From NCBI GenBank assembly GCA_036504035.1, contig DASXVV010000002.1, positions 1 through 64,000 of the forward strand: a DNA stretch of 64,000 nt, read 5' to 3'. This DNA is from Candidatus Deferrimicrobiaceae bacterium (GTDB lineage Bacteria > Desulfobacterota > Deferrimicrobia > Deferrimicrobiales > Deferrimicrobiaceae). Made by a program: the position numbers and the translations under genes. Positions 1 to 64,000 of this stretch are shown in pieces. The notes under the pieces are model-generated. The model did no database searches, was not told where the DNA came from, and saw only the letters and a program-made list of their open reading frames with translations. Positions within the stretch are counted from its first letter, which is position 1. Each line of letters opens with the position of its first letter.

Positions 1-526
1 CGACATGGACCCACTGGCCTTTCGCGACCTGCTTGCCCAAGGGGATGAAATAGGACTTTCCGACATTCTGCTTGTCAAGATTTTCGGGAATCTTGTAGTA
101 CCAGAGGTTCCCGTAATCCGGATGACGATAAAAGGACAGGAAGGGTGTCGATCCGGCGACCAACGGATCGTACCACTCGATCCTCATGCTGAAAAGCCGT
201 TTGCCGTTGTTGTCGACGAACGAAAACAGCGTTTCGGCCGGCTCGACCTCATTGCGCTGGATGAACAACTCGATGGTCCCCTTCGTCGAATCAGGGACCA
301 GGTCGGCAACCTTGTATTCGACGTAAGCCGGTGATGCGACCGCATGCCCACCTTTCGGGCTGCTCCAGGCCTTGCCGCCTCCGGGAAGGGAGGTGATGGC
401 CCCCCCCCTCAGTACGGCTTTCGAGCGCCCCGAGAAATCTTCGTCGAGAAGCACCTTGGCCTGACCGACGGCGGGAAGGACCGTCAACAGGATCAGCAGC
501 ATTAGCGAGGCTATACGGTTCGTCAA
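1..526 (-). CDS. Secreted LamG-like protein, 3' end cut by window edge
   Basis: The first 175 codons of a minus-strand gene that runs off the left edge. The chosen start is TTG at 526, with GGAGGAG eight bases upstream. It gives a lipophilic signal peptide (SLMLLILLTVLPAVGQA) followed by a mature region opening KVLLDEDFS. The visible part has alternating beta-type segments and phrases such as GTIELFIQ and FSFVDNNGKRLFSMRI, as in concanavalin/LamG-fold domains; that assignment is inference from pattern only. It lies 56 bases downstream of the giant cytochrome gene on the same strand and may be co-transcribed. A run of nine C (400-408; G9 in the coding strand, within LRGGAI) is a slippage-prone tract. 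I do not recognise a specific family or function. Confidence 0.6.
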   Translation of the reverse strand, partial: MTNRIASLMLLILLTVLPAVGQAKVLLDEDFSGRSKAVLRGGAITSLPGGGKAWSSPKGGHAVASPAYVEYKVADLVPDSTKGTIELFIQRNEVEPAETLFSFVDNNGKRLFSMRIEWYDPLVAGSTPFLSFYRHPDYGNLWYYKIPENLDKQNVGKSYFIPLGKQVAKGQWVHV

Positions 527-582
527 TTTGAATTCTCCTCCGATTCGAGATCGGGTGTGCGCTTCCATGAATGCGTCGGCCC

Positions 583-3500
583 CTACCAAGGAGTGACTTT
601 GTTCCAGCCGGCGCCCGTCGTGGCATTGTCGGACCACTGTGTAAGCCGATGGCAGTTCTGGGCCGAGGTCCAGCTGGAGATGCGCCGATTCTTGTTGAGC
701 GTGCCGAACTGCGCCCCGGTCGGAAGGCCGACCGCAGCCGTCTGCCACGTATTGTGCTTGACGTCTAGGCAGTTGGTGATCATGAGCCGCGGCAGGCGGG
801 AGGCATGCGGATTGTGGCACTTGGAGCAGAGGAACTGGTGAAACTTGTTGTCCGTCGTGGTTCCGTCGACGGTCGCCATCCAGGTATTCGTGCCGAATGC
901 ACGCGGAGTTGCGGTCGGGGGGAACTTGGCAGAGCTGCCGGAATTCCCCCGGAAGCCGTAGGGGCTACCGTCCCCGGGATCGGACGCTCCGGTGAAGTGC
1001 ATGGCGGGGTTGGTCGTGTTTCCGGCCGTGCCGCCCCGGAGGTTGAAGATGTTGGACGACTTGCCCGACGCGGTGCCGGTTCCGCCGATCGCCGAGTTGG
1101 CGTGCCCGTTTCCGGTGCCGACCCAGGAAGCGGCGGGATCGCCGAAGATGTTCATCGTGTTGACCTCGCTGTTGTGGCACAGGACGCAGAGTCCCGCGGA
1201 ACCGGCAACCGCGGTGGTGTCAGCGCCCGGGGTGTTCTGGTTGATCCAGTACCCGCCCATTTCGGTCTGGGCGGTGCTGCCGCGGGGAACGTTCCGGAAC
1301 GGCGCCCAAGTTGTGGAATATGCCGTCAGAGCCGTCCCTGTGGGCGCGCCGTCTTCCTTGAACGGGTTACCGCGCCAGGTGCCGCGAAGGTAGGGCTGGC
1401 CGGTGACGTTGTCGCTGTAGGTCCCGGGATTGGTGCCCGTCGTGGTGCGCGTCGCCTTGTTGAGGTCGTGGACGTCGTGGCAATAGGAGCAGCGAATGTC
1501 GGCCAGCGTCTTGTTGCCGGGACCGGCCGCCTTGGGCTTGCCGGCAGACATGGCCGTGGAGTGCATCGACTGAAGTGCACCGGCCTTGTAGGCAAAGGAA
1601 GGCGCCGTCGAAACCGCATTCCAGGTGGCAGGCGTGGTCCCGTTTGCGGCGTACCATCCGTTGTTGTCGGTGGTGTTGGCGGTGCTCAGGGAGCCGTAAT
1701 CGTAGACCATGGCGCCGGTATTGAAGTTGTTGTTGACGCCGAACTCGGTCTTGGAGGCGGACAACGTGGCGTCGGACCAGTGGCAGTTCCAGCAGATGCG
1801 CGCCTCGGTCGTGCCCACCGTGGCGGTGCCGCCCAGATGGATTCCGCCGTTGATGGTGTAGTTGATCCCGAGGACGGCCTGCATGTTCAGGCCGACTCCG
1901 CCGTTGTTGTCGGTGTAGTTGTTGTCCGGCAACGGAATCGTGACCGGCGTCCCGCTGTGGCCGGCATGGCAGTACGTGCACTGCGTAACCCAGTTGGTGG
2001 CGGCGGAAAGCGCCTCACCCGTGGTTCGCGTCAGGTGGGATCCGTAAGCCGTTGTCCGTTGCCCGTTGCCGGTGGCGTACCCGCCTGCCTTGTCGAAGAC
2101 CTTTGGGGCGGTTCCAGCGGCGTTCTTGTCGTGGCAAGTATCGCAGGCCGGCATCGGAATGACAGATCCGGAGACGGTTCCAAGAGGGAAGACCGACAGC
2201 GGGAAGTCATGAGCGTTTGCGGTTCCGGTCGCGCCTTCGTGGCAGGCGGAACACCCGGCCCTGGTTCCACTGGCGGCGAAGGAGCTGCCGTTGCTGTTGA
2301 TATTGACCTGGTGGATCGCGTTATCGTGCCGGGCTGATCCAGAGGCGTAGACGTGGCAGACGTCACAGCTTTCGGGCGCACCGTCGTGCCCTTTGCCGCG
2401 GATATCGTTGTCCTTGCCGCTGACGTTGAAGTGGGTGGTGTTGTCCCGCCACCCGGCACTGCCGGCGATCGTCTTCCACTGGCCGTGGCACACGTTGCAC
2501 CGCGGCGAACCGACCACGGTCGCCGTGTTGTCGGCCTCGGTCGACCACAAGCGCTTCCAGGCCCCCCGGTCGGAGTGGCAGCCGATGCCGACCGCGTTGT
2601 CGAGGCCGGAGCCGGGGGCGAAGCCGCTGCAGGTAACCCGGTTCCGGTTCACCGTGCAGTCGGTGAAGCTCAGGTTCGGGCGGTTCAGGGTGCCCGCCAG
2701 GTTGTCGGCGACCACGCCGTTGATGTGCGTCTGGTTCGGCGACTGCGCAGGCCAGCCGGTGTTCCAGTGGCAGGACTGGCAGCCTCCCTGGCCGTTGAGG
2801 CCCACCGGCAGCGAGTTGTCGTGCTTCGTCACGCCCGCGGCGGTCACCGCGTGCAGGCCCGAGCGCGGATTGTTGTCGAGCACGCCGCCCGGAGTGTGGC
2901 ACATGGAGCACTGCTTCGCCGAACCCGTGTACCAGTTGAACGTCGCCGTCGTGCCCTTCCGGTTGTGGCATTGCACGCTCGTGCAGCTGTTGTCGGTCGT
3001 CACGAACGCCGGGGAACCGTTGTCGACCGAGCCCCCCAGCATCCGACTTCCCGTCGCGGGGAACAGTTTGGCGCGCGGGCCCGCCGTGGCGTGCGTGGCG
3101 TCCGCAGCGTAGTCGTGGCAGTAGAGGCATATCGCTTGCTGCTGCGCCTGGCTCCACGTCGTGTTGTCGGCCAGGTTATAGCCGCCAAGACGCGTCGCGA
3201 TCTGGGTCAGGTGGCTCAGGTGATCGCCGTTGTAGTTATAGTCGGCCGTGAGACTGACCTTCGAGGCGGGTCCTACGCCGGGCTTCTGCGGCCAGATCCT
3301 GTTCCCCCCGTCGCCGTGGCAACCGGTGCAGGAAGCGCCCAGGTTGTTGTCGTGCGCGTGGCACGACAGGCAGGGCAGGGTCGAATTATGGGACGTATTG
3401 TCGGAGGACTGCGTGTAGTACTTCGCCTGGCTCGACGTACCGGCCCCGGTCCCGTGGTGGCAGACCTGGCAAAGCCCCTTGTAGTCGGTCCGGGCCCAGT

Positions 3501-6500
3501 CGCCGCCGCCGGCGACCATGTTGTCGCTGAGGAACACCAGGCCGGCGTTCAGCTCGCCCGAGGCGCCCCGGGCGCCGTACAGCCCGTCGGTCTTGGGCAG
3601 GACGTTGCGCTGCATCATGTAGATGTTGCCGGTCGTGCCGTTGCTGCGATTGCCGTGCGCGTCGTGGCAGTCCCAGCAGAAGGAGCCGCCGCCCGTGTTG
3701 TCGGTCGCGTGTTTGCCTCCGTAGTGCGCCGTGTCGACCCGGTCGGTTGCGGCGCCGGTCACGAGCGCCGCGCCGGCGGGCTGGTAGCCGGGAGGCGTCG
3801 TCGTCTTGCTGTGGCAAACCAGGCAGGTGGCGTTCCAGCCCGCGTTGGTGTATCCCGTCACGCCCGTCTGGACCTTCAGCCGGAACGGGTTGGTCGACAC
3901 CCGGTGGGCCACTCCCGCGTCGTGGCAATACGCGCACGGGTTGCCGGTGCCCGCCTTGGTGCCGAAGTCGGCCGGGGGGTTCCCGCTCACGTCGTAATTG
4001 GTCGTCTTGCGGCCGTGGCCCGAGTAGAACCACTCGGTGTTGTCGATCGAAGCCGCGACGCCCGCCGCGTACCAGGTCGCGTTCGCCGTCTGGAACTGGT
4101 TGGTGTCGCCGGTTCCGAGGTGGCAGTCGCTGCACTGGGGGGAAGCGCCGCCCCACTGCGCCGCGTTGGTTCCGTGGCAGGCGATGCCGGTGCAGGTCGG
4201 GACCGTGTACGAGAAGCTGTGCGCCGCGTTGTCGTTGTTGACGTTGTAGAAAGCGTTGACGTGGTTCGTGCGGTTGGAGATCGTCAACCCGTCGGTGGTC
4301 GTCTGCGCGTGGCACATCTGGCAGCCGTCGCCCGCCGCGATGTGCTTCGGGTGGCTGTTGATCTTGGGCGAATTGTTGGCGTAGTCCGGGGTGCCGTCGG
4401 TGCGGGTGCCGTCGCCGTGGCAATGGTTGCAGGTGATCGCCCCGTTGTCGGTCCACTTCGGCCAGCCGTAGGCGCCGTTGTCGTACACCGACTGGTTGAT
4501 CTTGGTGCCGGTGCTGTGGCAGTAGACGTTGCTGCAGGTCTTGGACGCGAGGGTGTAAGCCCCGGCGTTCTTGACGTCGTTGTCGTTCGGGTTCCAGGAG
4601 ACCAGGCTCTGCGGCGCAGCGGCGTTGACGTGCACCGCCCGGTTCGTGATCGTGAGGCCGTCGCTCGTGGTGGCGTAGTGGCAGGTGTTGCAAGCGATTC
4701 CGTAGCCCACCGTCGTGTTGTCGACGTGCTTCCGGTGGGAGCCGTACGTCGGCGGATTGGCGAATGTCGCCTTGTGGCAGGTGCCGCAGGCGCCGGAGGT
4801 GTTGTCGTTCCATGTCGGGGCGCCGGCATATCCGGACCAGGCGCGGGTCGATGCGGAGTTGGCGTGGCAATAGAGCCCCTGGCATGAGCCGTTGCCGGGC
4901 GTGCTCGCGGTGCCGATGCCGGACGCGCCCACGCTCCCGTTGTCGGCCGCGACGCCGTTGTAGGTCGGGCCGAACCCGTTGAGCGGATTGACCGCGCCGT
5001 CGAAACGGACTTTCACGTTGGATCCGACGAACTTGGTGGACCAGTCGCTGCCGCTGGAGACGCCCGATGCGTTGTGGACCGCATTCTGGTAATGACAGAC
5101 GGAGCAGACGTATCCGTAGCCGGTCGTCGGGTCGACGTGCTTGGCATGGATGGAGGAAAGCGGGTGCGTCCCTGCCACGTATGCCTGTCCGGGGTACGCA
5201 TGGCAGTTGTTGCAGGCCGGCAGGAAGCTGCCGCTGCCGGAGGACGACGAGTGGGAGTGGCATCCGGAGCAATCGGTGCCGGGGCCGACGTTGGCCTGGA
5301 CGTGCTCGGAGACGTCGTGAAGGATGGTCCCGGGCGTGCCGACGTTGCCCAGCGGCTTCTGATGGCATCCGGGGTTGTCGCAGAGGCTGGCGACCGTCGC
5401 GCTGTTGTCGGCGCGCAGGTAGTCCGTCTTGGACCAGTACCGGACGGTCTTCCCCATGATCGTGGACTTGATCATCCGGATATTGTTGTCGACGCCGTTG
5501 CCGTGCATGTCGTGGCAATGGAGGCAGGACGCGGAACCGGGTGTCCCGTTGATCTTGCCCGAGCCCGAGTGAAGATGGCGGTCTGCATGGCAGGAACCGG
5601 CGGAGCAGTTCGATTCGCCGCTACGCTTGAGGCCGGCTTCCTCGGGGTTGTCGACCACGCCGTCGAAATCGTCGTCGAGACCGTTGGACGCGAGATTCTC
5701 GGTCAGCGTCGCCTTGTTTGTGTCTTCCCGAAACAGGCGCTTCGGATTCGTCGGGGAGCGATGCGACAGCGAAGAATCATGGCACTGGATGCAGACGACG
5801 CCCATCGCGATTCCGGAGGTCGACGTGGGGCGGCCGTGGCCGACCGCGACGTAGGTGTTGTCGTTGTGGCAGATATTCGTGCAGTTTGAGGCTGCGACCA
5901 GGTTGGTGGACTGCGACGGCAGCAGGCGGCCGGTATCGCCGAGCTCTCCGAACAGGCTTTTCTGGGATCCCGAGTAGTGCGTTTCGTGGCAATCGACGCA
6001 GTTGGAAGTGCGAAGCGGCGCTTTGCTGGGCTCCTTCAACTGCCCGGTCGATCCGGCGTTGTCGAATGCTCCCCAGCCGTAGTGCCCCATCCGGTAGCCG
6101 CCCGTGCCGGCGCCAACGCCGTTGTGGCAGATATTGATGCAGAAGCTGTTGGACGCGTGCGAGATGGCTCCGTTCCACGAGGAAGCCCCGCCCCGAAGCA
6201 TGACCGGGTTGGCCGTTCGGGTCGCGGAGGAAGCATCGGTGTGCTCCGGATACCCGCCGGGACCCGTGCCGGGGCTGGTCGTATTCGTCACATCGTGGCA
6301 GTCGATGCAGCCGACCTGGTTGGCCGGCCCGGTCCAGCTGTTGTCCCAGTTGGACATCCACCGGGTCGTATTGGTATTCGCCGACAGGGAGACGTTCCGG
6401 GTGGTGGCGGCATTGTCGAGCGTATAGGTGCGGTCGACGGGGTGTTGGGACATCTTGCCGTTGAACTGCTCCAGGACATCCTTCATGCGGGTAGCGCTGC

Positions 6501-6822
6501 CGGTGTTGAAGTGGCAGAACGTGCAGCCGACGCCCTTCGGACCGAAGGCGGCCTTGGAACTGGGAACCCGGTTGCCGTTCAGAGATTTCATCGTGGGGAT
6601 GGATCGGGCTCCCGCGCGAAGGTAGCTCGTGTTGTCCTCGACCAGCGAGGAAGACATCACGTGGCACTGGCCGCAGTCGGTCGTTTCCGGATAGAGATTG
6701 TGCTTGGCGAGCGCAGAGGCCGACCCGGGGGAAAGCCCCAGAAGGCTCAGGGACACGATAAACACGGCACAAGCCGAGCGGAAACGTCCGTACGGCGAAA
6801 TCACGAAGGCGTCTATATGCAT
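583..6822 (-). CDS. Giant 40-haem c-type cytochrome, exported
   Basis: A 2079-residue exported multihaem cytochrome. A signal peptide ends near residue 38 (VSLSLLGLSPGSASA). I count 32 CXXCH motifs, two CX3CH (CINICH, CTNICH) and six CX4CH (such as CSAGSCH, CQGLYCH), 40 haem sites in all, plus a possible CX16CH site (2575-2631). The C-terminus has a CLDVKH element after the last CXXCH. Alternating CX4CH and CXXCH pairs are typical of Geobacter-type exported cytochromes, which move electrons across the outer surface during metal or electrode respiration; the actual partner is not visible. Start ATG 6822 is preferred over 6834 because GAGGA lies five bases before it. The dipeptide Asp-Asn occurs 38 times, almost once per haem. 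The gene upstream encodes a small exported protein. Long open frames on the opposite strand here are composition artefacts. Confidence 0.93.
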   Translation of the reverse strand: MHIDAFVISPYGRFRSACAVFIVSLSLLGLSPGSASALAKHNLYPETTDCGQCHVMSSSLVEDNTSYLRAGARSIPTMKSLNGNRVPSSKAAFGPKGVGCTFCHFNTGSATRMKDVLEQFNGKMSQHPVDRTYTLDNAATTRNVSLSANTNTTRWMSNWDNSWTGPANQVGCIDCHDVTNTTSPGTGPGGYPEHTDASSATRTANPVMLRGGASSWNGAISHASNSFCINICHNGVGAGTGGYRMGHYGWGAFDNAGSTGQLKEPSKAPLRTSNCVDCHETHYSGSQKSLFGELGDTGRLLPSQSTNLVAASNCTNICHNDNTYVAVGHGRPTSTSGIAMGVVCIQCHDSSLSHRSPTNPKRLFREDTNKATLTENLASNGLDDDFDGVVDNPEEAGLKRSGESNCSAGSCHADRHLHSGSGKINGTPGSASCLHCHDMHGNGVDNNIRMIKSTIMGKTVRYWSKTDYLRADNSATVASLCDNPGCHQKPLGNVGTPGTILHDVSEHVQANVGPGTDCSGCHSHSSSSGSGSFLPACNNCHAYPGQAYVAGTHPLSSIHAKHVDPTTGYGYVCSVCHYQNAVHNASGVSSGSDWSTKFVGSNVKVRFDGAVNPLNGFGPTYNGVAADNGSVGASGIGTASTPGNGSCQGLYCHANSASTRAWSGYAGAPTWNDNTSGACGTCHKATFANPPTYGSHRKHVDNTTVGYGIACNTCHYATTSDGLTITNRAVHVNAAAPQSLVSWNPNDNDVKNAGAYTLASKTCSNVYCHSTGTKINQSVYDNGAYGWPKWTDNGAITCNHCHGDGTRTDGTPDYANNSPKINSHPKHIAAGDGCQMCHAQTTTDGLTISNRTNHVNAFYNVNNDNAAHSFSYTVPTCTGIACHGTNAAQWGGASPQCSDCHLGTGDTNQFQTANATWYAAGVAASIDNTEWFYSGHGRKTTNYDVSGNPPADFGTKAGTGNPCAYCHDAGVAHRVSTNPFRLKVQTGVTGYTNAGWNATCLVCHSKTTTPPGYQPAGAALVTGAATDRVDTAHYGGKHATDNTGGGSFCWDCHDAHGNRSNGTTGNIYMMQRNVLPKTDGLYGARGASGELNAGLVFLSDNMVAGGGDWARTDYKGLCQVCHHGTGAGTSSQAKYYTQSSDNTSHNSTLPCLSCHAHDNNLGASCTGCHGDGGNRIWPQKPGVGPASKVSLTADYNYNGDHLSHLTQIATRLGGYNLADNTTWSQAQQQAICLYCHDYAADATHATAGPRAKLFPATGSRMLGGSVDNGSPAFVTTDNSCTSVQCHNRKGTTATFNWYTGSAKQCSMCHTPGGVLDNNPRSGLHAVTAAGVTKHDNSLPVGLNGQGGCQSCHWNTGWPAQSPNQTHINGVVADNLAGTLNRPNLSFTDCTVNRNRVTCSGFAPGSGLDNAVGIGCHSDRGAWKRLWSTEADNTATVVGSPRCNVCHGQWKTIAGSAGWRDNTTHFNVSGKDNDIRGKGHDGAPESCDVCHVYASGSARHDNAIHQVNINSNGSSFAASGTRAGCSACHEGATGTANAHDFPLSVFPLGTVSGSVIPMPACDTCHDKNAAGTAPKVFDKAGGYATGNGQRTTAYGSHLTRTTGEALSAATNWVTQCTYCHAGHSGTPVTIPLPDNNYTDNNGGVGLNMQAVLGINYTINGGIHLGGTATVGTTEARICWNCHWSDATLSASKTEFGVNNNFNTGAMVYDYGSLSTANTTDNNGWYAANGTTPATWNAVSTAPSFAYKAGALQSMHSTAMSAGKPKAAGPGNKTLADIRCSYCHDVHDLNKATRTTTGTNPGTYSDNVTGQPYLRGTWRGNPFKEDGAPTGTALTAYSTTWAPFRNVPRGSTAQTEMGGYWINQNTPGADTTAVAGSAGLCVLCHNSEVNTMNIFGDPAASWVGTGNGHANSAIGGTGTASGKSSNIFNLRGGTAGNTTNPAMHFTGASDPGDGSPYGFRGNSGSSAKFPPTATPRAFGTNTWMATVDGTTTDNKFHQFLCSKCHNPHASRLPRLMITNCLDVKHNTWQTAAVGLPTGAQFGTLNKNRRISSWTSAQNCHRLTQWSDNATTGAGWNKVTPW

Positions 6823-7001
6823 CTGGTTCCTCATCCCGCGAAGGTCCGCATTCGCCTCTCGGAGCCCTGATCATGGGCAAGCGACGATCTCGCCGTAAAA
6901 ACCCGCGAGAAAACCCGAAAGGCAATGATTTGAATGGGGTCCGCCGCCGTCAGGCACAAAAAAGCCGGACGGGCGACATCAGGTGGTGCGCGGAAGCGGA
7001 A

Positions 7002-7289
7002 CTAGACTCTGAGGATCTGGTGGTGGGGGGAAAATACAGGAACGATCTCGAGATTGGTCCGTTGGAAATCGTACGTTATGACTTCAGACTGCAGATCGAT
7101 CGACGTCGGCGGCGCGGAGGCATACTCGCCTCCGCCGAATTCCTGCGAATAATCGTCGTCCGACCGATTGTCCTCGTAGTAGGACAGGCCGGAGTGCGTG
7201 TGTGTCAGGGCCTGGTTTGCGACGACGGCCGCGGAAACGAGCGTCAGCAACAGCAGGAGGAGAATCTTTATTTTGGGGAAATTGCGCAT
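7002..7289 (-). CDS. Small exported or membrane-anchored protein, unknown
   Basis: A 95-residue protein with a basic N-terminus (MRNFPKIK) followed by a leucine-rich hydrophobic segment ending AAVVANQA, a signal peptide or anchor. The mature part is acidic and Tyr/Asp-rich (YYEDNRSDDDYSQEF) with two early histidines (THTH). AAAGGA lies five bases before the ATG. It sits 167 bases upstream of the giant cytochrome on the same strand, behind a recognisable promoter, so it may be the first gene of the cytochrome transcript. I recognise no family. Coding status rests on the start context, the signal-like segment and its position, not on homology. Confidence 0.55.
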   Translation of the reverse strand: MRNFPKIKILLLLLLTLVSAAVVANQALTHTHSGLSYYEDNRSDDDYSQEFGGGEYASAPPTSIDLQSEVITYDFQRTNLEIVPVFSPHHQILRV

Positions 7290-7318
7290 ACCATCCTTTG
7301 GTACGAGTATCGATAATA

Positions 7319-7347
7319 ATTGTTACATAGAGACATCGGATACGCAA
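7319..7347 (-). promoter_or_regulatory. Candidate sigma-70 promoter for the cytochrome locus
   Basis: On the minus strand, TTGCGT (7347-7342) and AACAAT (7324-7319) are separated by 17 bases, with transcription predicted about 20-25 bases before the 95-residue ORF. Each hexamer is imperfect, but the spacing is ideal and the region is AT-rich in a GC-rich genome. Three direct repeats abut the -35 element on its upstream side. Confidence 0.4.
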
Positions 7348-7389
7348 CCCCTCGTACGCCAACACCCCTCGTACGCACCCCTCGTACGC
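7347..7389. repeat. Three 13-bp direct repeats upstream of the -35 element
   Basis: ACCCCTCGTACGC occurs exactly three times, at 7347-7359, 7364-7376 and 7377-7389 (GCGTACGAGGGGT on the transcribed strand). Start-to-start spacing is 17 and 13 bases, and each copy contains the palindrome CGTACG. The array ends where the predicted -35 element begins, as expected for an activator or response-regulator binding array. It could also simply be a small tandem duplication. Confidence 0.6.
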
Positions 7390-7415
7390 TCGCCTGCGGC
7401 CATCCCCGCATTTCC

Positions 7416-7868
7416 TCAGCGCGTCCCGGACAGCGCCCCGTCGATCGACAGCGGGCCCGCGCCGCGGATCATGACGACGATGGCCAACCCGATCGCGAGA
7501 ATGTGATACTCGAAACCTTCCGTCCCCGCCGGGTAGATCGAGGACCAGTTCATGAAGAAGCCGACGTGCGAGTGGACCGTCGCGACGGCGACCGCCATGA
7601 CGCAGAAGATCCCGAACGCCGCCACGCGGCTCAGGCAGCCGAAGATCAGCCCCAGCGCGCCGAGGAACTCGGCGGCGATCGCCAGAACCGCGAAGGGAGC
7701 GGGAATCCCCATCTTGGCGGTGAAGAAACCGTAGGTTCCCGATAAGCCGTACCCGCCGTACCAGCCGAGCACCTTCTGCGCGCCGTGTCCGAAGAAAACG
7801 ATCCCGAGCGCGAGCCGGGCGACGGTATCCGCGTAATTGTCGGTCGTCGAAAGCAATTTTTTCAGCAT
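7416..7868 (-). CDS. DoxX family integral membrane protein
   Basis: A 150-residue protein with four predicted membrane spans and typical DoxX phrases: ARLALGIVFFGHGAQKVLGW near the N-terminus, then AIAAEFLGALGLIFG and a C-terminal AIGLAIVVMIRGAG. DoxX proteins are small membrane proteins linked to quinone or thiol redox and oxidative-stress responses; the substrate here cannot be told. GGGAGGG lies seven bases before the ATG. It is the last gene of the norC-norB-hemerythrin run, 64 bases after the hemerythrin stop codon, so a role in the same nitrosative or oxygen stress response is a reasonable inference. Confidence 0.85.
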   Translation of the reverse strand: MLKKLLSTTDNYADTVARLALGIVFFGHGAQKVLGWYGGYGLSGTYGFFTAKMGIPAPFAVLAIAAEFLGALGLIFGCLSRVAAFGIFCVMAVAVATVHSHVGFFMNWSSIYPAGTEGFEYHILAIGLAIVVMIRGAGPLSIDGALSGTR

Positions 7869-7932
7869 TTATGGTCCCTCCCGCGTGTTTGGATGCGGCA
7901 TGAACATCCTTCGTTGCCCTGAAATATCCCCG

Positions 7933-8487
7933 CTAGGCGGCATATTCCTCCGCCAGCCGGTGCATCATCGCGTGGAAGGCATCGTGGCGCCCGTGCCCGA
8001 CCCGCTCCTCCTCGATCCGCGCGAAGGCGGCGGACAGCCCCGCCTGCGTCTCCGGTGACAGGAGCTGGTCGGCGAGCGGGTAGAGCACGTTGTCCTCCTT
8101 GCCGATGTGGCCCGTCAGCAGCCCGATGTAGTCCCGGGCTTGCGCGGCGAACGCGACGCCCCCGCTCGCTGCTCCTCCCGCATATTCCCGGGCGGCGGCG
8201 GACATCGCCCGGACGAACGCCCGCCCCTGCTCGTGCTCGAACAGCATCTGCCCGATCGGCCCGCCCTCCCGGGGCACGCCGGCCGCCTCCATCGCGGGGA
8301 ACAGCTGCTCCTCCTCCTTCCCGTGATGGCAGGTGTCGACGAACACCTTGAGGAATTCGAGGATCTGCTCGAGGTGCTGCACGGGGACCGCCTGCCCCGC
8401 CGTCATCCTGCCGCACAGCCGGTCGATGATCCGCAGCATGACCTCGACGCCGCGATGCTCTTCCTTCAGCTCGTCCGTAGGCTTCAT
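7933..8487 (-). CDS. Hemerythrin (HHE) domain protein
   Basis: A 184-residue four-helix non-haem di-iron protein. Candidate iron ligands are His in EEHRG, His and Glu in CHHGKEEE, His in FEHEQG, and His/Glu/Asp in GHIGKED. This is the hemerythrin HHE-type layout, seen in proteins that bind O2 or NO or repair nitrosatively damaged Fe-S centres. The start at 8487 has GGAGGG seven bases upstream and overlaps the norB stop codon (ATGA), so the two are translationally coupled. Together with norC and norB this looks like an NO/O2 defence unit. The exact biochemical role is inferred from context. Confidence 0.88.
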   Translation of the reverse strand: MKPTDELKEEHRGVEVMLRIIDRLCGRMTAGQAVPVQHLEQILEFLKVFVDTCHHGKEEEQLFPAMEAAGVPREGGPIGQMLFEHEQGRAFVRAMSAAAREYAGGAASGGVAFAAQARDYIGLLTGHIGKEDNVLYPLADQLLSPETQAGLSAAFARIEEERVGHGRHDAFHAMMHRLAEEYAA

Positions 8488-9836
8488 GATTTTCCCTCCA
8501 AAGGCTGATCTGCCGGGACCGGCACAGGCCGGATCGTCAAGAGATCGGTCACGGCGGTCACCACGCCCGCGAAGAAAAAGAGCCCCGCGAACAGGGTGAC
8601 GCCCATCCACAGCCGCATGTAGGACTGCGCGGTCATGTATCCCAGCCCGAGCACCCGCTCGATGTAGGCCTGGAGCACGCCCGCGACGCCGAAGGTCAAC
8701 CCCATGACCATCATGGCGATGCACATCAGCCAGAAAGCGACCTTTCCCCGGCGCGGGTCATAGACCTCGATCCCCTTTAACCGGGGCATCGCGAAGTAGA
8801 AGGTGGTCAGGTTGAGCAGCGCGTAGGCTCCGAAGAAGGCGAGGTGGCCGTGCGAGACCGTGACCTGCGACCCGTGCGTGTAGTAGTTGATCTGCGGGAG
8901 CGTGTGGAGGAAGCCCCAGACGCCCGCCCCGACCAGATGGAAGACGGCGCATCCGATCGCGTAGGTCCAGGTGAGCGGGTTGACGACCGGCGCCCGGCGC
9001 CGCTTCACGTGGTGCATCGTGTCGACCAGCATCAGGACGATCGGCAGCGGCTCCAGCGCGGAGAAGACGCCGCCGACCCACAGCCAGTAGGTCGGGGCGC
9101 CGATCCAGTAATAGTGATGGCCGGTCCCTGCGACCCCGGTGAAGAGGAACAGGCCGATCTCGACGTAGAGCCACTTCTCGACCACCGCGCGGTCGACGCC
9201 GGTCAGCTTCATCAGGATGAACGCCATGATGGAGCCGGTCACCAGCTCCCAGGCGCCCTCGACCCAGAGGTGGATCACCCACCACCAGTAGTACCAGTCG
9301 ATAACGAGGTTCCGGTAGAAGGGGATGCCGAACAGGTAGAGCCCGGCGAGGAAGACGAGGCCGCCGAGCAGCGTCCCCTGGATGACGGTCCAGCGCCCCG
9401 CCCGGATCATCGTCATCCCGATGTTGAACAGGAAGATCAACGCACCGGCGACCACGACGAGGTTCAGCGGGAAGGGGATCTCGAGCAGCGGCCGCCCTTT
9501 CGTCCACCCGAAGGCGAAGCCGACCAGCGCAACGACGCCGGTCGCGAGCAGCGCCGCGAGCTGCAGGTAGGCGAGGAAAGGGGACCAGATCTCTGACTGC
9601 GATTCTTCGGGGACGATGTAGTAGGTGCCTCCCATGAAGCCGAGCAGCATCCAGAGGACAAGCAGGTTGGTGTGGAACGCCCGCGCGGTGGCGAACGGAA
9701 AGACGTCCACGACGGCCTGGGGAACCGTGAACGTGTAGTTGAAGGCGAGGTAGAGCCCGAGGACGACCTGCAGGACGAAGAGCGGCAGGGCGGCCGCGAA
9801 GTACCACCAGGCGATCTTCCGGGTGCGATATTCCAT
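8484..9836 (-). CDS. norB: Nitric oxide reductase large subunit
   Basis: A 450-residue haem-copper-superfamily membrane protein with about 12 hydrophobic segments. Recognisable ligands are the N-terminal low-spin haem His (FHTNLLVLW), the HLWVEGAWEL segment carrying an iron-site His and the NorB-type glutamates, the GTGHHYYW pair for the non-haem iron, and the C-terminal HGHLAFFGAY pair for haems b and b3. It reduces two NO to N2O using electrons from its cytochrome c subunit. The start at 9836 is preferred over ATG 9842 because the GGGGGAG ribosome site is then seven bases away. norC ends two bases upstream and hemerythrin overlaps its end. No other denitrification gene is visible, so detoxification is as likely as respiration. 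Confidence 0.93.
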   Translation of the reverse strand: MEYRTRKIAWWYFAAALPLFVLQVVLGLYLAFNYTFTVPQAVVDVFPFATARAFHTNLLVLWMLLGFMGGTYYIVPEESQSEIWSPFLAYLQLAALLATGVVALVGFAFGWTKGRPLLEIPFPLNLVVVAGALIFLFNIGMTMIRAGRWTVIQGTLLGGLVFLAGLYLFGIPFYRNLVIDWYYWWWVIHLWVEGAWELVTGSIMAFILMKLTGVDRAVVEKWLYVEIGLFLFTGVAGTGHHYYWIGAPTYWLWVGGVFSALEPLPIVLMLVDTMHHVKRRRAPVVNPLTWTYAIGCAVFHLVGAGVWGFLHTLPQINYYTHGSQVTVSHGHLAFFGAYALLNLTTFYFAMPRLKGIEVYDPRRGKVAFWLMCIAMMVMGLTFGVAGVLQAYIERVLGLGYMTAQSYMRLWMGVTLFAGLFFFAGVVTAVTDLLTIRPVPVPADQPLEGKS

Positions 9837-9838
9837 CG

Positions 9839-10552
9839 TCATACTCCCCCCTGCCTCTGCCCGGCGAGGAAACGGGCGACTTCTTCCCGCTCCCGGTCGG
9901 TCAGCCCGGTCTGGGGCGGCATCTTCGCCGCCGGGTTCTGCGCCTTGGGATTCCCGATGTAGTTTGCGATGGATTCCCGCGTGCGGCGCGCACCGACCTC
10001 GTCGAGCGCGGGGCCGAAGGTGCCGCCGACGCCATGAAGCGCGTGGCAGTTCATGCACCCCTTGGTCTGGAAGACGGCCGCGCCGGGGGAGACGCCAGCG
10101 GCGGACACCAACCGCTCGCTGCCCCGGGAAAGCCGCTTCCGGCTGTCTTGCGGCGGCCAGTCGCCGTTCTCGATCCCGCCGACCCAGGTGAAGAAGGCGA
10201 CGAGCGCATCGATCTCGGCAACGGTCACGTGCTGGTTCGGCATCTTGCGCCAGCCGTTGGCGAAGGCGCGCCCGGGGTCGGAGACCCGGATGCGGATGCC
10301 GTCGGCCCCGACCCGCTGCAGGACCCGGGTCAGGTCGGGCGCGTAGTAGCCGCCGAAGCCGAGGATCGTGTGGCAGTCGTTGCAGTTGTACTTCTGGAAG
10401 GCGCGCTTCCCGTCGACGACGTGCTCGTCGATCCGGTCGGCGTGCGACAGGGCGACGACCTGGCGCTGGGTGTCGAAGGTGAGGTAGAGGAACAAGAGCG
10501 AGGACGAGAGCGTGCCGACGAGGAAGATCCAGAACGCGATGCGTTTGCTCAT
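9839..10552 (-). CDS. norC: Nitric oxide reductase cytochrome c subunit, two haem domains
   Basis: A 237-residue membrane-anchored dihaem cytochrome. One N-terminal span (AFWIFLVGTLSSSLLFLYL) is followed by a NorC-like domain with CNDCH and the phrase TILGFGGYYAPDLTRV, then a second cytochrome c domain with CMNCH (ALHGVGGTFGPALDEVG). Classical NorC has one haem c, so this is a NorC fused to an extra class I cytochrome domain. Candidate axial methionines are KMP in each domain (WRKMPNQ and AKMPPQ). GGAGG lies eight bases before the ATG. It is the first gene of the norC-norB-hemerythrin-DoxX operon and is divergent from the hybrid kinase gene. Confidence 0.88.
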   Translation of the reverse strand: MSKRIAFWIFLVGTLSSSLLFLYLTFDTQRQVVALSHADRIDEHVVDGKRAFQKYNCNDCHTILGFGGYYAPDLTRVLQRVGADGIRIRVSDPGRAFANGWRKMPNQHVTVAEIDALVAFFTWVGGIENGDWPPQDSRKRLSRGSERLVSAAGVSPGAAVFQTKGCMNCHALHGVGGTFGPALDEVGARRTRESIANYIGNPKAQNPAAKMPPQTGLTDREREEVARFLAGQRQGGV

Positions 10553-10593
10553 CCTTCCAGCCTCCTTCCGATTAAGGCAGCTTGAAAAGCGAC

Positions 10594-10611
10594 GGCAACG
10601 GCAACGGCAAC
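10594..10611. repeat. Triplicated GGCAAC in the norC leader
   Basis: GGCAAC is repeated three times head to tail (10594-10599, 10600-10605, 10606-10611), within the predicted untranslated leader of norC about 45 bases from its start codon. It reads GTTGCC in the transcript. It may be a short slippage duplication; no function is assigned. Confidence 0.5.
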
Positions 10612-10631
10612 GGCCAAGGCTTTATCCACCC

Positions 10632-10660
10632 ATCATGGGAACAATCCCGACGGGAGTCAA
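10632..10660 (-). promoter_or_regulatory. norC promoter with overlapping dyads
   Basis: On the minus strand TTGACT (10660-10655) and CATGAT (10637-10632) are 17 bases apart, a good sigma-70 promoter for norC. The spacer carries the palindrome TCCCGACGGGA (10645-10655) and an overlapping inverted repeat GGGA-ACAA-TCCC (10637-10648). A repressor bound there would block RNA polymerase. The dyads do not match the NsrR or FNR consensus as I remember them, so the regulator is unknown. Confidence 0.5.
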
Positions 10661-10677
10661 CGATTTCCCGGCCAGGA

Positions 10678-10706
10678 TTGCTGAATATCGCAAAGAATGA
10701 TCTAAT
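10678..10706 (+). promoter_or_regulatory. Candidate promoter for the hybrid histidine kinase
   Basis: TTGCTG (10678-10683) and TCTAAT (10701-10706) are separated by 17 bases on the plus strand, upstream of the kinase GTG at 10756. The -35 region is part of a short dyad, TTGC-N8-GCAA (10678-10693). The -10 element is good and the -35 weak. Confidence 0.35.
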
Positions 10707-10755
10707 TCCATAAGACAGGTCCGGCCGGCATCTTGCGGGAGGCACCGGGGACGAC

Positions 10756-13377
10756 GTGAGCGGTTATCGGAAAAGCATCCTGTTCCGGCTGAACGTCCTG
10801 GTCATCGCCGCCCTGTTGCCGGCGCTCGGCGTCATCCTTTACAACGGCTGGAAATTCCATCGGACCGTCATCGAGAATACCCGGGGGAGCCTGCTCCAGC
10901 TCGCCCAGGCCGTTGCCTTCCAGCACGAGGGGCAGGTCCAGGGGCTACACCTTCTGCTGGCCACGCTGGCGGAGGTCCCGTGCGTCCGGGCCGGGGACAC
11001 CGCCGCATGCGAGCGGCTCTTCCGGAAATCGCTGGAGCAGAACCCCTTCCTGCACGACATCCTCCTGGCCACCCCCGACGGCCGCGTAATCGGCGCAGGG
11101 CTTACGAAGCACGCGGGGGCAACCCTTTCGGACCGGAAATATTTCAGGGACGCGCTCGCGACAGGACGTTTTTCCGCAGGCGAGTACGAGCCGGGCCACC
11201 CGGGCTGGTACCCGCCGCTCAACTTCTGCCTCCCGGTCCGAGGGGGGGACGGCCGAGGGCGCATCACCCGGCTGCTCGTGGCCTCGCTCGACCTCGACGC
11301 CTTCGCGGGCTTCTGCCGCCGCCTCAACCTGCCCGAGGGATCCACGTTCAACCTGAGCGACCACCGGGGAGTTCTGGTCTATCGCTACCCGCGTCATAAT
11401 ACGGTCGTCCCGGGAACTCCCGACCGGCCCGAACTGCGCCGGCAGATGACCGGTCCCGATGAGGAAGGCTCCTTCTTCGGCGTCGGCCGCGACGATGTCC
11501 GGCGCCTGCTCGCGTTCAAGCGGCTCCGGCTCTCCCCCGACGCGCCCCCCTATCTCTACATCCGGCTGACCGTCCCTGAATCCTCCATCCGGACCGCCTC
11601 CCTTCGAAACGAGCGAAACAGCCTGTACCTCCTGGCGCTGTCCACCCTGGGGGCGCTGGCGGCTTCATGCGTCCTCGGCGGCCCGATCATCGGGCGGCGG
11701 CTGAAGCAGCTTGTGGCCGCCACGCGGCGGGTCGGGCAGGGCGAGCTGGCCGCCCAGACGGGGATTCCCCATGACGAATCCGAGATCGGCCAAGTGGCCG
11801 CCTCTTTCGACGACATGGCCCGACGACTCGAATCGGTCGACCGGGAGCGGAAGAATTCCCTGGATGCACTGCGCACCATCCTGCAGACGGCGCTCGACGG
11901 CTTCCTGGTGACCGACCTCGAGGGACGCATCCACGACGTCAACGAGGCCTTCTGCGTTATGACGGGATACGCGCGGGAAGAGCTGCTCTCGATGCGGCTG
12001 TCCGACCTGGAGACCGAGGTCAAGCCGGGAGAACTGGATGCCAAGATCCGCGACATCGTCCGGACAGAGGGCAGCCGAGTCGAAACGCGTCACCGCCGGA
12101 AGGACGGAACGAAGGTGGACCTCGAGATCAGCACGCGCTATCTCGCGCAGGAGGGCGGGAAGATCATCTCCTTCTTGCGGGACATCACCGGGCGGAAGCG
12201 GGACGAGGCGGAGCGCCGCCGGCTCCAGATCCAGATGCAGAACGCGCAGAAGCTCGAAAGCCTGGGCGTGCTGGCCGGCGGGATCGCCCATGACTTCAAC
12301 AACCTGCTCTTGGTCATCCTCGGCAACATCGACCTGGTCAGGTCGGGCGAGCCGCCTTTGCCTCCGGCGATGCGGCAGAGGCTGTCCGATGCCGACAAGG
12401 CGGCGCAGAAAGCCGCGGAACTGTGCCGGCAGATGCTGGCCTATACCGGCGGGGAGCCGCTTGCGGTCGAGCGGGTCGACATCGCCTTGGTCGTGAAGTC
12501 GATGGTCCCGCTGCTCGAGATGTCCGTCTCGAAGAAGGCTTCGCTCCGTGTCGACTGCGCCCCCGGGCTTCCTTCCGTGCCGGCCGACCCGGGGCAATTG
12601 CGGCAGGTCGTCATGAACCTCGTCGTGAACGCATCCGAGGCGCTCGAGGGAAAGACGGGAGTGATCACGCTCTCGACCCGGGTCGAGACGCCTCCCCCCG
12701 GCGTCATCGACGAGGGCGCCCGGGGGGCCGGGCTTCCGGCGCGAGTGTACGCCTGCATCGAGGTGACGGACAACGGCTGCGGCATGAAGCCCGCGATGCG
12801 GGAGCGCATCTTCGACCCGTTCTTCTCGACGAAATTCACGGGCCGGGGGCTCGGGCTGGCGGCGGTCCTCGGGATCGTCCGTGCGCACCACGGCGGGATC
12901 GCCGTCGAAAGCCGCCCGGGCAAAGGATCGCGTTTCAGGGTCTACATTCCCCTCGCCGAGGCGGCGTCTCCTTCGTCGGCCGATCCTCCGGCCGACGAAG
13001 GATGGACGGCCGGCGGGGTCGTGCTCCTGGTCGACGACGAGGAGATGGTCCGCGATGTGGGCGCCGAGATGCTCGCCGGCATCGGATTCCGCGTCATCCT
13101 GGCCGTCGACGGGGTCGAGGCGCTCGAGCGCTACCGGGAGCACCGGGGTGAAATCTCCCTGGTGATCCTGGACCTTACCATGCCGCGGATGGACGGCGAG
13201 GAAACGCTGAAAGCGTTGCGCGGGATCGACCCGGGCGTCCGGGTCCTGATCGCGAGCGGCTATCGGGAGGAGGGCGGCGGGCGGTTCGAGAAGATGAACC
13301 GTGTCGGCTTCCTTCCCAAACCGTACCGCATCGCCGAGCTCCGGTCGCAGGTGCGTCGGGTGCTCGAACGGGCCTGA
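10756..13377 (+). CDS. Membrane hybrid sensor histidine kinase (Cache-HAMP-PAS-HisKA-REC)
   Basis: An 873-residue hybrid kinase. The order is an N-terminal membrane span (~12-32), a periplasmic Cache-like sensor (~35-290), a second span (~293-315, LYLLALSTLGALAAS), HAMP (~315-365), PAS (~370-480), HisKA with phospho-acceptor His512 in GGIAHDFNN, and an HATPase with N box NLVVNASEAL, G1 DNGCGM and G2 GRGLGLA. A C-terminal receiver carries Asp806 in LDLTMP and a KPY lysine. It starts with GTG; the upstream sequence holds GGGAGG and GGGGA. There is no DNA-binding output and no adjacent separate regulator, so phosphate presumably passes to an unlinked partner. It is divergent from norC; control of the NO operon is possible but unproven. 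The ligand is unknown. Confidence 0.88.
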   Translation: MSGYRKSILFRLNVLVIAALLPALGVILYNGWKFHRTVIENTRGSLLQLAQAVAFQHEGQVQGLHLLLATLAEVPCVRAGDTAACERLFRKSLEQNPFLHDILLATPDGRVIGAGLTKHAGATLSDRKYFRDALATGRFSAGEYEPGHPGWYPPLNFCLPVRGGDGRGRITRLLVASLDLDAFAGFCRRLNLPEGSTFNLSDHRGVLVYRYPRHNTVVPGTPDRPELRRQMTGPDEEGSFFGVGRDDVRRLLAFKRLRLSPDAPPYLYIRLTVPESSIRTASLRNERNSLYLLALSTLGALAASCVLGGPIIGRRLKQLVAATRRVGQGELAAQTGIPHDESEIGQVAASFDDMARRLESVDRERKNSLDALRTILQTALDGFLVTDLEGRIHDVNEAFCVMTGYAREELLSMRLSDLETEVKPGELDAKIRDIVRTEGSRVETRHRRKDGTKVDLEISTRYLAQEGGKIISFLRDITGRKRDEAERRRLQIQMQNAQKLESLGVLAGGIAHDFNNLLLVILGNIDLVRSGEPPLPPAMRQRLSDADKAAQKAAELCRQMLAYTGGEPLAVERVDIALVVKSMVPLLEMSVSKKASLRVDCAPGLPSVPADPGQLRQVVMNLVVNASEALEGKTGVITLSTRVETPPPGVIDEGARGAGLPARVYACIEVTDNGCGMKPAMRERIFDPFFSTKFTGRGLGLAAVLGIVRAHHGGIAVESRPGKGSRFRVYIPLAEAASPSSADPPADEGWTAGGVVLLVDDEEMVRDVGAEMLAGIGFRVILAVDGVEALERYREHRGEISLVILDLTMPRMDGEETLKALRGIDPGVRVLIASGYREEGGGRFEKMNRVGFLPKPYRIAELRSQVRRVLERA

Positions 13378-13498
13378 AAGCCACCCCTGCCACACAATCC
13401 CGGAATCATGACTGCCCTCCCGATATCCTGTCCATGTGGTAGAATGTCGGGTCCGGCTCGCCGGAAACGATCTCCTGAACGAATGAAAGGACGCCCCG

Positions 13499-14572
13499 AT
13501 GGAAATCTCCTGTAATCTGCTTCCCCCCGCCCGACGTCGCCCCCGCCCGACCGACGAAAGCAAGCTCGGCTTCGGGGCGATCTTCACCGACCACATGGTC
13601 CGGATCGAATATTCCAAGGGCAGGGGATGGCATGACGCCCGAGTCGAGCCTTACGGCCCGATCACCCTCGACCCGGCGGCGATGGTGTTCCACTACGGCC
13701 AGGAGATTTTCGAGGGTCTCAAAGCTTATCGCGGGAAGGACGGCGCGCTCCTGACGTTCCGCCCCGAGGCCAATTTCGAGCGGCTCAACCGTTCCGCGTC
13801 CCGGCTCTGCCTGCCCGAATTGCCGGTCGAAGCGGCGCTGGCCTCCCTGTTCGCCCTGCTCAAGGCCGATGCCGACTGGGTCCCCTCGACGCGCGGCACC
13901 TCGCTCTACATCCGGCCCGCGATGATCGCGACCGAGGCGGGGCTGGGCGTCCGCTCCGCCGGCGAGGTGCTCTTCTTCATCATCGCCGGCCCGGTGGGCA
14001 ACTACTATGCGCGCGGGCTCGAGCCGGTCAACATCCTCGTCGAGGAGAAGTATGTCCGCGTGCCGCGCGGCGGCACGGGCGAGGCCAAGACCGGCGGCAA
14101 CTACGCCGCAAGCCTCCTCGCGGCCAAGGAGGCCAAGGAAAAGGGATTCGACCAGGTGCTCTGGCTCGACGCCGTCACGCAGACGACGATCGAGGAGGTG
14201 GGGACCATGAACATCTTCTTCCTGGTCGGGGACGAGCTCGTCACGCCGCCGCTGCTCGGGTCGATCCTCCCCGGCATCACCCGCGATTGCGTCCTGAAGA
14301 TCGCACGCGACCACGGCTGGAAGGTCTCCGAGCGCCCCATCAGCATCTCCGAGATCCGCAATGCGGCGGCCGACGGGTCGCTGCGCGAAGTGTTCGGCAC
14401 GGGTACCGCGGCCGTCATCTCCCCCGTCGGGATGCTCAAGTACAAAGACGAGACGTTCCCGGTGAACGGCGGGCAGATCGGCGCGATGGCCAAGCAGCTC
14501 TTCGACGAGATCACCGGCATCCAGTATGGCGAGCTCCCCGACCGGTTCGGGTGGGTGCACCGCGTCGAATAG
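13499..14572 (+). CDS. ilvE: Branched-chain amino acid aminotransferase
   Basis: A 357-residue class IV (D-amino-acid transaminase fold) PLP enzyme of the BCAT type. It shows FHYGQEIFEGLKAYR, the region with catalytic Lys in EAKTGGNYAAS, the GTMNIFF segment, and a C-terminal GTGTAAVISPVG phosphate-binding loop. It catalyses the last step of Ile/Leu/Val synthesis and the first of their breakdown, with 2-oxoglutarate/glutamate as partner. Length and motif order fit full-length BCATs. AAAGGA precedes the ATG by about eight bases. It is a single plus-strand gene after the kinase (121-base gap). A TAGAAT sequence about 60 bases upstream may be its -10 element, but no convincing -35 is seen. Confidence 0.93.
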   Translation: MEISCNLLPPARRRPRPTDESKLGFGAIFTDHMVRIEYSKGRGWHDARVEPYGPITLDPAAMVFHYGQEIFEGLKAYRGKDGALLTFRPEANFERLNRSASRLCLPELPVEAALASLFALLKADADWVPSTRGTSLYIRPAMIATEAGLGVRSAGEVLFFIIAGPVGNYYARGLEPVNILVEEKYVRVPRGGTGEAKTGGNYAASLLAAKEAKEKGFDQVLWLDAVTQTTIEEVGTMNIFFLVGDELVTPPLLGSILPGITRDCVLKIARDHGWKVSERPISISEIRNAAADGSLREVFGTGTAAVISPVGMLKYKDETFPVNGGQIGAMAKQLFDEITGIQYGELPDRFGWVHRVE

Positions 14573-14594
14573 TCGGATCGGTTGGGTGTAAACA

Positions 14595-14625
14595 CGCACG
14601 CCCGGCGGAATCCGCCGGGCGTGCG
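14595..14625. terminator. Perfect 15-bp inverted repeat after ilvE
   Basis: CGCACGCCCGGCGGA is followed after one base by its exact reverse complement (14595-14609 and 14611-14625), 22 bases downstream of the ilvE stop codon. The transcript would form a very stable GC-rich hairpin. There is no U-tract on either side, so it is either an atypical terminator, an mRNA 3'-end stabiliser, or a palindromic binding site in front of the small RNA promoter. Confidence 0.45.
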
Positions 14626-14629
14626 CTAC

Positions 14630-14648
14630 TGATAACCGTTCATTATCA
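14630..14648. promoter_or_regulatory. Inverted repeat, candidate activator site for the sigma-54 promoter
   Basis: TGATAA-N7-TTATCA is a perfect 6-bp-arm dyad centred about 60 bases before the predicted sigma-54 start site, in an AT-rich patch. A further GTTATC lies at about 14658. Sigma-54 promoters need an enhancer-binding ATPase bound upstream, and this is the only clear dyad available. Assignment is inference. Confidence 0.4.
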
Positions 14649-14672
14649 CGCCATTACGTTATCGATAGTGTT

Positions 14673-14688
14673 TGGCACATGGGTTGCA
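14673..14688 (+). promoter_or_regulatory. Sigma-54 (-24/-12) promoter
   Basis: TGGCAC, five bases, then TTGCA, with GG at 14674-14675 and GC at 14686-14687, an essentially perfect match to the RpoN consensus (TGGCACN5TTGCW). It points right and predicts a start near G14699. No protein gene follows on this strand; a compact hairpin structure and terminator do. Confidence 0.7.
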
Positions 14689-14698
14689 CATGTATGAC

Positions 14699-14794
14699 GG
14701 CAGTGGATGCGCAGCGCGAAATCGCAGCGTTTCCCTGCCCCCGCCGGAGGGTTCGAAGATTACCCCCACACGACCCTCCGGCACCCCCTTTTTT
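14699..14794 (+). ncRNA. Candidate sigma-54-dependent small RNA, about 96 nt
   Basis: The transcript predicted from the sigma-54 promoter would begin GGCAG and end in six U after a terminator hairpin. A 5' stem pairs GGCAG (14699-14703) with CTGCC (14735-14739), extended inward by GGA with TCC and TGCG with CGCA. The 3' stem pairs GCCGGAGGGT (14743-14752) with ACCCTCCGGC (14773-14782), followed by ACCCCC and T6 (14789-14794). Its 20-base loop contains CCCCCACAC and the linker contains CCCCC, single-stranded C-runs that could pair with purine-rich ribosome-binding sites. No convincing short ORF with a ribosome site lies inside. I know of no named RNA matching it. The sequence shows promoter, fold and terminator; function is inference. 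Confidence 0.5.
14743..14794 (+). terminator. Rho-independent terminator of the small RNA
   Basis: Perfect 10-bp stem GCCGGAGGGT/ACCCTCCGGC (14743-14752, 14773-14782) with a 20-base loop. After a six-base ACCCCC spacer comes a T6 run (14789-14794). The long loop and the spacer before the U-run are slightly unusual. Confidence 0.6.
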
Positions 14795-14823
14795 CTCCCG
14801 ACATCGTTTCGTGCGGCTTGATT

Positions 14824-15171
14824 TCAGCGACGCTTGCTACCAGGAAGAGGGGCGGGACCGACGCCCAGCCTGGCATAGGCGACATCCGGGGCGAGACCGT
14901 GGATCCGGACCAGTTTGTTGCGGCCGTGGTCGCCGGCGACGAGTTCAAGTTGGCCTTTCGCGAGACCGAGCGCCTTCGCCAGGAAGCGGATCAGCGCCTC
15001 GTTGGCCTTTCCCTCGACCGGCGGAGCCGTAAGCCGGATCTTGAGCACGCCCTCGGACAGCCCCGAAACCTCTTCCCTGGACGACCTGGGCTGGACGCGG
15101 ACCGCGAGGACGAACGGTTGCTCGGTGTCGACCGACGATGCGGCGGCAGGGGCTGCGGGGCGGCGGCTCAC
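14824..15171 (-). CDS. DUF167 / YggU family protein
   Basis: A 115-residue small cytosolic protein of the DUF167 (YggU) family. Characteristic segments are [15 protein letters not shown], the family core [18 protein letters not shown], and [13 protein letters not shown]. Biochemical function is unknown; the fold is alpha/beta. It starts at GTG 15171, whose bases overlap the yggT stop codon (GTGA), showing translational coupling. The N-terminal Ala/Pro-rich ~18 residues are extra to the family core. It is the last gene of the maf-yggS-proC-yggT-DUF167 run and faces the plus-strand small RNA terminator. Confidence 0.85.
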
Positions 15172-15467
15172 GGCATCCGGAAGGCGAGCTCCCGCAGCGA
15201 GGCCACCAGGAAATATTTCAGGAAATAGATCGCCAGGATCACGACCATCGGTGTGAAATCGATGGTCCCGGCGAAGAGCGGCAGCCGGCGCCGCAGGAAC
15301 CGGAACACCGGGTCGGTCACGGAGGAGATCGCCCGGACGATCGGATTGTACGGGTCAGGATTGACCCACGACAGCACGGCCCGGGCGATGACGATCCACA
15401 TGTACCCCGTCAGGGCGATGTCGAGCACCATCGCCAGCGCCGTGATGAAATTTCGCGCGATGAACAT
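15168..15467 (-). CDS. YggT family membrane protein
   Basis: A 99-residue protein with two hydrophobic segments ([20 protein letters not shown] and [18 protein letters not shown]) around the family motif [21 protein letters not shown]. YggT proteins are linked by context and some experiments to membrane, division-site or osmotic functions. Here it lies immediately after proC and before DUF167, the common bacterial arrangement near division genes. GGGGGG precedes the ATG by about five bases. Confidence 0.88.
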
Positions 15468-15477
15468 CTTTTCCCCC

Positions 15478-16284
15478 CTACTTCGACAATTCGCGGCAAC
15501 GCTTCCAGGCTGCCTCGACGGCCGTCATCACGAGCCCCCGGAATGCGCCCTGTTCGAGCGCCACGACCGCGGCCGCTGTGGTCCCGCCGGGCGACATCAC
15601 CATGTCCTTGAGACGCCCGGGGTGCTGGCCCGATTCGCGCAGCATCCGGGCCGACCCCTCGACGGTCGCCACCGAAAGCTTCATCGCATCTTCCCGGGTC
15701 AAGCCTGCCCGCACGCCCGCGTCGGCCATCGCCTCGATGAACATGAACACGTAGGCCGGGCCGGAGCCCGAGACCGCCGTCACCGCGTCGAGCAGCTCTT
15801 CCTTGGGCATCTCGACGACCACGCCGAAGGCGCCGAAGAGCGCCATCGCGGTTTCCTTCTGGACCGCCGAGACACGCGGGCTGCAGAAGATGCCCGTCGC
15901 GGCCATCCCCGCCATCGCGGGCGTGTTCGGCATCGCCCGCACGACCGCACTGTCGTTTCCCAGCTCGGCCATGAGTGTCGCCAGGGGAACGCCCGCGGCG
16001 ATCGAGATGAAGAGCATGCCCCTGGACGCCCCGGACGGCAGCTCCCGGAGCGCGGAAGGGACCACCTGCGGCTTGACCGCGACCACGACCGTGTCGCACG
16101 CGGCCAGCATCCCCTCGACCGTCGCCGCCGCCGTCACGCCAAATCGGGCATGGAGATCGGCGCAGCGCTCGGCGCGTACGTCGAATGCGAATACTTTCTC
16201 GGGAGGCAGAAGTCCCGCGTCGATCACGCCCTTGATCATCGCCTCGCCCATGTTCCCCGCCCCGATGAATCCCAATCCCTTCAT
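15478..16284 (-). CDS. proC: Pyrroline-5-carboxylate reductase
   Basis: A 268-residue NAD(P)H-dependent reductase for the last step of proline synthesis. It has an N-terminal Rossmann motif GFIGAGNMGEAM, the mid-region VVVAVKPQ and VRAMPNTPA, and the conserved C-terminal signature region with AVSGSGPAYVFMFIEAMADAGV and MSPGGTTAA. Start ATG 16284 is chosen because GGAGG lies seven bases upstream; the in-frame GTG at 16290 overlaps the yggS stop and is less likely. It is in the common yggS-proC-yggT gene group. Confidence 0.95.
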   Translation of the reverse strand: MKGLGFIGAGNMGEAMIKGVIDAGLLPPEKVFAFDVRAERCADLHARFGVTAAATVEGMLAACDTVVVAVKPQVVPSALRELPSGASRGMLFISIAAGVPLATLMAELGNDSAVVRAMPNTPAMAGMAATGIFCSPRVSAVQKETAMALFGAFGVVVEMPKEELLDAVTAVSGSGPAYVFMFIEAMADAGVRAGLTREDAMKLSVATVEGSARMLRESGQHPGRLKDMVMSPGGTTAAAVVALEQGAFRGLVMTAVEAAWKRCRELSK

Positions 16285-16286
16285 GG

Positions 16287-16976
16287 TCACCCCTCCCGTG
16301 CGCCGAACAGGGCAGTCCCGATGCGAACCATCGTGGCCCCCTCCTCGATCGCCGTCTCGTAATCGTCGGACATCCCCATCGACAGCTCCGTCATCCCCGG
16401 CGCAACGCCGCGGACCGATGCCAGGAGCGTGCGCAGCCGCGCGAAGTAAGGACGGCTCCCTTCGGCGTCTCCCGTCATCGGAGGAATCGCCATCAGTCCC
16501 CGCAGCGCCAGGTTCGGCATCTTCCCGATCGCCTCGACGAGTCCCGGGAGGCCTTCCGGATCGACGCCTCCCTTGCTCTCCTCGCCGCCCACGTTGACCT
16601 CGATCAGCAACGGCATCGTGCGCCCCGCCTCGGCCGCCCTCCGGGAGATCTCGGCCGCCAGCCGCGCGGAGTCGACCGTCTGGATGCAGGAAAAGAGCGA
16701 GACCGCCTTCTTGACCTTGTTGCCCTGCAGCCCGCCGATGAAGTGCCAGGTCGCATCGGAGAGCGCCGCGACCTTGCCCTCGGCCTCCTGCAGGTAATTC
16801 TCGCCGAAAACGGTTACGCCCGCCGCGTGCGCCTCGAGCAGCTTGTCGACCGGCTGCCGCTTGGACACCCCGACCAGGAGCACCTCTTCCGGGCGGCGCC
16901 CGGCCCGGGCGGCCGCTTGCGCGATGCGGCCGCGGACCTCGGCGACCCGCTCCCGAACAGAAGGGGCGCAGCTCAA
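16287..16976 (-). CDS. YggS-type PLP homeostasis protein
   Basis: A 229-residue PLP-binding protein of the YggS/PROSC (PLPBP) family, which buffers free pyridoxal phosphate rather than catalysing a known reaction. The PLP lysine is in VGVSKRQP. Other marks are FGENYLQEAEGK, WHFIGGLQGNKVK, IEVNVGGEESKGG, and the C-terminal LSMGMSDDYETAIEEGATMVRIG. It begins at TTG 16976, overlapping the maf stop codon, with GGGGA six bases upstream. It is followed by proC. Confidence 0.93.
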   Translation of the reverse strand: MSCAPSVRERVAEVRGRIAQAAARAGRRPEEVLLVGVSKRQPVDKLLEAHAAGVTVFGENYLQEAEGKVAALSDATWHFIGGLQGNKVKKAVSLFSCIQTVDSARLAAEISRRAAEAGRTMPLLIEVNVGGEESKGGVDPEGLPGLVEAIGKMPNLALRGLMAIPPMTGDAEGSRPYFARLRTLLASVRGVAPGMTELSMGMSDDYETAIEEGATMVRIGTALFGAREG

Positions 16977-17605
16977 GCCCGTTCCCCGGCCCACCGGTAC
17001 CATCCGGGCCCGTCGGGATCGACGTCGAGCAGATGCGCCGCCTGAAGCATCGAGATCGTCTTCGCCATCGGCAGCCCCACGACGTTGCTGAACGACCCGG
17101 AGACGCGCTCGATCAGCGCGGTCCCGGCGCCCTGTGCCGCGTAGGCGCCTGCCTTGTCGTCGGACTCGCCCGTGCGCAGGTAGCCCTCGATCTCGGCGGG
17201 GGAGAGCGCCCGGAACCGGACGCGCGTCGCGCCCGTCGCGTCGGCCCGGTAGGAGCGGTCGGCCCGGAGCAGGCAGACGGCGGTGTAGACGCGATGCTCG
17301 CGGCCGGCCAGGAGCGACAGCATCCGGAACGCCTGCCGGCGGTCGGACGGCTTGCCGAGAATCTTCCCGTCGAGCGTCACGATCGTGTCGGCCGACAGAA
17401 CCCATGCCCCCGGAAAGCGGACGGACACCTCGTACCCCTTGTCCCAGGCGGCCCGGCGAACATAGCGGCGGGGATCTTCGCCCGGAAAAGCCGCGCTCTC
17501 TGCGGCGCGCGACGGGATCACCCGGAAGCGGATGCCGGTGGCGCGGAGCAACTCGCGCCTGCGCGGGGACGCGGAGGCCAGGATGAGGGAGGCGGAGGAT
17601 TTCAC
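16973..17605 (-). CDS. maf: Maf-type nucleotide pyrophosphatase
   Basis: A 210-residue Maf/HAM1-like protein that hydrolyses non-canonical or modified nucleoside triphosphates to monophosphates. It shows the N-terminal LASASPRRRELL, the LSADTIVTLDGKILGKP core, GESDDKAGAYAAQG with the catalytic Asp, and GSFSNVVGLP. It starts with GTG at 17605, GGAG four bases upstream. It leads a tightly overlapping run maf-yggS-proC-yggT-DUF167 and is divergent from yjbQ. Residues 195-210 extend slightly beyond the usual family end. Confidence 0.93.
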   Translation of the reverse strand: MKSSASLILASASPRRRELLRATGIRFRVIPSRAAESAAFPGEDPRRYVRRAAWDKGYEVSVRFPGAWVLSADTIVTLDGKILGKPSDRRQAFRMLSLLAGREHRVYTAVCLLRADRSYRADATGATRVRFRALSPAEIEGYLRTGESDDKAGAYAAQGAGTALIERVSGSFSNVVGLPMAKTISMLQAAHLLDVDPDGPGWYRWAGERA

Positions 17606-17699
17606 GGTGCTCCATTATAGTCGGGATCGCGCGTCCTTGACCCCGGCAATCTCGTCGTGTTACAAAAGGAAAACCTTATATTACCGGAGAATTATCCCC

Positions 17700-18101
17700 A
17701 TGCGCACCCAGACGCTCAGCTTCACCACCGACCACCCGCAGCAGATGGTCGACATCACGGGGGAGATCCGGAAAGTGCTGAAGGACAGCGGCGTGACCAC
17801 CGGCGCCGCGAGCATCTTCGTCCCGCACACCACCGCCGGCGTCACCCTCAACGAGAACGCCGACCCCAACGTCCGCACCGACCTGCTCGCGGCGCTCGAT
17901 GCGCTGGCGCCCGTCCAGGCGAACTACCTGCACGCCGAGGGCAATTCCCACGCCCACATCAAGGCCACGCTCGTCGGTTCCTCGGTGCACATCTTCGTCG
18001 AGACGGGGCAGCTCATGCTGGGCACCTGGCAGGGCGTCTTCCTCTGCGAGTTTGACGGCCCCCGCACGCGCAACGTGCTGGTGCGCGTCACCGGGAGCTG
18101 A
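17700..18101 (+). CDS. YjbQ / UPF0047 family protein
   Basis: A 133-residue protein of the YjbQ (UPF0047) family. Conserved features include the FVPHTTAGVTLNENADPNVRTDL segment, HAEGNSHAHIKATLVGSS, and GTWQGVFLCEFDGPR with the late acidic residue. Members form trimers and have been reported to have weak thiamine-phosphate synthase activity; the physiological role is uncertain. The start is ATG at 17700 with GGAG ten bases upstream. Its 3' end overlaps the end of the convergent radical SAM gene by 14 bases. Confidence 0.88.
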   Translation: MRTQTLSFTTDHPQQMVDITGEIRKVLKDSGVTTGAASIFVPHTTAGVTLNENADPNVRTDLLAALDALAPVQANYLHAEGNSHAHIKATLVGSSVHIFVETGQLMLGTWQGVFLCEFDGPRTRNVLVRVTGS

Positions 18102-19836
18102 TCGCCTCGTAGCGGGAACGCAACGTGATGCGGGGCGCCCCCCCGTCCACGGCGTCCCAAGGGAAGCATTCGTCCGCGTCCTTTTCGCGATACAGCAATT
18201 CCTCCATCCGCACCGGCAGCGGCCCCGACGGCAACGATCCCTTGTTCGGACGGCATCGGGACAAGAGCGTCGACACCCTGCGGTCGGATAACCCCAGGTA
18301 TCCCTGGAGCAGTGCCGAGCGCGCCGTGTCCGACGTCACCGCCAGGTTCCCCTCGGGCCGGACCGCCTTCGCGATGGCCGCCATCCGGTTCGATAGTTCC
18401 TTCTCCGACGCCATGGCCGCCCACTGCAACGGCGTGAACGGCTTCGGGACGAAGGGCGACAGCACCGCCGTCACCGTTCCCATCCGGCCGATCGCCTTCG
18501 CCTCCTCGAGCACAGCCCCCTTGAATGCGCGCATGAACGCGACCGTCCCCCCGACCTCCTCGTCGGCAGGCGCCCCCGGTACCCCCACCAGGAAATAGAG
18601 CTTGAACGAGAGAATCCCCGCCCGCGCCAGCGTCCGGCCGGCGGAAAGGAAAACGGCGTCCGGGATCTTCTTGCCGATCCGCGCCCGGCGCGCGGCGTCG
18701 CCGCTCTCGGGCGCCAGCGCCACCGTCCGCTGGCCGCTCCGGCGCAGGATCTCCGCGATCTCGTCGTCGACGAGGTCGGCGCGAACCGACGCGGGCGAGA
18801 CGGCGCCGCCGCGCGCCAGGATCTCGCGGGCGAAAGCACGGAACGGCGACCAGTCGAGCACCGCCGCCCCGACCAGCCCCACTTTCTTCCGCTGCGGCCA
18901 CGCCGCATCGACGACGGCGCGCACCTGGTCGACCGGCGCCTCGCGAAACCGGGGGCAGGCATGGGAGGCAGCGCAGAAGGCGCACTTGCCCGGGCAACCG
19001 CGTGAAGTCTCGACGAGGATCATGTCTCCCATCTCCGCTTCCGGCGACGAAACGACCGGCGGCTGAGGGTAACGGGCCAGGTCGACCTCTTCCCTGACGA
19101 CCTTTTCGGGGAACCCCGGGAGCGGATGGATCCGGCGGAGGCGCCCCCCGCCGGGCGGATCGCCGGCAACCGCATCGTCATACTCGGGGCGATATCCCGC
19201 GGGGACGTAGACGCCCGGGATGCCGGCCAGCGCCTTCAGGTACCTTTCCTGCTCCACGCTTGGCGCCCCATGGTCGAGGATCGCTTCCAGCGCCCGTTCC
19301 CCGTCGCCCACGACGATCGCGTCGGCGATCGCCCCCGCCATCTCCGGGTTGAGGGAAGCAGCGAATCCTCCCCCCAGGACCAGCGGACGGGCTCCGGCCG
19401 TCGACGCGCGGTCGATCCGCAGCGGCGTCACGCCTCCGGCCGACAGGACCGACGGGAGGTTCGCCAGGTCGGTCTCGCACGACAGGGAGAAGGCGACGAT
19501 GTCGAAATCGGAAAGCGGCCGGCCGCTCTCCAGCGTCCGGATCGGGGCGCCGTCCGGGGTTGCGTCGAAGCTTGCCCCGCGGGAATCGGGGAGGAACGCC
19601 CGTTCGCACAGCGCGTCGACGCGGAGGTTGATGCGGGCGTGGATTGTCAGGAATCCCAGGTTCGCCATCGCGACGGCATAGCGGTTCGGGTAGACCAGCG
19701 CCACGCGCAGCCGGCCGCCCCATTCCTTCCGGCCCCCGCCCGTCTCCAACGGCGCCGCCGACTCGCGAAAACGGAACGGGCCGCTTCCGCGGCCCGCGCC
19801 TTCCGGCTTTCCCTTTCTTCTTCCCGCGTCCTTCAT
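18088..19836 (-). CDS. Radical SAM protein with B12-binding-like N-terminus
   Basis: A 582-residue radical SAM enzyme. The cluster motif is CPGKCAFC (RGCPGKCAFCAASHAC). It is preceded by ~200 residues resembling the cobalamin-binding-like domain of the family (VALVYPNRYAVAMANLGF, LVLGGGFAASLNPEM, DAIVVGDGERAL). The C-terminal part holds the barrel half (SVRADLVDDEIAEILRRSG, LAPESGD, FYFL-type KLYFLVGVPG). The substrate is not evident. It is 19 bases behind ftsZ on the same strand, so it is probably transcribed with the division cluster. The gene ends in a 14-base convergent overlap with yjbQ. I do not recognise a characterised close relative. Confidence 0.85.
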   Translation of the reverse strand: MKDAGRRKGKPEGAGRGSGPFRFRESAAPLETGGGRKEWGGRLRVALVYPNRYAVAMANLGFLTIHARINLRVDALCERAFLPDSRGASFDATPDGAPIRTLESGRPLSDFDIVAFSLSCETDLANLPSVLSAGGVTPLRIDRASTAGARPLVLGGGFAASLNPEMAGAIADAIVVGDGERALEAILDHGAPSVEQERYLKALAGIPGVYVPAGYRPEYDDAVAGDPPGGGRLRRIHPLPGFPEKVVREEVDLARYPQPPVVSSPEAEMGDMILVETSRGCPGKCAFCAASHACPRFREAPVDQVRAVVDAAWPQRKKVGLVGAAVLDWSPFRAFAREILARGGAVSPASVRADLVDDEIAEILRRSGQRTVALAPESGDAARRARIGKKIPDAVFLSAGRTLARAGILSFKLYFLVGVPGAPADEEVGGTVAFMRAFKGAVLEEAKAIGRMGTVTAVLSPFVPKPFTPLQWAAMASEKELSNRMAAIAKAVRPEGNLAVTSDTARSALLQGYLGLSDRRVSTLLSRCRPNKGSLPSGPLPVRMEELLYREKDADECFPWDAVDGGAPRITLRSRYEAISSR

Positions 19837-19855
19837 CCCGGGCGTGATTTCCCGT

Positions 19856-21031
19856 CTACTCGGAGCGCCGGCGCAGGAACGTCGGGATCTCGAAGTCGTC
19901 GATCTCCTCGATCTCTGCCTCGACGTCGATCATCGGCAACTCCTCGACCCGCTCCGGCTCGGAGGCGCGTCCGTTGCGCAGGATGGCGGGGCGATCGAAC
20001 TCGTTTCGCCCGCCGACGAGCGAGATCACCCGCCGCCCGGACGACTGCGGCCGTCCCATCGTCTCGGAGGCGACCGTCTCGAATCCGGTAGCGATGACGG
20101 TCACCTGGAGCTCCTCGTCGCCCATCGTCTCGTCGGTCACCGTGCCGAAGATGATGTTGGCTTCGTCGTCGGCCTCTTCCTGGATGAGCGTCGCCGCCTC
20201 CTGGACCTCGGTCAGCGAAAGCGACGAGCTCGCGGTGATGTTGATCAGCACGCCGCGCGCGCCCCGGATCGAAACGTCTTCCAGCAGCGGGTTGGAGATC
20301 GCCTTCTCGGCCGCCGCCATCGCGCGGTTGGGGCCGGACGCGCTCCCGGTCCCCATGAGCGCCACCCCCATCCCGGACATGACGGTCTTGACGTCGGCGA
20401 AGTCGAGGTTGATGATGCCCGGCTTGGTCACGAGCTCGGAGATGCCGCGCACCGCCTGGAACAGGACGTCGTCGACCTTCTTCAGCGCCTCGCTGAACTT
20501 CATGTCCTTGCCCGCCACCATCGGCAGCTTCTCGTTCGGGATGACGATGATCGTGTCGACGATCGCCCGAAGGTCCTTGAGCCCCGCATCGGCCTGCCGA
20601 CGCCGCGGGCTTCCCTCGAACAGGAACGGCCGGGTAACGACCCCGACGGTGAGCGCGCCGATCTCCCGCGCCACCTCGGCGATAACCGGGCTCGCGCCCG
20701 TCCCCGTACCGCCGCCCAGCCCCGCGGTGATGAAGACCATGTCGGCCCCGGTCAGCGCCTCTCGAAGCATCTCACGGTCTTCCTCGGCCGCCTTGCGCCC
20801 CACATCGGGGTTGGCGCCCGCGCCGAGCCCCTTGGTCAGCTTCGTCCCGAGCTGCAGCTTGAGCGGAGCGAGGCTGCGCGTCAGCGCCTGGGCATCCGTA
20901 TTCGCGACGATGAACTCTACGCCCCGGAGCCCTTGCTCGATCATCGTGTTGACGGCGTTTCCGCCGCCTCCGCCCACGCCGAAAACCTTGATGACCGCCT
21001 GGCAGCGGTTTTCCTCGACCACTGAAAACAT
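19856..21031 (-). CDS. ftsZ: Cell division GTPase FtsZ
   Basis: The 391-residue tubulin-like GTPase that polymerises into the Z ring. It has [15 protein letters not shown] and NTDAQAL near the N-terminus, the tubulin signature [10 protein letters not shown], the T7 catalytic region [11 protein letters not shown], and an acidic linker ending in a conserved peptide [14 protein letters not shown] that binds FtsA and other partners. GAGGAGG lies nine bases before the ATG. It follows ftsA with a 20-base gap and closes the dcw cluster. Confidence 0.97.
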
Positions 21032-21051
21032 CGTCGTTATCCTCCTCGTTT

Positions 21052-22287
21052 CTAGAACAGTTCCTGGATGTATCGCCGGAAGCGGGCGATGATGCCGTCG
21101 TCGTCCTCGTCGCCGTCGGCCGGCCCCGACTGCTCGGCGATGCGCGCGCCGTACATCGCGAGCCCGACCGCCGTGGCATAGGATGGGCCTGCGACGACCT
21201 CGACCATCCCCTCGATGCCGATGCTGCGGAGCCCGGGGCGGACGTCGACCCCGAACACCCGCTCGCCCAGCTCGGGAAGCCCCTCCATGAGCGCGCTTCC
21301 GCCCGTCAGGACGATCCCCGCGCCGATCTGGTCGTCGAGCCCCGAGCGCATGATCTCTTTCTTGAGCCGCGTGAAGATCTCCTCGGAGCGCGCCTCGATG
21401 ATCTCGGCGATATGCTGGCGGCGGCTGGGGCGCGGCTTGCGTCCGCCGATGCCCGGCAGCTCGACGAGCTCGTCGCGGCGGACCCTCTGGACCATGGCGC
21501 ACCCCGAGTTGACCTTGAGCGTCTCGGCGTCCTGGAACGGAAGCTTGAGCACGCTGGCGAGATCGGAGGTGATCATCGACCCGCCGTAGGGCAGGAACGC
21601 GGTATGCCGGAGCGAACCGTCCCGGAAAATGGCCATCTCGACCGTCCCGCCCCCGAAATCGAGCAGGACCACCCCGACCTCGCGCTCTTCGGGGGTGAGC
21701 ACCGCCTCGGAAGTCGCCAGCGACGACAGGACGAGGTCGCTCACGTTCAGCCCGGACTTCTCGATGCAGCGCGCCAGATTCTTCATGCTGGGGATGTCGG
21801 CGGTGACGACGTGGACGCGGGCGTCGAGCCGGATGCCGGTCATTCCGCGCGGGTCCTTGATCCCGCCGGCGTCGTCGACGATGAATTCCTGCGTCAGGAC
21901 GTGCAGCGTCTCCCGGTCGTGGGGCAGGTCGACCGCCTTGGCGCGCTCGAGCACGCGGGCCACGTCGGCGTCGGTCACCTCCTGCTCGTTCTTGACCGGG
22001 ATCGCCGCGTGGCTGTTGAACGACTTCACCAGCGGGCCCGAAACGCCCGCATAGACCGATTCGATCGCGACGCCGGAGGCCTTCTCGGCCTCGGAGACGC
22101 TCTCCCGGATCGACTGGACGGTCGCATCGACGTTCACGACCGCGCCGCGCCGCATCCCGTCGGTAGCGGCGGCTCCCATCCCGAGGATCTCGATGCCGTT
22201 GCCGGCCTTCCTGCCGATGACGGTCACGACCTTGTTCGATCCGATATCGAGCCCGGCCACGACCGGCGTATGTTGATCCAGGTTCAT
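21052..22287 (-). CDS. ftsA: Cell division protein FtsA
   Basis: A 411-residue actin-like ATPase that tethers FtsZ to the membrane. It shows the phosphate-1 loop [14 protein letters not shown], phosphate-2 [14 protein letters not shown], the adenosine loop [15 protein letters not shown], the 1C domain in between, and a C-terminal amphipathic stretch [13 protein letters not shown] for membrane binding. The ATG directly follows the ftsQ stop codon with no spacer. Full length for the family. Confidence 0.97.
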
Positions 22288-23142
22288 CTATTCCCCCGGG
22301 CGTATGAAGATTCTGCCATCGGTTTTCAGGTCGACCACCCCGCTGCCGGGGCCGATTCCCGCAAGCTTGGGGATTGCGGAGTCGATCCGCCGAACCGCAT
22401 CCTTGAGGTCGACGGTGCCGAGCTTGAGCTGCAGGCCGTTGTCGCGCGTGACGAGCGTGAACCCTTCCTGCGCGTCGAAATGGATCTCGGAGATGTTGCG
22501 TCCGAGCGGACCGGATTCGGCCACCTTGAGCAGGTCGATCGTCCGCTTGAGATTCTGGCGCGTGACGACATCCTCGGTGGATGCCAGCTCGCGACGGTCG
22601 AAACCGGTGATGATCGGAAAGTTCTTCGGGTCGTAGGCCGAGAGCCTCTTGAAGATCGTGCCTCCCGCGTCGACGTACCAGAGCGTGTCGGAGTTGATCA
22701 TCGCGACCGCCCTCCGCTCGGTGATCCGCACGATCAGCGTGTCGGGGAACGCCTTGCGGACCGATACGTCCTGTACCCACGGGTGCTCCCGGAGCCGCCG
22801 GCCGATGTCGCGCGTCGAGAGCCGCCAGATGTTGCCCTGAGGCGCCCCCTTGAGCGTTCCCCACACCTCGTCGCGCGTAACGTGGGCGCACGGGTTCATG
22901 TCGATCTCGCGGACGGTGAACAGCGCCGAGCGGCCCAGCCACGCGTAGGCCATGGCGCCGGACACCGAGACGATCACGACCGACAGGAGAGCGACGACGA
23001 GCAGCATCGTCTGCCGCGCCGACATCCGGCTCGCGGAAGCGCTTCCCCGGTCGCCCGGGCGCTCCTTCCCCTTCCGGCGGACGACCCGCGCCGGCCGATT
23101 CTTGCCCAGCGATTTCTTGTGGTACGCCTTGTACTCGATCAT
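22288..23142 (-). CDS. ftsQ: Cell division protein FtsQ
   Basis: A 284-residue bitopic membrane protein of the FtsQLB subcomplex. There is a basic cytoplasmic N-terminus (~1-45), one membrane span (~46-70, [18 protein letters not shown]), then a POTRA domain ([18 protein letters not shown]) and the beta domain with [28 protein letters not shown]. Position between ddl and ftsA supports the call. It is four bases after ddl. Confidence 0.93.
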
Positions 23143-23146
23143 CCGT

Positions 23147-24076
23147 TTAGCGATTCAGCCCCGCGTCTTCGAGAATCTCTTCGACAAGATCGTCGAAATC
23201 AAGCCCGTCGAAGCGGGCCGCCTTCGGCAGGAGGCTCGTTTCGGTCATGCCCGGGATGGTGTTGGCTTCGAGAAAGAACAGCTTCCCCGCCGGGTCGACC
23301 CGGTAGTCGATCCGGGCCGCTCCCCGAAGCGACAGTGCCTGAGCCGCGCACCGCGTGTATTCGGTCGCCCGCGCCAGCACCTCGTGCGGCATCGGGACCG
23401 GGATGACGTACTCGGTCTCGCCCGCCGTGTACTTGGAGCGGTAGTCGTAGAAGCCGGACTTCGGCCGCACCTCGATCGCGGGAAGGACGCGGCCGTTGAC
23501 GATGCTCACCGTCAGCTCCCGCCCGGCGATGTACGCCTCGGCCAGGATGCGCGGATCGTATTTCGATGCCTCGACGAGCGCGGGGCCCCATTCGTCGGCG
23601 CTCCGAACGATCGAGATCCCGACCGTCGAACCTTCCCTGTCGGGCTTGACCACCAGCGGCAGGCCGAACGGCGGCAGCGCGGCCCCGACGAGCCCCGCGC
23701 CCTCATACAGGGCGTCGGCGGCGACCGGGACGCCTGCGGCGGCCACGACCCGCTTGGCCAGCACCTTGCTCATCGTCAGCGCGGAGGCGGCTACGCCGGA
23801 GCCCGTGTACGGGATACGGGCGAGCTCGAGGGCGCCCTGGATGCAGCCGTCTTCGCCATACCGGCCGTGCAGCGCGATCAGCGCCACGCCGATCCCCGCC
23901 TCCCGGATCTGTCCCAGCCAGTCGCCGTGGATGTCGATGTCGACGACGTCGTACCCTTTGCGCCGAAGCGCCGCGGCCGCCGCCGCTCCCGTCCGGAGCG
24001 AGACGTCGCGTTCGGAGGATTCTCCCCCGTAGAACACGCCGACCCGGACGGACCGGAAACGCCCTCGCTCACTCAT
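23147..24076 (-). CDS. ddl: D-alanine--D-alanine ligase
   Basis: A 309-residue ATP-grasp ligase making D-Ala-D-Ala for peptidoglycan. Recognisable parts are GGESSERDVSLRTG, HGRYGEDGCIQG, the ATP-grasp lysines around LVVKPDREGSTVGIS, and the metal site FFLEANTIPGMTETSL. ATG 24076 is preferred: it overlaps the murB stop region by eight bases and gives the normal length. The reading frame is open for 18 more codons upstream, but that stretch lies inside murB. Confidence 0.96.
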   Translation of the reverse strand: MSERGRFRSVRVGVFYGGESSERDVSLRTGAAAAAALRRKGYDVVDIDIHGDWLGQIREAGIGVALIALHGRYGEDGCIQGALELARIPYTGSGVAASALTMSKVLAKRVVAAAGVPVAADALYEGAGLVGAALPPFGLPLVVKPDREGSTVGISIVRSADEWGPALVEASKYDPRILAEAYIAGRELTVSIVNGRVLPAIEVRPKSGFYDYRSKYTAGETEYVIPVPMPHEVLARATEYTRCAAQALSLRGAARIDYRVDPAGKLFFLEANTIPGMTETSLLPKAARFDGLDFDDLVEEILEDAGLNR

Positions 24077-24956
24077 GGATCGCCCCCCATATCCTGACTT
24101 CGGGTACGAGCTCGACGCCCGCCATGGCACGGACCGCCTCGCGCCCCCGCGCGATGAGCCGCATCACGTCGGCGGCTGTCGCGCTTCCGATGTTGACGAT
24201 GAAATTGGCGTGCTTGCGCGAAAACGCCGCATCGCCAACCCGGAATCCCTTCATCCCGGCGCGCTCGAGCAGCTCGCCCGCGCTGAGCGGCCCCTCGGGG
24301 CGCAGGAAGGTGGAGCCGAACGTCCGTTCGCCCCAAGGCTGGCTTTCGCGCCGCTTCTCGTTGATCTCCTTCATCCGCGAGAACACCGCGTCGGGCGTTG
24401 AAGGGGCAAGCCGGAAGGCGGCCCGCACGATCACGCCCTCGACCGGGTAGTCGGCATCGCGATAGGCAAACCCGATATCCCGGGCGCCGATCCGGTGCAG
24501 CGCGCCAGCGGCATCGACGATCTCGACCCAGTCGACCGTCTCGCCGACCGAGCGGCCGTAGGCCCCGGCGTTCATCGTCAGCGCCCCGCCGACCGTGCCG
24601 GGAATGCCCGCCAGCTCCTCGATCCCCGACAAGCCGGACAGCCCGCACAGCACCGCCAGGCGGGGCAGCATCGTCCCCCCCTCGGCGACGACCGATCCGG
24701 CCGAGGAGAACATCACCTTCCCCATGTTCTTCTTGAGGCAGATCACTTTCCGGTCGACTCCGGCGTCGGCCGCCAGCAGGTTGCTGCCGGCGCCCAGCGT
24801 GAGGAACGGCTCGCCCGCCGAAGCGATCAGGGTGCGCACCTCGGCCGGCGACCTCGGATACGCGACCAGCGGCACGGGTCCGCCGATGCCGATCGTCGTG
24901 CACGACGACAGCAGGACTCCGACCGCCTCGTCGGGCTTTGTTTCCGAACTCTCCAT
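24069..24956 (-). CDS. murB: UDP-N-acetylenolpyruvylglucosamine reductase
   Basis: A 295-residue FAD enzyme reducing UDP-GlcNAc-enolpyruvate to UDP-MurNAc. It has the FAD-binding TIGIGGPVPLVAYP, GAGSNLLAADAGV, GIPGTVGGALTMNAGAYGRS, the active-site Ser region ERTFGSTFLRPEG, HANFIVN, and a C-terminal VELVPEVRIWG carrying the catalytic Glu. It is the short, type II form. The start is taken as ATG 24956, 22 bases after murC; an ATG at 25016 would overlap murC by 38 bases. Confidence 0.95.
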   Translation of the reverse strand: MESSETKPDEAVGVLLSSCTTIGIGGPVPLVAYPRSPAEVRTLIASAGEPFLTLGAGSNLLAADAGVDRKVICLKKNMGKVMFSSAGSVVAEGGTMLPRLAVLCGLSGLSGIEELAGIPGTVGGALTMNAGAYGRSVGETVDWVEIVDAAGALHRIGARDIGFAYRDADYPVEGVIVRAAFRLAPSTPDAVFSRMKEINEKRRESQPWGERTFGSTFLRPEGPLSAGELLERAGMKGFRVGDAAFSRKHANFIVNIGSATAADVMRLIARGREAVRAMAGVELVPEVRIWGAIHE

Positions 24957-24978
24957 TCGACCGCCCCGTCCCCTGCGG

Positions 24979-26346
24979 TCAGCGGGAAAGGAGGCTTTCT
25001 CCCAGCTTCCAGACATCGCCGGCTCCCATCGTCAGAAATATGTCGCCCGGGCGCAACACGCCGGCGATCTCTTCCGTCGCCAGCGTCGCCTTGCCCAAAT
25101 ACCTTGCGGCCTTGTGCCCGTGCTCGCGGATCGCCTCGCACAGCCGTTCGCCGGTCGCCCCCTCGATGGGCTGCTCGCCCGCCGGGTAGACGTCGAACAC
25201 GAAGAGGTCGTTCGCGTCATTGAACGCCGACAGGAAGTCGCGGAACAGCGCCTGCGTCCGGGAATAGCGATGCGGCTGGAACCCCACCACGATGCGCCGG
25301 TCCGGCCACACCTCCCGCGCGGCCGCGAGCGTCGCCCGGATCTCGGCGGGATGATGGCCGTAGTCGTCGATGATCGTCGCGCCGTCCCGCTCGCCCTTGA
25401 CCTGGAACCGGCGCGCCACGCCGCGATAGTCGGCCAGCCCCTTGCGGATGTCGTCGAACGGGACGCCCAGCTCGGCGGCGACCGCGGCCGCGGCCAGCGC
25501 GTTGCTGACGTTGTGGCGGCCCGGCGCGTTGAGCAACACCTCACCGAGCAGCTCGCCGCGGCAGACGATGCGGAAGCGGTTTCCCATGCCGCCCGGCACG
25601 ACACCTTCCGCCCGATAGTCGGCATGCGCGGAAAAGCCGTAGGTCACGAACGTCTTCTCGACCGACGGCAACAGGTCCTGGACGTTCGGATGATCGACGC
25701 ACAGCACCGAGAAGCCGTAGAAGGGCACCTTGTTGATGAAGGAAAGGAACGTCTCCTTGATCTGGCCGATGCCCGAGTAGAAGTCGAGATGCTCCGGGTC
25801 GATGTTGGTCACCACCGCGACCGTGGGCGAAAGCTTGAGGAACGAGCCGTCGCTCTCGTCGGCCTCGGCGACGAGGAAATCGCCCTGACCGAGCTTGGCG
25901 TTGGAGCCGAGGCTGTTGAGCTTGCCGCCGACGACCGCCGTGGGATCCCACCCGGCGGAGGCCAGCACGGTGGCGACCATCGACGTGGTCGTCGTCTTGC
26001 CGTGGGTGCCCGCGATGGCGATGCCGTATTTCATCCGCATCAGCTCGGCCAACATCTCGGCGCGCGGGATGACGGGGATCTTGCGCCGGTACGCCTCGCG
26101 CACCTCGGGGTTGTCGGACTTGACCGCGGAGGAGATGACCACGACGTGGCCGTCGGCGGGAACGTTTTCGGCCGCGTGCCCGATGAGAACCGTCGCCCCG
26201 AGCTTTTCGAGCCGGTCGGTCGTCTCGGACTTCTTGAGGTCGGAACCGGAGACCCGGTATTCGAGATTGAGCAGCAGCTCGGCGATCCCGCTCATGCCGA
26301 TGCCCCCGATCCCGACGAAGTGGATGCGCAACCCTTTCCTATACAT
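24979..26346 (-). CDS. murC: UDP-N-acetylmuramate--L-alanine ligase
   Basis: A 455-residue Mur ligase adding L-Ala to UDP-MurNAc. It begins [23 protein letters not shown] with the Rossmann motif, has the ATP P-loop [11 protein letters not shown], the central domain with [22 protein letters not shown] and [11 protein letters not shown], and the C-terminal [10 protein letters not shown]. Start ATG 26346 overlaps the murG stop by eight bases. Confidence 0.97.
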
Positions 26347-27445
26347 GGGCACCCCCTGCCCGGGCGTCGAGCGCGCGGAGCGCCGACGCGATGATCGAAA
26401 CCGCCGCATCCGGGCGGGAAAAACCGATGGCGCCGGCCGCCGCGGAACGGGCTGCGGCGGGATCGTTCTCCCAGCCTGCAAACAGCGCCAGAAGCTTTTC
26501 CGGTGTGGCTTCGGGCTCGCGGATCCAGACCCCCGCACCGGCAGCGCAGAATTCGGCGGCATTTTTATCCTGGTGGCCGTCGGCCGCGAACGGATAGGGG
26601 ACCAAAACGCACGGCTTCCCGAACAACGCCGCCTCGGCGATCGAGAGCGCCCCGGCCCGCATCAGCACCGCGTGGCATCGGGCGAACAATGTGTCGATCC
26701 GGTCGGTGAACGCGACGGCCTCGACCGGCAGCCCTTCGGCTGCGATCGATTGCGTCACCGCATCGTACTCCCGGGTCCCGGTCTGGAGCAGGAAGCGCAT
26801 GGCCAGGCCATCACGCCGGACGCTGCGCGCCATGTCGAGCACCCGCCCGTTGATCGCCCGTGCGCCCTGCGACCCGCCGATCGCCAGCACCGTGAACGGT
26901 GGCGGCACCTCGGACGGGCAAGCGGCCGCCGCGGCGACGATCTCCCTGCGGACCGGGTTTCCGGTCACTTCGGCGCGGCCTGCGGGGAATCCCGCGAGCG
27001 CCCCCTCGAACCCGGCATAGACCTTTGTCGCCATGCGCGCCAGGATCCGGTTGGACCGGCCCGGCACCGCATTCTGCTCCTGCAGGAAGAGCGGGACTCC
27101 CGAGACCGCCGCCATCAGCGCGACGGGGACCGAGGCGTACCCGCCCACGCCGAAGACCAGGTCGGGGCGACGGCGACGCAGCACGGACGAAGCGGCGAAC
27201 ATTCCCTTCACCATGGACACGGCCCCGCCGACGGCCTCGAGCCCCATTCCGCGGATCTGGCCGGAAGGGACGAAGTCGATCTCGAAGCCGCGCGCGGGAA
27301 CCGCCTTCGCCTCGTGCCCCCGCTCGGTCCCGACGAAAGAAACCGACCCGCCGGGGCACTGCGCGAGGAACGCCTCAGCAAGCGCTATCCCCGGATAGAC
27401 ATGGCCGCCTGTCCCGCCCCCGGCGATGATCATCTTCCTGGACAA
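26339..27445 (-). CDS. murG: Lipid II synthase glycosyltransferase MurG
   Basis: A 368-residue GT28 enzyme transferring GlcNAc from UDP-GlcNAc to lipid I at the inner membrane face. It shows the N-terminal [41 protein letters not shown], the second glycine loop [15 protein letters not shown], and the C-terminal donor-site segment [24 protein letters not shown] and DGHQDKNA. The start may be TTG 27445 (GGAAGGG upstream) or ATG 27433. The 5' end overlaps the end of ftsW by 71 bases, unusually long for this cluster. Confidence 0.95.
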
Positions 27446-28565
27446 TCCCTTCCGCCCCCTTCATCGAGATATTGATCAGAATGCCGGCCGCCGCCATGTG
27501 GAGGACCAGGGAACTGCCACCGAAGCTCAGGAACGGCAGCACCATCCCCTTGGGGGGAAGGAGCGACAACCCGACCATCATGTTCATGAACGCCTGCAGG
27601 CCGATCACGATGGACAGTCCCATCGCGAGATACTCCCCGAACGGATCGCGGGCCCGGCGGGCGATCCGGAAACCGACCCAGACCAGCACCAGGAAGCAGG
27701 CGCCCACCGCAGCCACGCCCACGAATCCGAGCTCCTCGCCGACCACCGAGAAGATGTAATCGGTGTGCATCTCGGGCAGGTAGAAAAGTTTCTGCTTGCC
27801 CCCGCCGACGCCGGAGCCGAGCAGCCCGCCGTTCGAAAAGGCGATCAGCGACTGGACCACCTGGTAGCCGGCGCCGCTCGCCTGGGAGAACGGGTCGAGG
27901 AACGCGGTCAGGCGCTTCATCCGGTAGGCCTCGTGGGTCACGAGCCAGACCACCGCGGCGATCGAGACGGGCACGAGCGCGCCCAGCATCTTCAAGGGCA
28001 ACCCCGCAATGAACAGGATCGTCATGAAGGAAAGGCAGATGACCACGGTCATCCCCAGGTCGGGCTCCTTGAGGATCGGGAGGACGAACAGCACCAGGAC
28101 GACCACCATCTTGAGGTAGGGCTTCATCGTTGCCAGGTCGGCCCGGGCGGTGGTCGCGGTCCGGTCGATGGCCCAGGCGGCATAGGCGATCATCAGGAAC
28201 TTGGCCAGCTCGGAGGGCTGGAACAGGCACACGCGCAGGTTGATCCAGCGGGAGGCGCCGTTGGCCGTGTGGCGGAGGCCCGGAACGTAGACCATCAGGA
28301 GGCAGGCGAATCCGCCCGCCATCAGCCACGGCATGCGCTTCCGGTACCAGTCGTAATCGACGCGCGCAAGCACCATCCAGGTCGCGATCCCGAGCGCGAG
28401 GAAGAGGATCTGCTTCTTGAGGAACCAGGCGGCGTCCCGGCCGAACTTCGCGGAGGAACCCGCCATGACGTTCGTGGCGCTGTAGATCATGATGATGCCG
28501 ATCAGCACCAGCGTCAGGACGCAGGTGACGAGCAGCATGTTCTCGTGTCGTTTGCCGATGTTCAT
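27375..28565 (-). CDS. ftsW: Septal peptidoglycan glycosyltransferase FtsW
   Basis: A 396-residue SEDS-family polymerase with about ten membrane spans, making septal glycan strands with FtsI. It has GIIMIYSATNVMA at the start, ANGASRWINLRVCLFQPSELAK, the large periplasmic loop with YQVVQSLIAFSNGGLLGSGVGGGKQKLFYLPE-type sequence and the catalytic-region HTDYIFSVVGEELGF, and the C-terminal PFLSFGGSSLVLHMAAAGILINIS. Residues after ISMKGAEG are charged and read through the start of murG, a ~20-residue tail not usual in the family. ATG 28565 overlaps the murD stop (ATGA). Confidence 0.95.
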   Translation of the reverse strand: MNIGKRHENMLLVTCVLTLVLIGIIMIYSATNVMAGSSAKFGRDAAWFLKKQILFLALGIATWMVLARVDYDWYRKRMPWLMAGGFACLLMVYVPGLRHTANGASRWINLRVCLFQPSELAKFLMIAYAAWAIDRTATTARADLATMKPYLKMVVVLVLFVLPILKEPDLGMTVVICLSFMTILFIAGLPLKMLGALVPVSIAAVVWLVTHEAYRMKRLTAFLDPFSQASGAGYQVVQSLIAFSNGGLLGSGVGGGKQKLFYLPEMHTDYIFSVVGEELGFVGVAAVGACFLVLVWVGFRIARRARDPFGEYLAMGLSIVIGLQAFMNMMVGLSLLPPKGMVLPFLSFGGSSLVLHMAAAGILINISMKGAEGIVQEDDHRRGRDRRPCLSGDSAC

Positions 28566-29887
28566 TCGGGCAGTTCCAGCACCGCGGCACGGAACTTCTC
28601 GCCGCGATCCTCGAAGCTCTTGAACATATCGAAGCTGGAGCAGGCCGGGGAAAACACCACGACGTCGCCCGGCTGCGCCATGTCGGCGGCCTTCCGGATC
28701 GCATCGGCCAGCGTGTCGGCCATGGCGATCGGCGTCGATCCCGAAAGCTCGGCCTGCATCCGCCCGCGCGCCTGCCCGATGAGGACGGCGCCGCGCGCCT
28801 TGCGGGAGAGCGGCTCGCGCAGCGGGCGGAAGTCGACCCCCTTGTCCTTGCCGCCGGCGATGAGCACCACGGTCTCGGAGAAGCCCTCGAGCGCCTTGAG
28901 AACGGCGCCCACGTTGGTCCCCTTCGAGTCGTTATACCAGTCCACGCCGCGCCTCGACCGGACGAATTCGACCCGGTGGGGAAGCCCGGGGAAAGTCGAA
29001 AGCACCTCGCGAACGACGCCCTCGGGAATCCCCATGCGCCGCGCCGCCGCGATCGCGGCCATGGCGTTCTCGACGTTCTGCGTCCCGGGGATCCGGAGCA
29101 GCGATCGGGGGTAGCGTTCTTCGCGCCCCCCGTCGCGGAAGACCATCGTGTCGCCCGAGAGGAAGACGCCCTGCGGGAGCTCGCGCGTCAGGGAGAAGGG
29201 CAGGATGTCGGCGCGGATCAGGCCGACGCGCGCGGCGACCTCGGGGTCGTCGGCGTTGACGACCGCCGTATCGCCCGTACCCTGGTTGCGGAAGACCGCC
29301 ATCTTGGCTTCGGCATAGGCGGCAAACCCGGAATAGCGGTCGCTGTGGTCTTCGGTGATATTGAGCAGCAGCGCGACCGCGGGGCGGAACGTGTCGATCG
29401 TCTCGAGCTGGAAGCTGGACACCTCGACCACGCCCCAGTCGTATTCGCCGGAGGCGGCGGCGACGAACGGCGTGCCGAGGTTCCCGCCGACGAAGACGCG
29501 GGGGAAGGCTTTCTGCGCCATCAGCCCGATCAGCGTCGTCACGGTCGACTTGCCGTTGGTACCGGCCACGGCGGCGACCTTGCCCCGGAACCGGCGGAAT
29601 CCCAGCTCGAGCTCTCCCCAGACCGGCACGGACGCCTCCCGGAGCGCCTGGAGCGGCAGCCGGTCGGCCGGGACGCCCGGCGACAGTACGACGAGCCCGG
29701 CCTGGGCGGCATCGGAAGCGGAGGGCATCCCCTGGCGAAATTCGGCGCCGTCGGGCAAAGGCCGCCCGAGCGAACGCTCGACCGCATCGCGCTCCCGCGC
29801 GTCGAAGAGCGTAACGGCCCTCCCCTCGCGGAGGAGCAGCTCGGCGGCGGCGACACCCGAGCCGCCGGCCCCTACGACAAACGCCAT
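28562..29887 (-). CDS. murD: UDP-N-acetylmuramoyl-L-alanine--D-glutamate ligase
   Basis: A 441-residue Mur ligase adding D-Glu. It has an N-terminal GAGGSGVAAAELL domain, P-loop AGTNGKSTVTTLIG, EVSSFQLE, NITEDHSDRYSG, the central GTQNVENAMAAI and the C-terminal DWYNDSKGTNVGAV with GGKDKGVDF. Start ATG 29887 is preferred over the in-frame GTG 29905 because GAGGG lies five bases upstream of it. Confidence 0.96.
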   Translation of the reverse strand: MAFVVGAGGSGVAAAELLLREGRAVTLFDARERDAVERSLGRPLPDGAEFRQGMPSASDAAQAGLVVLSPGVPADRLPLQALREASVPVWGELELGFRRFRGKVAAVAGTNGKSTVTTLIGLMAQKAFPRVFVGGNLGTPFVAAASGEYDWGVVEVSSFQLETIDTFRPAVALLLNITEDHSDRYSGFAAYAEAKMAVFRNQGTGDTAVVNADDPEVAARVGLIRADILPFSLTRELPQGVFLSGDTMVFRDGGREERYPRSLLRIPGTQNVENAMAAIAAARRMGIPEGVVREVLSTFPGLPHRVEFVRSRRGVDWYNDSKGTNVGAVLKALEGFSETVVLIAGGKDKGVDFRPLREPLSRKARGAVLIGQARGRMQAELSGSTPIAMADTLADAIRKAADMAQPGDVVVFSPACSSFDMFKSFEDRGEKFRAAVLELPE

Positions 29888-29909
29888 CTTTTCCCTCGGT
29901 TCCACGATG

Positions 29910-30986
29910 TCACCGGATTTTCAGCGTGCTGATCGCCAGCAACGCGAGAATGACCGACAGGATCCAGAAACGGACGATGATCTTGGGCTCGGCCCATCCC
30001 TTGAGCTCGAAATGATGGTGGATCGGCGCCATGCGGAAGATCCTTTTCTTGCGCCACTTGAAGGAGGATACCTGGAAGATGACCGAAAGCGCCTCCATGA
30101 CGAAGACGCCGCCGACGAGCGCCAGCACGATCTCCTGTTTCACCATCACAGCCACGACCCCGAGCGCCCCGCCGATCGCGAGCGAACCCGTGTCACCCAT
30201 GAATACCTGCGCAGGGTAGGTATTATACCAGAGGAAGCCGATCCCGGCCCCCGCAAGCGCCCCGCAGAAGATGGTCAACTCGCCCACCCCCGGGACGTAG
30301 GGAATCTGGAGGTAGCTCGAGATCTTGATGTTCCCCGCAAGGTAGGCGAACAGCATATAGGTGCCGGCGGCCATGATCGAAGGGCCGATCGCCAGCCCGT
30401 CGAGGCCGTCGGTCAGGTTGACCGCGTTGGACGCGCCCACGATCACCAGGACGATGAACGGATAGTAGAACCACCCAAGGCTCGGATGGAGGTTCTTGAA
30501 GAACGGGATGCTCACCGTGTCGGTGATGCCGACGTCGGTCGAGATCAGCCAGGCGGCGGTGGTCGCCACCAGGATCTGCCCGAGCAGTTTCCCTCGGGGC
30601 GAGAGCCCCTTCGTATTTTTCTTGACCACCTTCTTGTAGTCGTCGATGAAGCCGATCGCCCCGAAGCCGACGGTGACGAATACGACGATCCAGATGTACG
30701 GGTTGTAAAGATTCGCCCAGAGTAGCGTCGGCACCACGGTGGCCAGAACGATGAGCAGGCCGCCCATGGTGGGCGTGCCCGCCTTGACCAGATGGCTTTC
30801 GGGCCCGTCGGTGCGGATCGTCTGGCCGATCTGCTTGGCTTCCAGCTCCCGGATGAGCCAGGGCCCAACGATGAAGCTGATCAGGAGCGCCGTAATGGAC
30901 GCATAGATGGTCCGGAACGTGATGTACCGGAAGACGTTGAAAAAGCTGTAGCTTACGTGGAGCGGAAACAGCAGGTGATAAAGCAC
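29910..30986 (-). CDS. mraY: Phospho-MurNAc-pentapeptide translocase MraY
   Basis: A 358-residue integral membrane enzyme forming lipid I. The family marks are the opening LYHLLFPL and [21 protein letters not shown], the acidic site [34 protein letters not shown], and [19 protein letters not shown] 30986 is chosen because it gives the canonical N-terminus, has GGAGG ten bases upstream, and overlaps the murF TAG (TAGTG); the GTG at 30995 lies almost on the ribosome site. Confidence 0.96.
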
Positions 30987-32404
30987 TAGCCCCACGCCTC
31001 CGTGATGGATGTCACGATCTCGTCCAAATGCATGCCGCGGGAGCCCTTGACCAGCACGACATCCCCTTCGGCCACCGACGCGGCGACCAGACCCTTAAGC
31101 CGCTCGCGGTCCTCGGTGTGCGCGATCCGGTCGGGCGCCATCCCCGCCTCGGACGCGCCTTTCGCGATCAGCTGCGCCTGGGGGCCGAAGGCGACCACCA
31201 TCCCCGTATCGAGGCCGGCCGCCATGTGTCCGATCCGGAGGTGCGCCGTCGGCGAGGCGTCGCCCAGTTCGAGCATGTCGGCCAGGATCGCGACGGTCCG
31301 CCGCCCGGCGGCCAGCGCGGCCATATTGCGAAGCGACGATTCCATCGAAGCCGGATTCGCGTTGTAGCAGTCGTCGAGCAGGAGCCCGCCGCCCCGCAAC
31401 GGGACCGCCCGGAAGCGTCCGGGGGCCGGTGCGTAGCCATCGAAGCCCCCCGCAAGCTCATCCGGACGGAGGCCCAGCGCGTAAGCGGCGGCGGTCGCGG
31501 CAAGCGCGTTGGACAGCTGGTGCTCGCCGGTCGCCCGCAGCGTGGAGGTGAACTCGCCCGACGGCGTCCGGATCGCGATCTCCATGCCGTCGTCCCGCAT
31601 CGAGAGGATGCGCCCCGAAAATTCATTGAGCGGGACGCCGTAGTAGATCTTTCGGGCCCGGCAGCGTCCCGCTTCGCGCACGACGCGCAGGTCGGTGGCG
31701 TTGACGATGGCCACGCCGCTCTCGGGAAGCGCCCGGAACAGGTCGCCCTTCTCGCGGGCCACCCCTTCCATCGTGCCCAGCCCCTCGAGGTGCGCCGGCG
31801 CCACGTTGGTCACGATGGCCAGGTCCGGCGCCGCGATATCGGCCAGGCGCGCGATCTCGCCGGCCCGGTTGCTGCCCATCTCGATCACCGCGATGTCGTG
31901 CTCCGCCGAAAGCTCCAGCAGGGTGAGCGGCATTCCGATCAGGTTGTTGCGGTTGCCGACGTTCCGCAGCACGTTGCGCCCGCGCGACAGCAGCGCGTAA
32001 AGCATCTCCTTGGTCGAGGTCTTGCCCGAGCTTCCGGTGATGCCGACCAGCGGGATCTGCCGGAACCGGCGCCGATGCGCGCGGGCGAGGTCGCCCAGCG
32101 CCTCGACGGGGTCCCGGACCACGAGCAGCATCCCCCCGGTCGCCCCGGCCGGGACCTTGGCCGCGCCCGCCTCGGACACGATGGCCGCGAGCGCCCCTTT
32201 CTTGAAGGCCTCGGCGACGAAGTCGGCGCCGTCCGCCCGCTCGCCGGGGAGCGCCACGAAGAGCGCGTTCGGGGAGATTTCCCGGCTGTCGGTCGTCACC
32301 CGGCCGATCTGAGCGGACATCGGCGCAGACCCGACGTTCTGGACCGGATGGATCGCGACGATCACATCCTCGATCGAGAGCCTACCCGAGGTTCGCAAGG
32401 GCAT
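30986..32404 (-). CDS. murF: UDP-MurNAc-tripeptide--D-Ala-D-Ala ligase
   Basis: A 472-residue Mur ligase adding D-Ala-D-Ala, the product of the ddl enzyme in the same operon. It shows [15 protein letters not shown] near the N-terminus, P-loop [15 protein letters not shown], the [17 protein letters not shown] segment, [35 protein letters not shown], and [11 protein letters not shown]. Start ATG 32404 overlaps the murE end by 23 bases; there is no strong ribosome site, consistent with coupled translation. Confidence 0.95.
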
Positions 32405-33878
32405 CCCTGACGGCCTGTCGATCGTCGAAAGGCAGGCGCCTGTTCCCGATGATCTGAACATTCTCGTGTCCTTTCCCGGCGATCGCCACCGTGTCGCCCG
32501 GCTGCGCCAGCGCGAGGGCCCGGCCGATTGCCGCTTTCCGGTCTTCGATGACCACGTACTGATGCGGCTCCGGCGCCACGTCCGGGGCGGCTTCGGTCCA
32601 TCCCTCCGCCGCGAGTCCCGGCACGATGTCGCGAATGATAGCTTGCGGATCCTCGTCGCGCGGGTTGTCGGACGTGACCACGACGACGTCCGATCGCCGC
32701 GCCGCGATCTGTCCCATCTCGGGGCGCTTGGTCTTGTCGCGGTTCCCGCCGCACCCGAACAGCGTGACGAGGCGCGAGGGAGACAGCTCCTGCAGCGTCG
32801 CGAGGATCCGGTCGAGCCCGTCGGGCGTGTGCGCGTAATCGACGAACACGTGAAGCCCGCGGCCGTTTTCGATCGGCTCCATGCGGCCCGGGATCACGGG
32901 CGCGGCCTCGATGCCCCGGCGGATGGCCTCCGGCGGAACCCCAAGCAGCAGCGCGCCGCACACGGCGGCCATCACGTTGGAGCTGTTGTAGGCGCCGATC
33001 AGCCGGGTGCGGAGGGCGATCGGCCCGGACGGCGTCGTCAGCGTCAGGCGGGTGCCGTCCCAGCCGGCCTCGCGCACGAGGGGCCGGACCGTAGCGGTTT
33101 CGGAAAATCCGAAAGAAAGCGACCCGGGAAACTCGGCGATCAGCCGCGCTCCGTAGGGATCGTCGGCGTTGAACGCCATGCCGGCTTTCTTCCCGCCCGC
33201 GGGCAGGTATTCCCGGAACAGGCCGGCCTTGGCGGCAAAGTAGTTTTCCATATTCCCGTGATAATCGAGGTGGTCGTGCGTCTGGTTGGTGAACAGCGCC
33301 GCGTCGAACCGGACGCCGGCGATGCGTCCCTGTGCCGCGGCATGGGATGACACCTCCATCACGAGCCGGTCGGCCCCGCGGGCAAGGGCCGAGGCCATCA
33401 CTTCCTGCAGGTCTTGCGGAAACGGCGTGGTCAGCCCCGACTGCAACACCTCGTCGCCCACGCGATAGTTGATCGTCCCGATCACGCCGGCCTTGTGCCC
33501 CTCGGCCTGGAAGATCGACTCGAGCAGGTAGGTCACCGTGGTCTTTCCGTTCGTGCCGGTTACGCCCACCACCTTCATCCGGGCGGAAGGATCGCCGTGG
33601 AAGGTCGCGGCCACGCGCGGCAGCGCCTCGACGGTGGAGGCAACCCGGACGACCGGGATCGGCGCCCCGGCGATGTCGCGCTCGACCAATGCGGCGACGG
33701 CGCCGCGGGCGGCGGCGGAATCGAGGAATTCATGCCCATCGGCCTGCCCGCCGGTGATCGCCACGAACAGGTCGCCCGGCTTTACCAGGCGTGAATCGGT
33801 GCGGATTCCGCGAATCTCGAGCGCCCCGATCGACGCCCCCGGCGATGCCACGCCCATCAATGTTACCGAAAGCCGCAT
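32382..33878 (-). CDS. murE: UDP-MurNAc-L-Ala-D-Glu--diaminopimelate ligase
   Basis: A 498-residue Mur ligase adding the third residue. It has IRTDSRLVKPGDLFVAI, P-loop GVTGTNGKTTVTYLLE, TTPFPQDLQ, EVSSHAAAQGRI, NQTHDHLDYHG, and DYAHTPDGLDRIL. The motif DNPRDEDP (DNPR) is the known marker for meso-diaminopimelate rather than lysine specificity, implying DAP-type Gram-negative peptidoglycan. Confidence 0.97.
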   Translation of the reverse strand: MRLSVTLMGVASPGASIGALEIRGIRTDSRLVKPGDLFVAITGGQADGHEFLDSAAARGAVAALVERDIAGAPIPVVRVASTVEALPRVAATFHGDPSARMKVVGVTGTNGKTTVTYLLESIFQAEGHKAGVIGTINYRVGDEVLQSGLTTPFPQDLQEVMASALARGADRLVMEVSSHAAAQGRIAGVRFDAALFTNQTHDHLDYHGNMENYFAAKAGLFREYLPAGGKKAGMAFNADDPYGARLIAEFPGSLSFGFSETATVRPLVREAGWDGTRLTLTTPSGPIALRTRLIGAYNSSNVMAAVCGALLLGVPPEAIRRGIEAAPVIPGRMEPIENGRGLHVFVDYAHTPDGLDRILATLQELSPSRLVTLFGCGGNRDKTKRPEMGQIAARRSDVVVVTSDNPRDEDPQAIIRDIVPGLAAEGWTEAAPDVAPEPHQYVVIEDRKAAIGRALALAQPGDTVAIAGKGHENVQIIGNRRLPFDDRQAVRDALANLG

Positions 33879-33888
33879 CGCCGCTTCG

Positions 33889-35859
33889 CTACCTTCCGCC
33901 GAACGAGATCTTGCATTCCATGCCCGGCATCAGCAGCGTCCCGGGCTCGGGCGATTGCTCCTTCGCGATGCCGCTGCCGCCGAGCGACAGCCGGACCGAG
34001 TAGCGCCCCATGATGTCGACGACGCGCCCCATGCTCATGCCGCGAAGGTCGGGCATCACCATCGTGCTCTCCGTCGGGGCCGACGTCGAGACGGGGCGCA
34101 GCTTCAGGCCGCCCGTCCTGGGTGCGTCCGCCTTTGCGATATTCTCGATCGGGTGGGTCGGCCGGATGCCCAGGTAATAGGCGGTCTTGATGGCGATCTG
34201 GGTGAATGCCGGCGCAGCGACCACGCCGCCGTAGACGACCCCCTTGGGCTCGTCGAGGACGACGAGGATCAACAGCTGCGGATCCTCGAGAGGAAGGAAG
34301 CCGATGAAGGAAGAAGTCCGTTTGGTCGGCGAGTAGCGCCCGGTCCCGACCTCGACCTTCTGCGCCGTCCCGGTCTTTCCGCCGACCCGAAACCCCTTGA
34401 TGCGCGCCTGGGTGCCGGTCCCGTCATCCTCGACGACCGCCCCCATGATCTCGCGCATCTGGGAGGATGTTTTCGGCGAGATGACCCGCCGGAGCTCCTT
34501 CGGCTCTCCCCGGAACGAGATGCGCCCTTCCGGGTCGCGCACCTCGCGCACCAGGTACGGCTTCATGATCCGGCCCCCGTTGATGACGGAAGCCATCGCC
34601 GTGACGAGCTGGATCGGCGTCACCGAAATGCCCTGCCCGAAGGAGACGTTCGCCTGGCTGATCCCGCGGAAGCCTTTCTTCGCAGGAAGCAGGCCGGAAA
34701 CTTCCCCCTTGAGTTCGACGCCTGTGCGCGCCCCGAAACCGAAGGTCCGGATCATGTCGTAGTTGGCGTCGGGGTCCATCCGCTCGCTGATCTTGGCCGC
34801 GCCCACGTTGCTCGAATATTTCAGCACCTCGGTCACGTCCATCCAGCCGTGCTTGTGGGTGTCGTGGATGACCCGGCCCGCATAGTGATAGGCGCCGTTC
34901 TCGCCGAAGAACTTGTCGGTCGTCTTGACCCGCCCCATCTCGAGCGCCGAGGCGAGCGTGAACACCTTGAAGGTGGAGCCGGGCTCCATCATGTCGGTGA
35001 CCGCGTGGTTCTTGCGGGCCTCGGGGACGGCGCTCGTCGGGGCGTTCGGATTGTAGTTGGGAAGCGTCGCCATCGCGAGCATCTCGCCGGTGCGCGGCTG
35101 CATGACCAGCGCCGTTCCCCCGCGGGCGGAGTACTTGTCGACGGCCGTCTTCAGCTCGGTTTCGGCGACGTGCTGGATGTTCCGGTCGATCGTCAGCATG
35201 ACCGAATGCCCTTTGGCGTCGATCTCGGTCTCGGCGGAGGCCGGGGCGATGATGTGCCCGCGGGCGTCGCGCTCGCAGGTCACGAACGCCCTCTCGCCGC
35301 GAAGCTGCTTGTCCATCGACAGCTCGATCCCCTCGATACCGACGCTGTCGAGGTTGGTGAAGCCGATCAGGGAGGCGGCGAGCTCCCGATTGGGGTAGTA
35401 GCGCTTCGGCTCATCGAAGGTCCCGATCCAGTCCGCGGACTCTCCCTTTCGCCCGGTCCGGAACGCCTCGCGGACTTCCTTGACCGCCTCGTCGGCCGCG
35501 TCGGACGGCATCTGGCGGCGGACCCAGGTGAAGCTCTTGCCGCTCGCAAACAGTTTGCGAAGCTCGGGGATGGAGCGTCCCACGCGGGGAGACAGGATCG
35601 CGGCGGCCTTTTCCGGGTCCTTGACATGCACGGGCTGCACGAAGATCGACTTGGTGGAAACGCTGACGGCAAGCTCGTTGCCCGTTCGGTCGAGAATTAC
35701 CCCGCGCTTCGGAACGAGCGGCACCCTGACACAGTACTGGTTCTTGCCGCGCTGGCGGATCGCCCCGCCGTCGACCACCTGGACCTGGAACGCGCGCACG
35801 ACGACGACGCCGTAGAGCGCGAGCAGGAGGCCGAGGATGATGCGGGCGCGCAGCGTCAT
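33889..35859 (-). CDS. ftsI: Septal penicillin-binding protein FtsI with PASTA domain
   Basis: A 656-residue class B PBP, transpeptidase partner of FtsW. It has an N-terminal membrane span (IILGLLLALYGVVVVRAF), a pedestal domain, then the catalytic motifs SxxK in PGSTFKVF, SxN in YSSNVGA, and KTGTAQK. The last ~65 residues form a PASTA domain (VMPDLRGMSMGRVVDIM...SLGGSG) that binds glycan or beta-lactam-like ligands. A C-terminal PASTA on FtsI is not universal in Gram-negatives but is known in this lineage. It sits one base after ftsL and ten bases before murE. Confidence 0.95.
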   Translation of the reverse strand: MTLRARIILGLLLALYGVVVVRAFQVQVVDGGAIRQRGKNQYCVRVPLVPKRGVILDRTGNELAVSVSTKSIFVQPVHVKDPEKAAAILSPRVGRSIPELRKLFASGKSFTWVRRQMPSDAADEAVKEVREAFRTGRKGESADWIGTFDEPKRYYPNRELAASLIGFTNLDSVGIEGIELSMDKQLRGERAFVTCERDARGHIIAPASAETEIDAKGHSVMLTIDRNIQHVAETELKTAVDKYSARGGTALVMQPRTGEMLAMATLPNYNPNAPTSAVPEARKNHAVTDMMEPGSTFKVFTLASALEMGRVKTTDKFFGENGAYHYAGRVIHDTHKHGWMDVTEVLKYSSNVGAAKISERMDPDANYDMIRTFGFGARTGVELKGEVSGLLPAKKGFRGISQANVSFGQGISVTPIQLVTAMASVINGGRIMKPYLVREVRDPEGRISFRGEPKELRRVISPKTSSQMREIMGAVVEDDGTGTQARIKGFRVGGKTGTAQKVEVGTGRYSPTKRTSSFIGFLPLEDPQLLILVVLDEPKGVVYGGVVAAPAFTQIAIKTAYYLGIRPTHPIENIAKADAPRTGGLKLRPVSTSAPTESTMVMPDLRGMSMGRVVDIMGRYSVRLSLGGSGIAKEQSPEPGTLLMPGMECKISFGGR

Positions 35860-35860
35860 C

Positions 35861-36205
35861 TCAAGGGATCAGCCGTTCCATGCGGGGATCGACCATCCCC
35901 AGCGTATTCTTGGCGAGCGCCTCGATGCGCGAAGGGGTCTGGAGCGCCAGCATCTCGGTGCGCAACAGGTCCTTCTCGTGCTGCAGCTTCCGCTTTTCAT
36001 CGAGCGCCGAGGAAACGGCATAGCCGATCCGGATGTTCGTGCCGGTGATCCAGACGTTGAAGAGCGAGAAGGCCACGATGCACAGCACGATGGTGCCGGC
36101 GCGCAGGCGGAACTTTCCCTCGGGAAGGATCGACATGCTCTCCCGGGGCAGCGGGCGAACATGGGTCAGCATGCAGACCCCGTTCTTGACCACCATCTTC
36201 TTCAT
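35861..36205 (-). CDS. ftsL: Cell division protein FtsL
   Basis: A 114-residue bitopic protein with a single membrane span (AGTIVLCIVAFSLFNVWITG, ~36-56) and a short periplasmic coiled coil (SSALDEKRKLQHEKDLLRTEML) ending in LALQTPSRIEALAKNTLGM, the usual FtsL C-terminal helix. FtsL bridges FtsQB and FtsWI. Primary similarity in this family is weak, so the call leans on topology and the position between rsmH and ftsI. Confidence 0.87.
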   Translation of the reverse strand: MKKMVVKNGVCMLTHVRPLPRESMSILPEGKFRLRAGTIVLCIVAFSLFNVWITGTNIRIGYAVSSALDEKRKLQHEKDLLRTEMLALQTPSRIEALAKNTLGMVDPRMERLIP

Positions 36206-36229
36206 CGCGGAACCTCCTTGTACGGTACG

Positions 36230-37129
36230 TCAGGCGGCGCGGCGAGCGACGCGGAACCGCGCGCTGCGCGCCCTGGGGTTTTCCCGGACTTCGGCCTCGC
36301 CGGGGCCGACGGGCTTCTTCGTGAGCACTTTCATCGTTGCCGAATCCCCTTTGGCGGCCTCCCGGAAGGCCACCTTGACCAGCCGGTCCTCGAGCGAATG
36401 GAAGCTGATCACCCCGACGCGCCCCCCCGGCGCCAGGTGCGCCGGAATCCTTTCGAGGAACAGCGCGATCGATTCGAGCTCCCGGTTCACGGCGATCCGG
36501 AGCGCCTGGAAGGTCCGGGTGGCCGGGTGGATATCGCGCGGCCAGCCCTTGCGCGGGATCGCGGAGGAGACCAGGCGTGCGAGCTGCCCCGTGGTCTCGA
36601 TCGGCTCCCTGCGGCGCTGCTCGACGATGCGTGCCGCGATCCGGCGGGAGAACCGCTCTTCGCCGTACTGATAGATCAGGTTCGCCAGGTCTTCTTCGCG
36701 CGTGAAGCGGACGATGTCCGCCGCGGTCGCCCCGTCGCCTTCCGGGTCCCGGCGCATGTCGAGAGGCCCGTCCTCCCGGAACGTGAAACCGCGTCCGGGA
36801 TCGTCGAGCTGGACGGACGAGATGCCGAGGTCGAGCAGCGCGCCGTCGAACGGGCGCCCCCCGGCCGCTTCCTGCAGCCGGTCGAGATCGGAGAAGTCGG
36901 CATGCACCGTGCGCACCCACGGGTACGGCGCAAGCCGGGTCGCGGCGATCCGGAGCATCGAGGGGTCGCCGTCGGCACTGACCAGCACGCCTTCGGGCCC
37001 GACCCGCTGCGCGATGGCCTCGGAATGGCCGCCCGCGCCCGCCGTGCCGTCGAGGAAGCATTCGCCCGGCGCCGGCGCCAGCAGATCCATCGTCTCCTGG
37101 AAAAGAACGGGTATGTGTCCTTCGGGCAA
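36230..37129 (-). CDS. rsmH: 16S rRNA (cytosine-1402-N4) methyltransferase RsmH
   Basis: A 299-residue SAM-dependent methyltransferase (MraW) acting on 16S rRNA C1402. It shows GHIPVLFQETMDLL at the N-terminus, the SAM motif FLDGTAGAGGHSEAI, ADGDPSMLRIA, GALLDLGISSVQLDDPGRGF, and the C-terminal VISFHSLEDRLVKVAF. The start is set at TTG 37129 to keep the conserved HIPVL element; no ATG lies upstream of it in frame before the mraZ end, and the next ATG (MDLL) would remove the element. It follows mraZ closely. Confidence 0.95.
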   Translation of the reverse strand: MPEGHIPVLFQETMDLLAPAPGECFLDGTAGAGGHSEAIAQRVGPEGVLVSADGDPSMLRIAATRLAPYPWVRTVHADFSDLDRLQEAAGGRPFDGALLDLGISSVQLDDPGRGFTFREDGPLDMRRDPEGDGATAADIVRFTREEDLANLIYQYGEERFSRRIAARIVEQRRREPIETTGQLARLVSSAIPRKGWPRDIHPATRTFQALRIAVNRELESIALFLERIPAHLAPGGRVGVISFHSLEDRLVKVAFREAAKGDSATMKVLTKKPVGPGEAEVRENPRARSARFRVARRAA

Positions 37130-37134
37130 AGGCG

Positions 37135-37590
37135 TCAGATCCCGAGGTCGCTGATCCGCTTGGCGAGATCCGCATTTTCCGGAAGCGCCTTCTCGAAGCC
37201 GCCCACTTCCTCGTTCCACCGCGCGAGCGACCAGATCTCGAAGCGCCGCCCCATCCCGGTGATCGCGATGTCTTTTTCGAGCCCGGCGTATTCGCGCAGC
37301 GTCTGCGGCACGAGGATGCGTCCCTGCTTGTCGAAGGAGACCTCGACCGCCGATCCGACGAAGAAGCGCTTGAAGCTGTTGAGCTGCGGGTCGACGCTCG
37401 AGATGTCGGCGAGCCTGCCCTCGATCGCGTCCCACTCGGGAAGCGAGAACGCGTAGAGGCACCGCTGCCACCGCGTGATCATGAGCGATTCGTGGCCTGC
37501 CTTTTGGATGAGATCGCGGAAGGGGGCGGGCACGTTGACCCTGCCCTTGGGATCGATGGTATATTCGAAGAGGCCACGGAAGAACGACAT
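37135..37590 (-). CDS. mraZ: Transcriptional regulator MraZ
   Basis: A 151-residue protein with two tandem AbrB-like MraZ domains: FFRGLFEYTIDPKGRVNVPAPFRD and the second DKQGRILVPQTLREYAGL. MraZ forms a ring and represses its own dcw promoter by binding direct repeats. Three such repeats lie just upstream (37602-37627). It is the first gene of the division and cell-wall cluster. Confidence 0.95.
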   Translation of the reverse strand: MSFFRGLFEYTIDPKGRVNVPAPFRDLIQKAGHESLMITRWQRCLYAFSLPEWDAIEGRLADISSVDPQLNSFKRFFVGSAVEVSFDKQGRILVPQTLREYAGLEKDIAITGMGRRFEIWSLARWNEEVGGFEKALPENADLAKRISDLGI

Positions 37591-37601
37591 TGGGGCTAGT
37601 T

Positions 37602-37627
37602 ACCCACCTTTCCCCACAATTACCCAC
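37602..37627 (-). promoter_or_regulatory. MraZ operator: three phased TGGG boxes
   Basis: On the minus strand TGGG occurs three times at exactly ten-base intervals (CCCA on the plus strand at 37603-37606, 37613-37616, 37623-37626), reading TGGGT, TGGGG, TGGGT, each separated by five bases. This is the TGGGN-N5 repeat array described for MraZ binding in E. coli. It starts about ten bases after the predicted -10 element, covering the transcription start, and ends about 12 bases before the mraZ ATG. Confidence 0.82.
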
Positions 37628-37636
37628 TGGGAGACC

Positions 37637-37664
37637 ATTTTAATCTCGTGGGGAAGGGTGTCAA
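37637..37664 (-). promoter_or_regulatory. Sigma-70 promoter of the dcw cluster
   Basis: On the minus strand, consensus TTGACA (37664-37659), a 16-base spacer, and TAAAAT (37642-37637). The predicted start lies at about 37630, so the MraZ boxes fall over and just after +1. All cluster genes downstream are closely packed, so this may drive mraZ through ftsZ. Confidence 0.78.
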
Positions 37665-37741
37665 GCGTTTTTACGGAAAGGCGCAACCCGTGGGCGGATC
37701 GCCGAAAACCTTCGGTTTTTCGCAAGGAAGCATCAAACAGG

Positions 37742-37800
37742 AATAAAAAACGCGAAAAGGGTTCCACAGCGGAACGTATCCCGTTGCGGAACCCTTTTCG
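37742..37800 (-). terminator. Rho-independent terminator of rnpB
   Basis: On the minus strand CGAAAAGGGTTCC (37800-37788) pairs with GGAACCCTTTTCG (37765-37753), 13 bp, with a 22-base partly paired apical region. CG and a T6 run (37750-37745) follow. It sits nine bases after the rnpB P1 helix and insulates it from the dcw promoter. Confidence 0.85.
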
Positions 37801-37808
37801 TCATGTGT

Positions 37809-38204
37809 CCGAGGAGGCCATAAGCCGGGTTCTGTCCGCGGCAACGAAGCCGCGTGGCGGCCATTTCTCTAGGACGCGCGTTACCGCGCGTCTCAAGCGG
37901 CCTGACCCGGGGACTTCGGACGGGCCGCCCTCCCCCCGCCCGAAAAACCGGCGGGATCGCCCCCCTATTTGGCCTTGCTCCAGGTGTGGTTTGCCGTGCC
38001 GGACCGGTTACCCGGGCCGCGGTGAGCTCTTACCTCGCCGTTTCACCCTTACCCTGCCTGACGGCAGGGCGGTCTGTTTTCTGTGGCACTGTCCTCGGGG
38101 TCGCCCCCACCGGGCGTTACCCGGCACCCTGCCCTGCGGAGCCCGGACTTTCCTCCCGTCCCGCGAAATGAACCGCGGAACCGGCGGCCGCCCGGCCTCC
38201 TCGG
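37809..38204 (-). ncRNA. rnpB: RNase P RNA, bacterial type A
   Basis: The catalytic RNA that matures tRNA 5' ends. The minus strand has the conserved 5' core GAGGAAAGTCCGGGCTCC (about 38155-38138) and the 3' core ACAGAACCCGGCTTATGG. The ends are set by a perfect P1 helix, CCGAGGAGGCC at 38204-38194 with GGCCTCCTCGG at 37819-37809, giving ~396 nt, normal for type A. It starts 20 bases after the rnhA stop on the same strand and ends in a strong terminator. No promoter of its own was identified with confidence. Confidence 0.95.
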
Positions 38205-38224
38205 AACCCTTCGGCCGCTGTCGT

Positions 38225-38644
38225 TCAGCGGCCTCGATCGTATTCGTCGATCGCCTTGTTGGCCAACCGGTCGGCGTCCCGGTTCTCCTCGCGCGGGACG
38301 TGCGTCACGCGGGCCGACGGAAAGCTTCGGAGGCGGCGGCTCGCGTCGAGGAACAGGGGGCGCAGCCCCTCCGACTTCACCTTGTATTGTCCGTTGATCT
38401 GCTTGACAAGCAGCTCGGAGTCGGCGAGGACGGTGACGGAGGCCGCCCCCAGCTTTTCGGCCTCGTCGAGCCCCAATAGAAGCGCCTTGTATTCGGCGAC
38501 GTTGTTGGTGGTTTCGCCGATATAGGCGTAGAACTCGCGGGGGGCGTTCTCGCCGTCGACCCGCATGAACACGCCGATCCCCGAGGGGCCGGGGTTCCCG
38601 CGACAGGCGCCGTCGGTCCGGATAGTCAGCCGCTTCCCGCTCAT
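38225..38644 (-). CDS. rnhA: Ribonuclease HI
   Basis: A 139-residue RNase H that cuts RNA in RNA-DNA hybrids. The catalytic acids are visible in RTDGACRGNPGPSG (Asp), NNVAEYKALLLGL (Glu), LADSELLVKQINGQYK (Asp) and the C-terminal REENRDADRLANKA (Asp). It lacks an extra hybrid-binding domain. The start is ATG 38644, overlapping the stop of the zinc-ribbon gene (ATGA), so the two are coupled. Confidence 0.93.
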   Translation of the reverse strand: MSGKRLTIRTDGACRGNPGPSGIGVFMRVDGENAPREFYAYIGETTNNVAEYKALLLGLDEAEKLGAASVTVLADSELLVKQINGQYKVKSEGLRPLFLDASRRLRSFPSARVTHVPREENRDADRLANKAIDEYDRGR

Positions 38645-39366
38645 CCGGCTTCGGACCCTTCGCACTCTTCGGAGTAGTACAGCAGCCGGTTGCAGTTCGG
38701 GCAGACGTAGAGCTTGTCGCCGCGCTGCAGCATGTTGTAGAGCTGGGGCGACAGGTTCATGTGGCACCCGCTGCAAGCGCATTGCTGGGCGGAGGCGATC
38801 GCCACTCCCGAGCGCCGCTCGAAGATCAGCTCGAAGCGCCGCAAAAGGGACTTATCGAGCGAAGCGCCCTTCCGCTGCCTGTCGGCGTTGATCGCGGCGA
38901 TCTCGCGATCGTACGAGGCCATCCGCGCATCGATGTCGACCATCTGCTCGTGGTAGCGCCCGCTGACCTCGTCGAGTTCGGCCTTGCACTCGTTCATGCG
39001 CTTCTCGGCCTCTTCGTGGCGAGCCATCAGCGCGAGAAGCGCCTCTTCCCGTTCGGTGTTGAGCCGCTTGGTCTGCTCGATCTCCTTGAGCATCGCATAG
39101 TATTCCTTGTTGGTCTTGATGCCCATGAGCTTGGCCTTGGCCTTCTCGACCTTGTCGCTCTCTTCCTCGATCTCGCGCTCCAGGTCGCGCCGCTGCTGCC
39201 GGACGCCCTCGAACTCCTGGCGGGCCGCCAGGAAGGCGGCCTCGCGTTCCTCGAATAGTCCCTTGAGGTCGGCCACTTCGAGCGGCACCCTGCGCTTTTG
39301 CTCCTCGACCGTGCGGGCGCGCGTCATGATCTCCTGCAGATCCAGCAGAATCTTTACCTGCTCCAT
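38641..39366 (-). CDS. Coiled-coil zinc-ribbon protein (CT398-like)
   Basis: A 241-residue cytosolic protein with a long antiparallel coiled coil (~1-190, heptads rich in Glu/Arg/Lys, including the turn GIKTNKEYYAML) and a C-terminal C4 zinc ribbon (CACSGCHMNL ... YVCPNCNRLLYY). This is the architecture of the CT398/DUF164-type zinc-ribbon family, whose function is not settled. Links to sigma-54 and flagella are reported in Chlamydia. It starts at ATG 39366 sharing a base with the Nif3-like stop (TGATG). Confidence 0.85.
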   Translation of the reverse strand: MEQVKILLDLQEIMTRARTVEEQKRRVPLEVADLKGLFEEREAAFLAARQEFEGVRQQRRDLEREIEEESDKVEKAKAKLMGIKTNKEYYAMLKEIEQTKRLNTEREEALLALMARHEEAEKRMNECKAELDEVSGRYHEQMVDIDARMASYDREIAAINADRQRKGASLDKSLLRRFELIFERRSGVAIASAQQCACSGCHMNLSPQLYNMLQRGDKLYVCPNCNRLLYYSEECEGSEAG

Positions 39367-40523
39367 CAACTTTTTTCCCCTCCCGATATCTCCCCCGGCC
39401 GCCATGGCCGCAGGGGCTCCTTCTCGATGAAAATGCGAACGAGTGCGGATGCGCCGAACGTTTCCGTGATCACCCGCTTGAATTCCGGCAAGATCCATTT
39501 CTCAGCGGCGCCGTGTCCGACGTCGGCAACCGTGATCCCGGCGGCCATCGCCTCTTGCGCCTGGTGGAACTTCACGTCTCCGGTCACGAACAGGTCGGCG
39601 CCTGCATCGACCGCGGCCCGGATGAAATCGGCCCCGCTCCCCCCCAGTACCGCGATGCGGCGCACGGTTCGTCGCAGCGGACCCGCGACCCGGAGCCCGC
39701 CGTTGCAGCGCAGCCGGTGGGCGATCGCATCGAGGACGGCGGCGGCCGGCGCAGCGGCCGGCAGCAACCCTATCGCGCCGTACCCTCCGCCGAGCGCGCC
39801 ACCCCTGAGCGGGTAGACGTCGATCGCCGGCTCTTCGTAGGGATGCGCGCCGCGGAGCGCCTGGAGGACGCGGGGCAGGTCGGCCCCGGCGACGACCGTC
39901 TCGATCCGGAGTTCGGCCACGGCATTCCGGCTTCCCGCCGTGCCGGCAAAAGGCGACGCGGCGCGCGGTGCGGTGAACGTCCCGGTCCCCCCGGACTCGA
40001 ACGTGCAATCGGAATAGTCGCCGATGCGGCCCGCGCCGGCGCCGGAAAGCGCGACCCGGATCGAATCGGCATTGTCTTCGGGTACGAAGACGACGACCTT
40101 GCAGGCATTGCCCGATGGATCGTCGGGGACGAGCGGTTCGATCCCCTGAAGCCCCAGGCGCCGGGCGATCGCCCATGACACGCCGAACGGCGCCGCATCG
40201 GCGTTGGTGTGGGCGCTGATGACCGCCGCCCCCACCCGGGCCAGCCGGAAGGCGGCGGCGGAGGCGGGGCGATCGGGCCGAATCGATTTGAGCGGGGAGA
40301 AGATCAGCGGGTGATGTGTGACAAGCAGGTCGGACTTGGTGCGGATCAGGCGATCGACGGCCGCGGGGCTTGGGTCGAGCGCGACGAGGATGCGGTCGGC
40401 GCGCTGACCCGGATCTCCCAGCTGGATCCCCACGTTGTCCCATTCGGCACAGTGGGCGAAGGGGTAGGCCGCGTTGAGCGCCTCGAAGACGCCCCGGACG
40501 GTTGGAATCGCTCCGCTTTTCAC
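39366..40523 (-). CDS. Nif3-like dinuclear metal-centre hydrolase family protein
   Basis: A 385-residue protein of the Nif3/YbgI/DUF34 family. Metal ligands are recognisable in LLVTHHPLIFSPLKSI, AHTNADAAPFGV, and the C-terminal FVTGDVKFHQAQEAMAAG and DVGHGAAEKW. An inserted middle domain (~145-250) with ALRGAHPYEEPAIDVYPL is the PII-like/CutA-like insertion of the long form. Suggested activity is GTP cyclohydrolase-I-like hydrolysis, unproven. The start is placed at GTG 40523, after the tRNA terminator; an upstream ATG at 40598 would run through that hairpin. Confidence 0.87.
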   Translation of the reverse strand: MKSGAIPTVRGVFEALNAAYPFAHCAEWDNVGIQLGDPGQRADRILVALDPSPAAVDRLIRTKSDLLVTHHPLIFSPLKSIRPDRPASAAAFRLARVGAAVISAHTNADAAPFGVSWAIARRLGLQGIEPLVPDDPSGNACKVVVFVPEDNADSIRVALSGAGAGRIGDYSDCTFESGGTGTFTAPRAASPFAGTAGSRNAVAELRIETVVAGADLPRVLQALRGAHPYEEPAIDVYPLRGGALGGGYGAIGLLPAAAPAAAVLDAIAHRLRCNGGLRVAGPLRRTVRRIAVLGGSGADFIRAAVDAGADLFVTGDVKFHQAQEAMAAGITVADVGHGAAEKWILPEFKRVITETFGASALVRIFIEKEPLRPWRPGEISGGEKS

Positions 40524-40542
40524 CGGGGCCCCGGGTCCCAAA

Positions 40543-40574
40543 CGAAAAATGCACCGGGAACCGGTGCATTTTCG
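40543..40574 (-). terminator. Rho-independent terminator after the tRNA
   Basis: AAAATGCACCGG pairs with CCGGTGCATTTT (12 bp, 40546-40557 with 40561-40572) around a three-base loop; on the minus strand the stem is followed by TCGTTT. It lies about 50 bases after the tRNA 3' end and 20 bases before the Nif3-like start. Confidence 0.75.
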
Positions 40575-40624
40575 AAAGACATTCTGGGGGACGCGCATTT
40601 CATATGATTCGCTACCATCGTTAT

Positions 40625-40701
40625 TGGTGGGCCCACCTGGGCTCGAACCAGGGACCAGCCGGTTATGAGCCGGCAGCTCTGACCAACTGAGCTATGGGCC
40701 C
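40625..40701 (-). tRNA. tRNA with CAU anticodon, probably tRNA-Ile2
   Basis: A 77-nt cloverleaf with encoded CCA. The acceptor is GGGCCCA pairing with TGGGCCC, the D arm GCTCAGTTGGTCAGAGC, the anticodon loop CTCATAA, the T arm with GGTTCGAGCC. CAU could be elongator Met or the lysidine-modified Ile (AUA) species. C4-G69 and C5-G68 pairs favour Ile2 as a TilS substrate over Met, but a tRNA classifier is needed. It lies between rpoD and the Nif3-like gene, with a terminator downstream. Confidence 0.93.
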
Positions 40702-40755
40702 GCGTGAAACCAAAGGAACATTCTAGCATCATCGGGACGTGAGGGCTATGGGCAC

Positions 40756-42546
<1,791 letters not shown>

Positions 42547-42552
42547 CCCGAC

Positions 42553-44382
42553 TCACCTCGTCAGATCGATTCGTTTCCGTTTCAGATATTCGAGTTCCTT
42601 GCCTGCGGCGAATTGGCCCCCGGATGCAGCCTGTGCCGCCACCCGATCGCCCGTCGTCTCGGCCTCGCGGATGACCCCGCCCAGACGTTCGATCTCCCGC
42701 TCCCGCTCCCGGATGCGTAACGCCAGCGCGGTCTCGGGATATTCGCTGCGCGCCTTTTCGGGCGCCAACGCCCCTCCGGCAAGCGCCGCCGCGATACGCC
42801 GACGGACCGCGTCGGGCACCGTCTCGTCGTCGAGCAGCCCGCTCAGCGTGGGCGATTCGGCGCTTTCAGCCCGCCCGGCCAACATCGTCAGCAACTGCCG
42901 GACATCCTCGTCGGAAACCAGCGCCGGAAGGCCGTCGGCCGTCACTTCCCGGATCAGCCCCGGGTCGCCTGCCAGCAGGCGGAGCAGCATGTCTTCGCAC
43001 CGATCGACGGGCGGCAAGGTCTTTCCCGCCTCGTCCCGGGCGCCCCCCATGGTTATCGGATGCGCGGACTGCGCCGCCGATTCGTGGCGTACCGCCCCCG
43101 CGGCGACCCGATCGAGGTGCGCCGTCACGTCGTCCTCGGGCAGCCCGGTCGCCGCAGCCAGCCGCCTGACGTAGAGGCGCCGCTCGGCCTCGTCGACCAC
43201 CCAGGCGATGTAGGGCCCCACCCGCCGCAGGTAGGCGAGCTTGCCGCGGATCTCGCCCAGGTCGTACCGGGAGGCGATCCGCGCCTCGATGTGCTGGAGG
43301 AGCGGGATCGCTTCGGCGACCTTTTTCGCCAGGTCGGGCGCCGGAAGCGCCCGGGCCCAGTCGTCGGGATCCTGCCCCTTGGGCGGAAACAGCACCAGAG
43401 GGCTGATCCCCGCCTCATAAAGCGGCGCGCCCGCCTTGCCCGCGGCCCGCTCGCCGGCAAGATCGCCGTCGAAGAACAGGACGACTTCTTCGGCCAGCCG
43501 CTTGAGCATCCGGGCGTGCTGCTCGGTCAGCGCGGTGCCGCACGTCGCCACGACATTGCGGACCCCCTTCTGCCAGAGCGAGATGAGGTCGAGATATCCC
43601 TCGACCACCAGCACCCGCCCTTCGGACCGGATCGGGCGCAGCGCCTGGAAGAGCCCGTAGAGGACCGCGCTCTTCTTGTAGAGCGGCGACTCGGGCGAAT
43701 TGAGGTACTTGGGCTGGGCGTCGCCCATGGCGCGCCCGCCGAAGCCGCAGACCCGGCCCCGCGCATCGGTGATGGGAAAGAGCAGCCTGCCGCGGAACCG
43801 TTCCCGGAATCCGCCCCCCTCCTTCGCCAGGAGGAGTCCCGCCTTCTCGGCCTGGGCAAGGTCGATCCCCTCGGCGCCCAGTGCCCGGAGCAGGTCGTTC
43901 CCGCCCCCGCCGTATCCGAGGAAAAACTCCTGTTCGGCTTCGGCTTCCACGCCGCGCCTTCGAACGAGCTCCCGCGCCCCCTCAGCGACCGGCGACTTGC
44001 GCAGGAGGTCGCGGTAGAAATCGGCCGCGAACCGGAGCACCCGGTGAAGATCCTCGCCCGGCTGCCGGGCCCCGCTTCCCTGCTCGTATTTCAGCGTGAT
44101 GCCGTACCGGTCGGCCAGCTCCTCGACCGCCTCGGGGAAGCCGAGGTTGCGCGCCTTCATCAGGAAATGAAAGACCGACCCGCCCTCGCCGCAGCCGAAG
44201 CAGTGGAAGATCTGTCTGGAGGGATGAACGTGGAATGATGGCGTCTTCTCCCGGTGGAACGGGCAAAGCCCCCGATATCCGGAACCGCTTCGCGACAGCG
44301 GCACGGTCTCGGAGATCACCTCGACGATGTCGGCCCTGTCCCGTATCTCCCGGATCGAACTTTCGGATATCCGGCCTCCCAA
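42553..44382 (-). CDS. dnaG: DNA primase
   Basis: A 609-residue replicative primase. It has a CHC2 zinc finger (CPFHREKTPSFHVHPSRQIFHCFGCGEGG: three Cys, one His), an RNA polymerase core with EEFFLGYG and FRGRLLFPITDARGRVCGFGGRAMGDAQPKYLNSPE, and TOPRIM acids in VVEGYLDLISLW and LFFDGDLAG. The C-terminal helicase-binding region is less conserved. The start is taken as TTG 44382 (GGGGGG just upstream), giving the usual opening GGRISESSIREIRDRADIVEVI. Longer starts lie inside the terminator that follows yqeY. Confidence 0.96.
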   Translation of the reverse strand: MGGRISESSIREIRDRADIVEVISETVPLSRSGSGYRGLCPFHREKTPSFHVHPSRQIFHCFGCGEGGSVFHFLMKARNLGFPEAVEELADRYGITLKYEQGSGARQPGEDLHRVLRFAADFYRDLLRKSPVAEGARELVRRRGVEAEAEQEFFLGYGGGGNDLLRALGAEGIDLAQAEKAGLLLAKEGGGFRERFRGRLLFPITDARGRVCGFGGRAMGDAQPKYLNSPESPLYKKSAVLYGLFQALRPIRSEGRVLVVEGYLDLISLWQKGVRNVVATCGTALTEQHARMLKRLAEEVVLFFDGDLAGERAAGKAGAPLYEAGISPLVLFPPKGQDPDDWARALPAPDLAKKVAEAIPLLQHIEARIASRYDLGEIRGKLAYLRRVGPYIAWVVDEAERRLYVRRLAAATGLPEDDVTAHLDRVAAGAVRHESAAQSAHPITMGGARDEAGKTLPPVDRCEDMLLRLLAGDPGLIREVTADGLPALVSDEDVRQLLTMLAGRAESAESPTLSGLLDDETVPDAVRRRIAAALAGGALAPEKARSEYPETALALRIREREREIERLGGVIREAETTGDRVAAQAASGGQFAAGKELEYLKRKRIDLTR

Positions 44383-44415
44383 ATGCCCCCCGGTAGCTGC
44401 CGGCCGTGGAAAGAC

Positions 44416-44447
44416 AAAAAAATCTCCGGTGACGGCCGTCACCGGAG
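44416..44447 (-). terminator. Terminator between yqeY and dnaG
   Basis: A perfect 24-bp palindrome, CTCCGGTGACGG and its complement (44424-44447), followed on the minus strand by T after A and then T7 (44422-44416). It sits 23 bases past the yqeY stop, inside the rpsU-yqeY-dnaG-rpoD cluster, and probably attenuates expression of dnaG-rpoD relative to rpsU. E. coli has an analogous terminator between rpsU and dnaG. Confidence 0.85.
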
Positions 44448-44470
44448 ACGCCATGGACGCCCCCCCGGAA

Positions 44471-44917
44471 CTACCCCGCCAGGACGCGGCGAACGATCTC
44501 GTTGACCAGCTTGCCGTCGGCACGACCGGCGATCTTCGGCATGAGCGCCTTCATCACGCGCCCCATGTCGGCCGCACCCTTCGCCCCCTCGGCGGAAACC
44601 GTCTCGCGCACGATCGACTCGACTTCGGCCTCGGAAATCCCCTGCGGCAGGTAGACTTCGAGCACCCGGATCTCGGCGCCTTCCTTTTCGACCAGGTCGG
44701 GGCGATTGCCCTTGGTGAACATCTCGATCGACTCGCGGCGGCGCTTGACCATGGAGGCGAGCATCTTGATCACGGATTCGTCGGAAAGCGGTTCGTGCGT
44801 CTCGATCTCGCGGTACTTGATCTCGGACAGCGCCATCCGCAAAGCAGAAAGGGCCAAGGAGTCGCGCTCCTTGGCCGCCTTCTGCATATCTTGCCGCAAA
44901 CGTTCGTGAAGAGACAT
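44471..44917 (-). CDS. yqeY: GatB/YqeY domain protein
   Basis: A 148-residue protein equivalent to the tRNA-binding tail domain of GatB (YqeY family). It shows ALRMALSEIKYREIE, MVKRRRESIEMFTKGNRPDLVEKE, EIRVLEVYLPQGISEAEVE and MGRVMKALMPKIAGRADGKLVNEIVRRVL, the last being the hallmark C-terminal helix pair. The free-standing protein's role is unsettled but is linked to tRNA-dependent amidation or translation. It is five bases after rpsU. Confidence 0.93.
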   Translation of the reverse strand: MSLHERLRQDMQKAAKERDSLALSALRMALSEIKYREIETHEPLSDESVIKMLASMVKRRRESIEMFTKGNRPDLVEKEGAEIRVLEVYLPQGISEAEVESIVRETVSAEGAKGAADMGRVMKALMPKIAGRADGKLVNEIVRRVLAG

Positions 44918-44922
44918 CTGCG

Positions 44923-45120
44923 CTACCTGCTCATCTTCTTCATTTTCTTCAAAGCGCGCTTCCTGGCCGCCAGCGCTTTCTTCTTGCGCTTGACGCTGGG
45001 CTTTTCGTAATGTTCACGCTTGCGGATCTCCGACAGGATCCCGGCCTTCTCGCACTGTTTCTTGAAACGCTTGAGAACGCTTTCGAAGGGCTCCTCTTCC
45101 TTGACTCGGACGCCCGGCAT
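44923..45120 (-). CDS. rpsU: Small ribosomal subunit protein bS21
   Basis: A 65-residue basic protein, [20 protein letters not shown] and a Lys/Arg-rich tail ([19 protein letters not shown]). ATG 45120 is used because GGGG lies eight to ten bases upstream; the frame is open for 11 more codons. It heads the rpsU-yqeY-dnaG-rpoD macromolecular-synthesis cluster with its own promoter. Confidence 0.96.
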
Positions 45121-45167
45121 ATAAAAATCACCCCTTCCATCACCAACTGACAACCGTAAAACGCCTT

Positions 45168-45195
45168 ATTGTACGCCGTTGAACGATAAAGTCAA
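45168..45195 (-). promoter_or_regulatory. Sigma-70 promoter of rpsU
   Basis: On the minus strand TTGACT (45195-45190), 16 bases, TACAAT (45173-45168); predicted start near 45161, leaving a ~40-base leader before the rpsU ATG. It lies just past the 3' end of ppnP. Confidence 0.75.
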
Positions 45196-45199
45196 TCGG

Positions 45200-45481
45200 T
45201 CAGCGATACCTGCAGAGGTAGGCGACGGGGGCCCCGGCCCGGACCTCGAAGGTGACGCCGGGAGGCACGGTGAAGGACCGGCCGGCGGCGGCCGTCGCCC
45301 AGTCGGCGCCCGGAAGGCGATAGTCGAGCGAGCCCGTCACCACCGACATCACCTCTTCGGTGGAGGTGCCGAAGGCGTAGTTCCCCGGGTCGATCACCCC
45401 GACGGTGGCCTTGCCCGCGACATCCTCGAACCCGAGGCTCTGGACGCCGCCCTCGAAATAGACGCTGTGCTTCATCGACAC
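45200..45481 (-). CDS. ppnP: Pyrimidine/purine nucleoside phosphorylase (PpnP/YaiE)
   Basis: A 93-residue single-domain cupin of the PpnP (DUF1255/UPF0345) family: KHSVYFEGGVQSLGFED, GVIDPGNYAFGTSTEEVMSVVTG, and AGRSFTVPPGVTFEVRAGAPVAYLCRY. The E. coli homologue cleaves several nucleosides with phosphate. It is the last gene of the long rho-to-his transcript, six bases after the HIT gene. Confidence 0.92.
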   Translation of the reverse strand: MSMKHSVYFEGGVQSLGFEDVAGKATVGVIDPGNYAFGTSTEEVMSVVTGSLDYRLPGADWATAAAGRSFTVPPGVTFEVRAGAPVAYLCRYR

Positions 45482-45487
45482 GGCCTT

Positions 45488-45835
45488 TCAGCCCATCTTC
45501 GCTTCGAGCTGACGGCCGCCGATCAGGTGGAGGTGGAGGTGCTGGACGGTCTGGCCTCCCTGCTCGCCGTTGTTGATGACGATGCGATAGCCGGACTCGC
45601 CCACGCCCAGGTCGTCGGCAAGCTTCGCGGCGACGCGCAGCGCCTTCCCGAGCAGCTGCTCGTCCCCCTTGCCCATGTCGTTGAGGTTGTCCATGTGCTC
45701 CTTCGGGACGATCAGGACGTGGACCGGCGCGACGGGATGAAGGTCATGGAACGCCACGATGTCGTGGTCTTCATGCACCGTCTTCGATGGAACTTTCTTC
45801 TGGGCAATCTTGCAGAAAAGGCAATCGTCGCTCAT
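45488..45835 (-). CDS. HIT family hydrolase (HinT-like)
   Basis: A 115-residue histidine-triad protein with the N-terminal zinc Cys pair CLFCKIA, the core ALIVPKEH-like HVLIVPKEHMDNLND, and the catalytic triad QHLHLHLIGG. HinT-type enzymes hydrolyse adenosine phosphoramidates and aminoacyl-AMP. ATG 45835 has GGAGG six bases upstream, and the SD overlaps the hisI stop. Coupling to hisI is common in bacteria. Confidence 0.94.
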   Translation of the reverse strand: MSDDCLFCKIAQKKVPSKTVHEDHDIVAFHDLHPVAPVHVLIVPKEHMDNLNDMGKGDEQLLGKALRVAAKLADDLGVGESGYRIVINNGEQGGQTVQHLHLHLIGGRQLEAKMG

Positions 45836-45837
45836 GA

Positions 45838-46182
45838 TCATCCTCCGACGCGCTTGAACGCGCTGCGATAAAAGCAGGTCCGCTCGCCCGTGTGGCACGC
45901 GGCGCCCTGCTGGCGAACCCGGTAAAGGAGCGTGTCGACGTCGCAGTCGTACAACACCTCGTCGACGTCCTGGAAGTGACCCGAGGTGAGCCCCTTCTCC
46001 CACAGCTCCTTGCGGGAGCGGCTCCAGTAGGTGGCGTGCTGCGTCTTGTAGGTGTTCCGGATCGCCTCGGCGTTCGCCCACGCCACCATCAGCACCGCGT
46101 TGTCGGACACGTCCTGCGTCACCACGGGCACCAGTCCCCGATCGTCGAACTTCACCAAGGCAATCAATTCTTCGGCCGTCAT
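45838..46182 (-). CDS. hisI: Phosphoribosyl-AMP cyclohydrolase
   Basis: A 114-residue zinc enzyme opening the purine ring of PR-AMP (histidine step 3). Marks: [33 protein letters not shown], the metal site [26 protein letters not shown]. The PR-ATP pyrophosphatase (HisE) domain that is often fused is absent. ATG 46182 has a GGAG/GGGGAT ribosome site. Confidence 0.95.
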
Positions 46183-46214
46183 ATCCCCTTCTCCTGTTTT
46201 CTTCTTCGTTTGTG

Positions 46215-46997
46215 CTACCGTTTTACCGGCCGGGGCCGGACCGGAATGCCGCGGTCCCGCAGGAAATCGCGTGCCTGCCCGACCGTAAATTCGCCGTAGT
46301 GGAAGATCGACGCCGCGAGCACGGCATCGGCGCCGCCCTCGGTCAGGCCGTCGGCCAGGTGCTCGAGGCTGCCCACGCCGCCCGACGCGATGACCGGGAT
46401 GCCCACCCGGTCGGAGATCGCCCGCGTCAGCGGCAGGTCGTAGCCGTCGCGCGTGCCGTCGCGGTCCATGCTCGTCAAGAGGATCTCGCCCGACCCGTAT
46501 TCTTCCATGCGCGCCGCCCATTCGACCGCGTCGATGCCCGTGGCCTTCCGGCCGCCGTGGGTGTAGACCTCCCACTTGCCCGGGTTACCCGGAACCGCGC
46601 GGGCGTCGATGGCGACGACGGTGCACTGGCTGCCGAACCGCTCGGCCGCCTCGCGCACGAATTCGGGGCGGAACACCGCCGCCGTGTTGATCGACACCTT
46701 GTCGGCGCCCGCCTTGAGCAGCGCGCGGATATCGTCGACGGTGCGGACGCCGCCGCCGACCGTGAGCGGCATGAACACCTGCTCGGCCGTGCGGGAGACG
46801 ACGTCGAGAATCGTGTCGCGCTGCTCGTGCGACGCGGTAATGTCGAGGAACACCAGCTCGTCGGCTTCCTCGCGGTCGTAACGCCGCGCCACCTCGACCG
46901 GGTCGCCCGCGTCCTTGAGGTCGAGGAACTTGACCCCCTTGACGACGCGGCCGCCGGCGACGTCGAGGCAGGGGATGATGCGGCGCGCGAGCGTCAC
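46215..46997 (-). CDS. hisF: Imidazole glycerol phosphate synthase cyclase subunit
   Basis: A 260-residue TIM barrel converting PRFAR plus ammonia (from HisH) to IGP and AICAR. It has [19 protein letters not shown] with the catalytic Asp, [43 protein letters not shown] with the second catalytic Asp, and [12 protein letters not shown]. It starts with GTG 46997 overlapping the hisA stop (GTGA). Confidence 0.97.
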
Positions 46998-47725
46998 CTC
47001 AGCTCCAGCTCGAGTGCGGAGGCGAGGTCGACCGAGCCGTCGTAGATCGCCCGGCCGATGATGACCGCGTTCACGCCTTCGTCGGACATGGCCGCCAGTT
47101 TCTCGACGTCGGACAGCGTGGTCACGCCGCCCGATGCGACGACGGGCGTGGACAACCCCTTCGCGAAGGCGCGGATGCTGTCGAAGTTGGGGCCGGACAT
47201 CATGCCGTCGCGGGAAATATCGGTGTAGATGAACGCCGAGACGCCGCCCTTTTCCATGGTGCGCGCGAGGTCGACCGCCTGGACTCCGGTCACCTCGACC
47301 CAGCCGCGGATGGCCACCGCGCCGTTCTTCGCGTCGATGCCCGCCGCCACCTTGCCGGGATAGGCCTTGGTGATGCGCGACACCTCTTCGGGATCGCGGA
47401 TGATCGAGGTGCCGAGCACGATGCGGGAGACGCCGCCGCCGAGGTAGCGCGAGGCGGTGTCATAATTGCGGATGCCGCCGCCGACCTCGATCCCGACGTC
47501 GACCGAGGTGGCGATGCGCAGGATGGCCTCCATGTTTTCGGGCTTGCCCGAGAAGGCGCCGTCGAGATCGACCACGTGGATGAGGCTCGCCCCCGCCTCG
47601 GCGAACCGGCGCGCCACGGCCAGCGGGGAGTCGTCGAACACGGTGACGTCCTCGGCGCGCCCCTGCCGAAGCCGGACCGCCTTGCCGCCCTGGATATCGA
47701 TCGCCGGAATAACCTGGAACTTCAT
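46994..47725 (-). CDS. hisA: Phosphoribosylformimino-5-aminoimidazole carboxamide ribotide isomerase
   Basis: A 243-residue TIM barrel, [22 protein letters not shown] at the start with catalytic Asp, [50 protein letters not shown] and [16 protein letters not shown]. It converts ProFAR to PRFAR. The start ATG 47725 has GAAGAAG next to it and lies five bases after hisH. Confidence 0.97.
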
Positions 47726-47730
47726 CTTCT

Positions 47731-48399
47731 TCACCCTGCCTCGCGGGACAGTCGCCCGAAATTGGAGAGGAGCCGCAAGCCCGCGGACTGGCTCTTCTCG
47801 GGGTGGAACTGGACGGCCAGCCGGTTGCCCGTGGCCACCGCAGCCGTGAACGGGATCCCGTAGGACGACCGCGCGGCCACGACCGCAGAATCGGCGGGGT
47901 CCACGTAGTAGGAGTGCACGAAATAGAAATAGCTGCCCGAGGGAATGCCGTCGAGCACCGGGTGATCCTTGACCACGTCGATCCGGTTCCAGCCCATATG
48001 CGGGATCTTGAGCTTGCGCTCGCCGCCGCCCGGGCGCGGTTCGGTCATGCCGGCGGGAAAGCGCACGACCCTCCCCGGCAGGAAACCGATCCCTTCGTGC
48101 CGGCCGAACTCCTCGCTCTCGGTGAACAAAAGTTGCAGCCCCAGGCAGATGCCCAGGAACGGCCGGTCGGACGCGAGGTAATCGGCCAGGAACGGCAGGA
48201 GCCCCCCCTGGCGGAGGTTGTCCATGCAGTCGCGGAACGCGCCGACGCCCGGCAGCACGACGCCGCGGCAGCCGGAGAGCACGGAAGGATCGCCGGTGAC
48301 GACGACGGGAAAGCCGACCGACTCGAGCGCCTTGCCGACGCTGCGCAGGTTGCCCATGCCGTAGTCGACGACCCCGATCGCGTCGCGCCGAAGCGTCAA
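47731..48399 (-). CDS. hisH: Imidazole glycerol phosphate synthase glutaminase subunit
   Basis: A 222-residue class I glutamine amidotransferase. The nucleophile is in PFLGICLGLQLLF, and the His-Glu pair in LAVQFHPEKSQSAG; it also has VVDYGMGNLRSVGKAL and VLPGVGAFRDCM. It supplies ammonia to HisF. The start is TTG 48399, whose bases overlap the hisB TGA, with GGGAG seven bases upstream. Confidence 0.96.
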   Translation of the reverse strand: MTLRRDAIGVVDYGMGNLRSVGKALESVGFPVVVTGDPSVLSGCRGVVLPGVGAFRDCMDNLRQGGLLPFLADYLASDRPFLGICLGLQLLFTESEEFGRHEGIGFLPGRVVRFPAGMTEPRPGGGERKLKIPHMGWNRIDVVKDHPVLDGIPSGSYFYFVHSYYVDPADSAVVAARSSYGIPFTAAVATGNRLAVQFHPEKSQSAGLRLLSNFGRLSREAG

Positions 48400-48995
48400 G
48401 CAAGCACTCCCTTGGTGGACATCACGCCTTTGATGCGCGGATCGATCCGGACCGCGTCGGACATCGCCCGGCCGAGCGCCTTGAAGACGGCTTCGACCGT
48501 GTGGTGCGCGTTGGAACCGTAGGGCACGTTGACATGGAGGCAAACGCCCGACGACTGGGAGAAGGCACGCATGAACTCCTCGACCAGCTCGACGTCGAAC
48601 GTCCCGACTTTCTCGGGCGCGAGCGGACAGTTGTAGACGAGATGCGGCCGAGCAGAGATGTCGACCGTCACGTTGGCCAGCGCCTCGATCATGGGGACGC
48701 TCGAGAATCCGTAGCGCGCGATGCCCGCCAGGTCGCCCAGCGCCCGCTTGAAGGCCTCGCCCAGGCAGATGCCGACATCCTCGACCAGATGGTGGTAGTC
48801 GACATCCGTGTCGCCGGTCGCCCTGATCGTCAGGCCGAACAACCCGTGCCGCGTGAACAGCGTGAGCATGTGGTCGAGGAAGGGAACGGTCGTGGCGATC
48901 TCGCCGTCTCCGGTGCCGTCGAGCCGCAAGGCCACCGAGATGTCGGTCTCTTTCGTCTTGCGTTCGAAGCGGGCTTCCCGCGGCATGGGCGTCAC
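48396..48995 (-). CDS. hisB: Imidazoleglycerol-phosphate dehydratase
   Basis: A 199-residue monofunctional dehydratase (no fused phosphatase). It has ERKTKETDISVALRLDGTG, PFLDHMLTLFTRHGLFGLTI, DYHHLVEDVGICLGEA, and HVNVPYGSNAHHTVEAVFKALGRA, the manganese-binding histidine motifs. GTG 48995 is chosen because GAGGAGG is seven bases upstream and it overlaps the hisD stop (GTGA); ATG 48986 is an alternative. Confidence 0.96.
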   Translation of the reverse strand: MTPMPREARFERKTKETDISVALRLDGTGDGEIATTVPFLDHMLTLFTRHGLFGLTIRATGDTDVDYHHLVEDVGICLGEAFKRALGDLAGIARYGFSSVPMIEALANVTVDISARPHLVYNCPLAPEKVGTFDVELVEEFMRAFSQSSGVCLHVNVPYGSNAHHTVEAVFKALGRAMSDAVRIDPRIKGVMSTKGVLA

Positions 48996-50284
48996 CTGTT
49001 TTCCTCCTCGACCCGTACCCGGACGGCCTGCGCGTGCGCGGCCAGGCCTTCGCGCTCGGCGAGCCGGATGACGTGCGGTGCATCTTTTTGCAGCGAGCGA
49101 ATCCCGTATGATACCACGTTGGTTCTCTTGAGGAAGTCGGCCACGCCCAGCGGCGACGAGAAGCGCGCGGCGCCCCCCGTGGGCAGCGTATGGTTGATGC
49201 CGGCGATGTAGTCGCCGACGGCGACGGGGCTGTAGCTGCCCAGGAATGCCGTGCCCGCGTTCCGGATGCCGGCCAGCGTCTCGGCGGGCCTGGCGGTCAT
49301 GATCGCCAGGTGCTCGGGCGCCAGCCGGTTGACGACGTCGATCCCCTCGGCCGCGTCCTTCACGAGGAAGCCGGCCGCGCGGTCGAGCGACGCGGCGAGG
49401 ATCTCTTTCCGGGGAAGCTTCGGCGCCTGACGCGCGACCTCGGCATCGACCGCCTTCGCCAGCGCGGCGGAATCGGTGACCAGCACCACGAAGGCGTCCT
49501 CGTCGTGCTCGGCCTGCGAGAGCAGGTCGGCCGCCGCGTAGACGGGGCTTGCCGTCTCGTCGGCCAGCACCACGAGCTCGCTCGGACCCGCCAGCATGTC
49601 GATGCCGACCGTGCCGTAGACCTGCCGCTTGGCCTCGGTGACGTAAGCGTTGCCCGGCCCGACGATCACGTCGACCCTGGGAACGGACTTCGTGCCGAAC
49701 GCCATCGCGGCGATCGCCTGCGCGCCGCCGATCCGGTAGACCGACGAGACGCCCGCGACCCGGGCGGCCGCCAGCACGACGTCGGGAAGCTCGCCGCCGG
49801 GCGCGGAACAGGCCGCGATCACCTCGGGCACCCCCGCGACGCGGGCGGGAATCGCATTCATCAGCAGCGTCGACGGGTACGCCGCCTTGCCGCCCGGAAC
49901 GTAGACGCCCGCGCGGGCGACCGGCGAGACGCGCTGGCCGATCTGCGCGCCGGGCATGCGCACCTCGTATCCCTGCTGGAGCTGCTTCCGGTGGAATGCC
50001 TCGATGCGGGCGGCGGCCAGCTCGAGCGACGCACGCAGGTCGGCGGGCGTCCGCTTCCAGGCGGCCTCGATCTCTTTCGCCGATACGGCGAACCCCTTCT
50101 TCCCCGGGTCGAAGCGGTCGAACCGCTTCGTGAAGTCGGCCAGCGCCGCATCGCCCTCGGCGCGGATGCGCGCGATCACGTCGGCCACGACGGGCGCCAC
50201 CTTCGCGGCGTCGGTCGCCCCCCGGATCTCCGCGGCCGCCAGGGCCTTGCGGAATGCGGTCGTGCCCGTCTTCACCCAACGCAA
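48992..50284 (-). CDS. hisD: Histidinol dehydrogenase
   Basis: A 430-residue zinc enzyme oxidising histidinol to histidine in two NAD-dependent steps. It shows PVARAGVYVPGGKAAYPSTLLMNAIPA, GVSSVYRIGGAQAIAAMAFGT, VIVGPGNAYVTEAKRQVYGTVGIDMLAGPSE, SQAEHDEDAFVVLVT, LAPEHLAI and NAGTAFLGSYSPVAVGDY. It starts with TTG 50284, preceded by AAGGAGG at six bases. hisG, which usually sits between murA and hisD in Geobacter-type clusters, is not here. Confidence 0.97.
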   Translation of the reverse strand: MRWVKTGTTAFRKALAAAEIRGATDAAKVAPVVADVIARIRAEGDAALADFTKRFDRFDPGKKGFAVSAKEIEAAWKRTPADLRASLELAAARIEAFHRKQLQQGYEVRMPGAQIGQRVSPVARAGVYVPGGKAAYPSTLLMNAIPARVAGVPEVIAACSAPGGELPDVVLAAARVAGVSSVYRIGGAQAIAAMAFGTKSVPRVDVIVGPGNAYVTEAKRQVYGTVGIDMLAGPSELVVLADETASPVYAAADLLSQAEHDEDAFVVLVTDSAALAKAVDAEVARQAPKLPRKEILAASLDRAAGFLVKDAAEGIDVVNRLAPEHLAIMTARPAETLAGIRNAGTAFLGSYSPVAVGDYIAGINHTLPTGGAARFSSPLGVADFLKRTNVVSYGIRSLQKDAPHVIRLAEREGLAAHAQAVRVRVEEENR

Positions 50285-50303
50285 GGGAATCCTCCTTCGA
50301 TCA

Positions 50304-51575
50304 CTATTCTTGGACCCGGAGAATCCGGGCGCCGAGCGCGGAAAGCTTGTCTTCGAGCTTCTCGTAGCCGCGGTCGAGATGGTAGATGCGCAGCACCTCG
50401 GTCTTTCCTGCCGCCGCGAGGCCGGCCAGGACGAGCGAGGCGGACGCGCGCAGGTCGGTCGCCATCAGCGGGGCGCCCGAGAGCTTCGAGACTCCCTTGA
50501 TCGCCGCAGTGTTGCCGGAGACGTCGATCTGGGCCCCCATGCGCCGGAGCTCGGCGACGTGCATGAAGCGGTTCTCGAAGATCGTCTCGCTCATGATGCT
50601 GAAGCCGTCGCCCAGGCACATGTAGGCCATGAACTGCGCCTGCATGTCGGTGGGGAAGCCCGGGTAGGGCGCGGTCTTGATGTTGACGGATCGGATCGGC
50701 CCGCTGCGGCGAACCCGGATGCCGCCCGGCACGACCGTGATGTCGGCGCCGCTCTGCGCCATCTTCTCGAGCAGGGCGTCCATCGTGGCGGGGTCGGCCC
50801 CCTCGGCCAGCACGTCGCCGCCGGTGATCGCCCCGGCCAGCAACAGCGTGCCCGCCTCGATCCGGTCGGCCATGACCTCGTAGCGGCAGCCGTGCAGCGC
50901 TTCGACGCCGCGGACGACGATCTCCTCGGTGCCTTCCCCCTCGATGTCGGCGCCCATCGCCCGGAGCATCCGGACGAGGTCGATCACCTCGGGCTCGCGC
51001 GCGCTGTTCTTGAGCACGGTCGTCCCCTCGGCGAGCGCGGCCGCCATCAGCAGGTTCTCGGTGCCGGTGACCGTGCACATGTCGAACCAGACCGGAGCGC
51101 CCTTGAGCCTTCCGACCGCCGCCTCGATGTACCCTTCGGCGAGCGCGGTGATCGCGCCGAGCGCCTCGAGTCCCTTGAGGTGCTGGTCGATGGGGCGGGC
51201 CCCGATCGCGCAGCCGCCCGGCATCGAGATGCGGGCGCGGCCGTGGCGTGCCAGCAGCGGCCCCAGCACGAGAACCGAGGCCCGCATCGTCTTGACGAGG
51301 TCGTAAGGCGCCTCGGCGCGGGTGACCGTCGTGCCGTCGATCCGGAGCGTCTCGCGGCCGTCGGCGTCGGGGGGGAGCCATTCGACGGTGGCCCCCATCG
51401 TGGCGAGCAGCTTGCCGAAGGTGTTGATGTCGCGCAGGCGCGGGATGCCGAAGATGTCGACCGGCCCGTCGGCCAGGAGCGCCGCGGCCATGATCGGCAG
51501 CGCCGCATTCTTGGCGCCCGAGACGCGCACCGTGCCGTGAAGCGGCGTTCCGCCCTGGATCTGGAAGATGTCCAG
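50304..51575 (-). CDS. murA: UDP-N-acetylglucosamine 1-carboxyvinyltransferase
   Basis: A 423-residue enolpyruvyl transferase committing UDP-GlcNAc to peptidoglycan. It has [19 protein letters not shown], and the active-site loop carries Cys in [22 protein letters not shown] (the fosfomycin-target Cys), then [14 protein letters not shown] and [15 protein letters not shown]. The start appears to be CTG at 51575: AAGGAG lies seven bases upstream and the canonical opening [23 protein letters not shown] follows. No ATG, GTG or TTG in frame would retain it, and GTG 51530 loses 15 conserved residues. Confidence 0.95.
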
Positions 51576-51588
51576 CGTGTGGCTCCTT

Positions 51589-52437
51589 TTACAGGTCGTT
51601 GCGCCAGCCGGCGATGCGGTCGCGCCCGGCCAGATCTTTCAGGACAGCGAGGAAGCGCAGCGTGCCCGACGGGAGCCGGGACACCGCCTTGCCCTGCCGC
51701 TCCCCGATCTCGCACCACAGTTCGCCGCCGGGCCGGAGGTGGCGTCCCCCTTCGGAAACCAGTCGCCGAAGCATGTCGAGGCCGTCTGCCCCCGAGAAGA
51801 GCGCCGGTTCCGGCTCGAAGCCGAGGACCTCGCGCGGAAGCGTTTCCCGTTCGATTTCGGCAACGTACGGGGGATTCGACACCACTAGATCAAAAGCGCC
51901 CGCGCATTTCAAGGCGCAAAATCCGTCGGAGGCGACGAACGCCACCCGGTCGGCGACGCGATGCCGGCGCGCGTTCTCGTGCGCGACCCGCAACGCTCCC
52001 GCCGAAACGTCGGTCGCGACCGCCTTCAAGCTGGGCAATTCGGCGGCCAGCGTCACGGCGATCGCCCCGCTGCCCGTGCCCACATCGAGGATGCGCCCGC
52101 GCTCGCGGCCGGCGGCCTTGAGCGTCGCGATCGACCGTTCGACGAGCCCCTCGGTCTCGGGACGGGGTATGAGCGTGTCGCGCGTGAGGAGGAACTCGCG
52201 GCCGTAGAACTCCCACGCGCCCAGGATGTATTGCACCGGCTCGCCGGCGATCCGGCGGGCGAGCCACCCGTCGAGCCGCGCCTCGAGCTCGCGGACTTCC
52301 CGCGCGCCTTCGAGGCGCAGACGCGACCGGGGAATGTTCGCCGCGGCGGCGACGAGGATCTCGGCCTCGTGCGGCGCATCGATCCCCGCCCCGGCCAGCG
52401 CGCGGGAAAAGCGCTCGAGCGCTTCCGAGAGCGTCAG
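51589..52437 (-). CDS. prmC: Release factor glutamine methyltransferase
   Basis: A 282-residue SAM methyltransferase that modifies the GGQ glutamine of release factors, encoded next to its substrate prfA. Helical N-domain ([19 protein letters not shown]), [34 protein letters not shown] site [16 protein letters not shown], and the catalytic NPPYVAE. The start seems to be CTG 52437, overlapping the prfA TGA (CTGA), with AGGGGA about eight bases upstream; no ATG, GTG or TTG is available nearby in frame. Confidence 0.93.
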
Positions 52438-53507
52438 TCCTGGGTCCCCTGCTTCAGCGCATCCATCTGCATCTGTGCGATGAGCGCCTCGATGAACGGT
52501 TCGAGCCCGCCTTCCATGACCGCGGGCAGGTTGTGCACGGTCAGCCCGATCCTGTGGTCGCTGACCCGGTTCTGCGGGAAGTTGTAGGTGCGGATCCGCT
52601 CGCTGCGGTCGCCCGTGCCGACCTGCGACTTGCGCATGTCGGCGCGTTCGGCGGCGGCCTTGGCCTGCTCCTGGTCGAGCAGGCGCGACCGCAGGATCTT
52701 CATGGCCTTGTTCTTGTTCTTGAGCTGCGATTTCTCGTCCTGGCACTGCACGACGAGACCGCTCGGGATGTGGGTTATGCGGCATGCCGAGTCGGTCGTG
52801 TTGACGCTCTGGCCACCCGGGCCCGAGGAGCGGAACACGTCGATGCGAAGGTCGTCCGGATTCAGCTGGACGTCGACCTCCTCGGCCTCGGGGATGACCG
52901 CGACGGTGATGGTGGAAGTGTGGATGCGCCCGCTCGTCTCGGTGGCCGGCACGCGCTGGACGCGGTGTACGCCGCTCTCGTACTTGAGGCGGCTGTAGGC
53001 GCCCTTCCCCTCGATCATCGCGATGACTTCCCGCAGGCCGCCGATCCCCGTGTCGTTGTGCGACAGGATCTCGACCTTCCAGCCGCGCGTTCCCGCGTAC
53101 ATCGAGTAGGCGCGGAACAACTCGGCGGCGAACAGCGCCGCCTCTTCGCCGCCCGCCCCGGCCCGGATCTCGATGAGGATGTTCTTGTCGTCGTTGGGGT
53201 CCTTCGGCAGCAGCAGGACGCGGATCTCGGCCTCGATCCGCTCGAGCTCGGCGGTCAGGCGCGCCACTTCCTCGCGCGCCATGGTGCGCATCTCGGGATC
53301 CTTCTCGGCGTTGAAAAGTTCCTTGTTCTCTTCGAGCTCCTTCTGGGCCTTGAGGTAATCGTCGTAGGCTGCGATCACCGGCCGCAGTTCGGACAGCTCG
53401 CGGCCGACGCGCTGCAGCTCGCGGTGGTTGCCGAGCACCGCAGGGTCGGATTGCTGCAGCTCGAGCTCGGGCAGCCGCGCACGGAGCGATTCAAGCTTGC
53501 TCCACAA
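52434..53507 (-). CDS. prfA: Peptide chain release factor 1
   Basis: A 357-residue class I release factor for UAA/UAG. It carries the GGQ motif in SSGPGGQSVNTTDSA, RVPATETSGRIHTSTITVAV with the PAT codon-recognition tripeptide region, and SERIRTYNFPQNRVSDHRIGLT. PAT (VPATE) marks RF1 rather than RF2. The start is TTG 53507 with GGAG eight bases upstream; it overlaps the end of the DUF1385 gene by 17 bases. Confidence 0.96.
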   Translation of the reverse strand: MWSKLESLRARLPELELQQSDPAVLGNHRELQRVGRELSELRPVIAAYDDYLKAQKELEENKELFNAEKDPEMRTMAREEVARLTAELERIEAEIRVLLLPKDPNDDKNILIEIRAGAGGEEAALFAAELFRAYSMYAGTRGWKVEILSHNDTGIGGLREVIAMIEGKGAYSRLKYESGVHRVQRVPATETSGRIHTSTITVAVIPEAEEVDVQLNPDDLRIDVFRSSGPGGQSVNTTDSACRITHIPSGLVVQCQDEKSQLKNKNKAMKILRSRLLDQEQAKAAAERADMRKSQVGTGDRSERIRTYNFPQNRVSDHRIGLTVHNLPAVMEGGLEPFIEALIAQMQMDALKQGTQD

Positions 53508-54486
53508 GGGACATCTCCTTTTCATCGGCTTCCGGCCGCGGCAGCACGCGGACAAAGGACGCGAGCGCCACCTCGATCTGGGAAAGGTCGGGCTCGCGCG
53601 TGGTCAGCCGCTGGAGCACCAGGCCGGGGGCGACCAGCGCCTTGAACATCGGAGAGTCGAGGTTGCGCGCCGTGAGCCGCAGCACCTCGTAAGAGATGCC
53701 GGCGACGACCGGCAGCAGGGCCAGTTTCATCGCCACCTTGACCACCTGCGGGCTGTCGTAGGGGATGAACGAAAAGACCACGATCCCGATCAGCATGACG
53801 AACAGGAGGAAGCTCGTGCCGCAGCGCGGGTGCAGCACCGAGTAGGCGCGCACCGCCTCGGGCGTCAGCTCGGCCTTGTGCTCGTAAGCGTTGACGACCT
53901 TGTGCTCGGCGCCGTGGTACTGGAATATGCGCCGGATGTCCTTCATGAACGAGATGCCCCCGACGTAGCCGACGAAGACGAGCACGCGGAGGAGACCGTC
54001 GATCAGGTTGAACGCGAGCGACCCGGAAAGCGTCGGCCACGTCCGCTGCATCAGCACGGTGAGGAAGTGGGGCAACAGGAAGAAGAGCCCGATGCCCATG
54101 GCCAGCGCGAGGCCCATGGCGCCCGCCATGGCCCACTTGTCTCCCGCGTCTTTCTTTTTCGGGCCCGGCGCGGGCGCCGCGATCCCCTTTTCCGCCGCCT
54201 CGGCCGCCTCGGCCGCCTCGGCGTCCTCGATGGCCTCGTCGGCCGAGAACTGGAGCGCCTTGTAGCCGATGACCAGCATCGCGGCCATCGTCACGACGCC
54301 GCGCACCAGCGGCATCTTCGACAAGCGCACGCGCAGCGCGCTCCCGTCGACGATATCGAAATCGCGGATACGGATCTCGCCGCTCGCCCGGCGCACGGCG
54401 ACCGAGAACATCTTCGGCCCCTTCATCATGACGCCTTCGATGACGGCCTGGCCGCCCAGCACCAGCTCTTTCGTTTCGGCAGGCAT
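53491..54486 (-). CDS. DUF1385 membrane protein (YqhQ-like)
   Basis: A 331-residue integral membrane protein of the DUF1385 family. N-terminal VLGGQAVIEGVMMKGPKMFSVAVR is the signature, followed by PLVRGVVTMAAMLVIGYKAL, an Ala/Glu-rich insertion (residues ~85-105, EAAEAAEAAEKG), four to five hydrophobic spans, and FQYHGAEHKVVNAYE, HPRCGTSFLL. Function is unknown; in many bacteria it sits beside prfA/rpmE as here. ATG 54486 has AAGGAT upstream. Confidence 0.9.
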   Translation of the reverse strand: MPAETKELVLGGQAVIEGVMMKGPKMFSVAVRRASGEIRIRDFDIVDGSALRVRLSKMPLVRGVVTMAAMLVIGYKALQFSADEAIEDAEAAEAAEAAEKGIAAPAPGPKKKDAGDKWAMAGAMGLALAMGIGLFFLLPHFLTVLMQRTWPTLSGSLAFNLIDGLLRVLVFVGYVGGISFMKDIRRIFQYHGAEHKVVNAYEHKAELTPEAVRAYSVLHPRCGTSFLLFVMLIGIVVFSFIPYDSPQVVKVAMKLALLPVVAGISYEVLRLTARNLDSPMFKALVAPGLVLQRLTTREPDLSQIEVALASFVRVLPRPEADEKEMSLVEQA

Positions 54487-54493
54487 TTGATCC

Positions 54494-55228
54494 TTATCCT
54501 TCCTTCGGTGCGCGCATCGATTTGAACTGTTTTCGGACCTCGACCGCCTGCTTGCAGGCAAACTCGCCTTCGGGACATTTGCCCCGCACGCATCCCGGCC
54601 CCGCGTTCTCGAACAGCAGCGGCGCCTGGGCGACCGCGAGCTCGAACATCCGCATGGCCGCCTCCCGGATCTCCCACTGGGCCCGGCGGCACAGCCGGAG
54701 GGCGAAGAAGTGGTGCAGCTCGCGGGCGTTCATCGTGACGATGATTTTCGTTTCGGAGGCGTTGGGCAGGACAAAGCGGGCGTCCTCGGCCGGGATTCCG
54801 CCCTCGACCAGCGTCGCATAGAGCGCGGCGCTCCGCTCCATGTGCTCGTGGAATAAGGCCGCGAGCCCGGCAGCGCCCTTTCTCTTTTTGCCGTCGTCCG
54901 ATTCCCCGATGGTCTCGGGCGTGACGTACCCGAAGTCGGCCGAGACGTACCGCTGGCTCTGCTGGGAATAGGAGGCGATCCGGTGCCGCACGAGCTGGTG
55001 CGACGCCGCGCGGGAGATTCCCTCGATGCCGAAGGTGAGGACGACGTGTTCGAGAACCGACGCGTGCCCCATGGACAGGACGCGCCGGACGAACGTACGG
55101 ATGTCTTTGGCCGAGATCTGTTCGCCCAGCTCGGCTATGGACGCGGGGGAATAGCACAAACGGGCCGCGAGTGCGACCAGCCGCTCGGGTTCCGGCGTGC
55201 AACGAAGCAGGACGACGCTAGCCCGCAT
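54494..55228 (-). CDS. thyX: FAD-dependent thymidylate synthase
   Basis: A 244-residue flavin-dependent thymidylate synthase using methylene-tetrahydrofolate as carbon donor and NADPH/FAD as reductant. The diagnostic ThyX motif is RHRIASYSQQSQRY. Also seen: LSMGHASVLEHVVLTF, and NARELHHFFALRLCRRAQWEIRE. Its C-terminus carries four Cys (CVRGKCPEGEFACK), which is common in short ThyX forms. It lies 37 bases after rpmE, in the rho operon. Confidence 0.96.
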   Translation of the reverse strand: MRASVVLLRCTPEPERLVALAARLCYSPASIAELGEQISAKDIRTFVRRVLSMGHASVLEHVVLTFGIEGISRAASHQLVRHRIASYSQQSQRYVSADFGYVTPETIGESDDGKKRKGAAGLAALFHEHMERSAALYATLVEGGIPAEDARFVLPNASETKIIVTMNARELHHFFALRLCRRAQWEIREAAMRMFELAVAQAPLLFENAGPGCVRGKCPEGEFACKQAVEVRKQFKSMRAPKEG

Positions 55229-55265
55229 TTCTCACCAGTTCCCTACTGCGTCGGCGGATACGGGA

Positions 55266-55466
55266 TCAGCCCTTTCCGTACTTCTTCTGGAACTTCTCGA
55301 TGCGGCCGGCGGTGTCGATCAGCTTCTGCTTGCCGGTGAAGAACGGGTGGCACTGCGAGCAGATGGCGACCTTGATCTCGTCGTTCACCGAGGTGCTTTC
55401 GAAGCTGTTCCCGCAGACGCACTTGACGACGGCGGGGATGTACTTGGGGTGGATGCCTTCCTTCAT
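55266..55466 (-). CDS. rpmE: Large ribosomal subunit protein bL31
   Basis: A 66-residue zinc-type L31: [51 protein letters not shown]. Cys residues at 16, 18, 36 and 39 make it the zinc-binding (C+) form. It lies 27 bases after rho in transcription order. Confidence 0.97.
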
Positions 55467-55493
55467 GACTCGTTTCTCTCCTCTTCCTGATGG

Positions 55494-56741
55494 TTACGCG
55501 TTCATGGACTCGAGAAAGTCCTTGTTGGTCTTGGTCTTGGCGATCTTGTCGAGCAGGAATTCCATGCTTTCGGCGGGCGAGAGCGGCGACAGGAACTTGC
55601 GCAGCACCCAGACGCGCTGGAGGACGCTCTTGTCGAGCAGCAGCTCTTCCTTGCGCGTGCCCGACTTGTTGATGTCGATGGCGGGGAAGATGCGCTTCTC
55701 GGAGATCTTGCGGTCGAGGACGAGCTCCATGTTGCCGGTGCCCTTGAACTCCTCGAAGATGACCTCGTCCATCCGGCTGCCGGTCTCGATGAGCGCCGTC
55801 GCGATGATCGTGAGCGAACCGCCTTCTTCGATGTTGCGCGCCGCGCCGAAGAAACGCTTGGGCTTCTGGAGGGCGTTGGCGTCGACGCCGCCCGAGAGCA
55901 CCTTGCCGGACGGGGGAACGACCGCGTTGTAGGCGCGCGCGAGGCGCGTGATGGAGTCGAGCAGGATGACGACGTCCTTCTTGTGCTCGACCAGCCGCTT
56001 GGCCTTCTCGAGCACCATCTCGGCGACCTGGACGTGGCGCTGCGCGGGCTCGTCGAAGGTCGAGGAGATGACCTCGCCGGTGACGGAGCGCTGCATGTCG
56101 GTCACTTCCTCGGGACGCTCGTCGATGAGCAGGACGATGAGCACCACCTCGGGGTGGTTCTTGGCCAGCGCGTTGGCGATGTTCTGCATGATCACGGTCT
56201 TGCCCGCGCGGGGCGGCGAGGTGATGAGCGCCCGCTGCCCTTTCCCGATCGGCGACGCGAGGTCGATGACGCGGGTCGCGTAGTTGTCGGAGGCGTGCTC
56301 GAGCATGAACCGTTCCTGCGGGTAGAGCGGCGTCAGGTTGTCGAAGAGGATCTTGTCCTTGCTGACCTCGGGCTCCTCGAAGTTGATCTTCTCGACCTTG
56401 AGCAGCGCGAAGTAGCGCTCCTCGCCCTTGGGCGCCCGAATCTGCCCGCTGATCGTGTCGCCGGTGCGCAGCGCGAAGCGGCGGATCTGCGAGGGGGAGA
56501 CATAGATGTCGTCGGGACCCGGGAGATAGTTGGAGTCGGGGGAGCGAAGGAAGCCGTACCCGTCGGGCAGCACCTCGAGGACTCCCTCGCCGGAAACGAC
56601 GACCTCGTGGTCGGTCTGCGCCTGCAGGATGGCGAAGATCAGCTCCTGCTTCTTCAAGCCGGCCGCGTTATCGACGTTGAGGTTCTTGGCGAGGTCGGTC
56701 AGGTCGCCGATACGCATGGCTTTCAGGTCTTTCAGATTCAT
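55494..56741 (-). CDS. rho: Transcription termination factor Rho
   Basis: A 415-residue hexameric RNA helicase. It has an N-terminal Rho_N helix domain ([21 protein letters not shown]), the cold-shock-like RNA-binding domain ([36 protein letters not shown]), Walker A in [12 protein letters not shown], Walker B in [16 protein letters not shown], the Q/R loops, and the C-terminal [15 protein letters not shown] 56741 is used, with GGGAG seven bases upstream. It is the first gene of the long operon. Confidence 0.97.
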
Positions 56742-56860
56742 GCAGCTTCTCCCGAGCAAAATGATTCCTATGGAATGGATTGGGTCTTACACCGAACCGG
56801 TTTGTTAAAGATGGATTTGGAAAGACTCCGGCAGGACCGCAATACTGGGGTTACTTCATC

Positions 56861-56889
56861 ATTCTCATTCGCCGGGTGCGATGTGTCAA
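56861..56889 (-). promoter_or_regulatory. Sigma-70 promoter of the rho operon
   Basis: Minus strand TTGACA (56889-56884), 17-base spacer, GAGAAT (56866-56861). Predicted start near 56855, giving a ~115-base leader before rho; long leaders are usual for autoregulated rho genes. No terminator-like hairpin is obvious within the leader. The promoter sits about 60 bases from the transposase remnant, so the insertion has spared it. Confidence 0.6.
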
Positions 56890-56948
56890 GCGGAAATCAG
56901 CACAGCGGAAATCACCGAGACGCGTGGCAACACCATGACCCGCGGCAC

Positions 56949-57704
56949 CGGAAGACCAAGGGAGCGGTAAAGTTGCACCTGCTCCTGGACCACGAAGGGT
57001 ACCTGCCGGTCTTCGCCCACATTACGGAAGGCAACGTTCACGAAGTCAACATGGCCAACGACCTGTCGCTCCCGGCAGGGTCCATCGTCGCCATGGACCG
57101 CGGATACAACGACTACGGCCTCTTCGCGAAGTGGACCGAGCAAGGCGTTTTCTTCGTGACCCGCCTGAAAGACAACGCTCTCTACCACGTCGTCGAAGAG
57201 CACGCCGTTCAGGAGCGCGGACCCGTCCTTGAAGACCAGACCATCGAACTGGATGGCGCCGCCGCTCAAAAGAAGTGCCCCCACCGGCTGCGCCGGGTCA
57301 AGGTGTGGGATGCCGAAAACAAGCGGACGATCGCCTTGCTTCCCAACAATATGAAACTCGCCTCGGTGACGATCGCCGCGATCTGCAAGGATCGATGGCA
57401 GATCGAGATCTTCTTCAAGACGATCAAGCAGAACCTGAAGGTCAAGACGTTCGTGGGGACAAGCGCGAACGCTCTCAAGATCCAGATTTGGACAGCATTG
57501 ATCGCGATCCTGCTGCTGAAGTACCTGCAGTTCCGGTCGCGGATCGCCTGGTCGCTCTCCAATCTCGTGGCGTTGCTTCGGTATAACCTGTTCACCTACA
57601 GGGTTTTGTGGGCCTGGCTGGACGATCCGTTCGAAACCCCGCCGCGAGGAGCAACTGGTGTTGTTGGGGCGCAGATTTGGACAGCATCGGACGAAACGCT
57701 GTAA
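56949..57704 (+). pseudogene. IS4-family transposase, 5'-truncated remnant
   Basis: About 250 codons matching the C-terminal two-thirds of an IS4-type DDE transposase. Visible are KTKGAVKLHLLLDHEGYLPVFAHITEGNVHEVNM, the second catalytic Asp in VAMDRGYND, FFVTRLKDNA, and the R-x3-E-x6-K signature in DRWQIEIFFKTIKQ; the usual signature Tyr is Cys here. The N-terminal domain and first catalytic Asp are missing. The C-terminus is frameshifted: after FETPP the frame ends in 17 unrelated residues, whereas the +1-shifted frame reads EEQLVLLGRRFGQ, the expected tail. The 16-mer CAGATTTGGACAGCAT occurs twice in it. It cannot encode an active enzyme. Confidence 0.85.
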
Positions 57705-57771
57705 ACCTGAACTCGGTATCGGCCATTCTCCGTCCAAAACCCCTTGTTTTACGCGGGGGGATTCGCTGACC

Positions 57772-58365
57772 TCAGGTTATCTTGGACAGCAGTGACTTTC
57801 GGGCATTAATGCTGGGACATGTTTCAATGCCGAAGGCCTGGATATAGTCGGAGCGCAAGTCGCGCATCTCGTCGACCCACCGCCCTGCCCTCGCGTCGCC
57901 GCTCTCGACCGCGAACATCATTGCGTTGGAGGTGAATGCGTTGGGCCAGACGGCACCCGCCGGTTGCCGGCCTGCCCATACATAATTGATGGCGCGCGTT
58001 CGCCAGAACAGCTTCGACGGGAAGATGACGTAGACCCGGGCGGCATAGTCGTCGCCCCCCTTCGTCCGCTCGTCGCCGGGTGCGAGCGAGCGGGCGACCT
58101 TCCAAGACCAGGCGATGCGCGGGTAGCTCTTCGGGTCGAACGAGATAGGGAAATAGAGGCCGGAGGCGGCGCCCCGGCTCTCGGTCTTGAGCGCCGGGCG
58201 CCCGTCTTCCCGCACCGATGTGTAGCGGGTGCTCCCCTTGAAAACCTATTCGGTCCAGCCGGGCCGCAACCCCGCCGCGAAATCGTCGACGAGGAGCGGA
58301 CCGGCAAAAGAACCGTGGACAGGCGTGAACGAGATCAGCTTCGCGAGGATCGCAATGGCGGGCAC
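57772..58365 (-). pseudogene. DUF3047 protein, broken by amber codon and lost 3' end
   Basis: A minus-strand DUF3047 gene in decay. From GTG 58365 the frame reads a signal-like N-terminus, LLVDDFAAGLRPGWTE, then TAG, then continues in the same frame with VFKGSTRYTSVREDGRPALKTESRGAASGLYF, WSWKVARSL, RTKGGDDYAARVYVIFPSK, INYVWAGRQPAGAVWPNAFTSNAMM and RSDYIQAFG. Families of this kind read GW-(E)-K/VFKG at that point, so one AAG-to-TAG change explains the stop. After FGIE the sequence departs from the family and ends at 57772, next to the transposase remnant, so the true C-terminus was probably removed by the insertion or a later deletion. Confidence 0.75.
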
Positions 58366-58412
58366 GCGAGCGCCGCAGCGGGCGCGGCCGATGTTGCCGT
58401 CCGCGCCGATGG

Positions 58413-61400
58413 CTATTTCAGCGTGAAGGACATCGTCTTCAGCGCCTCCACCGGCGACGTCGAACCGGCGCTGCGGGCATCCGCCTCGACCGTGTAGGTC
58501 CCGGCGGAAAGCGATGACGTCGTCCACGAATACGTGTTCGTCGTGGAATAGCTCCGGGTCGCCACGACCGTGCCCTTGCTGTTCTTGATCGTGAACTGGT
58601 ACTGGTACGGCGACACCCCTCCCGTCGCAGTCGCGGTGAAGGTGATCTTCGTGCCCTTGTTCTGCGGACTGGACGGGGACGCCGTGAGCGTCACCGAACT
58701 CACCGGCACGACCAGCACGTACGACATCGTGCCCACCGCCTCGTTATCCAGAGCGGACCCGTTGCTCCTTGCGCTGACCTCCGCCGTGTACGTTCCGGAG
58801 GAGAGGCCGGAAGTGGCCCACGGATACGTGTTGGCGCTCCCGTAAGCCTGGGTGGAGAGCACCGTGCCCCCGCTGTTCTTGATACGGAACCGGTACTGGA
58901 TCGGCCCGGTCCCGCCGATGGCGGTGGCGGTATAAGTGACCAGGGTTCCCGGCGCCTGCGAGCCGGCCGGGCTGGCGGCCAGCGAAACCGAGCTCACCTT
59001 CCCGGTCAGCGTATACGGGGCGGTCGCGACCGCCTCGTTGTCGAGGGCGGAACCGTTGCTCCTCGCGCACACTTCGGCCGTATAGCTTCCAGCCGCCAGG
59101 GAGGACGTGCTCCAGGCGAACGTGGCGGAAGTGCCGTAGTTGGCGGAGGATACGATCGTCCCCCCGCTGTTGCGGATGCGGAACCGGTACTGGTACGGGG
59201 AAGTGCCGCCCGTCGCGGCCCCGGTGAACGTCACCGTCGTCCCGACGATCTGCGGAGAGGCCGGAGACGCCGACAGCGAGACCGAACTCACCCCGGCGTT
59301 GAGCGTGTACGGGAGCGTCCTGACCGCCTCGTTGTCGGCCAGGGAACCTCTGCTTCGCGCGCATACCTCGGCCGTGTAGATCCCGGCAGGCAGGCCGGTC
59401 GTGGCCCACGCGTACGTGGCGGTGGAACCGTAGCTTCCGTTCGCCACGACCGTTCCCCCGCTGTTCCGGATGCGGAACCGGTACTGGTACGGCGAAGTGC
59501 CCCCCGCGGCGGCCCCGGTGAACGTCACCGTCGCGCCCGCGATCTGCGGACTGGACGGAGAGGCCGTCAGCGTCACGGAACTCACCGCAGCCTTGATCGT
59601 GTAGGACATCGTCCGGACCGCCTCGTTGTCGAGCGCGGAACCGTTGCTCCTCGCGCACACTTCGGCCGTGTACGTTCCGGCCGCGACGCCGGTCGTGGTC
59701 CACGCGAACGTGTTCGCCGACCCGTATGCCTGGGTGGCGATCAGTGTGCCGCCGCTGTTCTTCACCTTGAAACGGTACTGACAGGGCGTGACGCCCCCGG
59801 AGGCTGTCCCGGTGAAGGTGACGATCGTCCCCGCATACTGGGAGCTGGCCGGAGTTGCCGTGATCGTCACTCCGGTCACCGGCGCCGCCAGCGCATAGGA
59901 GAGCGTCTGCACGGCTTCGTTGTCCAGGATTGATCCATTGCTTTTCGCGCAGACCTCGGCCGTGTACGGACCCGACGGCTGGCCGGTGGTGCTCCAGGCG
60001 AAGGTGGCGGTCGCGGAGTAGCTGCGGGTCGCGACGACCGTGCCGGCGCCATTGGTCACCTTGAATCGGTACTGATACGGCGAGATCCCCCCGGAAGCCG
60101 CCGCTGTGAACGTCACCGTCGCCCCGGGCGCCCCCGAACCGACAGGAGACGCCGACAGCGAAAGCGCCCCGACGGACGCATTCAGAGCGTACGAGGCGGT
60201 TTTCACGGCCTCGTTGTCCTGGACGGAACCGTTGCTGCGCGCGGACACTTCTGCCGTGTACGTTCCCGCCGGAAGCCCCGTCGTGGCCCAGACGAAGGTA
60301 TCGCCGCCGGGGTAGTCCGCAAAAGCGACCTGCGCGCCTGTGCTGTTTCTTACGCGGAAGCGGTATTGATACGGCGCCACGCCGCCGATCGCGACGGCGG
60401 TGAACGTCACCGGAGTGCCGGCGACCTGCGGACCGGCCGGAGACGCCGAGATCGTTACACCCGTGACCGGCGGCGGTGCCATCTGGTAGCCCGTCGTGAT
60501 GCTCGCCTCGTTGTCCAGGACGGACCCGTTGCTGCGGGCGCGGACTTCGACGGTATAGCCGCCGACCTGCATCCCGTTGGTCCAGACATAGCTGTTCGAG
60601 GCGGAGTAGCTGGTTGAAACATAGATGATGCCTGTGCTGTCCCGGATGATGAAACGGTACTGGTACGGGGAGATTCCGCCGGAGGCGGTAGCCGTGAAGG
60701 TGACGGACGTTCCCGCCTGCTGCGGGCTCGGAACGGACGGCGACAGCACGATGCCCGAGATCGGCGCCTGCAGCGTGTACGTCGTCGTGTTCGTCACCCC
60801 GTTGTCGAGGCTGGACATGCCGCTCTTGGCACGCACCTCTGCCGTATAGGTGCCGGCGGGCATGCCCGTCGAGTTCCAGACGAAGGATGCTGCGGTTCCG
60901 AACGGCTGGACCGCAACCACGGTGCCGGCACCGTCCCGGACCGCGAAGCCGTAATCGAGCGGCGCCGCACCGCCGGTGGCGACCGCCGAGAAGGTGACGG
61001 CCGTTCCCGACACGTGAGTGCCTGCCGGAGCAGCCGACAGCGTGACCGAGGTCACGGGAACGCCGGCGCCTCCGACCGAGCCGATCCGGGTCGGGAGCGT
61101 CCGGTTGATCTTCGTTCCGTCGCCCAGTTCCCCGAATGCGTTGAATCCCCAGGAATAGAGGGAGCCGTCCCGCTTGACGCCGAGAGAGAACCAGTTCCCG
61201 GCGGAAATGTACGCCCAGTCGGTATCCGTGCCGATCTTCGTGAGCGCGGTCTTGTAGAAAAAGGTTCCGTCGCCCAGCTCGCCGTCGCCGTTGAAGCCCC
61301 AGGCCCAAAGGGAGCCGTCTTTCTTGAGCGCCAGCGTGTGAACGTAGCCGGGCGAAATGGAAAGCCAGTCGTTATCGGTACCGATCCGGGTTGGGGTTGG

Positions 61401-64000
61401 GTAGCTGGGCGTCGTCGCACCGGTTCCAAGGTCACCGTATCCGTTCGAGCCCCAGGCCCAGAGCGTCCCGTTAGCCCGGATGCCGAACGTGTGGCTCTCG
61501 ATCGCAGTGATGGTCACCCAGTCTGAATCCGTGCCGATCCGGACCGGGGAGGTCCGAAGCGTCTGCGTCCCGTCGCCCAATTGCCCGACGACGTTGTATC
61601 CCCAGCCCCACAGGGAGCCGTCCGTCTTGATCGCCAGCGTATGCGATTCCCCGGTCGCGACGGCGGCCCAGTCTGAATCCGTCCCGACCCGGACCGGGAG
61701 GGGATGGTCCGCTCGTGACCCGTCGCCCAGCTGGCCGTTCGCGTTCGCACCCCAGCTCCAGAGGGTGCCGTCCTTCCGCACTGCGACGGAGTGGGCGTAG
61801 CCCGCGGCGACGGAAGCCCAGACCGGCTCTGCGCTCACGAGGACGGGCGCGTTCCGGTTGGTGAGCGTCCCGTCTCCCAGCTGGCCGTTGGCGTTCTTGC
61901 CCCACGCCCAGAGGGTGCCGTCATTCCGGATCGCCAGCGTGTGCTGCATGCCGGCCTCCACGATCGACCAGTCGAAGTCGGGACCGATCCGTTCCGGCAC
62001 GAGCTGATCCAAGGTGGTCCCGTCGCCGAGCGTGCCGACCCCGTTGTATCCCCATCCCCACAGGGAGCCGTCCTGCTGGATGGCGAACGAGAAGTCGTAC
62101 CCTCCGGATACCGGCGTCCGGAGCGGGCAGGACAACGTCGTTGACGATTCGTTGTCGAGCGCGCTGCCGGCGCTGCGCACGCTGACCTCAACGGTGAAGT
62201 TCCCCGGGACCAGCCCCGCGCTGTCCCACGTGTAAGCGTTGTCCGTCCCGTAGCTTCGGGACGCCACTTCCACGCCGGATCCGTTCCGGATGCGGAAGCG
62301 ATACTCGAGCGGCGCAATCCCTCCCGTGCCCGACGCCGCAAAGTCGATCCTCGCGCCCGCCATGGTCGGGCCGGCCGGATTCGCGGAGACGGAGAGCGTC
62401 ACGGGCGGCGGAGGCGCGATGGTCAGCGAGAGCGCCCGCTGGTGGGTCGCGGAACGAGCGTCGGTCACCTTGACGGTGATCGCGAAACCGCCCGCCTGGA
62501 GCGGCACGCCGGAAAGGATGCCGGACACGGGGTCGAGCGAAATGCCGGCCGGGAGGCTGCCGGAGGCAAGCGACCAGGCGTACGGCGCCCCCCCCCCGGT
62601 CGCGGCCAGCGTCGCTGTATACGACTGTCCGGCCGCGCCGTCGGGAAGCGATGTCGTGGATACGACGACGTGGGAGCTGTAGGACAACGTGAAATATTGC
62701 GTCTGCGCCCCGCTCCGGGTCGAGGAGCCGGCCACCGTGATGGCGCCGTTCGCCATCGCCCGGATCGCCCGGCCGAATTCGTTCCGTCCCGACCCGGCGT
62801 CGAACGCCGCGCTCCAGAGCCGGTTGCCGGCCGCGTCGTAGGCAGCCGTCACCATGTCCTGGGTGTCGTACTGCGCATACCCGGTGACGAAGACGTTTCC
62901 GGCGGCGTCCGTCGCAATGGCGCCGGGGGGGCCGGGCGCCTGGAAGTTGTCGGCCCACAGCAGCGTGCCCGCGGAGTCATATTTTACGGTGGTAAAAGCA
63001 AATGCGGTACCCGGGTAGCCCGAAACGATGACGTTCCCGGCGGCGTCTGCCGCGATGACTGCGGGGATGACGGCCCCCCCCCCGTATTTGTAGTTCTGCA
63101 GCCAGCTCTGGCCGCCCGAAGGATCGTACTTGACCGTGGTCAAGCTGCGGCTGGCCGACTGGTAGGAGGCCGAATACAGGTTGCCGAAAGCGTCGAAGGA
63201 AACATAAGGGGAGTTGCCTCCGCCCCCGCCACCGTTGTACTTCAGGACCCCGAGGGAATTGCCTGAAGCGTCATACCGGACCGTCAGGACGTCGGTGCCC
63301 GACCCGTTCCAGTTCGTCCCGGTGGTGGCGACGACGCCTCCGGGACCGGCGGCCACGGAGCTCACCGAGCCGTTCAGCGCAACAGAATAGCGGGACCAAA
63401 TCAGGTTCCCGTCGGCATCGAACTTGGCGGTCGTGATTCCGTTGCCCGGCTGCTGGGACATCCCGCCGACGATGATGGCGCCGCTTTCGTCGAGAGTGAT
63501 CGCCGAGCTGGAAAAGTAGTTGCCGATACTGAGCGTTTTCTGCCAGAGCAGGTTGCCGGCCGGATCGTACTTGACCAGCCCGAAAGCCGTGTAGCTATCG
63601 TCGTATGCCCCGGTCACGTATAGGTTTCCCGCGGCGTCCAGCACCATGCCGCGCGGATTCTTGATGACAGAGTCCGGGGTTTCGATCACTGGTCCCTGGT
63701 CTGCGGTGACCGGAACGATCGAAAGGGAGAAAGCCGTCGTCGCGACGTTGCCCAACGAATCGGTGACCTGGACCGTGAAGCTGGAGGATCCGGTCGCCTC
63801 GGGGAGGCCCGATACGACGCCGTTGGCGAAGGTCAGCCCGGCCGGGAGCGTTCCGGACGCCAGCGTCCAGCCGTAGGGCGGCAACCCTCCCGACGGGGAA
63901 ATCGTCGTGTTGTACGACCCGCCGGGCATGCCGGCGGGAAGAACGGGGGGGGAGGAGATCCGGAGGATGTCGTAGACCGTGACCGAACCCGGAAGCGGCG
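58413..64000 (-). CDS. Very large exported repeat protein (Ig-like, RCC1, beta-propeller), 5' end outside window
   Basis: At least 1862 residues; the frame stays open to the right edge, so the N-terminus is missing. In order: a putative-Ig (He_PIG-type) domain (LPAGLTFANGVVSGLP), SBBP-like beta-propeller repeats (GNLYVTGAYD, KYDPAGNLLW, ...NVFVTGYAQYD), a second He_PIG domain (LPAGISLDPVSGILSGVP), one Ig-like repeat, seven RCC1 repeats (LWGWGYNGVGTLGDGT pattern, 61.08-62.10 kb), then nine more Ig-like repeats of ~95 residues (TVTFTGAATGGTSPYQYRFRI...YTAEVCARSNGSALDNEAV). The repeats are close in DNA sequence. Likely cell-surface or extracellular; ligand unknown. C10 tracts at 62588-62597 and 63074-63083 and G8 at 63945-63952 are slippage-prone. 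Confidence 0.85.
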   Translation of the reverse strand, partial: PLPGSVTVYDILRISSPPVLPAGMPGGSYNTTISPSGGLPPYGWTLASGTLPAGLTFANGVVSGLPEATGSSSFTVQVTDSLGNVATTAFSLSIVPVTADQGPVIETPDSVIKNPRGMVLDAAGNLYVTGAYDDSYTAFGLVKYDPAGNLLWQKTLSIGNYFSSSAITLDESGAIIVGGMSQQPGNGITTAKFDADGNLIWSRYSVALNGSVSSVAAGPGGVVATTGTNWNGSGTDVLTVRYDASGNSLGVLKYNGGGGGGNSPYVSFDAFGNLYSASYQSASRSLTTVKYDPSGGQSWLQNYKYGGGAVIPAVIAADAAGNVIVSGYPGTAFAFTTVKYDSAGTLLWADNFQAPGPPGAIATDAAGNVFVTGYAQYDTQDMVTAAYDAAGNRLWSAAFDAGSGRNEFGRAIRAMANGAITVAGSSTRSGAQTQYFTLSYSSHVVVSTTSLPDGAAGQSYTATLAATGGGAPYAWSLASGSLPAGISLDPVSGILSGVPLQAGGFAITVKVTDARSATHQRALSLTIAPPPPVTLSVSANPAGPTMAGARIDFAASGTGGIAPLEYRFRIRNGSGVEVASRSYGTDNAYTWDSAGLVPGNFTVEVSVRSAGSALDNESSTTLSCPLRTPVSGGYDFSFAIQQDGSLWGWGYNGVGTLGDGTTLDQLVPERIGPDFDWSIVEAGMQHTLAIRNDGTLWAWGKNANGQLGDGTLTNRNAPVLVSAEPVWASVAAGYAHSVAVRKDGTLWSWGANANGQLGDGSRADHPLPVRVGTDSDWAAVATGESHTLAIKTDGSLWGWGYNVVGQLGDGTQTLRTSPVRIGTDSDWVTITAIESHTFGIRANGTLWAWGSNGYGDLGTGATTPSYPTPTRIGTDNDWLSISPGYVHTLALKKDGSLWAWGFNGDGELGDGTFFYKTALTKIGTDTDWAYISAGNWFSLGVKRDGSLYSWGFNAFGELGDGTKINRTLPTRIGSVGGAGVPVTSVTLSAAPAGTHVSGTAVTFSAVATGGAAPLDYGFAVRDGAGTVVAVQPFGTAASFVWNSTGMPAGTYTAEVRAKSGMSSLDNGVTNTTTYTLQAPISGIVLSPSVPSPQQAGTSVTFTATASGGISPYQYRFIIRDSTGIIYVSTSYSASNSYVWTNGMQVGGYTVEVRARSNGSVLDNEASITTGYQMAPPPVTGVTISASPAGPQVAGTPVTFTAVAIGGVAPYQYRFRVRNSTGAQVAFADYPGGDTFVWATTGLPAGTYTAEVSARSNGSVQDNEAVKTASYALNASVGALSLSASPVGSGAPGATVTFTAAASGGISPYQYRFKVTNGAGTVVATRSYSATATFAWSTTGQPSGPYTAEVCAKSNGSILDNEAVQTLSYALAAPVTGVTITATPASSQYAGTIVTFTGTASGGVTPCQYRFKVKNSGGTLIATQAYGSANTFAWTTTGVAAGTYTAEVCARSNGSALDNEAVRTMSYTIKAAVSSVTLTASPSSPQIAGATVTFTGAAAGGTSPYQYRFRIRNSGGTVVANGSYGSTATYAWATTGLPAGIYTAEVCARSRGSLADNEAVRTLPYTLNAGVSSVSLSASPASPQIVGTTVTFTGAATGGTSPYQYRFRIRNSGGTIVSSANYGTSATFAWSTSSLAAGSYTAEVCARSNGSALDNEAVATAPYTLTGKVSSVSLAASPAGSQAPGTLVTYTATAIGGTGPIQYRFRIKNSGGTVLSTQAYGSANTYPWATSGLSSGTYTAEVSARSNGSALDNEAVGTMSYVLVVPVSSVTLTASPSSPQNKGTKITFTATATGGVSPYQYQFTIKNSKGTVVATRSYSTTNTYSWTTSSLSAGTYTVEADARSAGSTSPVEALKTMSFTLK
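58480..61060. repeat. Nine tandem ~285-bp coding repeats
   Basis: Nine head-to-tail copies of a ~285-bp unit encoding an Ig-like domain, most recognisable by the recurring coding block for QYRFRI-NSGGT and by DNEAV (ctcgttgtc on the plus strand) once per unit. Neighbouring copies near 59.0-59.9 kb are the most alike, consistent with recent unequal recombination. A tenth, more distant copy lies at about 62.1-62.4 kb beyond the RCC1 block. Confidence 0.8.

Follow-up and report, generated by a model that had tools for sequence, protein, structure and literature searches.

A predicted small RNA gene with a conserved putative sigma-54 promoter behind ilvE in an uncultured deltaproteobacterium

The ilvE-DUF167 intergenic region and its predicted RNA

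The window analysed here is a contig stretch of 64,000 nucleotides from an uncultured deltaproteobacterium, in which a branched-chain aminotransferase gene (ilvE) and a convergent DUF167/YggU gene flank a region without a protein gene. The following features were located in and around this gap (strand in brackets, with a dot where none applies).

13499-14572 (+): ilvE, branched-chain aminotransferase; open reading frame (ORF), Aminotran_4 in orthologues, IlvE search and downstream sequences
14578-14598 (+): conserved upstream element, a candidate activator (enhancer-binding protein) site with putative binding, ~95 bp before -24
14596-14624 (.): GC-rich inverted repeat, possibly the ilvE transcript end; seen in the sequence of this genome only
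14630-14648 (.): TGATAA-N7-TTATCA dyad; exact, not conserved outside this genome
14673-14688 (+): predicted sigma-54 -24/-12 promoter TGGCACATGGGTTGCA; from sequence, with GGCAY-N5-TTGC in 9/9 copies
14699-14794 (+): predicted small RNA (sRNA) of ~96 nt, both ends predicted; fold z -6.2, homologues
14699-14739 (+): 5' hairpin with a C-rich segment in its 3' arm; fold and alignment
14730-14740 (+): nearly invariant UUUCCCUGCCC segment, candidate target-pairing seed; alignment, UUCCCUGCCCC kept in the sister family
14743-14782 (+): 3' hairpin with GCCGGAGGGUU/AACCCUCCGGC arms and a variable ~20-nt loop; fold and alignment
14783-14794 (+): ACCCCC tail (conserved) and T6 run (eroded in some relatives); alignment
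14824-15171 (-): DUF167/YggU gene, convergent neighbour; ORF, DUF167 in orthologues

Two neighbouring loci are recorded for completeness. A hybrid sensor kinase gene (Cache, HAMP, PAS, HATPase and receiver domains; 10756-13377, + strand) lies directly 5' of ilvE, with no link to the sRNA shown, and COX1-type and cytochrome-c genes resembling a norCB nitric-oxide reductase pair occupy 8484-10552 on the minus strand.

The predicted 96-nt RNA folds with -46 kcal/mol compared to a mean of -26.5 kcal/mol for shuffled sequences, and z ranges from -4.4 to -7.9 across the six homologous copies folded. Its core is almost invariant, consisting of UUUCCCUGCCC, then the GCCGGAGGGUU/AACCCUCCGGC hairpin and then a CCCC tail. 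A GGCAG/CTGCC 5' stem had been described in an earlier note on this DNA; the pairing is present (14699-14703 with 14735-14739), but rather than a stem in full it forms the base of a ~41-nt hairpin (-23.6 kcal/mol on its own) holding the C-rich segment, with the lowest pairs the least conserved. The 10-bp 3' stem (14743-14752 with 14773-14782) is identical among copies except for G-U changes at the last pair. Together with the T6 run (14789-14794) it had been taken for a terminator. Both elements are indeed there, but the arrangement is not that of a typical terminator: the stem is followed by ACCCCC before the T run begins, the loop spans ~20 nt, and three of the nine copies (G010, G019 and one G004 copy) have an eroded T run. 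A simple terminator scan did not report this hairpin because the scan allows loops of up to 8 nt.

Both stems are conserved in relatives, while the covariation looked for alongside is slight, since there is hardly any variation in the stems: only two double changes were seen, in an alignment of which one row is a spurious antisense match. In the 3' hairpin of G024, a genome of the sister family, both partners of an A-U pair have changed to give G-C. The earlier note offered no named RNA of this form, and a search of Rfam 15 returned no match in the interval at the gathering score, the best weak match reaching 16.5-17 bits against cut-offs of at least 40.

Homologues, promoter and upstream region

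BLAST of the intergenic region against 59 genomes matched seven further members of the family, with two hits in one of them. Nine copies are found in 8 of 24 family genomes, all directly 3' of ilvE, and a covariance model recovered the same nine among these 24. The ilvE gene is the constant upstream neighbour on the same strand in all nine, as judged by ORF, Pfam and protein search; the latter confirmed ilvE at loci where Pfam left it in doubt. When the covariance model was applied to 395 genomes of the phylum, no copy was detected outside the class, under stricter filters by which weak homologues may be missed. A diverged copy occurs in G024 (E 0.009 by covariance model), with TGGCATGCTTTTTGCC upstream and located near DUF167-YggT. 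This copy keeps UUCCCUGCCCC and has not kept the 5' hairpin, and ilvE was not found near it.

Both ilvE copies of G004 (contigs G004:C180 and G004:C37) carry the sRNA behind them. The short contig C180, which clusters with G008, could be a contaminant or hold a paralogue. A 16-mer search of genome contigs proved too short and gave mostly chance matches; among the loci checked with the covariance model, only L049, L056 and L126 were true. The last of these (JAENIX010000188.1), deposited as Actinomycetota, carries both sRNA and ilvE, matches G019 of the window's family in length and coordinates, and looks mislabelled.

In genomes without the RNA, the DUF167 gene or an SDR gene starts almost at the ilvE stop codon. 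Promoter and RNA thus occur together as a unit or not at all. Three copies precede a co-directional SDR gene in place of a convergent gene. Carriers fall on both main branches of the IlvE tree, and the simplest reading of this distribution is that the locus would be old and lost several times.

The -24/-12 promoter reported in the earlier note is an exact match, TGGCACATGGGTTGCA being the sole site with at most one mismatch in 64 kb (0.39 expected). It also held up in relatives, where conservation had been proposed as a check: GGCAY-N5-TTGC is retained in all nine close copies at a constant distance from the nearly invariant core (54-56 bp before CGTTTCCCTGCCC), and GG at -24 and GC at -12, 10 bp apart (GG-N10-GC), are seen in the nine copies and in G024. 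From the usual -12 spacing, the predicted +1 is G14699. Across the 3.17 Mb genome, TGGCAY-N5-TTGCW occurs at 9 sites compared to 4 for the reversed pattern; two of the nine precede amtB and glnB-glnA (gene names from sequence), which are classical sigma-54 genes. Taken with the fold and the synteny, these observations make it very probable that a conserved sRNA gene under a sigma-54 promoter occupies the ilvE-DUF167 gap.

Sites for the enhancer-binding proteins of sigma-54 promoters usually lie ~80-150 bp upstream. In all genera a conserved element occurs at -95/-96 relative to -24, and G024 has a similar one at -86. The motif has an information content of 10.8, where 12 shuffles gave a mean of 9.9 (sd 0.2), and five of six motif positions agree within 1 bp. 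No second sigma-54 locus carrying the element was found, matches being no commoner than those of the reversed-pattern control. The TGATAA-N7-TTATCA dyad had earlier been listed as the first signal of the gap. It is exact, where none is expected by chance in the window, but beyond this genome only a half-site is kept, in the window's genus, and the dyad was rejected as a conserved activator site. The start assigned to the region in the earlier note, 14595, falls at the inverted repeat confined to this genome.

The sRNA upstream element reads TGCG...CGCA or GTGT...ACAC and is unlike the ATGTC...GACA sites that precede amtB within this family, so the activator of the sRNA promoter is probably other than that serving amtB. 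This comparison with amtB promoters gives no support to the nitrogen regulon that had been suggested, nor to an NtrC-type assignment, for which an amtB-like upstream site would be expected. Across the family, the amtB upstream regions themselves (e.g. L208, L213, L223) contain a repeated ATGTC...GACAT ~60-100 bp before their sigma-54 promoter. This repeat is a candidate for the activator motif through which the lineage controls its nitrogen genes.

Mode of action and candidate target

No match to Hfq was found in 26 genomes of the class, for which controls were positive, and four near-complete carriers (G002, G004, G008 and G024) yielded no CsrA. Base pairing without these proteins would therefore be the likeliest mode of action, and we consider it fairly probable that the sRNA pairs with ribosome-binding sites. 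The C-rich segments previously proposed for such pairing are present in seed, loop and tail; they are not all unpaired as had been assumed, since the predicted fold places UUUCCCUGCCC inside the 5' hairpin, and the seed must consequently open to pair.

A mechanism can be proposed on this basis. An enhancer-binding protein bound ~120 bp upstream of the start would activate sigma-54 RNA polymerase at 14673-14688, and the stand-alone gene would yield a ~96-nt noncoding RNA that forms two hairpins and leaves C-rich patches unpaired. Once opened, the invariant UUUCCCUGCCC would pair with ribosome-binding sites rich in G and so prevent translation, with no need of Hfq. Foremost among the candidate targets would be the ribosome-binding site on the mRNA for a c-type cytochrome with ~13 hemes. 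With moderate confidence, we favour this model of an activator-switched, Hfq-independent sigma-54 sRNA that blocks ribosome-binding sites, with the cytochrome as leading candidate.

Targets were sought as perfect seed complements (9-base match) close to an ATG in 16 genomes, and 30 loci were fetched. Such complements before ATG are no commoner in carriers than in non-carriers among the 16. The sole orthologue recurring across genera among the 30 loci is the ~13-heme cytochrome (Paired_CXXCH), in three genera. The gene (G000:C11:93975-95279, L293), whose leader carries the seed complement, encodes a protein weakly resembling the DmsE and GSU2203 decaheme families. It precedes a thioredoxin-like/TPR gene, and 62 nt upstream of it lies a gene whose product, judged by its sequence, appears to end like CcsA/ResC. 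The cytochrome leader GGGGCAGGGAGGUUGCGAAUG shows the strongest seed pairing, ranking first among the 332 genes crudely called in a 464-kb sample, although this rank is not an independent test because the gene had been selected for its seed match to begin with. Within the leader, GGGCAGGGAGG is intact in g1, g3 and g11, is one base shorter in g7 and is degraded in g9 and G024.

The sRNA and the cytochrome occur together in 8 genomes, with 1 having the sRNA only, 2 the cytochrome only and 15 neither (Fisher p 2e-4); kinship, missing contigs or a shared respiratory lifestyle could be the cause of this association. The link to a cytochrome regulon raised in the earlier note gains indirect support, in that the best-pairing conserved ribosome-binding site is that of a multiheme cytochrome. 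We regard the cytochrome mRNA as a tentative and somewhat doubtful target. Still less likely is the complete chain, in which a signal would act through an uncharacterised enhancer-binding protein and the Hfq-independent sigma-54 sRNA on cytochrome translation, with sRNA and cytochrome kept or lost together across the lineage.

It is distinctly possible that the sRNA is a genuine sigma-54-dependent regulator aimed elsewhere, at other G-rich ribosome-binding sites and perhaps many at once, in the manner of C-rich multi-target sRNAs. The seed is C-rich, as are loop and tail; G-rich leaders will pair with any such seed; and several other sampled leaders pair nearly as well as the cytochrome's (-25 kcal/mol). 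Furthermore, in some carriers (G019 and G024) the cytochrome leader has lost part of its pairing, and carrier G010 has no close cytochrome orthologue. Against this stands the recurrence across genera of the cytochrome alone, albeit in a search that required a perfect 9-base match near the ATG.

Binding of a protein in place of an mRNA appears unlikely. Conservation of both stems in sequence, beyond pairing, could reflect an RNA-binding protein reading the invariant stems, and the RNA holds two GGA motifs in a genome that encodes CsrA. However, both motifs lie inside stems instead of loops, and CsrA was not found in the four near-complete carriers named above but is present in non-carriers. A CsrA decoy of the CsrB/RsmZ type was thus rejected as a general mechanism, and the lack of an Hfq match counts against protein binding as well.

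Even less probable is that the promoter is real and the RNA a by-product, the conserved 3' hairpin serving mainly to terminate ilvE and DUF167 transcripts. The hairpin does lie between convergent genes in several genomes, but the conserved block spans the -24/-12 element, the fixed spacing and the 5' hairpin, genera without the block manage without it, and the three copies before an SDR gene have no convergent partner. A small-protein gene was rejected as wholly improbable: an ORF beginning at ATG 14707 extends over 173 codons in the window, but it runs antisense through DUF167, the ATG is absent in L003 and others, the core contains one-base indels, and among the possible frames none is conserved in the alignment of close homologues.

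Relation to known small RNAs

To our knowledge, few sRNAs are encoded by stand-alone genes under sigma-54 promoters, and we are aware of little on small RNAs in deltaproteobacteria that have no Hfq. The sequence by itself is enough to identify such an sRNA gene. Now that a conserved family offers a defined promoter, a seed and a candidate cytochrome target, post-transcriptional control of respiration can be tested directly in an uncultured group.

The CrcZ/CrcY RNAs of Pseudomonas and Azotobacter are encoded by stand-alone genes, each under an RpoN-dependent promoter of its own with an activator (CbrB) site upstream, and antagonise Hfq-Crc (PMC6292655). The ilvE-side sRNA resembles them in having its own predicted sigma-54 promoter; unlike them, it occurs in a class of which 26 genomes gave no match to Hfq, and no sequence or Rfam match connects the two. 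Titration of Hfq-Crc as its mode of action is not supported by this Hfq search.

CJnc230 (FlmE) of Campylobacter is RpoN-dependent, about 90-98 nt long and always located behind one gene, being processed from the flgE mRNA; its conserved anti-Shine-Dalgarno segment represses translation at ribosome-binding sites, with Hfq unmentioned in its action (PMC11187230). The ilvE-side sRNA is similar in predicted size, in its conserved place behind one gene and in its putative anti-Shine-Dalgarno segment, but has its own predicted -24/-12 promoter and an unrelated sequence. C-rich segments aimed at ribosome-binding sites, often Hfq-free, are also known from RsaE of staphylococci and from alphaproteobacterial anti-Shine-Dalgarno RNAs; here promoters, sequences and hosts differ from those of the ilvE-side sRNA, and there is no family match. 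As judged by these comparisons, the predicted ilvE-side RNA would be a new sRNA family, sharing the full set of defining features with neither CrcZ/CrcY nor CJnc230.
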